Positions 1 through 64,000 of a DNA stretch of 64,000 nt are shown here, in pieces (position 1 is the first letter of the stretch; every line of letters starts with the position of its first letter). The translations under genes were made by a program, and so were the position numbers. The notes under the pieces are model-generated. The model had not been told where the DNA came from. It ran no database searches and saw nothing but the letters and a program-made list of their open reading frames with translations. This stretch comes from Gossypium raimondii (lineage: Eukaryota; Streptophyta; Magnoliopsida; Malvales; Malvaceae), in the NCBI RefSeq assembly GCF_025698545.1, contig NC_068576.1:53850390-53914389 (forward strand). The letters run 5' to 3'.

Positions 1-1370
1 AAGATAAAATTCTATATAAACGATTTAGCTTCGGTATAGACTAACAACTCGATCCTTCGTAGAAATTAATACCTTTTCCACAGTGATTAATCGACCTTCA
101 AGCACTGAACGATTCAGATACTTGATGCAGCGCTCTGCACCCTCAACAGTTTCCATGGTCACGAAAGCAAATCCACGAGATTCTTTGGTGTGTGGATCAG
201 TAACTAGATGGCACTCCAAAACCTGGAACAAAAATTCATCAGATCTAAATCCTCCACTCACTTAAGATCCTAAGGGAATTCTCGTTATATTGATTTATAC
301 TTTTTTTCACTACAATGGAGGTTCTTAATGAAAACAAGGTTGATGGTTCATACTACAACTTGAAGCACAACCCCGAAATTACCTCTTTATCGAGAGACAT
401 AAAAGAAATTGAAGCACTTGAAAGAACAAAGCATGTTGTCTCCATAAACAATCACTCCATACCTTTCCTTCATTGCTGAAATACTTCTCGAGATCAACAG
501 CAGTAACTCTTGTGGATAACCCAGTAACATATAAGTTATTTCCTGGATTGGATGCATCCTGAGATTCACGGCTCCTGGGGCAATAAAAACTAAATCACTA
601 CAAACAATTTAAACTGTAAAAGCCAGATAATACATGATACTAATATACTAAAATAAACAAATAACTAAGCTTTCATATACCTAGACCTGGAGCGACTCCT
701 ACCAGACCTAGGCTGACGTCTTCTTCCCGGAGAAACCGACCTGAAAGTGTCAGTTTGAAGGAAAATTCAATTTACTTACATCAAAACAAAATCACCTAAG
801 AAAAGAGGAGGGGGGGGGGAACTGACCTTCCTTCCCTTGAATATGACATCTGCCAATACAGCAAAAGACAAATTCAAGATTTTAAACATGAAAATTTTCA
901 CTTCCTTACCTCAATGATTTTAAAAATTCCTTTCTTTTTATATTTATTTTCATTATTTCCTACACTATCGGTCATTTTCTCAGCAACCAAACATAATAGT
1001 TTTCAGCCTTTTAAGTGATAAACAATAAAATATTCATGATTCCACTATCAATTACATAAAATTTATGAGTTTTGCTTCTTGAATCTTAATTTTCAGAACA
1101 TGCAAAAATAAAAATCATAACACAGATTCATAACAATAAAATCACTGAAAATCCTTGGAAATAGAGTAGATTTATTTCTTTAAAAAACGATATTTTACTA
1201 AACTGGCGAGGCTCTCTAAACAGTCAAAATCTAAAATTATAAAGGAATAGAGGAATAAAAATTGAAGATTTACCTATTATGCTGAGAGAATTGCCGGAGT
1301 CAACTCAGATGCCCCAACTCAGTAGGCTGGTCTATGTTGAGAAACAAGGGAATCCATAAATGAATGGTTA
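1..1370 (-). CDS. SR45a-like serine/arginine-rich splicing factor, 5' part only
   Basis: This is the N-terminal part of an RNA-binding SR-type splicing factor that most resembles Arabidopsis SR45a. Coding exons read on the minus strand are 849-827, 740-681, 574-463 and 222-73, all with GT-AG borders and consistent phase, giving 115 residues before the window edge. The start MSYSRE matches how SR45a begins. It is followed by an RS stretch (SGRSRSRSRSRES) and then one RRM: RNP2 is LYVTGL and RNP1 is SRGFAFVTM, and the domain closes with GRLITVEK. A probable non-coding leader exon ends at 1274 with donor GTAAAT; its upstream end near 1370 is a guess. The C-terminal RS domain expected after EK lies beyond position 1. 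SR45a is known in Arabidopsis for stress-dependent alternative splicing; nothing here shows which isoforms are made. Confidence 0.85.
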
Positions 1371-1551
1371 AATTAAAAAAAAAAACTCACTTTTTCTACA
1401 TAAATTGAGAGAAAAAAAAGCTTAAAAGAAAAAAAAATCGGGAACGTTAATGATTAAACTTGGGCTTTTTTTGCAGCCTTGAACAAAGCCCAGCCTGTCT
1501 AAGAAATGTGCTTAATTTTACTTTGCTGAAATATAGTCCAAGTTAGCTGAT

Positions 1552-1727
1552 TGAGTTTTACCTTGATTGGCATTAATATTATTATCAGTATAGAAGGACG
1601 TGGGTTTTAGTACACTGAAGCGTATAATCCTCTTATTTATGGGTTAGGGAGAAGCTATGAATAATTTTAGGTATTCTGTCAAAAAGAACAGATATGATCA
1701 GAATTTATAATAAAATTGTTTCCTTCT
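1552..1727 (+). mobile_element. SINE-like copy, family A
   Basis: This copy aligns by eye along its length with 58620-58788. Shared blocks include the CTGAAGC segment, TTATGGGTT followed by a G-rich run, and the tail AACAGATAT..ATAATAAAATT. The A-box-like region is decayed, and the B-box position reads GTGGGTTTTAGTAC in place of GGTTCAAAT. The tail is not a clean poly-A. It is probably an old tRNA-derived SINE. Confidence 0.6.
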
Positions 1728-3479
1728 ACGTCTCACAAGTTTAATTTTATGCAGTATATATTTGAATAATTTGAAATCCTTCATATGAAAGTTGCGGAAT
1801 TCTTATTATCCAAATCCGTGAAGGTAAAGATTAGGTACTGGTCTTGGCCCCTTAAAATTGGTAGATTATTAATTTAATTCTTTAATTTTTTATAAAATTA
1901 TACATTTACATAATGATAAAATTATACTTTGACCTTCTCAATAATTTATAATTTATCTTTAATCTCTTAAAGTAATTTTCCTGCTTCGTCCAAAGAATCT
2001 AAATATTTGATTTTGAATGTTAATCCAATTATATTTTCATAGAGATAAACTACACCAAAACAGACTTTTAGCGACGGTTTTTTAGGCTTTTAGCAGTACT
2101 TTTTAGCGCCACTAAAAGTATTTGGAAGCGTCGCAAAAAATGTCGTTATAGACAACGTCGCTAATGTTTGTGGCGTTTATAGAAATAAACGCCGCTAAAG
2201 ATCATGTTCTTTAGCGGCGCTTTTCCCACAAACGCCGCTATTGTTTGGTGACCTTTAGCGGTACTTTTTTTAAAAACGACACTAATTTTGAAATTTTTGT
2301 AAAATAAAATTTTTCATATTTTCAGCCCTCTTATAGCAACAAATCAAAATCAACCCAATCTAAACCAGCCAAAAGCAATAAATCTATATAATATTTTAAA
2401 TTAAACAAATAAAATAATATTAATATCAATAAATCAAATATAAATCATATTATTTTTAAAAATGTTAAAAGTTAAAATGATAAAAATATTTATACAATAC
2501 ACTATGACGGCGGATGTTGCAACTGCTGAAACATCTTCATCATATTCTAAAATTATTGTTGGAGTTCGTCGTACTTTCTGCTCTGCTCTGCTTCCCTCGT
2601 TACAACCTCTACGCTTCCCACCATTTTCAGCTGAAAAATGGTATATTATTATATAAGAATTTGAAAAATAAATCAATTATAAGACAACACGCATGTAAAT
2701 TAAATGTAAAATTACTTTAAAATTCTGTAGGATCCTCAGGTGTAATCGGAACATTCGAAGATCCAATTCCTGTCTGTTGTTCACTATTTGTTTCTGCGGA
2801 CAATGCTTAAATCTCGCATTTTTCTTCTAGGCATTTTATCTAGTGAACAACAGACATGATTTAAATCTAAAACATCATAATTTTTAGTGTGTTGATTTTA
2901 CTAATTCAATCAAAACGACATTTATTTTTTACATCGCTTTTTATTAATATATTTGTTAAAGATTTTTCCCACATCGCATATACATAAGAATTTAATACTA
3001 TTCAATTAATTTCAAACTATAACAAAAATAACTAGGAAAATACAGTAAAAAAATAAATTACAAGGGTAATTTTGAATCTGTATATTAAAAAATTTAATTG
3101 AAAACAATAAAATTCTAATAATGCATAAAACTAATAATGTAAGCACTTGCTATGTATTTTACTAGTTGGTCGCATGAAATTAAAGAAAAGAATAATGAAA
3201 TTAAAGAAAAGAAAAGAATAATGTAAGCATTTGCTATACGTATTCCATAACTCATAACCTGGAAGCAACTGCACTTTTTAAGTTATGTGAACAATGCAAA
3301 ATCTTTGTTGGATTCATGAATTAACGTCACCATGCAAAATCACCATGCAAAATCCTTTTTTTTTCTTTCCTTTTTGGCAGAATATTGATTACCAAACAAA
3401 AAAAACAAGTTAACGTCAGAGAATCATTAAAATATAATTAAATTAAAAACTGAGATTGCTCAAAGTCCATTGCCTCTCA

Positions 3480-4090
3480 AGCTTTGATAATTTCGAGTTT
3501 CTTTCTAATGAGCTACAGCTTCTAAAAATGGATAAGATATCCTTTAAAATCGTTGCCTTCAAGCTTCCAACTGGACAACCTTGTTGTAGTACATATCTTG
3601 CCATATAGTCGCATTGAACAACTTTGGAAGGGAAATATAGTAAAAACTAATTCATCTTATCCCTGTCTTTTAGCTTAATTTAAGATGAATGGTTAAAATT
3701 TTATTAAGATTAAAAATTAGCAACAAAAATTAGTTTACTTAGTTTCTCTTTTCTACCTAAATTATTATTGTTTTCAGCAGCCCCTGTACAAGTTAAAAGT
3801 GTTCAACCTCAAAGGCACTAAAAATCTAATCAAGACACCTACAGTTTTTGAACAACTTTGGAAGGGAAATATAATAAAATCTAATTTGTTATTGTTTTGA
3901 GCAACTACAGTTTTTGGTAGAGCTTGACTTAAGTGAAACTCCCATTCGGAAGACCACCATATTGCATTCTTCAACTTAAAAACCACAAAGTTTTGTATTT
4001 CAATGGGCGCAAGGGAGCATCATCTAAGTTACGAATGAATCTACCTCCCTTATTGAAGTTAAACCAAACAGCAATGATAGAACCCATGCA
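3480..4090 (+). pseudogene. TIR-NBS-LRR (TNL) resistance-gene fragment, LRR part, broken
   Basis: Translated pieces in shifting frames match the first leucine-rich repeats of plant TNL immune receptors. They are DNFEFLSNELQLLK (from about 3487), YPLKSLPSSFQLDNL and RIEQLWKG (about 3537-3640), KVFNLKGTKNLIKTP (about 3795-3842), LVELDLSETPIRKT (about 3915-3955) and KVLYFNGRKGASSKL (about 3980-4035). The order is the order in intact TNLs. Stops and frameshifts separate the pieces, and no TIR or NB-ARC domain is nearby. A ~41 bp direct repeat (3614-3654 and 3848-3888) interrupts the middle. The fragment lies inside the 2048-6890 transposon-like block, which suggests gene capture. It cannot make a working receptor. 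Confidence 0.75.
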
Positions 4091-4093
4091 TAT

Positions 4094-4570
4094 ACACATA
4101 CAAATTTAGGCATTTTTAAAACAGTTAGGCAACAAGGAAAAATAAAGAATAACCATCGAAAAAAATCCCTAAAATTGACAGAAACAAAACCCTATATGCT
4201 TCTCCCACAATCGACAGAAAAAGGCATACCTGGGATCGGAATTTCGCAGCTTTGAATGCTCGATTCGACCCTTCCTTCGGTTCAGTTGTAGCTGGACTTC
4301 TCCTCTGCTTCTTTCTCTTGTTCATGCGTATCCACATACAAATAGCAGCATTTTAAAACAGTTCAGTAGAAAGGAAAAAAGAAGAATAATGACCGGGAAA
4401 AATCCCAAATTTGACAGAACAAGAACCCTAAATGTAGATCGACAATCGATAGAAAAATGGTTACCTGGGATACAAATTTCGCAGCTTTGATAGATGGAAT
4501 CAACCCTTGCTTCGGTTCTGAGTTCTCCCCTGGAACTTTTTCTTTGTATTTTTTCCCCTTTCGATTCAAG
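4094..4570. repeat. Tandem duplication of a ~240 bp unit
   Basis: Copy 1 (about 4094-4331) and copy 2 (about 4332-4570) share, in the same order: ACATACAAAT, TTTAAAACAGTT, AATCCC, TTGACAGAA, AACCCTA, ATCGACA, TACCTGGGAT, AATTTCGCAGCTTTGA and CCTTGCTTCGGTTC-like blocks. On the minus strand each copy has a CCCAG|GTA sequence that looks like a splice donor after a G/A-rich open stretch, so the unit may derive from the first exon of a gene. I do not recognise that gene. Confidence 0.65.
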
Positions 4571-4659
4571 CTTTCCTCTGCGTTTTTTGAATTCCCAAAT
4601 TTCCTTCATTTTCCGACAGTAAACGCAATAAGGCAAGTTAAAACTGATAAGTTTAATAC

Positions 4660-5480
4660 CGTGTAAAAAACGGCGCCGTTTAGATAAATTTTAAGAGATA
4701 ATTGCGGCGTTTTAGGGAAAAACGCTGCTATTTTTTCTGATATTTGCGGCGTTTAAATAAAAAACGCCACCAAAAAATAAAGTATTGAACGCAAAACGGT
4801 GCCGTTTTATTAAACTTTAATGCATATTTCCGACGTTTCGAGCAAAAACGCCAGTATAAATTCATTTCATGAAGCAAAACGGGAACATTTTGCGGAACAT
4901 TAATTCAATCTTGCGCACTACAAGATTTTATTCCAGTAGAGAAACGGCGCCGCATTGGCAAACATTAATTCAGTTTGCGGCTTTTTATTAAAAAAAGCCA
5001 CTATAAGATTTTATTCCAATAGAGAAACGGTGCTGAATTGGCAAACATTAATTCACTATTGCGCCGTTTTCTTAAAAAATGCCACTATAAGATTTTATTC
5101 CACTAGAGAAACGGTGCCGCTTTGCCAAATTTTAATAAATCCTTGCGGCGTTTTCACTAAAAATGTCACAAAAAAAATTTCGTTCCTCTAGATAAACGGT
5201 GCCGTTTTGAAAAATTTTAAAACATAATAACGGCATTTTCCGTAAAAATGACACTAAAAGAATTAAACTCCTCAACTGAAACGACGGCATATATAAAATT
5301 TTGAATACATATTTTGCGGCGTTTTTAGTCATAAACGCCGCTAATGTTACCTTTTCCGGCGTTTACAGAAGAAACGCCACTAATAAATCACATTCTTGTA
5401 ATGAAATGACAACGTTTTAGAAAATTATAATACATGTTAGCGGCGTTTTTACTATAAATACCGCCAAACCTCTCATATTT
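4660..5480. repeat. ~84 bp tandem array with GAAACGGTGCCG motif
   Basis: The motif GAAACGGYGCCG or a variant recurs at about 4941, 5024, 5108, 5193 and 5278, a spacing of 83-85 bp, with looser copies at about 4669, 4793, 4875 and 5404. Each unit also carries a small inverted pair of the form GCGGCGTTTT...AAAAACGCCACT, so each unit could fold into a short hairpin. Confidence 0.75.
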
Positions 5481-5547
5481 TACAATTTTTTATATTCAAA
5501 TTATTGTATATTGCATATCAATTTCAAATTAATAATCTTTACAATTA

Positions 5548-6300
5548 TGTAAGAACTTATTTGATATATAAATTAAAAATACTAATTAATCTAAACCTTA
5601 AACCCTAACCCGACCCCAAATCTCTAATCCCTAATCCCTAACCCCTAAGCCATAACCCAAACCTGAATCCCTAACTCAACCCCTAATCCCTAAACCTTAT
5701 TTAATATATAAATTAAAAAACACTAATTAATCTAAATCATAAACCATAACCCGACCCCAAACCCCTAACCTCTAAACCTTATTTAATATATAAATTAAAA
5801 AACAGTAGTTAGTCTAAACCCTAACCATAACCCAACCCCGAATCCTTAACTCGGCCCCTAACCCTTAACCCCTAACCCATAACCCCTAAACATTATTTAA
5901 TATGTAAATTAAAAACACTAATTAATTTAAACCCTAAACCATAACCCGACCCCAAATCCCTAACCCCAACCTTTAACCCCTAACCCCTAAACCTTATTTA
6001 ATATATAAATTAAAAAACACTAATTAATCTAAAACCTTAAATCATAACTGACCCCAATCCCCAACCCGACCCCTAACCCCTAAACATTATTTAATAAATA
6101 ACTTAAAAAACACTAATTAATCTAAATCCTAAACCATAACCTGATCCCGAATCCCTAACCCCTAAACCTTATTTAATATATAAATTAAAAATACTAATTA
6201 ATCTAAACCCTAAACCATGACCTGGCCCCAAATCCTTAACCCTTAACCCTTAACCATATATTAAACCCTAAACTATAATGATAATTAATTAAATATTTTA
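5548..6300. repeat. Telomere-like minisatellite, ~80-150 bp units
   Basis: Seven units begin with a CTTATTTAATATATAAATTA-like AT-rich block (about 5549, 5697, 5778, 5890, 5993, 6086, 6168). Each is followed by AACACTAATTAATCTAAACC and then degenerate runs of CCCTAAC / CCCTAAA / CCGACCCC. An eighth AT-rich block near 6405 lacks the C-rich part. The C-rich part resembles the plant telomere repeat (CCCTAAA) but is irregular, so it is better described as an interstitial telomere-like minisatellite than a true telomere. Confidence 0.75.
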
Positions 6301-6890
6301 AAATTAACCATATACCTGAACCATATATATTAAACCCTAAACTATAATGATATTTAATTAAATATTTTAAAATTAATACTATCGTATCTTTTACAATTAT
6401 ATATGAAATTATTTAATGTATAAATTAAAAATCAATTAGTCATGTACTCAAAAAATTTAAAATTATTTTAAATATAATAGTATTTTAATTTTTCCATTTT
6501 TAACAAATATTTTTCTATGTTTTTTATTTGAAATTATTTCTACGTCTCGTTATTTCAAAATTATATATTTTTAACAAATATTCAATTAAAAATAATTTGA
6601 ATTGTAATTAATATAAATAAACAAATTAAATAGTAAATAGGCAGATAAAATATTTTTGCAGCGCTTTTTCAAAAACGCCGCTAAAGCCCCGAAAGGTTAA
6701 AAAACGGTGCCGTTGGGCTTAGGTTTTTTGCAAAAGTGCCGCTAATGCTCATTTTGAGCGGTGCTTTCAAGAAAGCGTCGCTAATGCTCGATCTTTAGCG
6801 GCGTTTTATGTAAAGCGCTTCTAATGCTCTCTTTTTAGCGGCGTTTTTTTTCAAACGCCACTAAAAATGCCGCTAAAAGCCGGTGTAGTG

Positions 6891-9069
6891 TGTGATTGTT
6901 TTTATACAAAACTAAAATATACCCTTTGCTATGCTTGAGGAAATTGGATTAAGACTTTAAACAATATTTAGAATAATATTAATAAATAAAAATATAATAT
7001 CAACATTTAAGTAAATTTATTTAGATTTAACATGTCATTATGATAAATTTATACGAAATGTAATTGAGTACATAAAAAATAATTATACGCAATATAAAAA
7101 TAGCAAGAACACAACATAAGTATATCAACGTGTTAATATCCATATTAAATAAGTCATTGACATGTAATGTTTTGCACAAATATAATATTTTAATCACATA
7201 AAATATAATACAAAAGGGACTCAGTTTAACTCAACATTGCAAAAAAAAATCATATTAATCAAATAATACTTTTGGATACAATCAATGTTAATTATAGAGG
7301 TAAATATCAATTTTACACATTAACTTAGATTTATCGTGTAATATCATATGCTAATTTTAATTTATTTCAATTATACATTTAACTTTTATTTTGATTCACT
7401 TATAAATATTTAAAATAAACAAATTCAATAATTTTCATGTTAGGTAAATAAAAGTAAACCTAAAATGATATACTATATCGAGTATAGTGTTAATGATTTG
7501 TAAAATTAAATTAAATTTAATATTAATGTACCACATTGCATAAAATTAAAGTTTATGTATGGAATTGAATATTAAATCATATATTTCATGTACCCTATTT
7601 ATGATAATTTGTATTTTAATTTATACAAATAACCAAAGCCTTTCAAAAGTTTTTTTTTTTTTGCTACTATGACATTTTTATTGTTAAAATGATCTTTTTT
7701 ACATATATTTATGTGTGATTAAAACTGTTATGGTATTTACCTCTACTCAATTCTTAGACCAGCACAGTTTCCATACTAACCCACAACCACGCCAGCATGT
7801 ATAGGTCGTTGATATGCAGTTCGCTTGCATGGGTTCGCATCACCATGCAGGCAAACCTCCATATTCCAAGAAACAGGTGTTGACCCTATACATGTTAACC
7901 TGTATGAAGAACTACTTAATCTTAGTATACCAAATCATGAAACCGTAACATATAAATAGAAAATTGGCTTTAATGAGTACACAAAAAACAAACCCTTTCA
8001 ATTCTAAAGCAAACAATTCTAACGAAAGGAGACGACTTTCAAAGATAGTTATAGTTTGTAACAAGTAGTCGTATTGCTGTATACGGAGAAGGCTGCTCTT
8101 GTTTTAGAATGAAAGGACTTTTGTTTGAAATAGTTGACGGCGATATTTCCTAGTGGTGAATGATATACAGTATTGGCATTGAACAACATGCAAGACAATG
8201 GCGAATAGCAAGTTTTAACAAAGAAACTTTACATCCCAAAGCAAATCAGCAGTTGTGTTTGGTTCACAGCTCAAATTGATAGCAGGAAAGGTTTGTAGTG
8301 AGACATGAAAATGGAAGTTGGTAAGAGACCCCACCCTCACCAACACCACTTTTGAATCTTTTGACATATATAAAAGAGAATTTATGGGATTCTTCCACTC
8401 TGCAATATACTATTAGTTTCACTTCCCAACCATTACCAATACCTAGCTAGGGTCTCTCTAGCATTTGACTACTTTTTTAGCGACATCCCCCTTGTAGCAT
8501 GAATCTCTCTCCTTACCTTCTATTTGCTGTTTTAGTCATAGAAAAGCAAACCAAAGCGAAAGCGAATCTTGTGTACGAGTATACGTTTAATATGAGTATA
8601 TTTTCATTAGAAAAAACTTTCTTCATCATCAAGTCATGAAAAAGGCAAATCTGAGAAATTTCCCTCTTCATTTTCTTGAAAAATTATTGAGTTTATTAAG
8701 CAACCAGGACTAGGTAGCATTATAACACATCACCCAACAAAAGGAATACACAAGACAAAGCAAAGTGGTAAAGTAGGGTTCTGATTCTATATAGCAAAGA
8801 AAAAGCAGGAAATAAACATCACTTCAGTCAAGGTAAAAAAGGGAAGTAATATTATAAAACAAATGATTAAAAAAACCATCACCCAAGAGCCAACATCTTC
8901 CATTTGTAGGGGAGACATCAAGAGACTGTAACAGTACTGTTTAAACACTTTAATAGGCAGTAAAGTGGGGAGAAATCACCCAAAGATGCCATTGTTTGAG
9001 TTCCATACTAATTACAGCAACAATGGCAGGTAGTTTTGGTTTAAGCCTTTAATATCTTTACTTTTTTAT
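6891..9069. other. AT-rich spacer without a recognisable gene
   Basis: No supported coding frame was found. A TATATAAAAG box lies near 8370, followed by a C/T-rich leader-like stretch to about 8520, which looks like a promoter, but no gene follows it. An imperfect hairpin lies at about 7818-7856, with arms GTTCGCTTGCATG and CATGCAGGCAAAC (11 of 13 pairs). It does not match a miRNA I know. Confidence 0.4.
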
Positions 9070-9490
9070 ATAAACTACACTGGTAGTCCTAACTATCGGT
9101 AAGTTTTTTGTTTTAGTCACTCAACTATTCAATTCTGTCTTTTTTTGTCACTTGTAGTTAAAAGACTATTTCTAATGTGATAGCTTTTAAAATTGATATA
9201 ATAACAAATTTAATCCTCAACATTTATACATTGTGTCAATTTAGTATTGATTCTAAAAATTGTTTCAAAGAAAAACAAAACCGAAAAAGGGATCAAATTA
9301 GACAATGCATAAATGTTGAGGGATAAAGTTGCTATTATGCCAATATTTTAAAACCTACCAACTCATTTTCCTTTGGCTAATGATCGAAAAAGAAAAATCG
9401 AATAATTGGATGTCAATTATGTAATTTTTCATAATTAAATAATCAAAAAAAAAATACTAACAGTTGGTTGACTAAGGTAGTTTACCCTTA
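9070..9490. mobile_element. Foldback MITE-like element, family F1
   Basis: The left end TAAACTACACTGGTAGTC and the reverse complement of the right end (GGGTAAACTACCTTAGTC) resemble each other. The interior carries the inverted phrases TTTAATCCTCAACATTTATA and ATAAATGTTGAGGGATAAA. The layout matches the element at 10126-10981. Confidence 0.55.
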
Positions 9491-10125
9491 TTTTATTTTT
9501 CTGCATATTTATGTTGTTTACCCAAAGTTACTTTCATTATCACAGGCATGAGATCTTGTAAAGTAAAATGAAAAGGGTTGGTCCATTCAACCAATCATAT
9601 CCCATCCATGTGCATACTTATGTATGCTAATATATTTAATAGTTGTAGCCAACAAAAGCCCTTTTCTGCATATTTAAGGCCGTTTGATTCTATTCTCGGC
9701 ATCCCAAAAGAAAGAAGTTCTTTTTTTGTGTGTAAAGTTTCTAATAAGTCTACAAACCAATCATCTAAATAACTATAGCCTGCAATGCAATGATATGATA
9801 TTGAAGAAGTGGCTTTTAAGAATCTTTTTTTCCAATATTGAGTTGGTCAAAGTGTGCATGGAATCTTCTCCTTTTTAGTGCCTCTCTCCATATATATAAA
9901 ATATATATTATTATGATTTTTTTTTTTGGTGTTTTTCTCCCCCCATTAATGTGGGTGGTCTATCTGGTCTCTCATTCATTCCTGCAAGAAAATGTTTGAT
10001 CATAAATCCTAAATGCTTGTCGTTCTCTAGTTGAGCAGGTGAAACTAAAGATCTTCAAGGGTATTAAAAGTCAGTAATAACTCAATGTACGTTTACAGGA
10101 AAGTAGAGATCTTCAGCTTTATTTT

Positions 10126-10981
10126 TAAGGGTAAATTACACTAGGAATTACTAAACTATTAATAAATCTCTTTTTTATCACCTAATTATAGAAAGGTATA
10201 AAATGGTCAGTCAACCTATTAATAATTTTTTTTCTCACCCAACTATGAAAAGTTATAAAATGGTCACCTAATTATCAATTTGGTCTTCTTTGATCACCGA
10301 CAGGTTAATGGTGGTAACTTTTAAAATCGGTATGATAGCAACATTAATCCTCAACATTTATAAATGATATCAATTTAATCTTGATTTTTTAAAATTAACC
10401 CTAAACATTTACACATGGTGAAATGTTGTATTTTTTTGCAATTTTGCTTTTCTTGGTGACATTAAGGGTTAATTTTAAAAGAATGAGAAAAGATGAAAAT
10501 TATTATATTGGATTTTGGGGTGTTTCATATTTTTGTACATTTTCAATCAAATTTAATTGATAAATTTATCTTTTAGTTTTTTAGGGAAAGGGTCACAAAG
10601 AGTTAGTTTGTTTTGGTTGCTAACATACAATGTATTAGTATAAGTATATATGTAGCTCAGCAGAAAATGAAAAATCATGTAAAATTTCATTTTGACAATA
10701 TTTCAAAGAATTACTTTCTCATCTATTTTAGATTCATTTCTTCTCTGTATTCTTTACCTTTTTCCAGTACTTCTTTCACAAAGAAAGCAAAACTATAAAG
10801 AATACCTAATTACACCATGTGTAAATATTTAAGGTTAGATATTTTTAGAATCAAAGTTAAATTGACACAGTATATAAATGTTGAGAGTTAAAATTACTAT
10901 TATGCCAATTTTAAAAATTGCCACCGGACCAAAAAAGAAATTTACTGATAATTGGATGATTACTAGTGTAATTTACCCTTA
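10126..10981. mobile_element. Foldback MITE-like element, family F1, ~856 bp
   Basis: It has nearly perfect terminal inverted repeats: left TAAGGGTAAATTACACTAG, and right the same sequence inverted (CTAGTGTAATTTACCCTTA). The arms continue to pair more loosely inward (TCCTCAACATTTATA against TATAAATGTTGAGAGTTA). There is no transposase. A short open frame inside (10613-10798) has no recognisable domain and is treated as chance. Confidence 0.75.
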
Positions 10982-12846
10982 TTTTTATCGAATTAGCAGC
11001 GCTATGGAAGAACCTTCATTGAAGTTCTAAGAAAAAAAAAGCCATTGCCCTTTTGATGACTTTAAAAATAAGAAGATTATAGTTTAATTTCTAGCTTCTG
11101 ATACAAGGAGCTGCAAGCTGCCATTGCCAACCAGTCTAATTCTCTTTGAATTCCCATTTTTCAAAATATAAAATGCAGAGGTATAAATTCCAGATATAAC
11201 TATAAGCATTAGGTTAAAGTTCTTGAACTATAAATATCATTTACAGCCTTGAATTTCAATCATCAAAGGCTTTTCCATAGGCTAAATCATTATAGACCCT
11301 GGATTTGACTACACTAAATAGAGTTAAAAGCATGTGATAATATAAACTAATCCTCTACCCTTGGACTTGGAAATTGCTTTGACTGTTCTTTCATTGGAAG
11401 ATATTTTTAGGTTCTGTTTTTTTTCTATTCAGGAAAATATATTTGCCTTTCTTTTTCCTTCTTAATTACTTTGTTTCCTTTCCTGTTTTAGCCATTGGAT
11501 TGTATTTCACCTTCTTTACTAAAAAAATGGGTAAATTAGTTTATGTTCATTGGATTAAAAAATAAATTGATTATTTCTGTTAAAATTCTTAACTATTTCT
11601 ATTATTAAAAATTAGAGTAATTAACGGAATAATCAAATAGTTACACGTGGCATGACACATGTACCTCATATTGACATATAAGAACTATTTTTTAACGATA
11701 AAAATGAATGATATTTTTAACAAAAATATCAGTTTACTTTTTGGTCTAGCCTTTTTTAATAAAAGGCGACAAAAACAAAATCCAACCCATAATATAAGGA
11801 CCATCATAGTACTTTTACTTATTTTGTGATGTGCTCGAATCTTCATTCATGTTAGCACCTCAAAGATATAACATCCAGTGGATTTAAAATTCGAAGTTTC
11901 ACGTCTGGAATTTCTTCTTCTATCCTATACTGTTATGGATTTATATAAGGGAATTTTTATGTTGGTAAACAACCCTTTTTGTTTGTGTGAACAATTCAAC
12001 ATTCTGTGATGAACATTGAAGGGCATAAAAATACATAGAAAAAGGAAGATACCATTTCTCTTTAACCAAACCTGTAGACAAAAAATGTAGCATAAACCCT
12101 CCTAAAAAAACCTACTGGCAAGTGACATATTCCAATGAAGATTACCCTTTTTTGGTAACCGATCACTGGTAATTCTTTTTATATTAAAAAAGAGAAAAAA
12201 CAAGTAAAGTTTGCAAGTTGCAGAACAGTTTCTGTATTGATTTTGATAGGAATTGGTAAAGATTAATCAAGTTCTCTTCAAGTTGTTATAAAATGTTCCA
12301 TAATAAGCCCTAAAAAAATGCACCTTTAAACCAGAGGAACACATGGAATTTGAGACTTTTGATCAACATGTTCAATATTCTGGTTTTAAATTCTAACACA
12401 ATTTACTTGAACAAGTTCATTAATTAAACAGATTTTCAACCACCAACATATGTTTGACCCCCTTTTTTTTTTTTATCTTCCAATTTTTTTAAAGTAATGG
12501 ATCCAATCCAACAAGTGAAGATGCTAGACATGATCATTAAATATACACATATATTATTCAAACCTTTCAAAGTGTTATTGGTTATGGGCACTTCACATAA
12601 AATATGTTATCATATAATAATATTAAACATGAATTATTAAGTTTTTAAGATATTAATTTCGAGTATTGGGGATGAAAATGCTTTTGATGATATGTAAAAG
12701 TATTTCAAACTCTCAATATAATGGCTGCAGTTATTCACACTAATTAGAAATTACAATTATTTCTTACTCTAAAAAGGCAGCCATGGCGATTTTCCTAAAG
12801 ATACTAGACGGCTAAAAAAACTACACTAAGGTTTTTTCCCACACCA
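10982..12846. other. Spacer with one small foldback element
   Basis: This is AT-rich sequence between the F1 element and the 3' end of the CCT gene. About 11527-11770 is a ~245 bp foldback element related to 39806-40062. Both start GGGTAAATTA, carry CATTTTTA/TTAAAA arms around a CACGTG-type centre, and end with CAGTTTACTTTTTGGTCTA-like sequence. Nothing else was recognised. Confidence 0.5.
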
Positions 12847-13886
12847 TCAGAAGTAGCCATGGTGGTATTGAAATTGATTTTGACAGAAACTGTTCATAAA
12901 ATCTCCTCTTGCTAGTGTTTCATCATCTTCAACCTCATGCAATACCTGCAAAATGAAGCAATAAAAAAAAGAGATATTTACATTTTACATGCACTTTTAG
13001 TATCCAAAATATATTAAGTAAAAATCGTTTTAATGGTGTATTAAAAGTACCCATAAATCATCTTCCTCTTCATCTCTGGTTGAACATGCAGCTTTGGGAA
13101 TCTCAATAGCTTCATCGTTGCGTGCGAATCTGCCACGTATACGAGGACGGCTGTCGGCTAGTGTTTTGCGGCATGCATACTTTAACATCAAACATAAAAC
13201 CAAACCATGTTTAGAAGGTTTTTTAAAACACAATGGATCCAATTAATGTGGTCTCTAAATAAATCAAAACCTTAATTGTTTTGTTGAAGTTCCTTTGATT
13301 GCGCTTTGCTCTGTACTTGGAAATCCTTTCTTGTCTCTCTTCTGGGTTGTAACGTCCTACTTTAAAGGGTGTTTGTGCTTCCTCATATGACTTTTGGTTC
13401 ATATTCTAAAGCCAAAGGAACAAAACAAGAATTGATCCCCATTAGGAAAAAAAAAACAGAGCAAGAAACAGGGGACAAAACAAAGTAACAAACCTCTAAA
13501 TCTCCATTGCAGGTGTTTTGGGGCATGCTCAAAGCTTGGCCTTGAAAATTCTCTGACGCCATGAGAGGATCGAAACAAGGTTGAAATGAAAAGTTTCTTC
13601 GCAAGTACTGACATTCTTCATTTTTAAGTTCAAAGCCATTCAAGTTGTTGCAACTTTCTTCATACCCCTGTTCTAAATTCGGACCAAATGACAAACAAGA
13701 CTGGAACTGGGTTCCAAGTAATTGGTTTTGACAAGTGGGTTGATGATCAACAACTGGGTTTTCTTCTGGGGTTTGTTTATTGTTCAATAAAGCTTGAAGA
13801 TTATTATAATCTAATGAAGAATCGTTGAGAGGAAAGGAAGGAAGATCAAACAATGAGTGATAATCAATGGTATCAGTGGAAACCAT
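12847..13886 (-). CDS. CCT-motif (CONSTANS/TOC1 C-terminal type) protein, 251 aa
   Basis: This is a plant nuclear regulator of the CCT-motif family. Exons on the minus strand are 13886-13494, 13405-13271, 13179-13051 and 12945-12847. Each exon is an exact multiple of three, with GT-AG introns, and the stop is TGA at 12849-12847. Residues 1-131 are acidic and Asn/Gln-rich without a B-box zinc finger. The CCT motif spans about residues 155-199, containing ISKYRAKRNQRNFNKTIK then YACRKTLADSRPRIRGRF, and is split by an intron after NKTIK. The tail after RNDE is acidic (RDEEEDDLW). CCT domains are known to bind DNA together with NF-Y subunits and act in flowering, light or chloroplast regulation. 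With no B-box or response-regulator domain this belongs to the CMF group; I cannot name the ortholog. Confidence 0.9.
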
Positions 13887-14374
13887 TTCTTTACTGTAGA
13901 AACCAAAAACAGAGCAAAGAGGAAAAATAAAGGAAAGTTTTGGGTTGGTTTTACTTATTTTTCTGTTCGGCCAAGAAACGGCCAGAATGCATAAGGTGAC
14001 AAGGCTCAGGCACTGAGTTTGTTCATTAACGTCTTCGACATTATTCCATGGAAGAACAAGACAAAGGGTCTCGGGTCTCGCCCTTCGAACAACAGCATTT
14101 ATATGTGGGACTGGAGATGGAATATATGTATGTGTAGAATTTTGAGACGTTAATCTAGTATACGAACGAACCCTTTATTCGAACATGTTGGGAAACTAGA
14201 CGTAAATGTGGCCCAAGTTGAAGCTATGTTTCTGGCAAAAGGAGACTCAAGGTGTACCCTTGCCGAATGCCCCAAGGCCCAAACCATGTCGTCTAAGGCA
14301 GAAAATAGCTCCCTGCCTCCAAAATAATCCGTTTGATGATAATCAGGTTATCAAAAGTTCGAAGACAAATATTT
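13887..14374. other. Upstream region of the CCT gene
   Basis: This stretch holds the presumed 5' leader and promoter of the minus-strand CCT gene. About 14200-14340 is locally GC-richer with a short chance open frame on the plus strand. No site was recognised with certainty. Confidence 0.35.
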
Positions 14375-14945
14375 TAAGGAAAAATTACCATCAATGTTAC
14401 TGAAGTATCAGTAAGTTTATATTTTGATCACTCAACTTCAAAAAGTTATAAAATGATTATTGAATTATTCAAATGTTGTCATTTAAGTCACTGGATTGTT
14501 AAAATCGTTGTTGTATGACATTTTTTGTTCATACCGCTTGCTCCAATCGAAAGATTTTCTTTCTTTTCTCTTTTACACTTTATTTTTTTCATGAAACAAC
14601 TTTGAGCGTCACGAATCAGCGAACCAAAATCCAACAGCTTTCTTCTTCGATCTCCAACCATAACTATCAGATTGATTTGGATATAAAATTTGTTCTTTTA
14701 CTCGTCGATGGGTACTAGTTGTCGAATGATCCTTGGAGCTCACTACCTAAACTTTTACAAGAAAAAAAAAAGAAAAAAAAAAGAACTTAACAACCCCGTG
14801 ACTTAAATAAAAATTTTCAAATAATTCAATGACTTGAATGAAATTTTTAAATAGTTTAGTGATCATTTTGTAACTTTTAAAATTAAGTGACTAAAATATA
14901 AAGTTACTAATAAATTTAATGACCTTTAAGTGTAAAGTGACAATA
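14375..14945. mobile_element. Decayed foldback MITE-like element, family F1-related
   Basis: The left part (AAAAATTACCATCAATGTTACTGAAGT.. then GATCACTCAACTTCAAAAAGTTATAAAATG) is answered on the right by AGTGATCATTTTGTAACTTTTAAAATTAAGTGACTAAAATATAAAGTTACTAATAAA-type sequence in inverted sense. Ends are ragged. Confidence 0.5.
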
Positions 14946-15838
14946 ACTTTAACTACCACCCCATACAAATCAAAGACATCAAATATTATTACATCAACAT
15001 CAAAAACTAGACATCTAGAGATTTCAACTCATGCCATCAACATCTTTTAAATATTTTTTATCACTTCAACCTATGTTTACAAATTTTTTATTTAATATTT
15101 TTATACGTTTCAAATTTATTACATAAATTGCCCATTCACATTATTTGTATATCTATACTTATTATTATTTAAGTGTGATTAAGATGATGTCACATCAACT
15201 CAACACCAACTCGATTAATAAAATATTAAAATGATTTTACATACTTTAAATAAATTATACTATTATGAGGGTATTTTCTCCTTTTCTTGTTTAAAAAATT
15301 ACAAATGTCGAGATTTGAACCATGCTATCAACATTTAAAAAATATTTTCTTTAACACTTCAACTGAAGTTATAATATAATATTTTTATATTTTTCAATTT
15401 TATTACACAAATTGTTACGCGTACATTATTTATATATATACTATTATTTAAGTGTGTGATTGAGTTGATGGCACAAGTCAACTCGACACTAACATGGCAA
15501 TCCACGTGTATGTCCGGTAACAAAGTTAACACGTTAACCTTTCTATTCATTTTTAGGTGATTTGATAAACAATACAAAGTAAAAAAAAATGAAAAAATAA
15601 TTAGAAAGCTAAAATAATTTTTTATAAAGTTGGAGGGTTAAAATTTAGAGGTTAATTCTCAATACAAGGTTAAAATAACAACGAAATCATTCTAAATTTT
15701 AAATCATGATACTTTTGAAAGAATTCAGTTATTCTTTATAAAACCTATGATAATATATAGATGTGAAAGATAAATTAAAGGTATCCGAATTCAAATACCC
15801 TATAAATCCTATTATATAAATCACGAATTTAAAATATA

Positions 15839-17990
15839 AATATGAAATTAATAAATTGTGCATATTAAATTTAAAATGTATAAAAATTTTAAAAATTTAG
15901 TCGATGGTAAATATTAGATATTATTAATTCAATTGGTGTAGGTTCAAATCTCATCATATTCATTTTTAATATTTGCTGGTTTTGTTAAATAAAAAGATTA
16001 AAGTGCCTTCAAATAATATAATTTATTTTAATTGTGGAAGGATATTTCTATAATCTTCCTAACCAAATTGATGTATGATAAATTCGTGATAGCAACTTAT
16101 TACGAACTTAAATATAACTAGAAACTTTATCACATACGCGTTTGAAATTATTTAAAACACAAATGTATGTCTAAAATACTCTTGAATAATATAATTTACT
16201 TAAAATATTAAATGTTTTTTATTTCTTAATCGAGTTGATGCCTGTTGACTTGTGACACTAACTCAATCAACAATATTATTCATATATACACAAATATATA
16301 AAAATTTAGAACGTAGATATTCTTATAAAGTTTCAAATGAAAACTAAAATTGTTTTAGTTTAAATGATAAATAAAAAGTTTATATTCCTTGTCCAAATCT
16401 CATTATCAAAATTTTTTATTAATTTTATAAAAAAAACGAAAGCACCCAAGATAATCATATAACTTACTTTGCAAATAAATTTTTTTGGTAATTCTCTAAT
16501 TGAGTTGGAACCCGAATGATGGGTGAAACTAAGTGAAACTAACTCAATAAAAGGCTTAATAAATAGTATAGATACAAATATATAAAAATTTAGAACACAA
16601 ATGTACATGGCATAATGATTTATTTGGCACTCAAACTTTACAAACAAAAAAAAGTCATTTTAGCCATTCATTTAAATTTTTGACTCTTTTTGCCATTGAA
16701 CTTGCATTGCTTGTCAAATCACCCCAAAATGGATGAGGAAGTTAATTTTTGTTAACTTTGCTGACATGACACACACGTGGCTTGTCGCATTAGCAATTAG
16801 TTATTTTTTAAAAACTTTAAAATATTAAAAAAATTATATCTTTGATAATCTTTTAACTATTTTTTTTATTTTTTAGAAAGAATTTTTACAATTTTTTAAA
16901 ATTGTAAAAAATCAATTAATTGCCACATGGAAATCCACATATATGCCACATCATCAAAGTTAACAATTCTTAACTTTTCCATTCATTTAGGGGTAATTTG
17001 ACAAACAATACAAGTTTAAAGGCTAAAAAAAGCGAAAAAATTAAATGAAGAGTTAATTTTTTTTGTAAAATTGACTGACTAAAAAACCATTATGCCAATA
17101 TAGATATAAAAGTTTCAATAAAACTTAAAATTGACTTAGTTTAAATGGTAAATGAAAAGTTTTATATACACGGTGTCATTAGTTCAAATCTTAGCGTATA
17201 ACTTACTTTGCAGTATATATATTTTAATTTCCTAGCTAAGTTGAAACTCGCTAGTGGTGACACCAACTCATTAAAATGTTTAATAAATAGTAAGTATATA
17301 CACACACAACTAATGGAGATAATAAATTTTGCATATTATAATAAAATGTATAAAATATATTAAAATGAAGTTTTGATTAAGTGGTAAATTTAATTTTTAA
17401 TAATTTAATTAGTGTGGGTTCAAATCTCATCATACGCCTATTTTAAAATTTTTAAATGAAAAACTAAAATTACCTCGAATAATACTTTTTTTAATTATGA
17501 AAGAACATTTCCATAATTTATTGATTGAGCTGGTGACTCAGTTGATGGTGCCACAAACTTAATATAACACTTAAAATAATAGTTTAGATTATGGAAGGAC
17601 ATTTTCATAAATTTCTGACCGAGTTGGTGACTCGGTTGAGGGTGACACCAACTTAGTAAAAACTTAAATAATAGTATAGATACAAATATGCAATTAACGG
17701 GGGTAATAAAGTGTGTATAATAAAATTAAAATGTATAAAAAAGATCAAAATGAAGCTTTAGTGAGCGGTAAATTTTAAATTTTTACAATGTAATTTGCAT
17801 GGGTTCAAATATCACAATATGCATATTATTATTGTTTTTTTAATTTAAAATGTTAAAGTACCATCAAATAATATAATTTATTTTAATTAGGAAATCTCAT
17901 ATTTTTATAATTTCCTAACCGAATTGGTGCCAATATCACTCGTGACATCAACTTAATCATAGATTTTATTAATAGTATAGATAGATTTGA
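15839..17990. repeat. Cluster of related SINE-like repeat copies
   Basis: At least three long copies (about 15841-16075, 17310-17580, 17693-17985) and two partial ones (about 16270-16580, 17100-17300) share one order of blocks. The blocks are AAAATGTATAAAA, an A-box-like TTAGTGRGTGGTAAAT, a B-box-like GGTTCAAATCTCATCATA, TAATATAATTTATTTTAATT, and a tail with CGAGTTGGTGACTC..GGTGACACCAACTTA..TAATAGTATAGAT. The paired A- and B-box-like motifs suggest a tRNA-derived origin, but the family is not one I can name. One foldback element (16608-17097) is inserted in the cluster. Confidence 0.6.
16608..17097. mobile_element. Foldback MITE, ~490 bp, with ~120 bp inverted arms
   Basis: Both ends read TGGCATAATGRTTT in inverted orientation. 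The arms stay paired for more than 100 bp, including CATTTAAATTTTTGACTC against a close inverted match, then GAACTTGCATTGCTTGTCAAAT against AACTTGTATTGTTTGTCAAAT. There is no coding content. Confidence 0.8.
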
Positions 17991-18568
17991 AGCCAACCTC
18001 CTTATTAAAAGGGTCTGATTACTTGATCCAATCAAATCTTCAATAAATGTTACTCCAAATAAATTGATGTTCAAATATGAACTATTATACACTCATGGTG
18101 TGGGCAATAATTACAGTCCAACAAAATGATTGTCATATGTCCATGATATAAGTAATAATTACAGTTTAACAAAACGAATTATATACGTTACGCATAGTTG
18201 GACTCAAACATATGCCTTATAGCATATAAGACATTAATGGTTGAAAATGCTAGGCATCCATGAGAAGTTTCTACTATGTAAACACAAAATAAAATCGTGA
18301 AAAGTACTAGGAGCTTCTATCGAAAGAGTAGGAAATTCTTCATGAGTTTTAATGCTACTAATTTTTTATTATTTTCTTGCGCGAAGAAAATTCGAGGAAG
18401 ACAACCAAAAGGAGGAAAACTTTGGAGGGATATATAGTTGAATAAATGATGTAAGACTTTAGGGCCGTCTATATTTTAAACGACAATTTGTAGTCTCAAT
18501 GTTATTTATTTAATTATTTTAATATTTATTAAAAATTCAAATTGAAATATTTATCATGTTTTTGGTGA

Positions 18569-20401
18569 AATGAAACATTTAGGGTTTTTTTACCCAGATA
18601 TCTTTTAAAAAAATTAAATACTTAAATAGGTTGTCAGTTAGATTAATTATCGAAATGGTACGTTTTCTTTATTCGTGCCTATCTGACAGGTGCGAGTCAA
18701 ATTTTTATATTAAAATATTTTATTTTTTTCTTGTTTAATAAAATATTATTAATTTTTTTCCGGGATCAATATATAACCCAGGTATAGATACGAAATACAG
18801 ATTGAACCTATCTGGCAGGGACGACTAGTTGTGCCTAACTAGGCGCAAATGGTGGGGCCCACTGCTACTTAATTACTTATGCCAACAATATGTTCATGTA
18901 TAAAATAAATTCATGTACATGCATTTAACTTTGAACTTTGATATTTGTGAGTGTTAAATTTTTTAATTAAGATTTTAAATAATTTTAATAAAAACATTTG
19001 TCAATATCTTAATTCATACTTATGGTCAACCATAAAAGTGCATTAAATGGAATTCAAGATTCATATCCTATTTGTTATTGTAGATAAAATATCCATATCT
19101 CTTATTTTTCCACACACGCAAAACTTTACTCCCATTGCTCAAAATAAGAATCTTAATTATGAGTTTTGGGAAACGCTTTTAATTGATACTATTAATGTAT
19201 TATTATCAATTTTTAATTTTTTAAGTTGTTGTTAAGTATTGGTACGTTAATAATTGATTTATATTCTTCAATATTTCTACAATCATTTTTTTATAAAAAA
19301 TTTGAAGTATATAAATTTATGAAAAGAGTCGATTATGATTAAACTTAGACAAATTGATACCCGAGTTAATATAAAAATAAATAACTGAGTTAACAACAAC
19401 TATTAACATACCAATATTTAACAACAACTTAAAAAATTAAATGAGCTTAAACATCATTTGTTCAAATTCATTTTCAAAATGAAATGATTTTTATTTTTTA
19501 TAAACTTATATGTTAAACTCACTAAATACTAAACTAAACACAACAATTTATAACTTAATCCTAAATTACTAATAAATTAATTTTAAAATAATTACAATCC
19601 TAAATTACTAACAAATTAATTTTAAAATAATTATAAAAAGAAAAAAATTACATTCATACAAAATATTAATCCAAAACTATAAACACTGAACATAAATAAT
19701 TTATAATTAATAATTAATAACAAAAAAAATCACAATATTTTAATTAAACTCTTTAAAATATAAACAAAATTTACTAAAATAATACATTACCTTTTTTTTT
19801 TCTTTCTTCTTATTCTTCTTCTCCTTTCTCTCTTTTCTTTTTCTCTTTTGGTGGATGGGGTTTGGGGGACCATGCTTATAAGATCCCCCATTTGCAACTT
19901 TTTTCCATTGAAGGGACTAGACACAGCAGCAGCATGATGCAGCAACGGCTGTTAGCAGATGGAGCGGGGGAGGGGGCATGCATGCAGCAATAGATGCTAC
20001 AGAAGGGGTACTGTGCGGGCAGAGGGGGCAGCGGGGTGGGGGTCATGCAGAAGCAGATGTTGCAGGAGGGGGGACTGTGCGGGCAGACCATTCGTGCCTA
20101 CCTGTCAGGTTCGATTAGTCGTGCCTATTTCACAGGCGCGACCTGTTTTTTACCAGTATTTTGATCCGTTGACCGTATTTTTACTTGTATATATATTTAA
20201 ATATTTTTAATAAAAAATATTAATATTTTATTTAAACAAAAAAATATTTTAATATAAAAAATTGATTCGCGTCTGTTAGATAGGCACGATTAAAGAAAAC
20301 GTACCATTTCGGTAATTAATCTAGCTGACAACCTATTTAAGTATTTAATTTAAAAATATATATATTTAAGTAAAAACCCAAATATTTTCATTAAAATACC
20401 T
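18569..20401. mobile_element. ~1.8 kb element with ~150 bp terminal inverted repeats
   Basis: About 18569-18730 is the inverted counterpart of about 20235-20401. Shared blocks are ATTTRGGGTTTTT, AATTAAATACTTAAATAGG, TTGTCAGYTAGATTAATTA, CGAAATGGTACGTTTTCTTT, TCGTGCCTATCT and TATATTAAAATATTTT. The centre has no transposase; it holds a C/T-rich tract (19788-19855) and a G-rich stretch (19930-20095) with repeated GGGACTGTGCGGGCAGA-like units. The motif GTGCCTAYCTGRCAGG recurs at about 18675, 18808 and 20093. Long inverted ends without coding sequence suggest a non-autonomous Mutator-like element. Confidence 0.75.
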
Positions 20402-21494
20402 CTAATTGTGAATGTTAAGTTTTAAATAAATTGCATCACTTGATATAACAATAGAATGACATCCTTATCCTTACCTAAAATTATAAAAGAATTTAAATTC
20501 ATAAATTTATTAAACATAAATAACATAAAGAAAACATTTTGTAATTCAATAGCCATGAATGTGGGGAATTTTTTGAATAACCATAATCATTACTTTGATA
20601 CTTTTTCTTTTGGAGATATGTATAATTATATATATATTTGCTAATTTAATTTGCATTAATGTAATTAAACGTGATTTAAAATAATTGTGTTAACAGGTTG
20701 GGTCAGTCTAAGCATGATATTAATATATTTTATATTTGTTTAGACCCGTTTTGTTCGAAATATAGGTTTAAAATTTTGCCAAAATCCATCCATATTATTT
20801 TTAATTTTTATTCTAAAAATATTTATATTAGATTATTTTAATATTTAATAATTTTATATTGAAAGTTTTTATATAGTCATCTTAATATTATTTTAATATT
20901 TACATTAGAGTGGTATTATACATTTTGTATGGTTTATTTTTAATGTGTTCTAAATTACATAATATATAAAAATAACATAATATAAAATATTATAAATTTA
21001 AAAATGGACTGGATTTGGACTTTAAATGTTTAAACTCGAGCTTGACACATATTTTAAACGAGTCTAATTTTTTTACCAAAACTTATTTTTTAGGCCTAAC
21101 ATCTTTTTTCAAACCGTTCTAAATTTTAATAGCGGGACTCAACTAATTTAAACCAAAAAAGTAAAATTTAAATTACAAAAATTAACAGCGTCAATAGAAT
21201 AACCGAGGTCAGCAATTAAGGCAAATCACGTTATTTTATTCTCCATTTCCTTGGGCGTCTCGATTTAAAATTGAAATTTTATTAATTATTTTCCTTTAAA
21301 TTCAAAAGTCTTTCTTAGTCTTAATGACTTGGTATTTAAGATAAATCTAAACTAAAAAACAAAAAGCCAAAGCCAAAGCCTGCCATTGACCCTTAACAAT
21401 TCATTCATCAAAAAAAGCTTTTCCTCTCCATTACCATTCCATTTTTGTTCTGCGCTCTCTGTTTCTGTGGTTGTGTTTTAGGATTTGAGAGATC
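20402..21494. other. AT-rich spacer and upstream region of the PLAC8 gene
   Basis: No gene was recognised in 20402-21200. The last ~130 bases before 21495 are C/T-rich (CTCTCCATTACCATTCC, CTGCGCTCTCTG) and probably form the transcribed leader of the PLAC8 gene. Confidence 0.4.
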
Positions 21495-23619
21495 ATGGCG
21501 TCGCAAGAATACTTGGACAAGATGAAGGTCCGTCAGGAGTATCGGAATCTCTGGCACACGGATCTCATGAGCACCATTCAACGCGACCCTCCTTGTAATT
21601 CTTCCTTCGTCTCTTTCTTTCTCTCTGTGTTTTTGTGTGTGTTTGTGTTTTTAAAGTTTGATTTATCGTTTATTAATTTAAATTTTGCAGATTGCTGCTT
21701 GGCTTTTTGGTGGTAAGTAATTCCGAATCTTTTTTGCGTGTCTTGTAGATCTGATTCTGACTCTGCTGAATTTTGTGTTTTCGATTTTTTTTTCTTTTGG
21801 TTTAGTTAGCTGCAATAAGCGCTGTTTTTTTTATATTGTGATGGTTTAGGGTTTAAAGATCGAGACGTGGTGACTGGATTGACCTGGTTGACTCTGCGTG
21901 ATTTTTATGTTTCTGTTTTAATTTGGATGCTAAAATGTCTTTCCTAGAATGCCTAATTTTGCTGCTAGTGTTTTGATTTCTTAATTCTATCACTTACACT
22001 TTCACCGTGGAAATTGAAAATACTCGCTTTTTGCTTGGGTCTTCATTTCTTTTAGCCTCTATACTAGTAAATATGTGCAGTCTTGTGCAATATGTTGATG
22101 AATTGTCTCCTTCGCTCAACTTTTTGGAAACATCTAACCTTTAATTTCTGTCTCCAAAATACATTGCTGCTTTTGTTTTACTGCAGTGGCCCATGTGTAT
22201 CCTACATGCTCCGGAAACGAGCTCTTTATAATGACATGTCAAGGTGATCGATGCATTTGATCCCTCTGTCATTACAAGTTTATGAAGTGATACCTTGGTT
22301 TAAACATGTCATTTTGTTTTCGTTGTAGGTATACATGTTGTGCTGGTTATATGCCATGCAGTGGTAGGTGTGGTGAAAGTAAATGTCCCGAGTTTTGCCT
22401 TTGCACTGAGGTAGGAAGTTTATCTATATGGTCTCTATTGCTGTCTTTTTTCTTCAACTTGCAACTTAATTTATAAGCTCACAGACTCGGTTCCCTACTC
22501 CAGACTACCCACAAACTATAGGAATATTAGAGAGACTGAGATTGAAAAAACCTACAGGGTTTTAAAGATAAACCATGTCCAATTCCGAGAATTTGGTAAA
22601 CGATCTAGCTGTGGGGAAAACAATCCTTAGGCACAAAACACGTCCAATCTGGGAAAGGAGAGGGTGGAAGGGACATTGTATTATTTTATAAAGCGCAATG
22701 TTAAAATCGTCTAAAGAACCTACTTTTTTGTGATAGGCATATAACTTTTTGTGTGGTTTTCTTTCAAGATAATTTGTAAGTTGGTGTGCCAGTTGCAGTG
22801 AGCTTCCATTCTTATCTTGTTATCATTTTCATATAATGTGTTTGTCATTTCCAGGTTTTCCTCTGCTTTGGAAACTCCGTGGCTTCAACCCGGTTTCTGC
22901 TGCAAGATGAATTCAACATTCAAACAACAAAATGTGACAACTGCATCATTGTAAACTAACCCTTTCTACAATTGATGTATATCAGTATCTGTAATTCCAT
23001 CTGATGTTCTTGGCCAATGATTAAACATATTGCCACTTAATATACAGGGTTTCATGTTTTGCCTGCAACAAGTTGCCTGCATATTTTCCATAGTTGCAAT
23101 GATTGTTGGAAGTGATGAGCTTCAAGATGCTGCACAGTTGCTGAACTGTTTGGCTGATATGGTTTATTGCACGTAAAGTGATCTGTTCCATTCTGCCCTA
23201 TCCATCTTCTAGTTAATTTTGCATTCAGAATACACTGACGACCCGTTTATTTTAACCTTTTGCAGGGTCTGTGCATGTATGCAGGTATGAAGAGTTTCTA
23301 ATACATGCAAAATGACATTTTTGTTATATCCTTATTTTGAACCATTTCTTAACAACATTTTTGATTACAGACACAACATAAGATTGAAATGGACAAACGA
23401 GATGGCATGTTCGGTCCACAACCCATGGCCATTCCCCCTGTTCAGCATATGTCTCGCCTTGATCAACCAATCCCCCCTGCAGCTGGCTATCCACCAGCAG
23501 CATATGGACAGCCTTATCCACCACCTCAAGGTTATCCGCCGGCCGCATATCCTCCTCCTCAGTACCCTCCAGCCGGTTATCCAGCACCTGGTTACCCACC
23601 ATCTGGTTACCCTAAGTGA
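21495..23619 (+). CDS. PLAC8-family cysteine-rich protein, 249 aa
   Basis: The exons are 21495-21594, 21691-21712, 22187-22243, 22329-22410, 22855-22950, 23048-23172, 23266-23284 and 23371-23619. All have GT-AG introns, and the sum is 750 bp with stop TGA. The protein begins MASQEYLDKMKVRQEYRNLW. Its core is Cys-rich (CCLAFWCGPCVSY, RYTCCAGYMPCSGRCG, CDNCIIGFMFCLQQVAC, VYCTVCACMQTQHK), the pattern of plant PLAC8-domain proteins such as that of Arabidopsis At5g05350. The C-terminal ~70 residues are Pro/Tyr/Gly-rich with repeated GYPP/AYPP units. The family is usually membrane-associated; the hydrophobic GFMFCLQQVACIFSIVAMIV is a likely membrane segment. Exons 2 and 7 are only 22 and 19 bp. The exact role is unknown. 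Confidence 0.9.
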
Positions 23620-25439
23620 TCTTTCTATGGTTTACCTTTTGGTTTCAATTGCCTGAATCTGGATTACTGACTACTGAGTCATGGATGAAGCTGGTATTCT
23701 TTATAAAATTTGACTTTGCATGCTGTTGGGATTTATATATAGTGTTTATATATATTATATATTATATTGTGTGATTTACTTTTTTTTATAGCTGATTTAA
23801 ACAGCAAAAGGGTTAAATATTAAAACTGTCAGCTTGTTTATTCTCAATAATTTTCTTTTACTTCATGTTTCTACACTATTGAGTTTTGATGTTTATTTAT
23901 AAACTTTAGCTTCAATTTTGGTATAATAAAATTAAATGCATGTAATTAAATATATGACACAAAACAAAGGTACGGTCGGGGAGATATATGACGTTTTGCT
24001 TTGAAATATTTTGGTGTCATTGTCACACCTAAAATAGCGCGCCACTAACACATCAAATGCCTGATATTTTTACAAATGAGGATGAAGAATTAAACTATTA
24101 GTCTGTTTGAATTCTTATTTAAGACGAAAGTAAATAAGAGAATGAATCCTCGAACTTATTATTATAAATGCACCAAGACAGCCGTTGGTCCTGCCAATAG
24201 CTCATCCTATATGCGGATCCCACGAGCTGGCACTATTTGCACCACACACCCCCACCTTTTGTCTCATCCCTCGTCTTTTCGTCCTAATTTATATACAAAT
24301 TTCATGATTGGCTTTTGGAAATGGGAAATTTCTGAGAAAGGCTTTAGAATTTCTATAAACTCAAGTGTTAGACAAAATACTACAAAAAGATATTTCCTAA
24401 ATTATTTATTTAGGTAATATTTACATAAAATATTATGAGATTTGTAATTGTTTGTTTAATTAGCCAATGTTTTCTGTAATTATACATAATGTTATGAATG
24501 TTGTAATCATTTGTTTAATTAGCCAATGTTTTGTATAATTGTGTCCCACTAAACATTATAAAAGTTGCAATTCTTTGTGTATTTGTGTAATTAATGTTCC
24601 ATTCATTGCACAAAATTTTAAGCCCAAGTTATAGCACTTGCGTCTGGTTATGTTTTGTCCGGTCGTATTTTTGATGTTTTTATTCTGTTTCTTCCAAAAT
24701 GCATGTTTTTTGTGGGCGATTAGCTTAAGTTTGACCAATAAACCGGACCTATTGAGCCATTAATGGACCGATTAGCCAGACCCAATTAGACCACATGAAT
24801 CGAACATATAAGCTAAAATCCACAACTTGGGCCTATGAACCCTATTCATGAACCGAATTTGTGAACAAGACCCATATCCTGAACACATGAAACGAGCCTA
24901 TTAGCAGAATCCGTGAATTGGATCAAAGCCCAAAAAGGGCTCTGGGGTAGTACAATGGACCCGAAATGGAGCCCAAACCCAAAAGAGCCTTCAATCTGCT
25001 AGGGTGGAGGTAGCCGGCGTGCACGCCTCCCGACAAAGACACCATGTTGCGACGAGGCTCTAAAGGCAGGCATCAAATCCTCCGTGGGGTTAGGTAGACG
25101 ATTGGTGGAGTCATTCCCGATTTAAGGAATGTTTGATATGTTAAATGATTTTATTTGGTGGAAGATTGGTGGAGTCATTCCCAATAAATGCATATGGTTT
25201 TAGGCTTCTGAGTTTAACGTTTTATATTTGGATGTTTCAAAGATGAAATTTATAACTATCTTCAAACTTATTAATTTGATGTTTGTTTTTATATTTGTTT
25301 GTATGAATAAATCACATGAGATAGTAACCAGAACTTTATCTTAGTATTACTGAATCATGTACATAGTAAACTAGAAGTTTATTACTTCAAATATATTAAT
25401 TAATTGGCATCATCGATTAGACCATCCCGATTAATAATG
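23620..25439. other. Spacer downstream of the PLAC8 gene
   Basis: The first few hundred bases are the likely 3' UTR and flank. A direct repeat of GTTTAATTAGCCAATGTTTT occurs at about 24454 and 24512. About 24720-25100 is less AT-rich and contains many GAACC/GGACC phrases (for example CCGATTAGCCAGACCC); it may be repeat-derived, but no coding similarity was seen. Confidence 0.35.
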
Positions 25440-27641
25440 ATACAAAAATTGAGAATTTACATGGAAGCTTATTAAAGAACTTGAATATCCTTTATTTTAA
25501 AGATTTTTAAGTGTTGCTTGTTCTCAAAGAATATGAATTATTAGAACCTTGCTAACTCAAGTTGAGATTAAATCTCTAACATTTTTGAAAGAAATATGGA
25601 CTTGTTTATCCAATAAGTGGATGTTCTATTAAGACTTTGGTAGATGCATCCACAAGGTAATCACATCTGAGTTATCGGTGTGCAACCCAAAGTTTACGAG
25701 ATTACTTGTTTAATGATTAGTGTAAGAACAAAACTTTCAAATTATGCAATTGAGACAATTCTTACTAATGGTTGTGAATTCATTTCTCAAGCTTTCAATG
25801 ATTATTATATATTAAATTGTCGGTGAGAGTAAATATCACAAATCTTGATATTTATGTATGTAAAATCGGCATAATGATATGATATTTTATATGAACCGAC
25901 ATTTGTATGCATCATGCCGATAAGTTTTGATAAATACCCCTCATTACCATTGTCTTTCGGTCAGGAATCAAATACAACCCATTTTAGAATTTTAGAATTT
26001 TAGAATATGTGATATATGTTCAAGCTGTTACACCTCAATGCACAAAATATGTACTCAAAGAAAGTTGGGAATATACATTAGTTATGTGTCTCCTTGTATT
26101 ATTAAATGTGTTAAATAAATTGGAGATTCAATTATAACATAATTTGTGATTACTATTTAATTTGATAAATTTCCCAACATTAAGGGGAGAGAAATAATAG
26201 ATGGATAAATAAATTACTTGGGATGAATTATCATTATCTAGATCCTCATAAAAAGTAATTTGAACCAAAAGTTTAAGAAGATAATTCACTTTATTACATC
26301 TTAATTGCTAGATGCATTTATTAACTTGATAAAAATAACTAAGTGTTATGTACCAATTGATATTTTGAAGTCTCAGTTGGACAACCTTGCTAGAAAAATG
26401 AAAGTATTGCATGCCTAAAGTACGGTAGATTGATTGATTCCAAAGACAAAATTCTAGTACAACAAAATAATAAATCAAGATGGTCTTATAGTAGAGGCAA
26501 GTGTTCCTAAAGAGACCTAGGCATAACTAATCATTAAAACTACAGAAAAGATTCAGGTACTTGAAGATGAAAATAGTGAAAATAAATATATTCCAATACG
26601 AGGAAATATGGAACTATGAAAAACAAAAAATTAGCGACAATGATTTTGCATGGAATAGTATTGTTGAAATAATGAAAGAAAATGAGGATTTTCAATAAAT
26701 TTATTGAAAATATAGACATGGAATAGATTAGCCAAAACGAAAAGACATAATTTAAGTATAATTAAATTCGTAAAGTTTACGGATCGAGAGTCCAAACGTC
26801 TAAAGGTATAAAGCTAATGGAGTAGAAATGATTATATTTTGCAAAAATAAAATAAAATAAATGAATTTTTTCGCTAAGTCCGAGCATTGATTACAAAGAA
26901 TAAATTTTACAAAAAAATAAATGAAGTTTTCGCTAAGTCCGAGCATTGATTATGAAAAATATTCTTTTATGGTGGATGCAATAACATTTAGATATATTAT
27001 TAATCTAGCAGTTTATGAAAGATTTGACATGAGTCTTATGATTTTTGTTACAATGTTTACAAAAAGCACTATGTAGTGAAAATTTATAATAAAATCCTTT
27101 AAGGATTTAAAGCATATAGAAATTCCTAGGAAATTGTTCAATATGTTTGCCTAAATCTTTATATGAATTGAAATGATTCTACATGTTCGACTCAATGAAT
27201 AATAGTTGAAGGAAGATTATAAAATGATCCAAAATATCTACATGTATTTTTATAGAAGGATAATGATCAAAGTTTGTTATAATTATTGTTGAAACTCCTT
27301 AAAAGATCAAAATATATTTCCCCAAATTTTTTTCTCTCATGACTTTCAAAAGAATGGTGATATAAATATTTAGAAAATACATTCAAGTGGTCATTTGAAA
27401 AGCTAACATTTAATATTGGAATACGTAGAATGTGAGATATTACATGATGTTGTTATGAGAGAGAGTAAATACGCACTGTATTATTTTTCCGTTAATTGAG
27501 GTTTTGTCCCACTAGATTTGCCTAGTAATGTTTTTAATGAGGTAACATGTTTTTCCTTTAGTAAAAAAATTTCCCCACAAGATTTTTATCTTTATAAGGT
27601 TTTATCAAGACAAATTATCTACAAGTGGACCCAAGGGGGAG
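25440..27641 (+). mobile_element. Decayed Ty1/copia retrotransposon internal region
   Basis: Fragments in all three plus-strand frames match copia Pol in the right order. An integrase core piece reads TNGCEFISQAFNDYY (about 25765-25808). Integrase C-terminal pieces read AVTPQCTKYVLKESWEYTLV (about 26025-26084). A reverse transcriptase piece reads SPSIDYEKYSFMVDAITFRY (about 26937-26997). The end of Pol reads EKLTFNIGIRR (about 27397-27430). Stops and frameshifts are frequent. A purine tract AAGGGGGAG at 27633-27641 lies directly before the 3' LTR. Gag and the 5' LTR were not found, so the copy is 5' truncated or unrecognisable there. Confidence 0.8.
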
Positions 27642-27894
27642 TGTTTGAATATTTTATTATAAAATGGATATCCATCAAAATCATGATAAGTTTAATGTAC
27701 TTTAGAACTCTAAAATTAATTAGAAGTAGAGTTTTATTTCATTTATACGTTTTATGTTTATAAATATAGACTTTGGAGAGTATTGTACACATCCCTATTC
27801 ATTAATAAAATAGGTTCTCTTTTGCTCTCCTATGTCTGGTTATTTACTCTCTTTTATTCTTGTTTTATTTTCTCTATTCTTTTATTTCATAACA
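27642..27894 (+). mobile_element. 3' LTR of the decayed copia element
   Basis: It begins TGTTTGAATAT immediately after a polypurine tract and ends TTTCATAACA, giving TGTT...AACA ends typical of copia LTRs and a length of about 253 bp. The upstream partner LTR was not found, so borders rest on these ends only. Confidence 0.6.
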
Positions 27895-28497
27895 ATTTTT
27901 ATAATTCTAGTTTATATATCAATAAAAAATATAGGATGTTGAAATAAATTTATAACTTAATGTATAATGTTGTTCTTGAGTTTGACAATTTTTTAATGTG
28001 GTGCTTGTGTTTTTTTTACAATGTGGTACCTATATTTGACAAAAACTATACATTTTGGTACTTGAAGACAATAATATTAACTTTTTGTTTTTTATTTGGG
28101 TTTTAGAATTGATTTAATGATAATTCATTAAAATGATATTAAGCTTCAATTTATAAATTTTGATTATAATATTTCATGAAAATTGATTGTATCACCAAGC
28201 ATAATTAAATTTATAAATTATGATTATAATAATTCATGATTTTTTAGTTTTTATTAAACTTAAATTTTATTTGAAAAAAATTTGATTAAAATAATAAAAA
28301 CAATGAGTGTTGGTAAAAGTTTAAAATTACACGCCTAATTATGAACCATAATCCATAATAAGATTACACTTATTACACCGTGAGGATAATTTGGCATTAT
28401 TTGAAAATGATATTATGAGATGGCTAAAATGTTGAAAATCCAAACAAAACAATCTTATTCTCTAATAGAACATTAAGAGTTGAAATGTAAGATTTGA
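27895..28497. other. AT-rich spacer with a partial repeat
   Basis: About 27960-28090 contains GTACCTATATTTGACAAA and ACATTTTGGTACTTGAAGA, resembling one arm of the foldback element at 51420-51916. The rest shows nothing recognisable. Confidence 0.35.
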
Positions 28498-29035
28498 TCA
28501 ATCAAACAACAAAAAAATATCGGTGCTTGACGCCATGGAAAACGTGTCGAACAAAGCCAAGCTGAAGTAGAAACTTGAGCAAACGCTCAACGAACAACAC
28601 CAGGCATGAAACCCAAATATAACTTCGATAAACCACGAAGACAGGTCGAGCAAACGGGAGCCGTAGGCTTGACCAGGTAGCCGTAGGTCCAGGCCACTTT
28701 TCCCGATGGCCGAAGAAAGTAAAGACAAAAATGAAGACAAAATGTAAGAGGAAAAGAAAGCTAAGAAGAGAAAACAAGAGCAACGAAAAGCAAGGGTGGG
28801 GGAAGCAGCAGCCAGCCTCATGGCCAGCACGGGATATATATTGACCCCGAGAGTTCAGCTCATGGAATCCTCAAGTCTTGGTCTTCAAATTTCTATGCCT
28901 CGTTGACTAAATGAAACATTGAAGCCGCAAATGGAAACAAAACTTGAGAACGACAGCATCATGCTGAAGAAACAGGAAGCCACTAAAAGTGATGCAACTT
29001 CAACTGCTACGTTTTGCAGAAACCAGTGATATGAA
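28498..29035 (+). pseudogene. Possible decayed coding sequence of unknown identity
   Basis: This stretch is markedly less AT-rich than its flanks. In one plus-strand frame from ATG at 28529 it reads MENVSNKAKLK, then after stops and a frame change a lysine/glutamate-rich run EEKKAKKRKQEQRKARVGEA (about 28750-28810), GYILTPRVQLMESSSLGLQI, and KLENDSIMLKKQEATKSDAT up to a TGA near 29030. At least two in-frame stops remain (near 28740 and 28910). It looks like a dead gene fragment, but I do not recognise the family. The 110-residue minus-strand open frame over the same bases is probably its shadow. Confidence 0.35.
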
Positions 29036-29308
29036 TAATATAACCATACTTGAAACTGTGTTCAGACCATAGTAATATGAGTAATCTTTGTCAAAGATTG
29101 GCCAGAAACCTACAACTCTCATATCATACATTATTATGATTCAGAAAACGAGTACTTTACCATCCTCAAAATGATATGAGCACCAACTAAACAAAAGTTT
29201 CACTAACTTTTACCAAACAAATAATCCGGGAAGAATACTATGAGAAATACATGAACAAACAACTTCGAAGCTATTCTTTCTCCATGGTTGATGACTCAAT
29301 CCTACCCT

Positions 29309-31026
29309 TCAAGCAGCAACCTGACCAAAGAGCCACTTGCGGATCTGCAACGAGAGCAAATAAACTAAGTTGAGAGAGGGAGATAACAACACTGCACCAG
29401 CAATTTGCTTCTTCTAACTCGTCTTGAAGAATTAATGTGTAACTATGCAAAACAAGGTAGAACTAAGCGATATGCATCCCAAAAAAAACTACCAAACGCA
29501 CCTCTGGAAGTTTTTTATTGAATGCAACATCCAATCGTGCATCCAAGGTGTTCTCACACACAATCTTTCCATCTCGAGATGCTATCACAACACCTCCTGA
29601 GCTGCAAACCAGGGGAAAAATGGGATCAGTATTAAAGTTTTATCGGTTTACTTCATTTCTTTTTCCTTCTCTTTTCAGGTAGGGGAAGGGCAGAGCGTAA
29701 CATCAAGGGGAGGTTGCTAAGATAAAAAAAGAAAAGAAAAGAAAAGCACAACTAAGCAATATTTCATACAACTACTAGAATCATAATACTCAACACTTAA
29801 TTACTACCTCGAGACAAACATTCACGTCCCTAAGGGTCAATCCTCACAATCGGTAACATGTACTCTCGCATTTTCATAGAATTAATCATGCATACCAGAA
29901 AGGGCCATGAGCATTGTGATGAGAAGGTGCAGGAGGAAGATTGACATTGTCAATGAATATCTCTGGTGGATGAACATTCACTTTGGAAGCATATTCTTCT
30001 TTTGCTGAATCCAGGACAGACTCCACCAAGGGCACATCATCTTTGCGACAGCGCAGTAAGATAGCAGGCTCTTTCAGCCTGACCAAACTCTGCAATAAAC
30101 AACATACTTTCAACATTCAACTGTACATGAAAATCATTCAATTCAAGAACTCCCAAGATTTTATCTAATGCTGCAATTTTGGAATATTTGCAAAAATGGT
30201 TTTATAATCTTGCCATTCACTGACCTGAACAATTACATCTTTCAAAAGCGTTTTGTACACATGGTGATCACGGCTCACGTTCAGAAGTTCCTTGGCTGCC
30301 GACTCTTTCATTTCATTAACCACATCATCTTGAGCTTGAAGGACCTTAATCCTAGATGCATTAAGCTGCATCGAATACTCACTGCAGCAACAGAATAAAT
30401 CTTACTCTTATTCGTATCCTTCTATTATCCTACGTGTCAATTTGCATCAAAACAAAAACTAAATTCTCTTTGCTGTCGCATTAACTATCATTGTGAGAAT
30501 CAACTTCTTCAATTTACTAGCTTCACCCAAATCACATTATAGTTTCAGATTACTAATTAAACCAGAGTCATCTCCGAACCTGACTAGTTCTCAATTACTA
30601 ATGTAAATCTCAGCTTGACTATAGAAATCCAGTGTGATAAATCAGTTGAACTAAATACTGAAAATTACAGCAGAACATGAGAAAATAAGCAGAATATTTT
30701 AAAAAAGATCAACTCACATCTTCTTTCGAACTTCGACTTGCTTCTCCTTTTTCTCGTACTCTTGCCTGATCTTCTTCTTCTCTGCCTCCACCAACTGGAG
30801 CTTCTCGATGTTGAATTCCTAAAACACGAATCAATTCACCATCAATTCATCGGAACATCCAAAATTCACAACATTATAAGCCAGAAAGGGGGAAAAGAGA
30901 GAAAACGAATTAAAATTGAAATACCTCTTCCGCTGAAACAGAGATCTCGTTAGCCTTCTCCTCTGCTTCTTGGCGGATGAATCTCACCATCTGCTGGATC
31001 TGCCTGGAAACATCTCCGTCGTTCAT
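29309..31026 (-). CDS. V-type proton ATPase subunit E, 229 aa
   Basis: This is the peripheral-stalk subunit E of the vacuolar H+-ATPase, which links the cytosolic V1 motor to the membrane sector. Exons on the minus strand are 31026-30925, 30818-30718, 30381-30225, 30089-29896, 29601-29502 and 29344-29309. The sum is 690 bp, all with GT-AG borders. It starts MNDGDVSRQIQQMVRFIRQE, followed by a long charged coiled coil (EAEKKKIRQEYEKKEKQVEV). The globular half contains LLRCRKDDVPLVESVLDSA and the conserved SGGVVIASRDGKIVCENTLD, and it ends FGQVAA. The length is the usual one for plant subunit E, and no residue looks missing. The subunit acts on the cytosolic face of the tonoplast and endomembranes together with subunit G. 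Confidence 0.97.
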
Positions 31027-33776
31027 TTTCGCGGGGATCTCGATTTGATCGGAAAATATTGTAGAATAAGGTATTTTTATCTGATTCTCGATCAGAAAAG
31101 ATAAAAAAAATTGAAAGCGAACAGTGAAGGCAACCAATTTTTATACATGCTTCCCAGAGGTTTACGCTGAAGAGCCGTTTGCTTAATTATTTACTTTTTA
31201 AGAGAAAAAAAAAGGGTCCCATTTGTTTATGAACTACTATTATTTTGTAGTTATCCTCATAATGACGTGGGACATTTTCTGTGCGTACGATTTTCGAGAG
31301 TATCAAATTATCAACCGTCCGCTTATCGCCTAGTGTTTAGATTTTATTTTATTTATATACTTATTAAATTATTTATACACAATTTTTTATTATTCCAATA
31401 AAATATTATTTTGCCTCAAATTTTAAATTTTGTTTTTGATACGGGTGACTTTAATGTAAAAAATTAGGAGCAATTTATTTTAACGGTCACTTGTTAAAGT
31501 TAGTGTAAAAAATCGGGATTTAATTATTATTATTTTGTAAATATTTGAGGGTTTTTTGATACGCTTTAAAAGTTTAAGTATTAAATTGAGTAAAAAATGC
31601 AGTAATTTAATTGATTTTTATGAAAAGTTTGAAGGAAGTTTAAATACTTAATTAAATGTAAAAAAGTTAATTATTTTTAAAAAAATTTGAGAACTTAAAA
31701 TACGACAAGTGTAATATAATTAACTACAAATAGAATCAAATCATTATAATAACAGATTAAAATTCACACGTACAACGAAACTCAAAAACTTTCATATTAA
31801 AGGAATGGCGTAAAAAGGCAAACTCACAACCGATCTGAACAGTTAGATGTATAACAACTTGATGGGTCTATTTTTAAAACGGGACGAAGCTTAAAATCAA
31901 ACCCACTAAAATGGGTGGCAGGCCTAGAATTTGATCGTTTAGATGATGATTTTGTTCTAATAAAAAAAGGGTTATCTCTCCATCTGGTCCATTCTTATCT
32001 CGTAAAAACCAACCAAAATTAATATGAACCAAGGCCCACTTTTGTAGGTCTACCATCACAAATTGACCATCATATATGATATTTACACATGGCATGTAAG
32101 GCACTCTCCTGTGTTTTCCAATCATTAGTCCTTTTAATATTATTATTAACATCCAACAAAAAGCACACATTTTTATTATTAATAATAATAAACTACAGGT
32201 CAACAATGTGTTCATTGTATGTGTAGAATAATTGTTTAATTTGATTAAAATTGTTTAGTTCAACACTTGATTATAACATATAATGTATGGGAGGAATATA
32301 TAAATGATCATAAATAGCAAAGAAAGGGAAAAAAAGGGGCTAAGAAAGGAGTGCTATATGAATGCAAGTCACATGTTATCCATAAGTAAAGTTTGGTATT
32401 ATATACATGTATGGGGGTGGGGGTGGGGGTGGGGGTGGAGTGGAGAAAGGCCCAATGAATAAGAAGAACTGAAAAGGAATGACACAAGTTGTGATGAAAA
32501 TAAAATAAAATACAAAGAGACAACTCCTCATTTGTCCTCCTTTAGGGAATAAATATATGTTTATTAAATCCAAAACTTGATTTGCCTTGTGACTTTGGGA
32601 ATTGAGGATCCCTTTCCCTTGCCTTGCGTCACATGTCTATTAGTCAAGCACAAATCTACACTTTTCCAACTTGGCTTGGAATTTAAACTGAATACCAATT
32701 TGGTTTAATAAATTTATATTCTATCATGTTATTTTTATACATTTTAATTATTTTTGTATTTAGGGAGTTGTCCATATGGAATTGGCAAACCATTTATTCA
32801 TGTGAATGGCAAATTATTTGGGTTAAAACATAAAGCGAATTTGGGAGTCCAAATCAAAAGATAACATAATATCATGTGGGTATAATTAGCCCAGTTTAAA
32901 AATCGAGTTATTTATTTAAGCATTTAAAATTAGAAAGAATTAGATAAAATATTAAAATCAAAAATAAATTTGAATAAAAGGAGATTTGAAGAAAATTTTA
33001 AATTCCTAGAGCATGCCAAATTTGAATAAAAAAAAAAGGTGTTTATTGATTTTACCAATAAAATTTAGTAAAGAGAAAATTAATGACCAAAATTAATAAT
33101 TAATAAATATTTCCAGGAGGTGGGGAAGACCGGGCTGAGCGTCCCAATGAAAAATAATCTCCAAAAAAAAAAATCACAAAATCCCAAATCAAAAGTCACA
33201 AATCGCACGCAAAAAACAATACCAATGCGGCCTAGTGAAGCAAATGAATGACTAATTTAGAAACAAAAGACAATCAAACTTTCCATCTAATCCATGCACC
33301 CCCACTGTAAAATAAATTATAAAAAAACAACAGCAAGTCCGATGACCGATACAATGGTGGCCCCCCATGTGAGATTGCCCTCTGCTCCTTCTTCTCCTAC
33401 CTTTTCCCCTCTCTCTTTCTTTGCTTTGCCACTCTCATTTTTTAATCTCTGTAACAACAACAATTGCAAAAGCACCCCCATGTTATCGATCTGATTCAAA
33501 ACACTCCAATAGAAAACAGAACAAAAGCTAGATCTCATCTTTTCTCCTTCTATTTCCTTTGTTTTGTGTATTTAATGCCCCATTTTCAGGTTGGCTCTTT
33601 GGTCATGTTTTTCACTTGAGTTCTCACCCACCTGGCCGCTTGTAATTTCCTTTTTTCCTTTTTGGCATCCACCGCCATACTAAATGCTTCTGCCCAGTGC
33701 CAATGCTGTAAACTAAGAGACAGTAGCATACAGTCAAGACTCAAAAACAATAGAGGGTTGCATTGAATATCATTTC
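31027..33776. other. Spacer between divergent V-ATPase E and BTB genes
   Basis: 31027-31140 is the probable leader of the V-ATPase gene. The middle is AT-rich with no recognised gene. A G-rich repeat sits at 32413-32438. From about 33350 the sequence is C/T-rich (CTCTGCTCCTTCTTCTCC), and this is the likely leader of the BTB gene at 33777. Confidence 0.4.
32413..32438 (+). repeat. (GGGGGT)n minisatellite, potential G-quadruplex
   Basis: There are four GGGGGT units in a row followed by GG, giving G-runs of five separated by single T. This satisfies the usual G-quadruplex pattern on the plus strand and is isolated in otherwise AT-rich DNA. Confidence 0.85.
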
Positions 33777-35921
33777 ATGGCAACAACTACAACTACAAAA
33801 ATATCATCTGCTCAGCTCAAAGTACAAGTCCAACCCATCAAGCCTAAGCGCCGCAAGTGCAAGGAAACCACCATTTCTTCCTCTGCTTCGTCAGTGGCTA
33901 CTGGTTCTGCTGCTTCCGGTGCTACGAACAACTGTGCTGAATCGGGTGGTGTTCATGGAGTTCTAAGCCGGAAACTTGACTCGCCCACCATTGTTTCTCC
34001 TGATAGCTCTTGGTGTTGCCCTGCTTCCAAGCCCCTTCCAACGCCCCCTCCTTCGCCACCTCCGCAAGCTCGCCGTGTCCCGGACCAGGGGTTAACAGAT
34101 TCTTTGTCGGGCTTCAGGATCCGATATTCTCCGGGAAGCGTATTGCCTGTCATGGACTTTACGGGCGGAACATTGCTGTCCAATGGTCATTCTCCGTCGA
34201 GTTTCAACAAGTTCAACTCTGCACTCACGGCGGGTCTCTTAAACCCGATGTCCCCACCGCCTCCAGCGGACAAGATACGGTCCAGCCCGACACTTTTCGA
34301 GATGATGGCTAGCGAGCCCGATATCCATCAAAGAACCCAAAACCAAGCTCAGATCCAAGCACCCATTTCAGCTCCGAGACAAAACCAACCCCCGCCTGTT
34401 ATGGATAAGCAGGTATTGACCATGCAACGAATTTCGGATCTTTTATCGACCCGGAGCCCTGGGAACCAGTTTAACGACCCGGGTTTGAGTGATATAAAGC
34501 TGACCTTGAGTTCCAAGGATGGGATTAGTGTGTCAATGAACGTTCACCGGCAAATACTGGTGGCTCACAGTAGGTTTTTTGCTGTGAGGTTATCGGATCG
34601 ATGGACAAAGCAGCAGAGGAATGGATCAACTGGGCCGTACATTGTGGAAATATCAGACTGTGATGACGTTGAGGTTTATATAGAGACCTTGAGGTTGATG
34701 TATTGCAAAGATTTGAGGAAGAAGCTAATGAGAGAAGACGTTTCTAAGGTTCTTGGAATTTTGAAGGTAATGTTTTAGGTTTTTTTTTTTTTAAATTAAT
34801 TAAAATAGCAATTTTGTTTAAATGTATACTTAAGAATTGGCATGAAGATTAGCAGTAACAGTTTCAATTTCCCATTTTGAACTCTGAGCTTGTAACATAG
34901 ATTGAAGGATTAGGCCATTAGTGGCTTAAGTATTTAGAGTGTTGAAGTGGTGGTTCTTGTGATGTTTTTGCTTTGTCAGGTTTCAGCGGCAATTGGATTT
35001 GATGCTGGGGTTTTGTCTTGTTTGGAGTATTTGGAAGCCGCTCCTTGGGCTGAGGATGAAGAGGAGAAAGTGGCTTCTTTATTGGCGGAGCTCCACCTCG
35101 AAAACGTTGGAGCCGGGGAGGTTTTGAAGAGGGTTTCCGTTGAAGTTGCTAATGGAACTGATGAGGGTGGTGATAATGAAGAAGTGCTTCTCAAGCTTTT
35201 GCATGTGGTTCTTGAAGGCAAAGATGAGAAAGCAAGGCGTGAAATGAAAGGATTGGTCTTTAAGATGCTTCGCGAGAATTCATCTCACAACGATCTCCGG
35301 AAAGAGTCCTTATATTCAGCTTGCGATAGCTGTCTGGAATTGCTTCGACACCATTTTTTCCGAGCAGCATCTTTGGATTTGCAGGATGCGAGTCAGATTG
35401 CAAGACAAGCAGATAATTTGCACTGGATTTTGGACATTTTGATTGATAGGCAGATTGCTGAAGATTTTCTAAAAACATGGGCTTCTCAATCTGAATTGTC
35501 CGATTCTCATTCTAAAGTTCCGGTTTTCCACAGGTTTGAAGTCAGCAGAGTTACAGCTCGGCTATTTGTGGGAATCGGAAAGGGGCAGTTATTGGCATCG
35601 AAGGAATTAAGGTGCCTGCTATTACAAACATGGTTGGTGCCATTTTACGATGATTTTGGGTGGATGAGGAGGGCATCGAAAGGCCTCGATAGACATTTAA
35701 TCGAGGATGGGCTTAGCAACTCGATTCTCACTCTGCCTCTGGCTTGGCAACAGGAGATTTTTCTGGCTTGGTTTGATAGATTCTTGAACTCTGGTGAAGA
35801 TTGTCCCAACATTCAAAGAGGTTTCGAAGTTTGGTGGAGGAGGGCCTTCTGGCGACGCAGTGGTGAACAAGAACCACCATTGCCAATACGAGTCATAACA
35901 ACAGCCATCGAGAACTCATAA
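33777..35921 (+). CDS. BTB/POZ domain protein, 643 aa (At1g63850-like)
   Basis: There are two exons, 33777-34766 (330 codons) and 34980-35921, joined across a 213 bp GT-AG intron in phase 0. Residues 1-230 are low-complexity with Ser/Ala and Pro runs (PTPPPSPPP). A BTB/POZ fold starts near residue 238 ([20 protein letters not shown]) and runs into exon 2. Exon 2 continues with a helical region ([20 protein letters not shown]) and a conserved C-terminal domain ([30 protein letters not shown]). This architecture matches plant BTB proteins such as Arabidopsis At1g63850. Many BTB proteins act as CUL3 ubiquitin-ligase adaptors, but that role is not shown for this subgroup. Reading through the intron gives a stop at 34778, which would yield a 333-residue truncated product. 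Confidence 0.9.
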
Positions 35922-37446
35922 AGTTCCTATCTCCATGGTGCAGAACCAGTGGTACTATAATGGGTTTGTTTCTCCTTCTCATTTTTTCAATGCTTTGGTC
36001 CTCGTCCTACACCGTTGGCTCAGTTTAATCGAGTTCTCATAGGAAGGTAACATGATTGGAGTGTCATATTTATATATATATAGGTATATATGAACTAGTA
36101 AATTAGAATTCAACTAGGTATGCATCCTAAGCATAAATAGTGAATCTACTAAAAGCTGTTCATACTAACACCATCATTTCTTAATCTCTATGGAAACTTT
36201 CAGCCAAGATGGTGTTAAATTTATGGCTTTATGATGTTAGACTATTATGAAAATTCTTGATTGTTGAATGCAGTGCATCCTGTAAGATGGTACCAGAGGA
36301 GGTGGATAACTACTTTTGGTGGCTTGCTGGCATTGATATCATAGGTGAAAGTACCATATATATATATGTATATATATTTAAAATATATATTCTTTGCTGA
36401 AAGAAAAATGATGCTAGGGAATGACTTCTTTACTGGTTTTCCTGTGGGAATAAGTATAACCCAGTAACAGGTTTGGAATAGCTTTAGGCAAACATATACT
36501 TTCCTTAATCGAGGATTTTGGTTTTGGCTCTTTTGAAAAGAAGATATTGGCTTTGACATTGAATCACTGATTCTCAATTTCTGTAAAGTTAACTACAATA
36601 TGTATATTCGTATCATGTTTGAATTATTTTTTGGTATCATAATCATCTTGCACTCCAATGAATGTGTTCTCCTCTTGAATCGGATCGCACCGGCAACTCT
36701 ATTGTGTTCTGTGTTTCTCAAACACAATTATGCTGTTTTTGACTAAATATCGTTCTAATCTTCTTTGTATCTAACACTCTTGAACTTGAAAAAGGAGATT
36801 AGAGGGTGTGTCAAAGTTGTCTCCATGTTCATGCACATGTATAATTTTGAACAGATATTATAGTATAGTACGTACGTTAATGAAAAATATTGTTTATAAA
36901 TATTTAAGAGTTTACTATTATTTAAAGGGTCTCAATTCAATTATGAAATTACCTAAAACTCATCTCCTTTATTAAATAATATGAGAAGGTTTTGTCATTT
37001 TACATAAAGTTTAGAATAATTCAATGATGAAATTTGAACCTAAAATATCATAGTATTGCTATACTCTATTATAAGGTAAATAAATCGAGGAAGAGGGAAG
37101 AAGGGTAATATGATTTAAATCTGTGTTGTCTAAGTCTGTTCTGGGCAAGTCTTGACTTATATATATTAAACAAACAATTATTTAATTTTTATTTACTTCA
37201 GATTTTACAAGCATATTCTTGGGTTAAATAAATATAATCTTGTGCAAAAAAATATCACAAACCGAGAAGGAGTTGAATTTTGCTTGTTAATTTCTCATTG
37301 AACTAATTCAATATCCCTTGCCAGGGCCTGTCATTACATTGTCCTATAGAATAATGGCTTCGACAACACTGGCATTACCTGCCATTCCAATCACGTGTTC
37401 CTGAGCAGAATCATGATGTAATAATTCAACTTTTCAGCACCTTGTT
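35922..37446. other. Spacer between convergent BTB and AT74-like genes
   Basis: The 3' flanks of two genes face each other here. There are AT microsatellites at 36072-36086 and 36355-36376. No further coding sequence was recognised. Confidence 0.4.
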
Positions 37447-39113
37447 TCATGTTATGCAGCCCTCATCTTCAAAGTGAGGGAAGAAGGAATTCACCATCGG
37501 GCAGTCATAGTTCAGTTCTCCTATTCTCGCAGTCTTTTGCCTGAATTTATAAAAAAACCAAGCACAGGCGCCATTACCAGGATGTTTCTGTATTTAAAAA
37601 CTTCAACAAATTTGAGTGTGTGAGAGACCCTTACCATTCTTGGTCAATCAACATTTCATCTGTCAACCCAAACTCTCTTAGCTCTTCTTCATTGTGATGC
37701 ATAGATAAGCTGTATCTGCGGATTTTTAAACAGAAGATCACCATTGCTTGCACTTATGCGTGTGTGTGTGTGTGTCCATTTTGGGCTGAAAAAGTACCTT
37801 CCGCCATAACCTTTTTGCATGACAATCAAGTTACCATTGCCCATGTTATTGAGTCCTTCAAATTGTTGCACAGTCCATTTATACCATCTCATTAGAAACA
37901 CACGCAAGGCTAGGCCATGTGAGACAATAATTAAGTTCACGTTTGGGCTTTGTTCGCCTGGTGGCTGAAACCGTCCAATATCAATATCTGCCTTAAGTGT
38001 TTCTCTGAATCCTGTTTCATTTCATTATATAAAAAGTTTAACAAAACTTTAATCATTGGCAAGGTAGAAAATCTTTGGGACCGAAATTAAATTTTAATTT
38101 TTACTATAGTAAAAATATAATTTTACTATTCTTATATCTTTATAATTTTTAAAGTATTAAATTAAATTTTTATCATTTATAGAGAGACTAAAGTATAATT
38201 TTACCATTACTAATTTAAAATTTTTTAAAAATTAAAACACCTAAATGAAAAAATTTTCATTCAAGGGTCCGGGCCTACCAGCCCCCTGGCTACTCTGATC
38301 ATTGGCTAATCTACTAAAAAATGCCTTATATTTTACTAGTATTACCTGTGATCCTGTCATAGACATCTGCTGCTGATTCTCCATTAGGAAAACGGTAAAA
38401 GAAACGACCATAGCGCAGCCGAAGAGCTTTGTCAAGTCTCATTTTCTCCCTGTCCTGAAAATTCCCTTTCGCCAAACACAATCATGGCGAAAAATGGCAA
38501 GCAAATTAAATATTTAAGGCGTTATCTAAATGACAGCAATCGATGCATGCATGAGATAGAGTGACCTACCAAAATCCTGCTCCCGTATACGAGGCTCTTC
38601 CCTCATGCCTGAAATTCTAGACCGCTCGAATGCAAGACCCAAGTGCCGAAGTGTTTCGAGTGTCCTTTTATAAGGTGACACGTAGAAATAGACCTTCCAA
38701 TCATTGGCTCCATCTTTCTCGATCATTTCCCTTATCCTCCATCCACATTCCTCGGCCTCAGCCTTGCCTTTCTCGGTTAAATCAATCTTGGGATCAGGAA
38801 CTCGTGTGTAGACCGTCTCATCGACGTTCCCTTCACTCTCTCCGTGCCGTACAAGTATTATCCGGCGAGGCCTAGGCGGACGAGGAGTTGATGATGTTCG
38901 GGGACGTGTTGAAATACCCTTTTCAGGGAAACCAATAGTGTTGGTCTTTATGTATCCATTACTAGAGATTTCAAGGGCTTCTTTTCCAGTTCCAAGGCAT
39001 TGTGTAGGATTATAAGTGGGTAGTTTTCTTCGCCAAAGTGGGAGAAATGATGGTGGTGTGGAAGTAAGAGTGGCCACCATACTTTGAGAGTTCAAAGGTC
39101 TGCTTTCACACAT
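37447..39113 (-). CDS. AT74-like histidine phosphatase (phosphoglycerate mutase-like), 350 aa
   Basis: Exons on the minus strand are 39113-38570, 38465-38346, 38011-37798, 37715-37635 and 37540-37447. Their sum is 1053 bp, phases agree and all introns are GT-AG. The catalytic RHG motif (RRIILVRHGESEGN) has its phospho-acceptor His at about residue 90. The second active-site His is in LIIVSHGLALR, about residue 253. Between them lie FYVSPYKRTLETLR, RIREQDFGNFQ and FFYRFPNGESAADVYDR, the signature of plant AT74/AT74H proteins. The ~80 residues before the domain are Ser/Thr/Pro-rich and could be an organelle targeting region; a second Met at residue 12 (MVATLTS) is an alternative start. The substrate is unknown; the name phosphoglycerate mutase is by homology only. 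Confidence 0.93.
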
Positions 39114-40860
39114 GAAGAATTTAAGAAAATATATATAAGGAAAGAAAATATCATCTCAGCTTGCAATGAGGACCATGAATTTAATGGGACACATGTTACT
39201 AATAATAGTGGTCCAGGCAGCTTGGAAACTGAAGAAGACTATAAAAATTTGTACGGTCCAATTCCAAGTTCACAGGGAGCTAGACGGAGCTCGTTTCTTC
39301 GTCCATCATTTTCAGTGGGTAAGGCCTTTCTTGTTCACTTGCGCTTTAACTCCACGTTTCTGCAAATATGGTGTCGTTTCCATTGTTTTGCTCCATCTCT
39401 CGTGGATGTAAATGGATGTGGTACAACTTTGAAGAGACTTTTCTAACCTTTTTCTGTAAATTTAAATTCAAGTACTGAAAAGACAAATCCAAAACCAAAT
39501 ACGATGAATCAATCAAAAAGAGTCCAGGTGCCACCCTTTGACAATTATTTTCCATGTTTTGAGAGCAGTGGCAGACGAAAAGCTAGGCGATGGCTGGCTG
39601 AATTTAATTGGAATCTCAAAACTACATCCAATCCATTAAAATACAAATTGATTTAACCTGATTTTGATTAAAAAAAAAGAGAGTAAAAATTGAAATAAAA
39701 TTTAAAATTATACATGCAATTATGCACATCAAATTTGATAAAAAGTACCATAAAAATTTCTATATTCAGAGTTTGGTTGTGTTTTGTTCCTTCTACTCGA
39801 AAGATGGGTAAATTAATTATTATACCTTAGATCAAATATCAAAATTGGTCATTTCTATTAAAAGTATCATTCATTTTTACTATTAAAAATCGGTGTGACT
39901 GATGAAATAACTAGACAGTTCTACCTAGTGTACCACGTGTACCTTGTGCTGATGTATAGGGACCAGTTTTTAACAGTAAAAATGGATTGAATTTTTAACA
40001 GAAGGATCAATTTACTATTTGATCTAATGTATAGAGACCAATTTGCCTATTTGTTGAGCAAAGGGGCAAGAAAATACAATTTGATTGCTACTATAAGAGC
40101 CCCTATGGTACTTTTACAAATGAAACTTTGATTGTGGTTCAAATATGTAAATGAAACTTTAATTTTGATTCAATTACACGTTTAAAGGAATAAATACATC
40201 AATTTATTTGTGTATACAAGATATAAACATAAAATGACGCTACATTGATAATTGTGTTAATAGTTCATGAGAATTGGAGCAAATAAAAATTTCATATATA
40301 AAATTATAAATTAAACTAAAATTTATACATAATTTTGAGATTTATATCAAATACTTTCGATAATTACACGAATCCAAAACAACATGAATACAATTTAACT
40401 CGATCAAGTAACTCAAAATAAGTTAAATCGAAATGGTCAAAATCGAAAAGAAATCCAAATATGTAATGACTCAACTTATAACTCAAACTTCACATAATTA
40501 ATTCAATTCAAATTAATTCCATCTAAAACCAACTAATCTATTGATGGGCTAGTACTGCCCTTAGTGTAATTATTTCGTCATTAATGCTTTTAACCTTTCG
40601 AACAAATTGATAAATAAAATTTCATTGTTTATATTATTATCTTTTGTATTTATTCTCAATGGTTTTTGTATGAAAAGAAAAAAAAAACATGTAAGCAAAT
40701 ATTAGTTCACCTATTATCTAACATTTAACCAATATTAAGTTGCATAAAGTGGACGAATTAAGCAAAATAAGCAAATTGATTCAAGGGACTATTATGTTGT
40801 CTATCAAGTCTAATTAAAGAGATACCTTATCTTAGGCATCGGAGCGGATTACTCCCAGAA
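39114..40860. other. Upstream region of the AT74-like gene and spacer
   Basis: 39114-39600 is the presumed promoter side of the minus-strand gene, with chance open frames only. A ~257 bp foldback element occupies 39806-40062 (listed separately). The remainder is AT-rich and featureless. Confidence 0.4.
39806..40062. mobile_element. Foldback MITE-like element, family F2
   Basis: The left arm GGGTAAATTAATTATTATAC..TTAGATCAAATATCAAAATTGGTC is matched in inverted sense by the right arm, which ends TTTGATCTAATGTATAGAGACC then AATTTGCC. CATTTTTACTATTAAAAATC is answered by TTTTTAACAGTAAAAATGGA. The copy at about 11527-11770 has the same layout, including a central ACACGTGGCA/CCACGTGTAC segment. Confidence 0.7.
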
Positions 40861-42760
40861 ATATAGAGATATAGGTGTAATTGTCTGGATTGACAATATC
40901 CAAGTTGAATTTATCTTAGATGGATTTATTCACTTATGATATTCATAGTATGACCTATCTCAATCCTGAGTAAGTAATTGACTGTATGTATGTAACTCAT
41001 ATACTTCGATATATTAAAAGCCTGAGTTCAATTGGTAATAGAGTCGAAAGCTGGTATATTGGGTATACAACTTATGTATGGCATAACTTTACTTACAACG
41101 GTAGAATTCATGGCCTAAGAAAGGGTAAAAGTATCCCCTCACTAGCATTGCATGGTTGATGGAAAAGAAACGTGACCACGAGTTATTTATTTAGGATGAA
41201 TGATTTTATTATTGTGTGTTAGTAATAGACTTTTTCATTAAGGAATATGTGATTGTTACCATGAGATAAAATAGGATCATATTGGGTGAATGAATTTAAC
41301 TCAAAGAGACTAAAGAAGAGTTCAGTCATGGTATACAATAAAGGAGGGTTCAATAATGGTACTTTTATGCTACGTTTGGTTGGAGTATTATTTTTCCACG
41401 TGTTTTAGTCATTGGTTAGCTATAAACTAATCACAATGGGTGATTCTAGTCATTTGCATGACTTATTTATGAAAAAAAATGAGAAGGAAAAGGTTTTACT
41501 TATTTTGAAGAAGTCTTATTTTTTACAAGAATTTTTACTTATCTTTGTAATTGCATGTTTAAATTTATTCTAATTATTCTTTATTTTATGTCTAACTATT
41601 GTAGAACATATGTGTTAAATAAGCTCTTTACTCATGTTATTACACTAGTGACCAAACCTAGCATTAGTGTATTAACTTCATAACTAAATAATGTTGTAAT
41701 TAATAGATGAAGAGTCAGGACTTAATTACAAATTATTTGAGCCCTAATTATATATGTTCAATTGGCCCCTTCGCTAGCTCAACACAACCCTTTACGGGTT
41801 GCATTTCAACCAGTATGTTAAATAAATGAAAATCATGAATAGAGAAATAGATTGCATATATCACTATCTGCAGTGAATGCATTTTATTACTTGAAACAAG
41901 ATATAACTTAGTGATTAATTTAATTTTTAAATTATTATTTAATTGATTATAATTAAATAATTGAAGTTCAAAGTGAAAATTAAAATAATTAGTCATCACA
42001 ATTTTATAGAACTAGAGAATTAAATTTATTTACTCATACTTTCTAATTTGATAAAGTCATCATGATTTTAACGAAATTAGAATTTGGTTGAGAAAATAAT
42101 TTAATTGAGAGAATTAATTAAATTTATTTTAATTATTTAAATAAATAATAGTTTAGGAATAGAAAACTGATTACTGGGTTGAATAAATTATATAAGTTAG
42201 TTTGAAGACTGGAGAACACATAATTAGACCTAATACATGAAAGACCCGATATAACCTATTGTAAGTAAGGTGGGCGGCATATTGGGATATACCGGTGCAT
42301 GTCATAGCCCACTATGTAGTCCTAGTGGGCTTATAAGTTTGTTTTCATTAAGATATTATTATTTTGTCCCTTCTTATTCAAGTAGAACTCTTGAAATTTT
42401 TTCCTATAATTATAGACTAAGTCAAATATATCAGATATTGAGCATAATATTCTGTCAGAAAATAGTGAATTTTATTATTCTCAAATAATTTTTATTTTCG
42501 TGAGAACTCGAGTTAAATTTCTTGCCTACAAAAAGATTTAATTTTCCCCACTTAAAAACTAAAAAAAAAGAAGTTTTAATTGTGTCATTGGTTTGTGACT
42601 TAGAGTCTACTCTCTAAGCAGACCGAGGGTTTGAGAATAACAGAGAATATCTATTAGCTAAAAGTCAAGAAACGACCAGGATTACTAAATCGAAAATACA
42701 AATAATAATTTGATAAAATTTATTATTATAAATAACATAAAGCTCGAGTTTTATAAAATT
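40860..42760. mobile_element. Possible LTR-retrotransposon LTR/leader remnant
   Basis: This non-coding stretch has phrases such as CAATATCCAAGTTGAATTTA, CTATCTCAATCCTGAGTAAG and, near its right end, CAGAGAATATC..AAAGTCAAGAAACGACCAGG. Such phrases recall copia-type LTR and leader sequences of plant genomes. There is no Pol frame and no clear TG...CA pair. The call is weak. Confidence 0.25.
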
Positions 42761-43830
42761 TTTAAATTTTCGCTATCTAAACAAACCAAATTTCTAAACC
42801 AATTTCTAATCTATAGGCCTTCCTTCATGGAACATGCACACCCTTTTATGTCTTTCAGAGATAAATGATGAAATTTCAGTTTAATCATATTTGAGATTTA
42901 ATCTTCGTATCAATTTTATTTAATTTGACCCTTTATTTTTACAATGACATTAATCAATTCAAATAGTTATTATCCTCAATTATTTCAACCTTTTGAAATA
43001 ACTAACAAAATAATAAAAATAGATCGAGGCTAAATTATGTCAAATTAATGTGTAGATAATCCTAACTTTAAACATGGTAAAGGGATTATAAGTATAATTT
43101 GACTTAAAACATCTATACCTAACACAATCACCTTAATTTTATTTTTGTTTAATTAATATATTTTAATATTTTAAAAATCCAATTATAAAAAACATTTTGG
43201 TACTTCTAGAAAATAAACATATTCTCAAATATTTTTATATTATTTTTGTTATATGTTACAATTATTTTTAATTTTTGTGCGAAAAGATATTGATAAAATA
43301 ACCGATCAATATGATTTTCATGTTCTTATTAATGAAAAACTTGAGTTAAGTTTTAATTTCACGGACATTTTGTTTAATTTAATAAAAATAGTTTTAATTA
43401 TTTCTTTTTAATTAGTAAGGAAATAATTTGAGTAATTATAATTATTTTATAAATATACATTAGAATTCATAAACATCTAATATTAAATTAAAATGTCATT
43501 TTAAAAAATTAAAAATGTAACTAAAATTATATAAAAAGTTTTAAGCTATTTTAATAAACACTTAAGATTTTGACACGATTTAGTATCCTATCTAACCTTT
43601 TTGGGTTGACCTCTTTTAAATGAAGGAAGGATTTGAGATAAAAGCAGGGCCGGAAAAAGAATCTCTTGACGATGAAAAAATGCACATTTATACGAATCAA
43701 GCTGAATTTAATGATTAATGACTTATTTGAAGCAAAACATTGTACATGCATTCAATCCATTCTCAATAAAGACTATCCCAATTATCTCAACAATTTACCT
43801 ATACAACCTCGGTTGATACTAAAAAATAAA

Positions 43831-43920
43831 GTTGATTGAATTTTAGTTCGACTGGTATGAATGCTGTTGTTAATGTAGGAGGTCGTGGATTCGAGTATTC
43901 TGAAACACATTATTATCCTA
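43831..43920 (+). mobile_element. SINE-like copy, family A, 5' (tRNA-like) part
   Basis: The A-box-like TTAGTTCGACTGGTATG and B-box-like GTGGATTCGAGTATTC lie about 40 bases apart. They are followed by CTGAAACACATTATTATCCT, which aligns with CTGAAGCACATTACCCTTCT of the copy at 58620. The 3' body after this point is lost. Confidence 0.6.
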
Positions 43921-44353
43921 TTGAATAAAATTATAAAACAAATATTTATTGCCCCAAAGGAATTCAGTGAAAATAATTTAAAATTTAAAAAAAAATTCCG
44001 ATCAAACCCGCTTCTAAGTACACATAATTCACAAGTATAGTCGGGAGATATATATATTCAACAGCGTCGATGGTGCTAAATTAAGTATGAATGGCATAAA
44101 TTGGGCTTATTAAGTGTTTTGAGTTAGAGACGAACAATCGGCCCCAAAGCCCACACCGTGACCGGCTGGACATGCTTCATTATTATTAGTTTCTGAACAT
44201 CCATACCCTATTAATTATACTCAAACTTAGCTCTGCAACTATATAGAACATAAATCTGTAGAACAATGGCTCCTTTCTGTAGCCCTCATTAATGCCGACA
44301 TTCAATTTAATGATGTTCTTAATATGACATTTGCAAGGAAAGGAAACTCGTGT

Positions 44354-44425
44354 ATTGGTTTGATTGTTAAAGTATTCACCGTCTCAGGTGTAGCTTAAGT
44401 TTGAGTCATATTAATCGCGTTGCTG
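44354..44425 (+). mobile_element. SINE-like copy, family B
   Basis: The sequence TGATTGTTAAAGTATTCACCGTCTCAGGTGT..AGTTTGAGTCATATTAATC matches 58222-58284 (ACTGATGGTTAAGAGTATTCACTGTCTTAAGTGT..GAGTTCGAATCATACTAATC) nearly base for base. The second copy has good A- and B-box sequences; here the B box is mutated to GTTTGAGTC. Confidence 0.6.
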
Positions 44426-46739
44426 TTAGGGGTTTGACTTTTTATTATAATTTATCAAAGTGAAAATGTTGCAAAGAAAAATAATGTGATAAAGTGTTGA
44501 TGCAGAGAGATAATAGCTCTTGAAGTATTTAGAGAATTAAATACTAAAATACATCCCTAAAAAAAAAATTAGAGAAACAGATTGAATGTTTCAATTGTTT
44601 ACAGTAAGTCGTTTTTTTTTAGTTTAATTGGTTATAATTTTGTTGTTTTCATCCAAAAAATTTATTCACATTAAACCTTGAATGATGCTCTTGTACCTTG
44701 GCTTCAACATACATAAAATTACTACATGACCACTCACATTTTTGCCCTAAATTCGGCTCCCATATTTGTAAGTCGTTTTCTTTGTCCATACATGTCTTTT
44801 CATAAAATATTATTAAAACTTAACTCATTCCATGGGTTAATTTAAAAGTCAAGTGTATTTGTCCATATAGATGGTTACTAGTTAAAAAGTTTAATAACAA
44901 GATAAGCTATGAGGGGCTCATCATTCTCGATGATTTGGAGGATCAATTATGAAAACATTGTATTTTATTAGGGTTTATAATCGTGAAGATTACTTCAACA
45001 GCACCAAACATACAGGTTTAAATATTTCTTTTACTATTATTTATCACCTAAATGCTTTATAAAACAAAATAGAAGCAAAGTAGCATTTATTTCTTCCTAT
45101 TTTAAGCCATCAAGACTCGTCTTTAATCAACTTTCTTATTACTACATTAATATTAAGATTAGACCCAAGAGAGAGTAGCTTTCATAGATTTGTCTATTAG
45201 TGAAAAGGTTTTCTTAATCAACCAATGAAAATGTTAGGCACGAAGAAACTTCTTGTGATTGACAATCCAAGACATTATTTACATTACATTATATTTTATA
45301 TATGCATACGTGCAATATAATATGGAAAAAAAGAGTTCAACCAGTGTGTAAACTATATAGGAAACACAAAAAAAAAATGTATGTATACACACATATTCTC
45401 CACTTGAAGACAAATTAATTAAATTAAATAAAAACCCCAAATGAATCCTATTTTTAAATAATTTGAATGTATTGTCATTTGCTTTGACTTAAGTCTTGTC
45501 GGTGACTGGTTTCGTGTTAGCTGAAGGGACGATGATGATTCATCCAAATTAATACTTTGAGAATATTCTACATATCATTTTGTTTTATTAATTAAATAAT
45601 TCATAATATCAAAAAGGAATAATTAAATTCATTAGTACCTATAAGGTTGTAGGTTTAGTATATGTTCTCCAACTAAATCATTCTTAGTCCATATACCTTT
45701 TTAAAATTTTAAATCCATTAACATGCTTTTTTATGAATAATATTTGAAAATAACAAACCGACATGAATTTAAATAATACCGTTTGGTTAGAACTAAAAGT
45801 TTAGAATTCAAAAACTACAAAAACTAAACCTTACACAAAATATAAGGACCAATAACAAAATTTAACCTATGTATGATGATATATTTTCCAATACCTTTGA
45901 CTGTTTCAATTAATATGAAACATTAAAGAGTCAAAATTATCTCCAAGTAAAACTTGACCAATAAACACCACAGTGGCTGTTGAGATTTAATTACATAAGA
46001 TTCCAAAAAATTGGGTCGACCTCAAATGGACCCTCCGTTTGGAAAAATATATGGTCTCACCATTAGAATATATCAAGGCGCCCTCTACCCTTTAATCTCT
46101 ATCTTATCTCTTCATTAGAATAATAATTTGAATAAAAATATCTTTGGGGTTAGTTGGAGACTTTGAAAATTCAGACACACATATACATATTATGATTATG
46201 AATTTCATCATATGTTGGTTTCTGCAACATATATTCCATTTAATGATTAATACATGATTTTTTTTTTTTAGAAACAGTAAGTCTTTTGAAAAGCATAACA
46301 AAGTAGGGGTAGGTAGGTAGGTAGGTAGCCGAAGACTTAATAATATTAATCCTCGAAAATGATAGTATTTATGGTGCCGCTGTGGCTAGTAATATTTCTA
46401 CACAAAATACCAATAAAATATGAGTATATATGACTCAGATTAAATCATTTTAAAACACAATTTTTCTTTAATCTAATTATTTATTTATTTCCATTCATCC
46501 GTTGGAAAGCATAAATGTCGTCCAAAAGCTTGCAAACAGATAATTTGAGAGTCAAACAAATTTGTTTTTTTTTCCCTTTGAGAATTTCATTTTTTTGTGA
46601 TTGTTTTGTCACCAAACAGCTGTTTTATTTTGTAGTATTTGCAATTTGATTGATGTGAAAAGGATAACAATACTCCAAATATGATGATTCTAGTCGCTTT
46701 TTTAATTTTATTATTAAGAGAAATGTTAGAACACAAGTA

Positions 46740-47220
46740 GTACAAAGGTGCAATAAACTACAAGCAAGCCACAAAGAGGGCAGGCCTGTTAACGCCATGT
46801 TTGGCAAGGGAATCAGCTATACCATTAGCTTCCCCTCCAACATCGTTAAAAGAAACACATCTAATAACACCGATAGAATGATCAATCTCATTAAACAAGG
46901 TCGACCATTCTTACTGACAACCCACGAAACCGCAACCATTGAATCAGACTCAATCACCAAAGGCATGCTTAGAGACCATTGGGAAGAAGCAAAGATATCT
47001 TAAAACCCAAACCCCTTAAAGCAGGTTCGTCCCAATGAGCACAAGAGAAGTGTTCCCGAAAGCATTCCCAAGTTGCATTTTTAACTAGGTTCGGACAAGA
47101 AATCCACTCCCCCTTCACAAGCAGACCTTCGAAGCAATTACTATCTCTAAATTTGGCTTTGCACTAGAAGAAACTTGTATTACGGTCACCTTCCTGAATC
47201 CACCAATTCTTAAACTTAAT
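46740..47220 (-). pseudogene. LINE (L1-type) ORF2 remnant with internal deletion
   Basis: Read on the minus strand from 47220, WWIQEGDRNTSFF and then KGEWISCPNLVKNATWE match the segment before the reverse transcriptase palm of plant L1 ORF2. After about 47020 the sequence passes straight to an RNase H-like tail: ESDSMVAVSWVV (about 46953-46918), and further on PNMALTGLPSLW (about 46805-46770). The RT catalytic region that should lie between them is missing, so the copy has a large internal deletion, plus frameshifts. Confidence 0.7.
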
Positions 47221-50200
47221 TTATATATGTCGCTGTCAGGTACTTGGATCATATGTAACTCTAATTACAACTTAGTTAGCAAATATTCTAATGAAGTCAA
47301 ATCATGGAGACAATTGAGTTAAGTAAGTATGTTTTGAAAACTTTCGCATCATTTTTTTTTTCGAAAAAAATTGATTTGTAAGGTAGATTATACTGATAAG
47401 ATCTGTGTTAGTTCATTTCATGTTGAATACTTTTATAGAGATAGATTCAAGGAATTAGATATTTACATTGATTGTAATTAAGTAACCCATTTTATGCTTA
47501 TTTAAAATAAGGCTTGTTTTAGTTGCGAGTACGATATTCAGAAAGTACTTATTTTGTTTATTCGAGGAACTTTTATTAGTACATAATTGTTTTAAGCAAG
47601 TTGTTGTTGTTGTTTAGTTTGCAACTAAGTTTTCAATGGAGACCCTTAGTAAGGAATTGGTATGAATTATATATAGGAGTGAGGTTGAACTTAGTGAGCG
47701 TCTTAAACTTAATTTATATTTTATACAAGAAGAATTATAATTCATTATTATTTGGACAAATCCTCACAAATGTATGAAAACAATTTATATTTAATCACAC
47801 TATATCTAGGTTTTATCCAATTCATTTGGCTTCGAAACAACTTATACCTTTTATTTTATATTTAAAGTTTTAGGTTGGATTGTTTTGGTAAGAACATGTC
47901 AATACAATTACTAAAAAATAATTTTATTTAATCATGAATAAAGGGAATATGAAAATGCTTAGAATGGTCTTTCATGTAAATAAAAGATTTTTCTTACAAA
48001 ATTATTAACTTAAATGTGAAGAATTTTTATCTAATAAATGGAAAAGTCCTTTTGGGCAAGTTTTTCTAAATCTAAAACATAGAAAAGATTAATTTTTGGA
48101 TTGATGTATCAATTCCACCTTTCATTTTCAGCTTCATGTTTAGAACAAGTTTTTGATGGATGACTAGCTTGTTTAGAGGAAATATGAGTAATCAAAGGGT
48201 ATAGCAATGACATGAAACCACTTTTCTTTTAAAGTGGTAAAATTTATAAAATTATTCAAAAATGAACTTGAATTAATTTCATAAATATTATAAGCTTATA
48301 AATTGGACCACCAAAGAACAATTTTTTTTTCACGTGGGTCTATTTGTGCTCTTCTATAAGAACACAGTTGTTGTGACAAATTGGAATTTCTCCCACAAAA
48401 GTGGGAATAAAAGATAAAAGGAATAAAGACTTCACACTTCTCACTCCCAAATTCATAGTGTACCAAAAATGATATTTCAGGTCATAAATAGACTATACAA
48501 ATTGATTAAGTAGTAATAACAAAAGAATTATATGATATATACTACTTTTTTAGCAATACCCACTTGCTTTAAAAATTAAAATTGTGCAACCAAGTGGATG
48601 GTGGAAACGAATTTGTTCCAATCAATGCAAACAAAAACAAATATTAGGCTGCCCTAAAATTTTCTTTCCTTCATGAACTATTATTAAATTAGCATTATTA
48701 TTGCATTTGTGGGGACTGTTGGGATCAGATTTCCAAGGTGGAGTCGATGACCCTACCATTACAAGGTTTTAAATTACTGTACCATTGAGTGATCTTTCAT
48801 GTTACTGCTACAAGATTTGACCCTTGTCGGCTTCATATTCCTCTCCCAAGTGAATATGTAATGAAAAGAACATTAATTTATATCTAACGAAGTTATCTAT
48901 CTTTTTCGTTTAGAGGGTTAGGACCCTAAACCCTTTAAGCTGTATAATTAATTTTAATATATGGTACAATTATTAATAAAAATCACATCATTACTGATAT
49001 CAGTTATCAGTCAACAACACATAAATAGCTTCACAAACAGCTCCTATAAGACCTAGTCTTTTTTGTTCATAATTTGTTGGGTTTGTCTCCGACCAATTTT
49101 ATTTCTTTTGAGTGTTTTTATTATGCAAGTTACATAAACCGAATGTTTTGGTCTGAAAACGTACTGTGCTCATAATAATATTATTCTTATTACACTAAGA
49201 AAGATTGCAGAATTTAACTTGAAATTTAATGCATAAAGTTAGCATCGTTTTCAAAGTAGAATATATCTTTGGTTCCGTCATAAAATTATACCAAGAAAGA
49301 ATGCAGACTAACACACTTTTCAATTATGAGGATGTTAATGCATGGGGTGGAACCGAAGGTAGAAGAGCTCGATATGTACTAATGGGAAATCAAGAGAACC
49401 CCATATACCCTAAGCACAGTCTTTGTACCAAAAGTACATTCTGCTGATCCAGTGTAAATATAAATCAAACATCATTTCACCTATATAATACACTGACACC
49501 CCCCATACCATTCACCAAGCAACTGGCCCCTAACAATAATTAAACCTGCATTGTTATGATTCTCTCCTTTAACAACACTCTCCTTGTTTGATGATTATAG
49601 CTAGGTCCAGTTCCAAAGAGTACAACAGAAGAAGAATATAACAGAAGAAAAATAATAAATTAATATAAAGTAAAAAACCATGGGCATGCATGGGATGATA
49701 TGATCAGACAACCCAGTGTAGGCAGAGTGGACAGGCTGCCAGCCAACCAGCCACTGAAAACCCTATAAAAGTACACACACACACATATACTGAATTCACA
49801 TTTAGGTATGGTGTGTAGTAGGCTAGGTAGGATGGTCCAAGATTATTTGTTGGGAAAAGGGTCAAAAGGACCACTCTATACAAACCTTAGGGTTTTAAAC
49901 GAGTTTCAAAAAGAAAAGGAACCAATCTCAAAAGTGTGGCCTGGCTCAGATGTACACACAGGTCTCTCGCAGGTTATCTTTTTTATGAACTCCTTTCTTT
50001 TATACTGCCTTTGGGCTATAATCAAACTCTATTCCCCTTCACCCCCGTCTTTTCTGGGCTCCTACTTCAATCATTCGTACGGATTTTTTTATTTGATTTG
50101 TGCAGTGTAAAAAAATATAATAGTAAAAAAGAAAATCTTGTCACGTAATGTAAATGTTTATTAAAGGGTGAAGATCTAATGAAAGTTACGTAATGCAAAG

Positions 50201-51419
50201 GAAGATGAAGATGTTTTTTATTACTGTTGGGAAGTGGGAAGTGACAAAGTGTGATGAAGTCAGATAGTGAGTGAGTGAGCGAGTGAGGCTTGGGGTAGTT
50301 GCTATCGTGCACCAGGGGTCACAAGAAAGGATGACGCGGGCATTGGGGTAGGCGGGTGCGGGGGGGTTAGGGTAAGAGTTAAAGTAGGCAAGCGGCGGAG
50401 AAAGCTTGTTCGTAGGACCACCTGCTTTTAACGGACAAAAATTAAAGCTCTTTGCTCTCCTTCTGTGCTTTGCTCTTTTCCCATTCTCATTCTCCCGCGC
50501 GTGCTTTTTCCTTTCCTTTCATTACTTGGCTAATACCCTCTTAAGCCTTTATTTTTGGCTATATATGCCGTATTGACTTCCATACTTCAGAAATGGGGAA
50601 TTGAAGGTGGATTCTGGTTAACCCCTTAATTTTTTTAATTATTTTTTCCTTAAGTATTTGCATTTAAAACACCGTTTTTCTTCGTAAAAATGGACAAATG
50701 AAAGTTGACGTAAAAAAACGTGATAGGGTGTGTCAATTTCAATACAAATTCCATGTCAAGCATATATTGCCGATGGCCTTTTTTTATTAAATAAGAAAAT
50801 TATGCGATTTTTTAGATGTTGGTTGTAGGCTTGGAGCTACTTCAAATTTAGTTATTAATAGATTAATGACAGAAAATGACTAGAAAATGAAACATTTTGA
50901 ATATTATTGCTTGTCAATTAAGAAATTTGTGGCTAATTGAGTAAATATTCAAATAATGCAAATATATTTTAACAAGTGATTAGAAGAAGTGAATGTGGAT
51001 TTTTTAAGGTATTTATAATAAATTCAAATTCTGAAGTTTACATTGTTGACATGCTTTACGTAAATCGACCCTTGATCCAAATAAAATTATATTTAGACCG
51101 TAAAATGGATAAGAACACGTATGATTGTGATTATAAAAAATACAAAACCTAAGAAAAAATCTCCTCTATAAAACTCTATTTTTTTGTTTAAATAACGACT
51201 CTAGAAAAAAATATTATTATTAGAACTCAGGAGTCATGAGATTAATTCAATTGCGACTTTATTAAAACTCATTATTTTGTAAATTAATAAACTATAAAAT
51301 TCTAAATTTTTTTAAAGAAATAACAACTCTAGAAAAATATCTCTATACTATTATTAACAGTGGTGACACTAATTCAATTGCGGCATTATTAAAAATCCGT
51401 TATTTTATAAAACAATAAG
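47221..51419. other. Long spacer without a recognised gene
   Basis: The stretch is mostly AT-rich. About 48710-48860 reads on the minus strand as a sequence containing GGGTCAAATCTTG, a weak B-box-like element. (AC)n lies at about 49781-49792. About 50300-50520 is G-rich and then C/T-rich and resembles a promoter or leader, but no coding exon follows. Open frames of 70-100 codons here show no known domain. Confidence 0.35.
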
Positions 51420-51916
51420 GATAAATGTACATTTTGGTACTTGAACTTGGCTTTAAAATTCAAATCGGCACTTAAGGTTTTTTGGGTCCAATTAGATACC
51501 TAAACTTGGCCTCAATGTTCAATTTTGTACCTAAACATTTTTTATCCAATTAGGTACTTGAACTTCATTTTTTTGTTCAATTTGGTACCTGAAACTTGGA
51601 TATATAGTACAATTTGGTTCGAATAACTAAGTATTAATTTGGACCAAAAAGCTAATTTCAAGTACTTGATCTTGTGGTACATGAATTTAGTTTCATAGTT
51701 CAAATTGGTCCAAATAACTGAGTACTAATTTGGACCAAAAAGCCAAGTTCAAGTACCGAGTTGAACCAAGAAGTCAAGCTCGGGTACCTAATTGGACCAA
51801 AATAAACTTTAGGTACAAAATTAAACCCTAAATCCAAATTTAAGTATCTAATAGAATAAAAAAAACTTAAGTACCAAATTAAACTGTGAAATCAAGCTTA
51901 GATACCAAAATGTATA
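51420..51916. mobile_element. Foldback MITE-like element, ~500 bp
   Basis: The left end AAATGTACATTTTGGTACTTG is matched in inverted sense by the right end (AGATACCAAAATGTATATTT). The interior is a series of related phrases, GGTACYTGAACTTG / CAAGTTCAAGTACC and CCAATTAGGTACC / GGTACCTAATTGG, in both orientations, so the whole element could fold on itself many times. Confidence 0.75.
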
Positions 51917-53014
51917 TTTACTCAAATAACAAATATTAATTCAAGAATATTTTATTTTTATAAAATATAATAATAAAGTTTGAACATAAAACGCTATTTT
52001 TTTTATAATTTTAAATAAACAATTTAAATTAAAACCGGTTATTATATAGTTTTTACATTAAATGGAGTAAGAAAAATGGAAATGTTGAAAGGTGGTGAGG
52101 GCGGTGCGCGTGGATTGATAAAATAAACAAGGAAAATAAGGAGAAAAAAATGAAAAAGATGCGGTCCCATTCCATTGGCAATGGACTGTACATTAATAGA
52201 GCCATTAATTAGAATTAGAATTGAATTGGTGCAAACATTTGGACCACACCTCTTCTCTCCCTCTTTTACACTCCATAGCTACCTTATTTTGGGAACACTT
52301 TTCCACATTTCAAGTGCTCCATTTAACACCATCCACTCCAATCCAAAATGGGAACCCAGTTTTTTCAAGGAACAAAATTATTATTTTACATATTAAAAAT
52401 TAACTTTTAAAAAAAAATATATAATCAAAATTCTAATCAAAATGTATGTTGGTTCACAACAGCTGCACCCCACCCTCCCCCATAAAAGGAAGCCTACAAA
52501 AACTCTGGATTTAACTCTACTTAAAGGAATTATTAATTTTTTTCTGGGATTCCTGCCCCCTACGAGGGTCTCCATTTGCATTAAAGTCTTTCCTGCAATT
52601 AATTGGTTTTGTTAAAAGATGAAAATGAAGAGGTCATGTGGCGGCTTTAAGGTTAAATATTTTCACCAATAGTATTTTTTAAGTGTATTTCTTTATTCAT
52701 GATTACAAGGTATATATTATTTGTTGGTTATGAAATAATTGAGGGGGAGGTTTATTTTCATAGTAGGATGTCTATTTTGGATGTATTTTTTTACATCCAT
52801 AATGCATTGACCCACTTGAGCTAGAGAGAGATAAAGCACAGGGAAGAAAGAGGAAAAGAGAAAGAGAATTAAGAATATATGAGATAAATGAGAAACTATG
52901 ATAATGGCTATATGGACGGGTCATCATCACCTCTATATCTGAGCTTCCATTTCTAAACAATATATATATACACACATATACTTCTATGATCTTTCTTCCT
53001 AGGTTTGTATTTTC
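51917..53014. other. Upstream region of BEL1
   Basis: This is the presumed promoter region. A TATATATATAC box lies at about 52960-52972, and a C/T-rich region follows at 52985-53200 that probably forms the first leader exon. No transcription-factor site is asserted. Confidence 0.4.
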
Positions 53015-53169
53015 ATGGCAGACTATGTTGGCCTTCTAACACAACAAAGTTTGAGATGAGCAGCTCTTTGGCAGTTACCTCTTCTCTTCACCATCATCAT
53101 CAGCTCTTTCTTTGTTCTTGTGCTCATCATCAATCCTTCCCACTAAGAAAAAGTCTTTATTCTTGTTGA
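53015..53169 (+). promoter_or_regulatory. Two upstream ORFs in the presumed BEL1 leader
   Basis: ATG at 53015 opens a 14-codon frame (MADYVGLLTQQSLR) ending with TGA at 53057-53059. This overlaps in ATGA fashion the ATG at 53056, which opens a 37-codon frame (MSSSLAVTSS... with four His in a row) ending at 53169. Both stop before a probable leader intron. If the transcript starts upstream of 53015, they could reduce translation of the main frame. That is inference. Confidence 0.4.
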
Positions 53170-53210
53170 TTCTTTAACAACATATTAGTTTCAACTTGTT
53201 CCTATAACTG

Positions 53211-53473
53211 GTAAGGTCTCCCTTTTATCTCTCTTACATTAAGTTTGGCCTAAAAGAAGAAAAGAAATGAAAAACCAAAGTTTTCTCTTTTTGTTTATCT
53301 TCTGTATGATCAAAAGGGTACTTTTTTTAAAAAAAGTCTCATAAATTTTTTATTTTGTTTTACAAACACTGATCTTTTGTTTTACCCAGCTAACTCTGAG
53401 AGCTTTTAATTGTTGGGTTTTTATGGCTTCCCTTTATTCTTGGAGTGAATCTTGATGGAATTATTAGTTGCAG
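53211..53473 (+). other. Probable 5' leader intron of BEL1
   Basis: The donor CTG|GTAAGGT at 53211 and the acceptor TTAGTTGCAG at 53464-53473 define a 263 bp candidate intron. Removing it also removes ATGs at 53267 and 53456. The remaining stretch 53474-53580 contains no ATG before the main start, which supports splicing here. Confidence 0.5.
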
Positions 53474-53580
53474 AATCAGCATCAACTTTTGATCAGTATC
53501 TCAGAAGCTGGTGGGCAAGACAAGTATACACAAAGGACCAAAAAGAAGATTAAAAGAAAAAGAAAGAAAAACTGGTTTTC

Positions 53581-56066
53581 ATGGCTAGAGAATCGTGTGA
53601 AGATAAATCAAGGAATATTGTGTCATCCACTGGATTTTGCTACTCAGAAGTTTCATCTGGTAACTCAACCATGCAAACCCATCTGGTGAATCAGATCCAA
53701 GGCTTTGAATCCAACCCAGAGATCTTCAACTTAACAACAGGCATGGAGATGATAGGGTTTGCCAAGAACCTACAGCAACAACAAGGTGACACCAACAACA
53801 TGATCATGTGGAAAGGGTTCTTCAACAAACATGGAAACAACCCAGGAGCAGCAGGCCCTTCTTCTCCTTCTTCTTCCAAGCCAATCAATGAGTCAACCAC
53901 TGATTTCTATCAACATGAATTCCACAAACCTGAGTTCACAACTGGGATATCTGAAACCAGTACTGGGAATCTAATAGTTGGATCTGAATCAGCTCCATGG
54001 CAAGAAAACAGGTTGCTTGTTGATGATTCTTCTTTTAGGTGTGTGTTCCCTTGTGAAGGGAACGAGAGACCAAGTCAAGGTCTTTCGCTCTCTCTTTCAT
54101 CAAGTAATCCTACTAGTATCGGGTTACAGTCTTTTGAACTAAGACAAACAAGCCATAGTAACCATGATGACCAGCCAGATGATATGAGGTTTATTGGTTC
54201 AAGTTCAAGAGATGGGTTCTTTGGAAAGCCGGCAATTGTTCAACAACATGAAGGTCAGTTCCAAATAAGGGGTTCCAGGTACTTGAATGCTGCTCAAGAA
54301 CTTTTGAATGAATTTTGCAGCTTGGGAACAAAGCAATTGGATACATCAAAGCAAAAGCAAACCCAAAAGACCACCAAACAGTGGGATGATGATGATGGAG
54401 GAGCTAGCTCTTCAAGGAAGCAATCACTATATTCCCTCGATTTCACTGAGTTACAGAGAAGAAAAACCAAGATGCTTTCAATGCTGGAAGAGGTATGTTA
54501 TATGTGTATTACGTTTTCAACTTTCAGATCCTCAAAGAAATTTTTACTTTGTGGTTGATTTGAAGGAGAACTAATTCAGCATCATGGGACCTCCCCATAA
54601 ATGCCCACATCGTGACAATTCTTGCTTTTCATTTTACTTTCTATTCCTTATCTTTTTTATTTCATGTCAGCTTATGTTTTTCATCTGCCTATATATATTA
54701 CATGTACGAAACATAAAATTTCAACTCATCATTTTCACTCCTATCCCTTTCCTCTCTTTCTCTTGTTAGGTGGACAGAAGATATAAGATCTACTGTGATC
54801 AAATGAAAGCCGTAGTATCATCGTTCGAAGCAGTGGCTGGTACTGGGGCAGCATCAGTGTATTCAGCTTTAGCCTCTAAAGCCATGTCAAGACATTTTAG
54901 ATGCCTAAGAGATGGGATTGTGAGTCAGATTCAAGCTACAAGGAAAGCCATGGGAGAAAAAGACACAGTTGCACCAGGCACAACGAAAGGCGAAACACCA
55001 AGGCTAAGAATACTCGACCAAGCTTTAAGGCAACAAAGGGCATTTCAACAGATGAGCATGATGGAGAGTCATCCGTGGAGACCCCAAAGAGGCTTACCAG
55101 AAAGATCTGTTTCAGTTCTTCGAGCTTGGCTGTTTGAACATTTCCTTCACCCGTAAATATCTCTCATCACACACTATTTTTATACGTAAAATACAAAGTA
55201 GATTTTGTGAAAGAACCAACGTTTTCTACAAAGTAAAAAACAAAACAAAAAACTCTTGCAGTCGTTTTACAGTACTGCAGGTTTAAATCATTTTTTTGCT
55301 TGCAAAAGCAATGCACAGTCTTTGTTAGTTTCTACCCATCACCATTCAGATTCTCACATGTTCAATCATTTAGCATTTCTTTCGCTTCCCTTATAGATTT
55401 GTTTTAGTCAGCTTCTCTATGTTATTTTTATCATATGGATTTGATTCTGTTAGTATAAATATATATATATATACACACCTGTAGGACCCATGTTTCCCTC
55501 ACAAACAAGTTACCCCATAAGTTCCATCCATGGCGGCAAATGTTTCAAATACGTACTAACTCTGCATTTTCATGAATAAAAAAACTTTCGCAGGTACCCT
55601 AGCGATGTTGATAAACATATCTTAGCCCGCCAAACCGGCCTCTCAAGAAGCCAGGCATGTCCACATCCCTCTCTATATTTTATTTATATCCTCAATGGAC
55701 CATATCTTCTCTTAAGCTTATTATAATCACATGCGGTTATTGAATCTGTATCATACCAAAATATTATAGGTATCGAATTGGTTCATCAATGCCAGGGTGA
55801 GGCTATGGAAACCAATGGTGGAGGAAATGTACTTGGAAGAAACAAAGGAGCACGAAAACAACATGGTTTCCTCAGATAATGGAGGTACTGATGGTGGCGA
55901 TGATAATAACAATAATGACCGGTTAAATATTCCACTGGCTGATCAGAAACCCACCCCGGACCAGCTCGTTCGAGTTGACTCGGAGTGTCTATCTTCCATT
56001 ATCACTACTAACCCGGAAAAAAACGATGGGAAAAGTGGTACCAAAACCCTTGAAAACCAGCACTTG

Positions 56067-56098
<32 letters not shown>

Positions 56099-56432
56099 AC
56101 AACAAAGTTTCGGAACCTATGGTGCCACTGCCATGGAACTGGACTTCGCTTCCTACGGTGATCACACGGCGGGTGGTGGGGTACCTTATCATAACGCTAA
56201 TCAAAGCTTCAACGGTGGAGGAGGTGTGTCATTGACATTAGGGTTGCAACAACATGGTGGGAGTGGCGTGAGCTTAGCTTTCTCGCCTGCAACACAAACT
56301 TCACTTTTTTACCGTAGAGACCACATAGAAGATTGTCAGCCAGTTCAGTACTCACTTTTAGACAACGAGGGACAACATTTGCCTTACAGGAACTTGATGG
56401 GGGCACAATTGCTTCATGATTTGGCCGGATAG
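53581..56432 (+). CDS. BEL1: BEL1 homeodomain transcription factor (TALE class), 672 aa
   Basis: The coding exons are 53581-54492, 54770-55152, 55594-55654 and 55770-56432. Features in order are: N-terminal MARES and VNQIQGFE as in BEL1; [14 protein letters not shown] at about 167-180; the SKY box [18 protein letters not shown] at 232-249; the BELL domain from about 283 ([20 protein letters not shown]) through [16 protein letters not shown]; and the TALE homeodomain at about 404-466, with PYP at 432-434 and [12 protein letters not shown]. The C-terminus ([30 protein letters not shown]) is BEL1-specific rather than general BLH. BEL1 acts in the nucleus with KNOX partners and controls ovule integument identity in Arabidopsis. 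The third coding intron starts with GC, not GT (CAG|GCATGT at 55655). A ten-His run encoded by CAT/CAC repeats (about 56067-56096) lies in the tail. Confidence 0.96.
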
Positions 56433-58212
56433 CAAAGCAAAAGAAGGAAAAAAAAGGTCAAAATCGATCAGTTTGTTGGTGGGGTTCATTAGAGCTCTCA
56501 TCAAATGATGAAAATGGCAGTAGATAAAGTAGTTTAGAGGTGGCATATATAAATACTGAAATACATATATATATACATATTGCTACACTTTGTTCAACGG
56601 TAAGAACAAGTTTATTTAACCTGCAAAGGCTTAATTTGGGATATGCCAGTTCAATGCAAGGTTACACATATATATTTATTTTCCTCTTTTGAGTGGGAAT
56701 ATTATATGTTTTAATTTGCAGAAACTTTTAACCTTATTATTATCTGTTTGGTATCTTTCTTTGTGCCCAAAGCTTAAGTGATTGAATCGTTTGTGGTTCT
56801 TGTTTTTAAGTTGAAACTTTATCTAGATATTAATTATTTCCCCCCTTTTCTATGAAGACAAAGTGATTTAGGAACACAATTTGGTTGGGGGGTCCTTAGT
56901 TTTGGAGATTAAGACAATTCCATCCATAAGAATTATCGTTTCAAAGTGAAGTGGTCCCTAATTCATCCTCATGAAGATGATGTTTCATGTCCATAAGAAT
57001 TGCCTGCTTTATGATTTGTCAACTTTGGCATGGTTTATGCTTACTGCTTTTGCCAATGAAAAAGGTCCCTTTTTAGATATATAGTGTTGTGACTAAAAAA
57101 AGCCATTAGATTTTTCTCCTTTTTTCCAAGTTTTATGCATCGGTTGAACCACCAGTAAAATGGTAAAGAATTGGTATTCAGATTTGTTAAATACCATTTA
57201 TATGCAGTGGGTATTAATGTTAAAATAGAGAAACCAATTGAAATACAAGTGTTCCAATGACTCAATCGAATCAAATATTATTTATTTATTTATTTATTTA
57301 TTTTATAATTCATTTTAATTTCTTATGATATAAAAATAAATATATTGTTTTTATTTATTTATTTTTCATGTTACGATTTAAGATATTTATTGATTGGAAT
57401 TAATCTTATTTTATTTACATTCCACTTATTTCGATTTCATTATATATAGTATAATACTATACAAATCCAAAACAAGTAATACTTATTTCGATTTATTTTT
57501 CTAAATAAAAGGAATTCTAATATCTAATATTTATTAGAATTTTAGAAATAAAAAACTTTTAATTTGAAATTCTATTTATTCTAAATATAAATTCGAAATT
57601 ATAGAAATTTTTATTTTATATCTATTTATATAGCGAAAATAAGTTAAAAGTTTTCTTTAAAATCATTTTTAAAAAATATAAAATTATTGAATATTTTTAT
57701 TTATTTTGAAAATTTGTTTTCTAAAAATATTAATAAAAAATTTTCAAACTTCAATTAAATAATACTCGATGGTTATATAACAAAACACTTTTTATCAAAA
57801 TAAATCTAAAAATTCAATATGAAAACCCGAAACCAAATTAAATCAAATTGAATTATGAAGGATTATTATACCTTCCCACAATAACTATCATATTCACTTA
57901 ATTTGAAATAAACCCAAATTCCAATATCTATTTTAGTTATGGTCTACAATTCATAGCTAGATATCTAAAAAAGAGGAAGACGTTATTGCAAGAAGATTGT
58001 GCCCTAATAAGATGTACGACCCATTTATCTTCTTAATGTTGGCTTAAACAAAATAGGCAAAGTAATCTTAACTCTAAAAGAATGGGAGATTAACCCAGCA
58101 ATTAATGGATGCATTAAATCATCTTATACCTGACATAAATGCTCATTTAATTTAATTTTCTTCAAATTAAAGTGAGATACAAAAGAAAAATATACAAGGA
58201 TAAATTTAAATT
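56433..58212. other. 3' flank of BEL1 and AT-rich spacer
   Basis: 56433-56700 is the probable 3' UTR. A (TTTA)n run lies at about 57278-57305. No further gene was recognised. Confidence 0.4.
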
Positions 58213-58290
58213 TCATGTAATGGACTGATGGTTAAGAGTATTCACTGTCTTAAGTGTGATCTGAGTTCGAATCATACTAATCAACATATT
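58213..58290 (+). mobile_element. SINE-like copy, family B
   Basis: The A-box-like TGATGGTTAAGAG and B-box GAGTTCGAATCA are well preserved and about 35 bases apart. It matches 44354-44425 closely. A tRNA gene is excluded because no acceptor stem or anticodon arm can be folded. Confidence 0.65.
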
Positions 58291-58619
58291 ACATACTAAG
58301 AAAAATTACATATTAATATATAAAAAAGTGAAATATGTAAAGAAAATTGCATGCATGCCTAGTTTGCCTTTTCACATGAAGTCGACATACTAAGAAAAGC
58401 ATTATTCTTGGAATGCAAAAAAAAGGGCATTTATTGCTTTTCTTCTTTTACGCTCAAATGGTCATAGCTGTTGCTGGGTTTGTAAGTAAGGAATAAATAT
58501 TCTGGATTTTGGCATGCTTTTTTTAACTCTACATGTTCATCTCTAGAGCTGCAAAATTCTTTCGTTTATTAGAAAAACAACAACAAAGTATATATTTAAG
58601 ATACATATCATCTTGGCGT

Positions 58620-58788
58620 TTGAGTCTTAGCTCAATTAGTACAGACATTATTGCCAATACAGAAAGATATGGGTTCAAATGTGCTGAAGCACATTACCCT
58701 TCTAATTATGGGTTGGGGAGGAATTATGAGTAGTTCGTGTAAAAAAAAAACAGATATAATCAAAACCTATAATGAAATTATTAAGAAG
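58620..58788 (+). mobile_element. SINE-like copy, family A, best preserved
   Basis: The A-box-like TTAGCTCAATTAGTACAG and B box GGGTTCAAATGTG lie near the 5' end, followed by CTGAAGCACATTACCCTTCT and the body TTATGGGTTGGGGAGGAATT, then CAGATATAATCAAAACCTAT. The structure fits a tRNA-derived SINE. The copy at 1552-1727 aligns along its full length. Confidence 0.7.
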
Positions 58789-59269
58789 TATATATTATCT
58801 TATAGATCTGAATGAAAATAGAAATTATTATGTGTTATTATTATTTATTTCTAATTAAATTAAATTAATTAAAGAATATTGATGAGAAGTTGAAGAAAGA
58901 CTTGAAAATGTTTCTTTAGATTAATTCAAGAAGGTCATCAAAGATTAAAGTTTAAATTGTTGCTTCGCCTTCGTACATACATATAAAGCCATACGCTTAG
59001 AAGATTAATTATTTGAAGATACTTGAAAATTATCCTCCTATGGAATTCCAACAGTTAGATAAAAAAGGAAGTTCATGTCAACAAATTTTGTGGGAACTTA
59101 CAATAGCGTTAGCATTGATAGAGATTTTGTCCAATCACTAAAATTAAATATCTTCAAGTAGTATCTTAAGCCTAAAGCAATTGAGAGCTAAAAAAGTTTT
59201 GAGTAAAAATTTCTCAATCAATTCTACAACACTTGTCACATTATCTGCATAATCGAGCACACATGCTCA

Positions 59270-59870
59270 AGACAATGAAAAGACGAACGAATCATCGATT
59301 AAATCCATAGTTGGAGGAATTAAAATCTAAATTCCAAAGGCCTTTTCCCATCAACATGTGCTTACAAGGCATGAATTGGGGCTTGCAATACATTCTTCAA
59401 GATATCAGCCTAAAACCATTTGAAGAATTAGCCGCTCGAGCTCATGACATGGAATTAAACATGATAACTACTGCAAATTAAGAACCTCTTAACCAAATAA
59501 AAGAGGCAAAATTTTAATTGATAATGAAGATATTGATCACTTTATAGTTATCAATGTGAAATCAATTTCTACTCATGTCAATGGTACAACAAAATTCACA
59601 TTTAAGGAAAAGTAAGAAAATAAATATTTTTTTCCTTGGTGTCGATGTTCCAAACATGTTTGAAGAATTTTTTGAAGCCAGGTCAATTTGGTTGCCAAAA
59701 ATAAAGATCTTGTTTAGCCATCCTCTCAAAAAATGCTTTTTGTTGAAAGAGAAAATCATGAAATTTTATAACAAAGGGAAAATCAAGTTTGAAGAAAAGT
59801 AACATCAACCACGATGGTTTTGCAATCCAATGTGATGGATAGAAACATAAAATTCAACCCTTTTGATCCT
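59270..59870 (+). mobile_element. Gypsy-like retrotransposon gag fragment, decayed
   Basis: Plus-strand pieces in two frames match a plant retrotransposon Gag family: CLQGMNWGLQYILQDISLKP then FEELAARAHDMELNM (about 59380-59460), followed by FLGVDVPNMFEEFFEA (about 59635-59685) and HPLKKCFLLKEKIM (about 59720-59762). The second set lies in a 75-codon open frame at 59575-59802. Between them are stops and an apparent deletion. No Pol or LTR was recognised next to it. Confidence 0.6.
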
Positions 59871-62800
59871 ATTAATAGGATGTGACTTAATCTTTTAAAA
59901 TACGAGGGTACATAGGTAGTTTTGTTTTATTGTCAAGTTCAATCCAAATGAAAAAAAAATCTTGATGAATTTTGACATTGAATGTAAACCAAATTTCAAG
60001 ACTTAGTCTACTTTCTACACCCAACAAAACCCGTGTATGTGACTTCGAAGAGACATTTGTAAATGGAGAAATATTGGACCATTTAGAAGGCCTTGGAAGC
60101 ATAATCTTCCATATAAGATCAAATCTTAAAAATTCTTGGGTTAAAATTCTCCCCGATTCAATTGTGTCAATACGAAAAAGATAAAATACGATCTTTAATG
60201 TCAAGTCTAAAAGTCCCTTAAAGCAGAATCATCCATTTAACATCAAGTCTTGAAGATCTTTAGATTTAAACTTGTTTTCAAGATCAGATTATGATGACCC
60301 TTGAAGTGAATATCATTACTTAAAGATTAAGTATCTAAGAACCTTAAATCCAATCAAATCAAATTCACGAACAAGTATCTTGCCAAATCTATTTTTATGA
60401 TTAAGTCTTGACTTATAGCGACTCACATTTATCTAAGATTAAGTCTAAACAATCATGGAATCGAAACTCTATTAAAGAGAAAAATCAAAAGGTACTTTCA
60501 TGAACGAAAATTCTTTAATTCATTTAAAAATTGTAATCTTATTTTGAAGCGAAATTTCTCGAATGACAGATTGAAAAATGAAAAGCAGAGACTCCAATTT
60601 CAAATTTTGGGTGATAGAATCAAAATAATTTGGACCGTGCTTTGGAATAAATCCATGGGTAATCTGTTAATGTCACAATGCCAAAACATCCACTTTCAGC
60701 TCTCTCATGAAACAGTGAAAATGAAGATGTCATTAAGCGCAGACGTGGTTGAAGTTGATGGATTAGTGGCATTGCTAACATGTGTGTATATATGCACTAC
60801 TTCTTTTATTAAATTTATAACTCTCTTAATTATTTCATAAATATATTATGTGAATAAAAAATATTTAAAAGAACTTCTCTTTTAAATTAAATATAGAAGT
60901 AAGTAGTTTTTTTTATGTAAACAATTAAAAGACGTAAATACCTTATATAATATTTGTCGTTTGTTTAAATATTTTTACATTATCGATTAATTTATAATAA
61001 CAACTCAATTAAAGTTGTTACATGTCTCAGGTTTGATATGCTGTTTAAAGCATTATTTTCCCTTAACCAATATTTCTTTTCTACTTTAATATCTCAATTA
61101 TAGTTAAAAAGTTTGGCTGGCATATGACCCAATGCAGCACTTTTAGTCAATTAGAATGGCATTCATATATATAAATACTCGAAATTCAAAAATAAAGTTA
61201 TAAAATAATTTATAAATAAATATAATTATATATTTATAAAGTTATTGTTGACTTTAATTAGTCATTAACCAGCGTTGACCAATCGTTGGTTGGTGGTAAT
61301 CAAGTTTACCAAAAATTTAAGAATTTCTTTTAATTTTATATATATATATATATATTTTTTTGAAAAATTTATTTTTATAACATATGCTTATTTTATTTTC
61401 TTAATTTAACTATATTTCAATTTTTTAATTTTTAATTTTTATTTTTCAATATATATTTTCGTTTTAAAAATAATTTTAAAATAATTGCAATTTTCTAGAG
61501 TTTATGTACATATATTAATTTTTTTATATTTTATTGTAATTTTACAAAGTTTAACTACAAATTTTCAATTCTTTAGATTTTTTTGAATTTATTCTAAGAA
61601 TTTAACTAAAATTTTTATTTTTATAATTTCTCTAAAAAAACCATTTTTCCCGAATTTTTTTTAATTTTTTTAATTTATATATACATATTAACAAAGGAAG
61701 TCTTGTGTCGCTTTTCTCGAAGGCTAAAAGTGCTAAATGGCACTTCCTAATTCCACCACATGTCAAGACCTGCAAATTTAAGTACCAATCTAGGCCAACT
61801 TTAAGGGACAAATCATACTTTAAGCCGTATTTAAAATCGAAGCCCCAAAGAAAACAATCTTATATAGAGAGTAATTTTTTGACACGTGAATACCTTAAAT
61901 TATGTCACGTGCTATTTAATAAATGTAGTCTGTTTTGTTTAATTTATTTTTAATTTTCAAATAATAGTAAATCTAAATTGATTATGTTTTACATTTTTTT
62001 ATTATTTATCTTATGATAGCGTCTGTGCGATGAAAATAATCACTTTCTTAAAAGCTTAATCGGTTAGAAAGCAAGTTTAATGTTTGATATGTCACATTTT
62101 ATTTACTTTTCTTGAAATCTAACTTTCCCATGGACATGTCAAAGTGATTCCCATGATAAAATGTAGGAAAGTTACTTTCCCATGTAGATTAGAGAGTTAA
62201 AAATATTAAGACGAAATAAACCCTATTTTAATTAATACCCACAATCATATTCTAACCACATTTCATTAAAATCATAACATGACCAAATATTACTTATATA
62301 TTTTAATAAAAATTATTAAAGGCAATAAAATATTAACTACTTAACTTTTTAAATTTATAAGGCGGGGAGAGGGTTTATTTTTAAATTTTTTAGAATTTTT
62401 ATGGTTTTAATGATTTTTAAAAAATTTAATAAATTTTATAAATTATAATATTTAAATATTCAAAAACAATATATATATTTTATAATTTTAATAATTTTAA
62501 AAATTTTAAAATAAATTATTAGATTTCATTATGTGACACAATTTTGACATGTCACATGGCAAAGTTAACAACAAGTTAATAATATCAAAGGATGAGAGTT
62601 TAATTAATTGTTTAAATTCAATTGAGTGTTGTTTTCAATTTAAGATTCAATTGATTATTGAATTATTTTTAAGTGGCTTTTTATATAATAAATTAGAGAG
62701 TTCAATTATAATTAATTAGACTTGAGATGACTTTTAAAGTTTGTATAGAAGTTACTATCGAATTTTTATTCAAATCCTCCTATTTCATTAAATAATTTCC

Positions 62801-62954
62801 GATTTGGTATAATTAATTTCTTTTTTTGTTTTGATATGTGAAAATGAAACTTTTATAGTCTTGTATTTCATGATTTGCATACTTGTAAAAAAAAATATAC
62901 TAGCAACCATTTTTATAATGTTTTTGCTAGGAATTTTATTTTTTATACATGTAT
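59871..62954. other. AT-rich spacer
   Basis: 59871-60560 may still be retroelement-derived (CAAGTCTTGAAGATCTT-like phrases), but no protein match was seen. The open frame at 60544-60840 has no recognisable domain. (AT)n runs lie at about 61340-61356. The last ~1 kb is extremely AT-rich. Confidence 0.35.
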
Positions 62955-63976
62955 GTATAAGCCCATAGGTGATCTTATCATGCTATTTTCCTTACAAACA
63001 ATGGGAGATTCAAGGGGGAACTTCTGTGTACTGTAGGGAGAGATGGTAATGACCAAATATACCCTAATTCACGGGTAGTTGTGGAGAATAAAAGTAAAGA
63101 AATATGGAGATGGTTTCTTAATAATCTTATTTTAGATTTAGTAATTAGTGATGGCTTTGGATTCACTTTTATGACTGACAAACAGAAGACATGTTTACTT
63201 AAATAATTCTTTGATATTATGCTTACTTTATTAAACTAACCATATAATATTATTGTTTTTGTTTGCATTTAGGGATTGATGGAAGAGATTTTTGAGTTGT
63301 TGCCAAGGGTTGAGCATAGAGTCTGTGCAAGGAATCTATATGCCAACTGGAGGAAAGAAAATCCTGGAGGAGACCGACAACAAGCATTTTGGGGAGCCTG
63401 CAAATCCTACATAACTGGTGACTTTGAAGAGCATATCGAAAAGATTGATCATATCAAACATAGTGCCAAGATAAGTCTACTTAGGACTGACCCTGAGCAA
63501 TGATCAAAGGCCTTTTTTTTTTTCTAGTAAGTCCATACGTGATGCAACTAACAACAATTTTGCCAAGTCATTTAATGCAGCAATTTTAGGAGCTAGGTCA
63601 ATATCTATAATTTCCATGTTAGAAAAAAGTAGACAGTATGTTATGGGTAGGATTGTAAAAAATTTAGCCAAAACTAAAAATTGGAATGATCAATTCTGTT
63701 CTAAGATATGTGAGAAGTACACAAAAGTATCCAAACCGTCATGTTAAATGGAATGGAGCAGAAGAGTCTGAAGTGAGGAACTTTGGTGATGTTGTACTTG
63801 TTGCCTTATTTCAGTGGTCATGTAGTTGTAGGAGATGGGATCTCACTGGCATCTTATGTCCACATGTTGTTGCAGTAATTTTTTGGGAAAAAAGTTGATA
63901 TTTCTAATTTTGTTTATAAGGGGTTTAAAAAAGATGTTTATGAAAAATTGTATAGCTTTGTATTGCCTGCTATCCT
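62955..63976 (+). pseudogene. MULE (Mutator-like) transposase remnant
   Basis: In order along the plus strand there are four blocks. The first is GELLCTVGRDGNDQIYPNSR with VVENKSKEIWRWFLNNL and FGFTFMTDKQK (63014-63187). After a likely intron ending CATTTAG (63272) comes GLMEEIFELLPRVEHRVCAR (63274 on). The third is SKSIRDATNNNFAKSFNAAI with LGARSISIISMLE (about 63530-63620). The last is a SWIM-type zinc finger CSCRRWDLTGILCPHVVAV (about 63820-63880). This is the normal order of MULE transposase core plus SWIM finger. A TGA at 63501, a T-tract frameshift near 63515 and a stop near 63746 break it. It ends abruptly at an LTR-like sequence. Confidence 0.85.
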
Positions 63977-64000
63977 TGTAACAACCCGAATTTGGGGCTA
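63977..64000 (+). mobile_element. Start of a probable gypsy-type LTR at the window edge
   Basis: The last 24 bases begin TGTAACAACCCGAATTTGGG, which has the TGTAACA.CCCGAA start I associate with gypsy LTRs of plants including cotton. The MULE remnant is still readable up to this point (LYSFVLPAI), so the LTR looks inserted into it. Only the first bases are visible. Confidence 0.45.

Follow-up and report, generated by a model that had tools for sequence, protein, structure and literature searches.

A probable non-autonomous CACTA-type block in Gossypium raimondii with a TNL fragment and end repeats resembling cotton small RNAs

Ends and subterminal repeats

A block with CACTA (En/Spm)-type ends spans positions 2048-6890 of the window, the 64-kb stretch of Gossypium raimondii DNA that was analysed. 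It begins with the left terminal repeat AACTACACC (2048-2056, forward strand), which differs from the canonical CACTACACC at the first base, and ends with the right terminal repeat GGTGTAGTG (6882-6890, forward strand); relative to the CACTA...TAGTG termini of the CACTA superfamily, the right end is complete and the left end has A instead of the first C. The inverted CTACACC/GGTGTAG ends described in the earlier note are real and extend to ACTACACC at 2049 and GGTGTAGT at 6882, each present as a single exact copy in 64 kb. When the left end was aligned with the reverse-complemented right end, the score was 28 over the outer 45 bases and again over 120 bases, and 54 over 260 bases, where the best alignment is subterminal (maxima of 21, 24 and 30, respectively, in 500 mononucleotide shuffles). 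The inverted terminal match consists of eight identical bases, a six-base gap and a further stretch with the common CTTTTAGCG; the available text of PMC4938662 gives a range of 10-54 bp for CACTA terminal inverted repeats. The end motif CACTACACCAAAA is not rarer than chance at up to two mismatches (four matches versus 2.48 expected, with 25 of 100 shuffles reaching four), and position 2048 is its sole match at one mismatch.

The flanking triplets of the block (ATA at 2045-2047, TGT at 6891-6893) differ at all three bases, and no 3-, 4- or 5-base match abuts the borders, which bears out the absence of a target duplication reported earlier. In the parts of the sources available, CACTA target duplications are given as 3 bp (PMC4938662) or 5 nt (PMC8903248). 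The pattern CACTACACC-N(2-14)-CTTTTAGCG matched 34 loci elsewhere (three stretches in viral contigs and 31 in prokaryote contigs; 261,903 bases), none of which contains TAGCGGCGTTT on either strand; about a hundred chance matches are estimated for the prokaryote contigs, and these loci were rejected as copies.

Inside the block are 37 TTTAGCGGCGTTT-like units on both strands, 26 of which pair up as 13 palindromic pairs, every one inside the block; 200 local shuffles yielded no palindromic pairs. At up to two mismatches, all 16 matches to the GCGGCG unit lie in the block (1.16 expected), and at up to three mismatches 37 of 46 do, with nine outside. The units cluster at both ends as described in the earlier note, but they form three clusters rather than two. 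The left subterminal cluster (2067-2290) has three palindromic pairs and resembles MIR7510 on both strands at 2187-2266; the internal cluster (4660-5470), with TTTAGCGGCGTTT units, AAACGGYGCCGTTT-like motifs and an 84-bp array (4916-5264), has seven pairs; the right subterminal cluster (6655-6880) has three pairs and resembles MIR7510 at 6735-6806 and, more weakly, at 6814-6884. The units are thus in both direct and inverted order, as are the 10-20 bp subterminal repeats of CACTA elements (PMC8978399). Both block ends fold strongly as DNA (z -4.9 and -5.4), and three of four pieces fold strongly as RNA (z -6.2, -6.7 and -5.1); for the fourth, 6650-6750, the RNA fold is not stronger than in shuffles (z -1.0).

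The internal cluster and the unmatched flanks speak for a composite origin, with the left end contributed by one CACTA insertion, the right end by a neighbour, and host DNA including a TNL fragment trapped between them. Pack-CACTA elements are proposed to capture genes through an intermediate of this kind, and a published model (PMC13317346, crediting Catoni 2019) has adjacent elements whose termini carry complementary deletions. However, the internal cluster has no visible CACTA-type end next to it (there is a single copy each of ACTACACC and GGTGTAGT), and CGGTGCCG is shared by the internal and right clusters but absent from the left, as expected of one large right-hand subterminal region. 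A composite origin is possible, if somewhat doubtful.

The TNL fragment and other interior features

A degraded TNL leucine-rich-repeat fragment lies at 3526-4080 on the forward strand, with library support at 3526-3675. This stretch matches Pfam family LRR_3 with 18.9 bits (E 0.0013), just below the curated cut-off of 20.2, and its one match in the PDB at E 10 or below was the TNL ADR2 (E 0.076). The presumed TNL pieces after 3675, and the end at 4080, were assigned by eye from their likeness to TNL sequence; segments 3721-3897 and 3933-4106 had no Pfam matches and no PDB matches up to E 10, and the best PDB matches of the joined TNL peptide, none significant, were two unrelated chains (E 0.057 and 0.66) followed by ADR2 (0.86) and 7crb (1.1). 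Stops and shifts of frame interrupt the fragment, as does a 39-bp repeat (3614-3652 and 3848-3886). The capture of immune-receptor sequence, as proposed earlier, is supported for the short, broken stretch at 3526-3675 with its LRR_3 score below the cut-off. The TNL stretch was rejected as a hairpin (34 of 100 shuffles fold equally well), and a tmRNA match with 14.9 bits (E 0.005) against a cut-off of 47, at 3738-3949, was attributed to chance or repeat structure.

TNL genes tend to occur in clusters, and this tendency, together with the lack of any duplication delimiting the block, would fit a resident TNL pseudogene around or beside which CACTA sequences inserted. Evidence to the contrary is that a hand-made DNA pattern for TNL-type leucine-rich repeats occurs only once in the window, and that comparison of the block with the rest of the window left the TNL stretch with no significant match (E 0.91 for the best blastn match among those listed, E 0.17 for the best tblastx match). 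A resident fragment is quite improbable.

Three repeat features had been described in the block, and all were found: the 84-bp array of the internal cluster, a 235-bp tandem duplication (4085-4518, reverse strand) in which each copy contains an exon-like stretch ending in ATCCCAG/GTA, a donor-like site, and a compound telomere-like minisatellite (5534-6252, forward strand) of seven copies spaced 81-141 bp apart, composed of an AT-rich part and a degenerate CCCTAAA part. A foldback at 2759-2868 has arms (2759-2786 and 2841-2868) that are 86% complementary, and the surrounding region (2745-2885) has an RNA fold with z -5.6. The best blastn match between the block as a whole and the rest of the window (E 3.4e-6) is an AT-rich stretch of 92 bases.

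No Pfam transposase family was detected in 13 translated segments, which do not span every frame of the block, in agreement with the earlier description of a block without transposase. A non-autonomous CACTA copy need not carry one. Candidate coding remnants were rejected in seven segments (lowest Pfam E 0.084, families unrelated) and in six further segments, five of which had no Pfam match below E 0.08.

Resemblance to published cotton small RNAs

The end repeats match the Rfam family MIR7510 (RF04201) with scores of 51.5, 50.0, 33.4 and 27.5 bits (best E 1.7e-8), all short of the gathering cut-off of 93, and there are no matches at E <= 1 in 6891-64000. Four of 28 cotton small RNAs tested (miR7510a, miR8171-3p, miR8177-5p and miR8187-5p) match the block with one to three mismatches, all in the subterminal repeats, and the other 24 have at least four mismatches anywhere in the window. 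The tested set consisted of miR7510a and 27 of the 37 rows of PMC4190182 (26 distinct sequences); since that paper was reached via the repeat motif, its matches are partly expected. There are matches to miR7510a at two and three mismatches (0.00 expected), and miR8171-3p matches 6670-6692 on the reverse strand with one mismatch, within the weakly folding piece at 6650-6750. Matches to MIR1319 (27.9 bits, cut-off 116.6) were taken as chance or repeat structure; MIR7502 scored above its cut-off at two loci, which, like the matches to cotton small RNAs, points to a cotton genome.

On sequence grounds, the matching cotton small RNAs are most likely transposon siRNAs from transposon ends. The printed miR7510a is 24 nt long and starts with A, as do the repeat siRNAs in the available text of PMC4332481, where Table 2 counts 15,389 En-Spm repeat siRNAs in cotton. 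On the other side, all four are named as microRNAs in print; star strands are reported for all 37 candidates in the available part of PMC4190182, and in that of PMC4519870 a peroxidase is named as a predicted miR7510a cleavage target under a degradome-analysis heading. These observations, together with the z of -1.0 at 6650-6750, count against the siRNA reading, and the publications would fit a real host microRNA family (MIR7510, miR8171, miR8177 and miR8187), whatever transposon surrounds the copy in the block. Such a family has a low probability: the two strands fit the MIR7510 model about equally (51.5 versus 50.0 bits), 37 units lie in three clusters between CACTA ends, and miR7510a has the length and first base of a repeat siRNA. 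Cotton papers tie miR7510, by way of predicted targets or assigned roles, to fibre development, drought, the response to phosphate and the targeting of viruses. The idea that the block makes small RNAs against TNL genes found no support: the TNL stretch has z -0.45, and the four matching small RNAs, found via the repeat motif, fall in the subterminal repeats.

Nature of the block and comparison with known elements

The block is probably either a single non-autonomous CACTA (En/Spm) element or the composite described above, in which two elements of this kind are fused, so that the non-autonomous transposon-like element of the earlier note can be given a superfamily. The third, mid-block GCGGCG cluster and the missing duplication would be compatible with the fused form. 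Points against this reading of the block as a whole are the missing target duplication, the left first base that is not C, the 13-base end motif at chance level, the terminal match of eight bases followed by a six-base gap, the third unit cluster and the MIR7510 scores far below 93. An autonomous relative of the CACTA type would have mobilised the ends of the block in trans, through proteins that bind subterminal repeats and cleave at CACTA ends. The TNL piece, presumably a passenger, may have been gained via gap repair or joint excision of two adjacent elements. If transcribed, the palindromic ends could form hairpins or double strands to be diced to 21-24-nt RNAs, which would silence the element family.

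The block is an ordinary kind of element, and the new part is the link of its end repeats to published cotton microRNAs. Captured gene fragments and satellite arrays have been described before in CACTA elements (PMC8978399). Gene capture by such elements is an established way in which pieces of plant genes are moved. The block resembles Pack-CACTA and Pack-TYPE elements, as described in the available text of PMC8903248 and PMC13317346, in its CACTA-type ends, its lack of a recognised transposase and the host-gene piece between its ends (the TNL piece, with LRR_3 just below the cut-off); it differs in having no target duplication and three tandem arrays. With the Chenopodium CACTA elements (Jozin and others, PMC8978399) it shares CACTA ends, short subterminal units that are both directly repeated and inverted, a captured gene fragment and an array near one end. 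In contrast, the Chenopodium elements carry transposase domains, and they have a 12-bp TATTTGTAACTA-like subterminal unit and a 171-bp satellite where the block has a palindromic GCGGCG unit and a degenerate telomere-like minisatellite (PMC8978399). MIR7510 (RF04201), miR8171-3p, miR8177-5p and miR8187-5p share with the block the TTTAGCGGCGTTT core and palindromic layout, at one to three mismatches (PMC4190182, available part), but they are annotated microRNAs, whereas in the block the repeats form the subterminal region of a transposon-like unit and score below the model cut-off. According to the available text of PMC10004981, cotton MIR482/2118D copies were spread by the MITE GosTE, a case that shares with the block the theme of transposon, small RNA and NBS-LRR in cotton; however, GosTE is a PIF/Harbinger MITE and MIR482/2118D a true microRNA locus targeting NBS-LRR genes, whereas the block is of CACTA type and the matching small RNAs show no link to the TNL piece.

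A broader proposal, which we consider rather unlikely, is that palindromic CACTA subterminal repeats are the birthplace of a cotton small-RNA family (miR7510, miR8171, miR8177 and miR8187; 21-24 nt), some members of which are now true microRNAs acting on host genes, while such elements bring pieces of host immune genes into the unit that is silenced. Of greater importance than the gene capture may be the link to small RNAs. If miR7510-type RNAs are CACTA siRNAs, the published lists of targets should be re-examined, and cotton would gain a ready marker for the silencing of one CACTA family. No title among the papers listed in the literature search concerns cotton CACTA elements.

Terminal and subterminal repeats

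The block at 2048-6890 is probably an ordinary kind of element, a non-autonomous CACTA (En/Spm) transposon with captured DNA, possibly composite; the host genome is most likely cotton. Its ends are CACTA-type, with AACTACACCAAAACAGACTTTTAGCGACGG from 2048 onwards on the left and CACTACACCGGCTTTTAGCGGC, as reverse complement, up to 6890 on the right. The inverted CTACACC/GGTGTAG ends described in the earlier note are real and form the inner portion of a CACTACACC terminal repeat, of which the first left base differs. ACTACACC and GGTGTAGT occur once each in the whole 64 kb, and alignment of the left end with the right scores 28, 28 and 54 over 45, 120 and 260 bases (maxima of 500 mononucleotide shuffles: 21, 24 and 30); CACTACACCAAAA by itself, at up to two mismatches, is no more frequent than expected by chance.

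The GCGGCG-type subterminal unit TTTAGCGGCGTTT has 16 matches at up to two mismatches, all 16 inside the block (1.16 expected), and 37 of its 46 matches at up to three mismatches lie there. Twenty-six of these 37 units form 13 convergent pairs with starts 19-21 bases apart, giving palindromes of about 33 bases in a left group of three (2166-2290), an internal group of seven (4700-5470) and a right group of three (6654-6870); 200 local shuffles of the block yielded no such pair. The CpG observed/expected ratio is 1.5-2.3 over the unit clusters (250-base bins), compared with 0.59 for the window with 1800-7000 excluded; it also reaches 2.4 at 6300, in one AT-rich bin with three CpG. Both end clusters fold strongly as DNA, and three of four end pieces fold strongly as RNA. 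A separate foldback within the block (2759-2868; 28-bp arms, 86% complementary, RNA z -5.6), not built from GCGGCG units, is a possible small-RNA hairpin.

Cargo and borders

The TNL immune-receptor fragment is represented by a leucine-rich-repeat stretch (3526-3675) that matches LRR_3 at 18.9 bits (E 0.0013), just below the curated cut-off of 20.2 bits, and its sole match in a PDB search is ADR2 (E 0.076), which we take to be a TNL. The pieces that follow, to about 4080, resemble later TNL repeats; they gave no significant Pfam or PDB match. A 39-bp stretch at 3614 is repeated at 3848 with 95% identity, a pattern that template switching would be expected to leave. The duplicated exon-like unit belongs to a 235-bp duplication (4085-4518), both copies of which hold on the minus strand an exon-like stretch ending in ATCCCAG|GTA; the 84-bp array (4916-5264) is composed of subterminal units, and the telomere-like minisatellite (5534-6252) comprises seven compound copies with degenerate CCCTAAA. 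No recognised transposase family was found in 13 translated segments, which represent some of the frames.

The target duplication that the earlier note had proposed to look for did not appear: the flanking triplets are ATA (left) and TGT (right), no 3-, 4- or 5-base match abuts the block ends, and one 3-base flank match at offsets -1/+3 is at about chance level over 81 offset pairs. Either a border is damaged or the two ends derive from two insertions, an arrangement that is an intermediate in the Pack-CACTA capture model recounted in PMC13317346.

Matches to published cotton small RNAs at the block ends

The block ends connect a set of published cotton microRNAs with one transposon family. 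The Rfam microRNA family MIR7510 (RF04201) matches 2188-2266 on the plus strand (51.5 bits, E 1.7e-8), 2187-2265 on the minus strand (50.0 bits, E 4.2e-8), 6735-6806 (33.4 bits) and 6814-6884 (27.5 bits), all under the gathering score of 93; there is no match at E <= 1 in 6891-64000, and the scan of 1-1899 applied only the gathering threshold. The MIR7510 consensus contains two perfect subterminal units and one at one mismatch; aligned ungapped, it is identical at 61 of 79 bases from 2188 onwards and at no more than 38 anywhere outside the block.

The 24-nt miR7510a, as printed in PMC9760022, matches 2188-2211 (minus) with two mismatches and 2198-2221 (plus) with three (0.00 expected), and the best of 300 shuffled versions needs six mismatches within the block. 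UUUAGCGGCG was found in four of the papers searched, each about cotton according to its title and three about the profiling of small RNAs. Of the small RNAs in one of these papers, PMC4190182, miR8171-3p matches 6670-6692 (minus, one mismatch), and miR8187-5p and miR8177-5p match 2187-2207 (minus, two and three mismatches, respectively). In all, four of 28 small RNAs compared match the block at one to three mismatches and 24 do not, an agreement partly expected because PMC4190182 was found through the unit motif. For the earlier suggestion of small RNAs directed against TNL genes, a small-RNA link does emerge, but it lies at the element ends rather than at the TNL piece.

These small RNAs are most likely transposon siRNAs and, with much lower probability, genuine microRNAs: the star strands given for the 37 candidates of PMC4190182 and the predicted miR7510a target named in the degradome section of PMC4519870 count against the transposon reading. 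The passages searched in nine cotton papers naming miR7510 draw no tie between it and CACTA, and one of these papers, PMC4332481, places miR7510 under miRNAs and transposon siRNAs, including En-Spm, in a separate section. For miRNA loci spread by a transposon, cotton offers a precedent in MIR482/2118D and the MITE GosTE, according to PMC10004981.

Other features of the window

The window also holds a BTB/POZ gene (33717-35921; BTB slightly over cut-off, BTB-POZ_ANK-like strong), a histidine phosphatase superfamily gene (37689-39155, minus strand) and a POX-domain gene (53554-56432; POX in two segments, homeodomain not found), which we assume to be of the BEL1-like homeodomain type. MIR7502 matches both strands at 11578-11722 (91.9/59.4 bits) and 39856-40000 (105.7/85.7 bits; cut-off 71), and since this both-strand match occurs twice in 64 kb, the sequence suggests a MITE and not a microRNA gene; in a simple end-to-end palindrome search the two loci score only weakly. 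The best match of miR8186-3p in the window (40023, four mismatches) adjoins the second MIR7502 locus.
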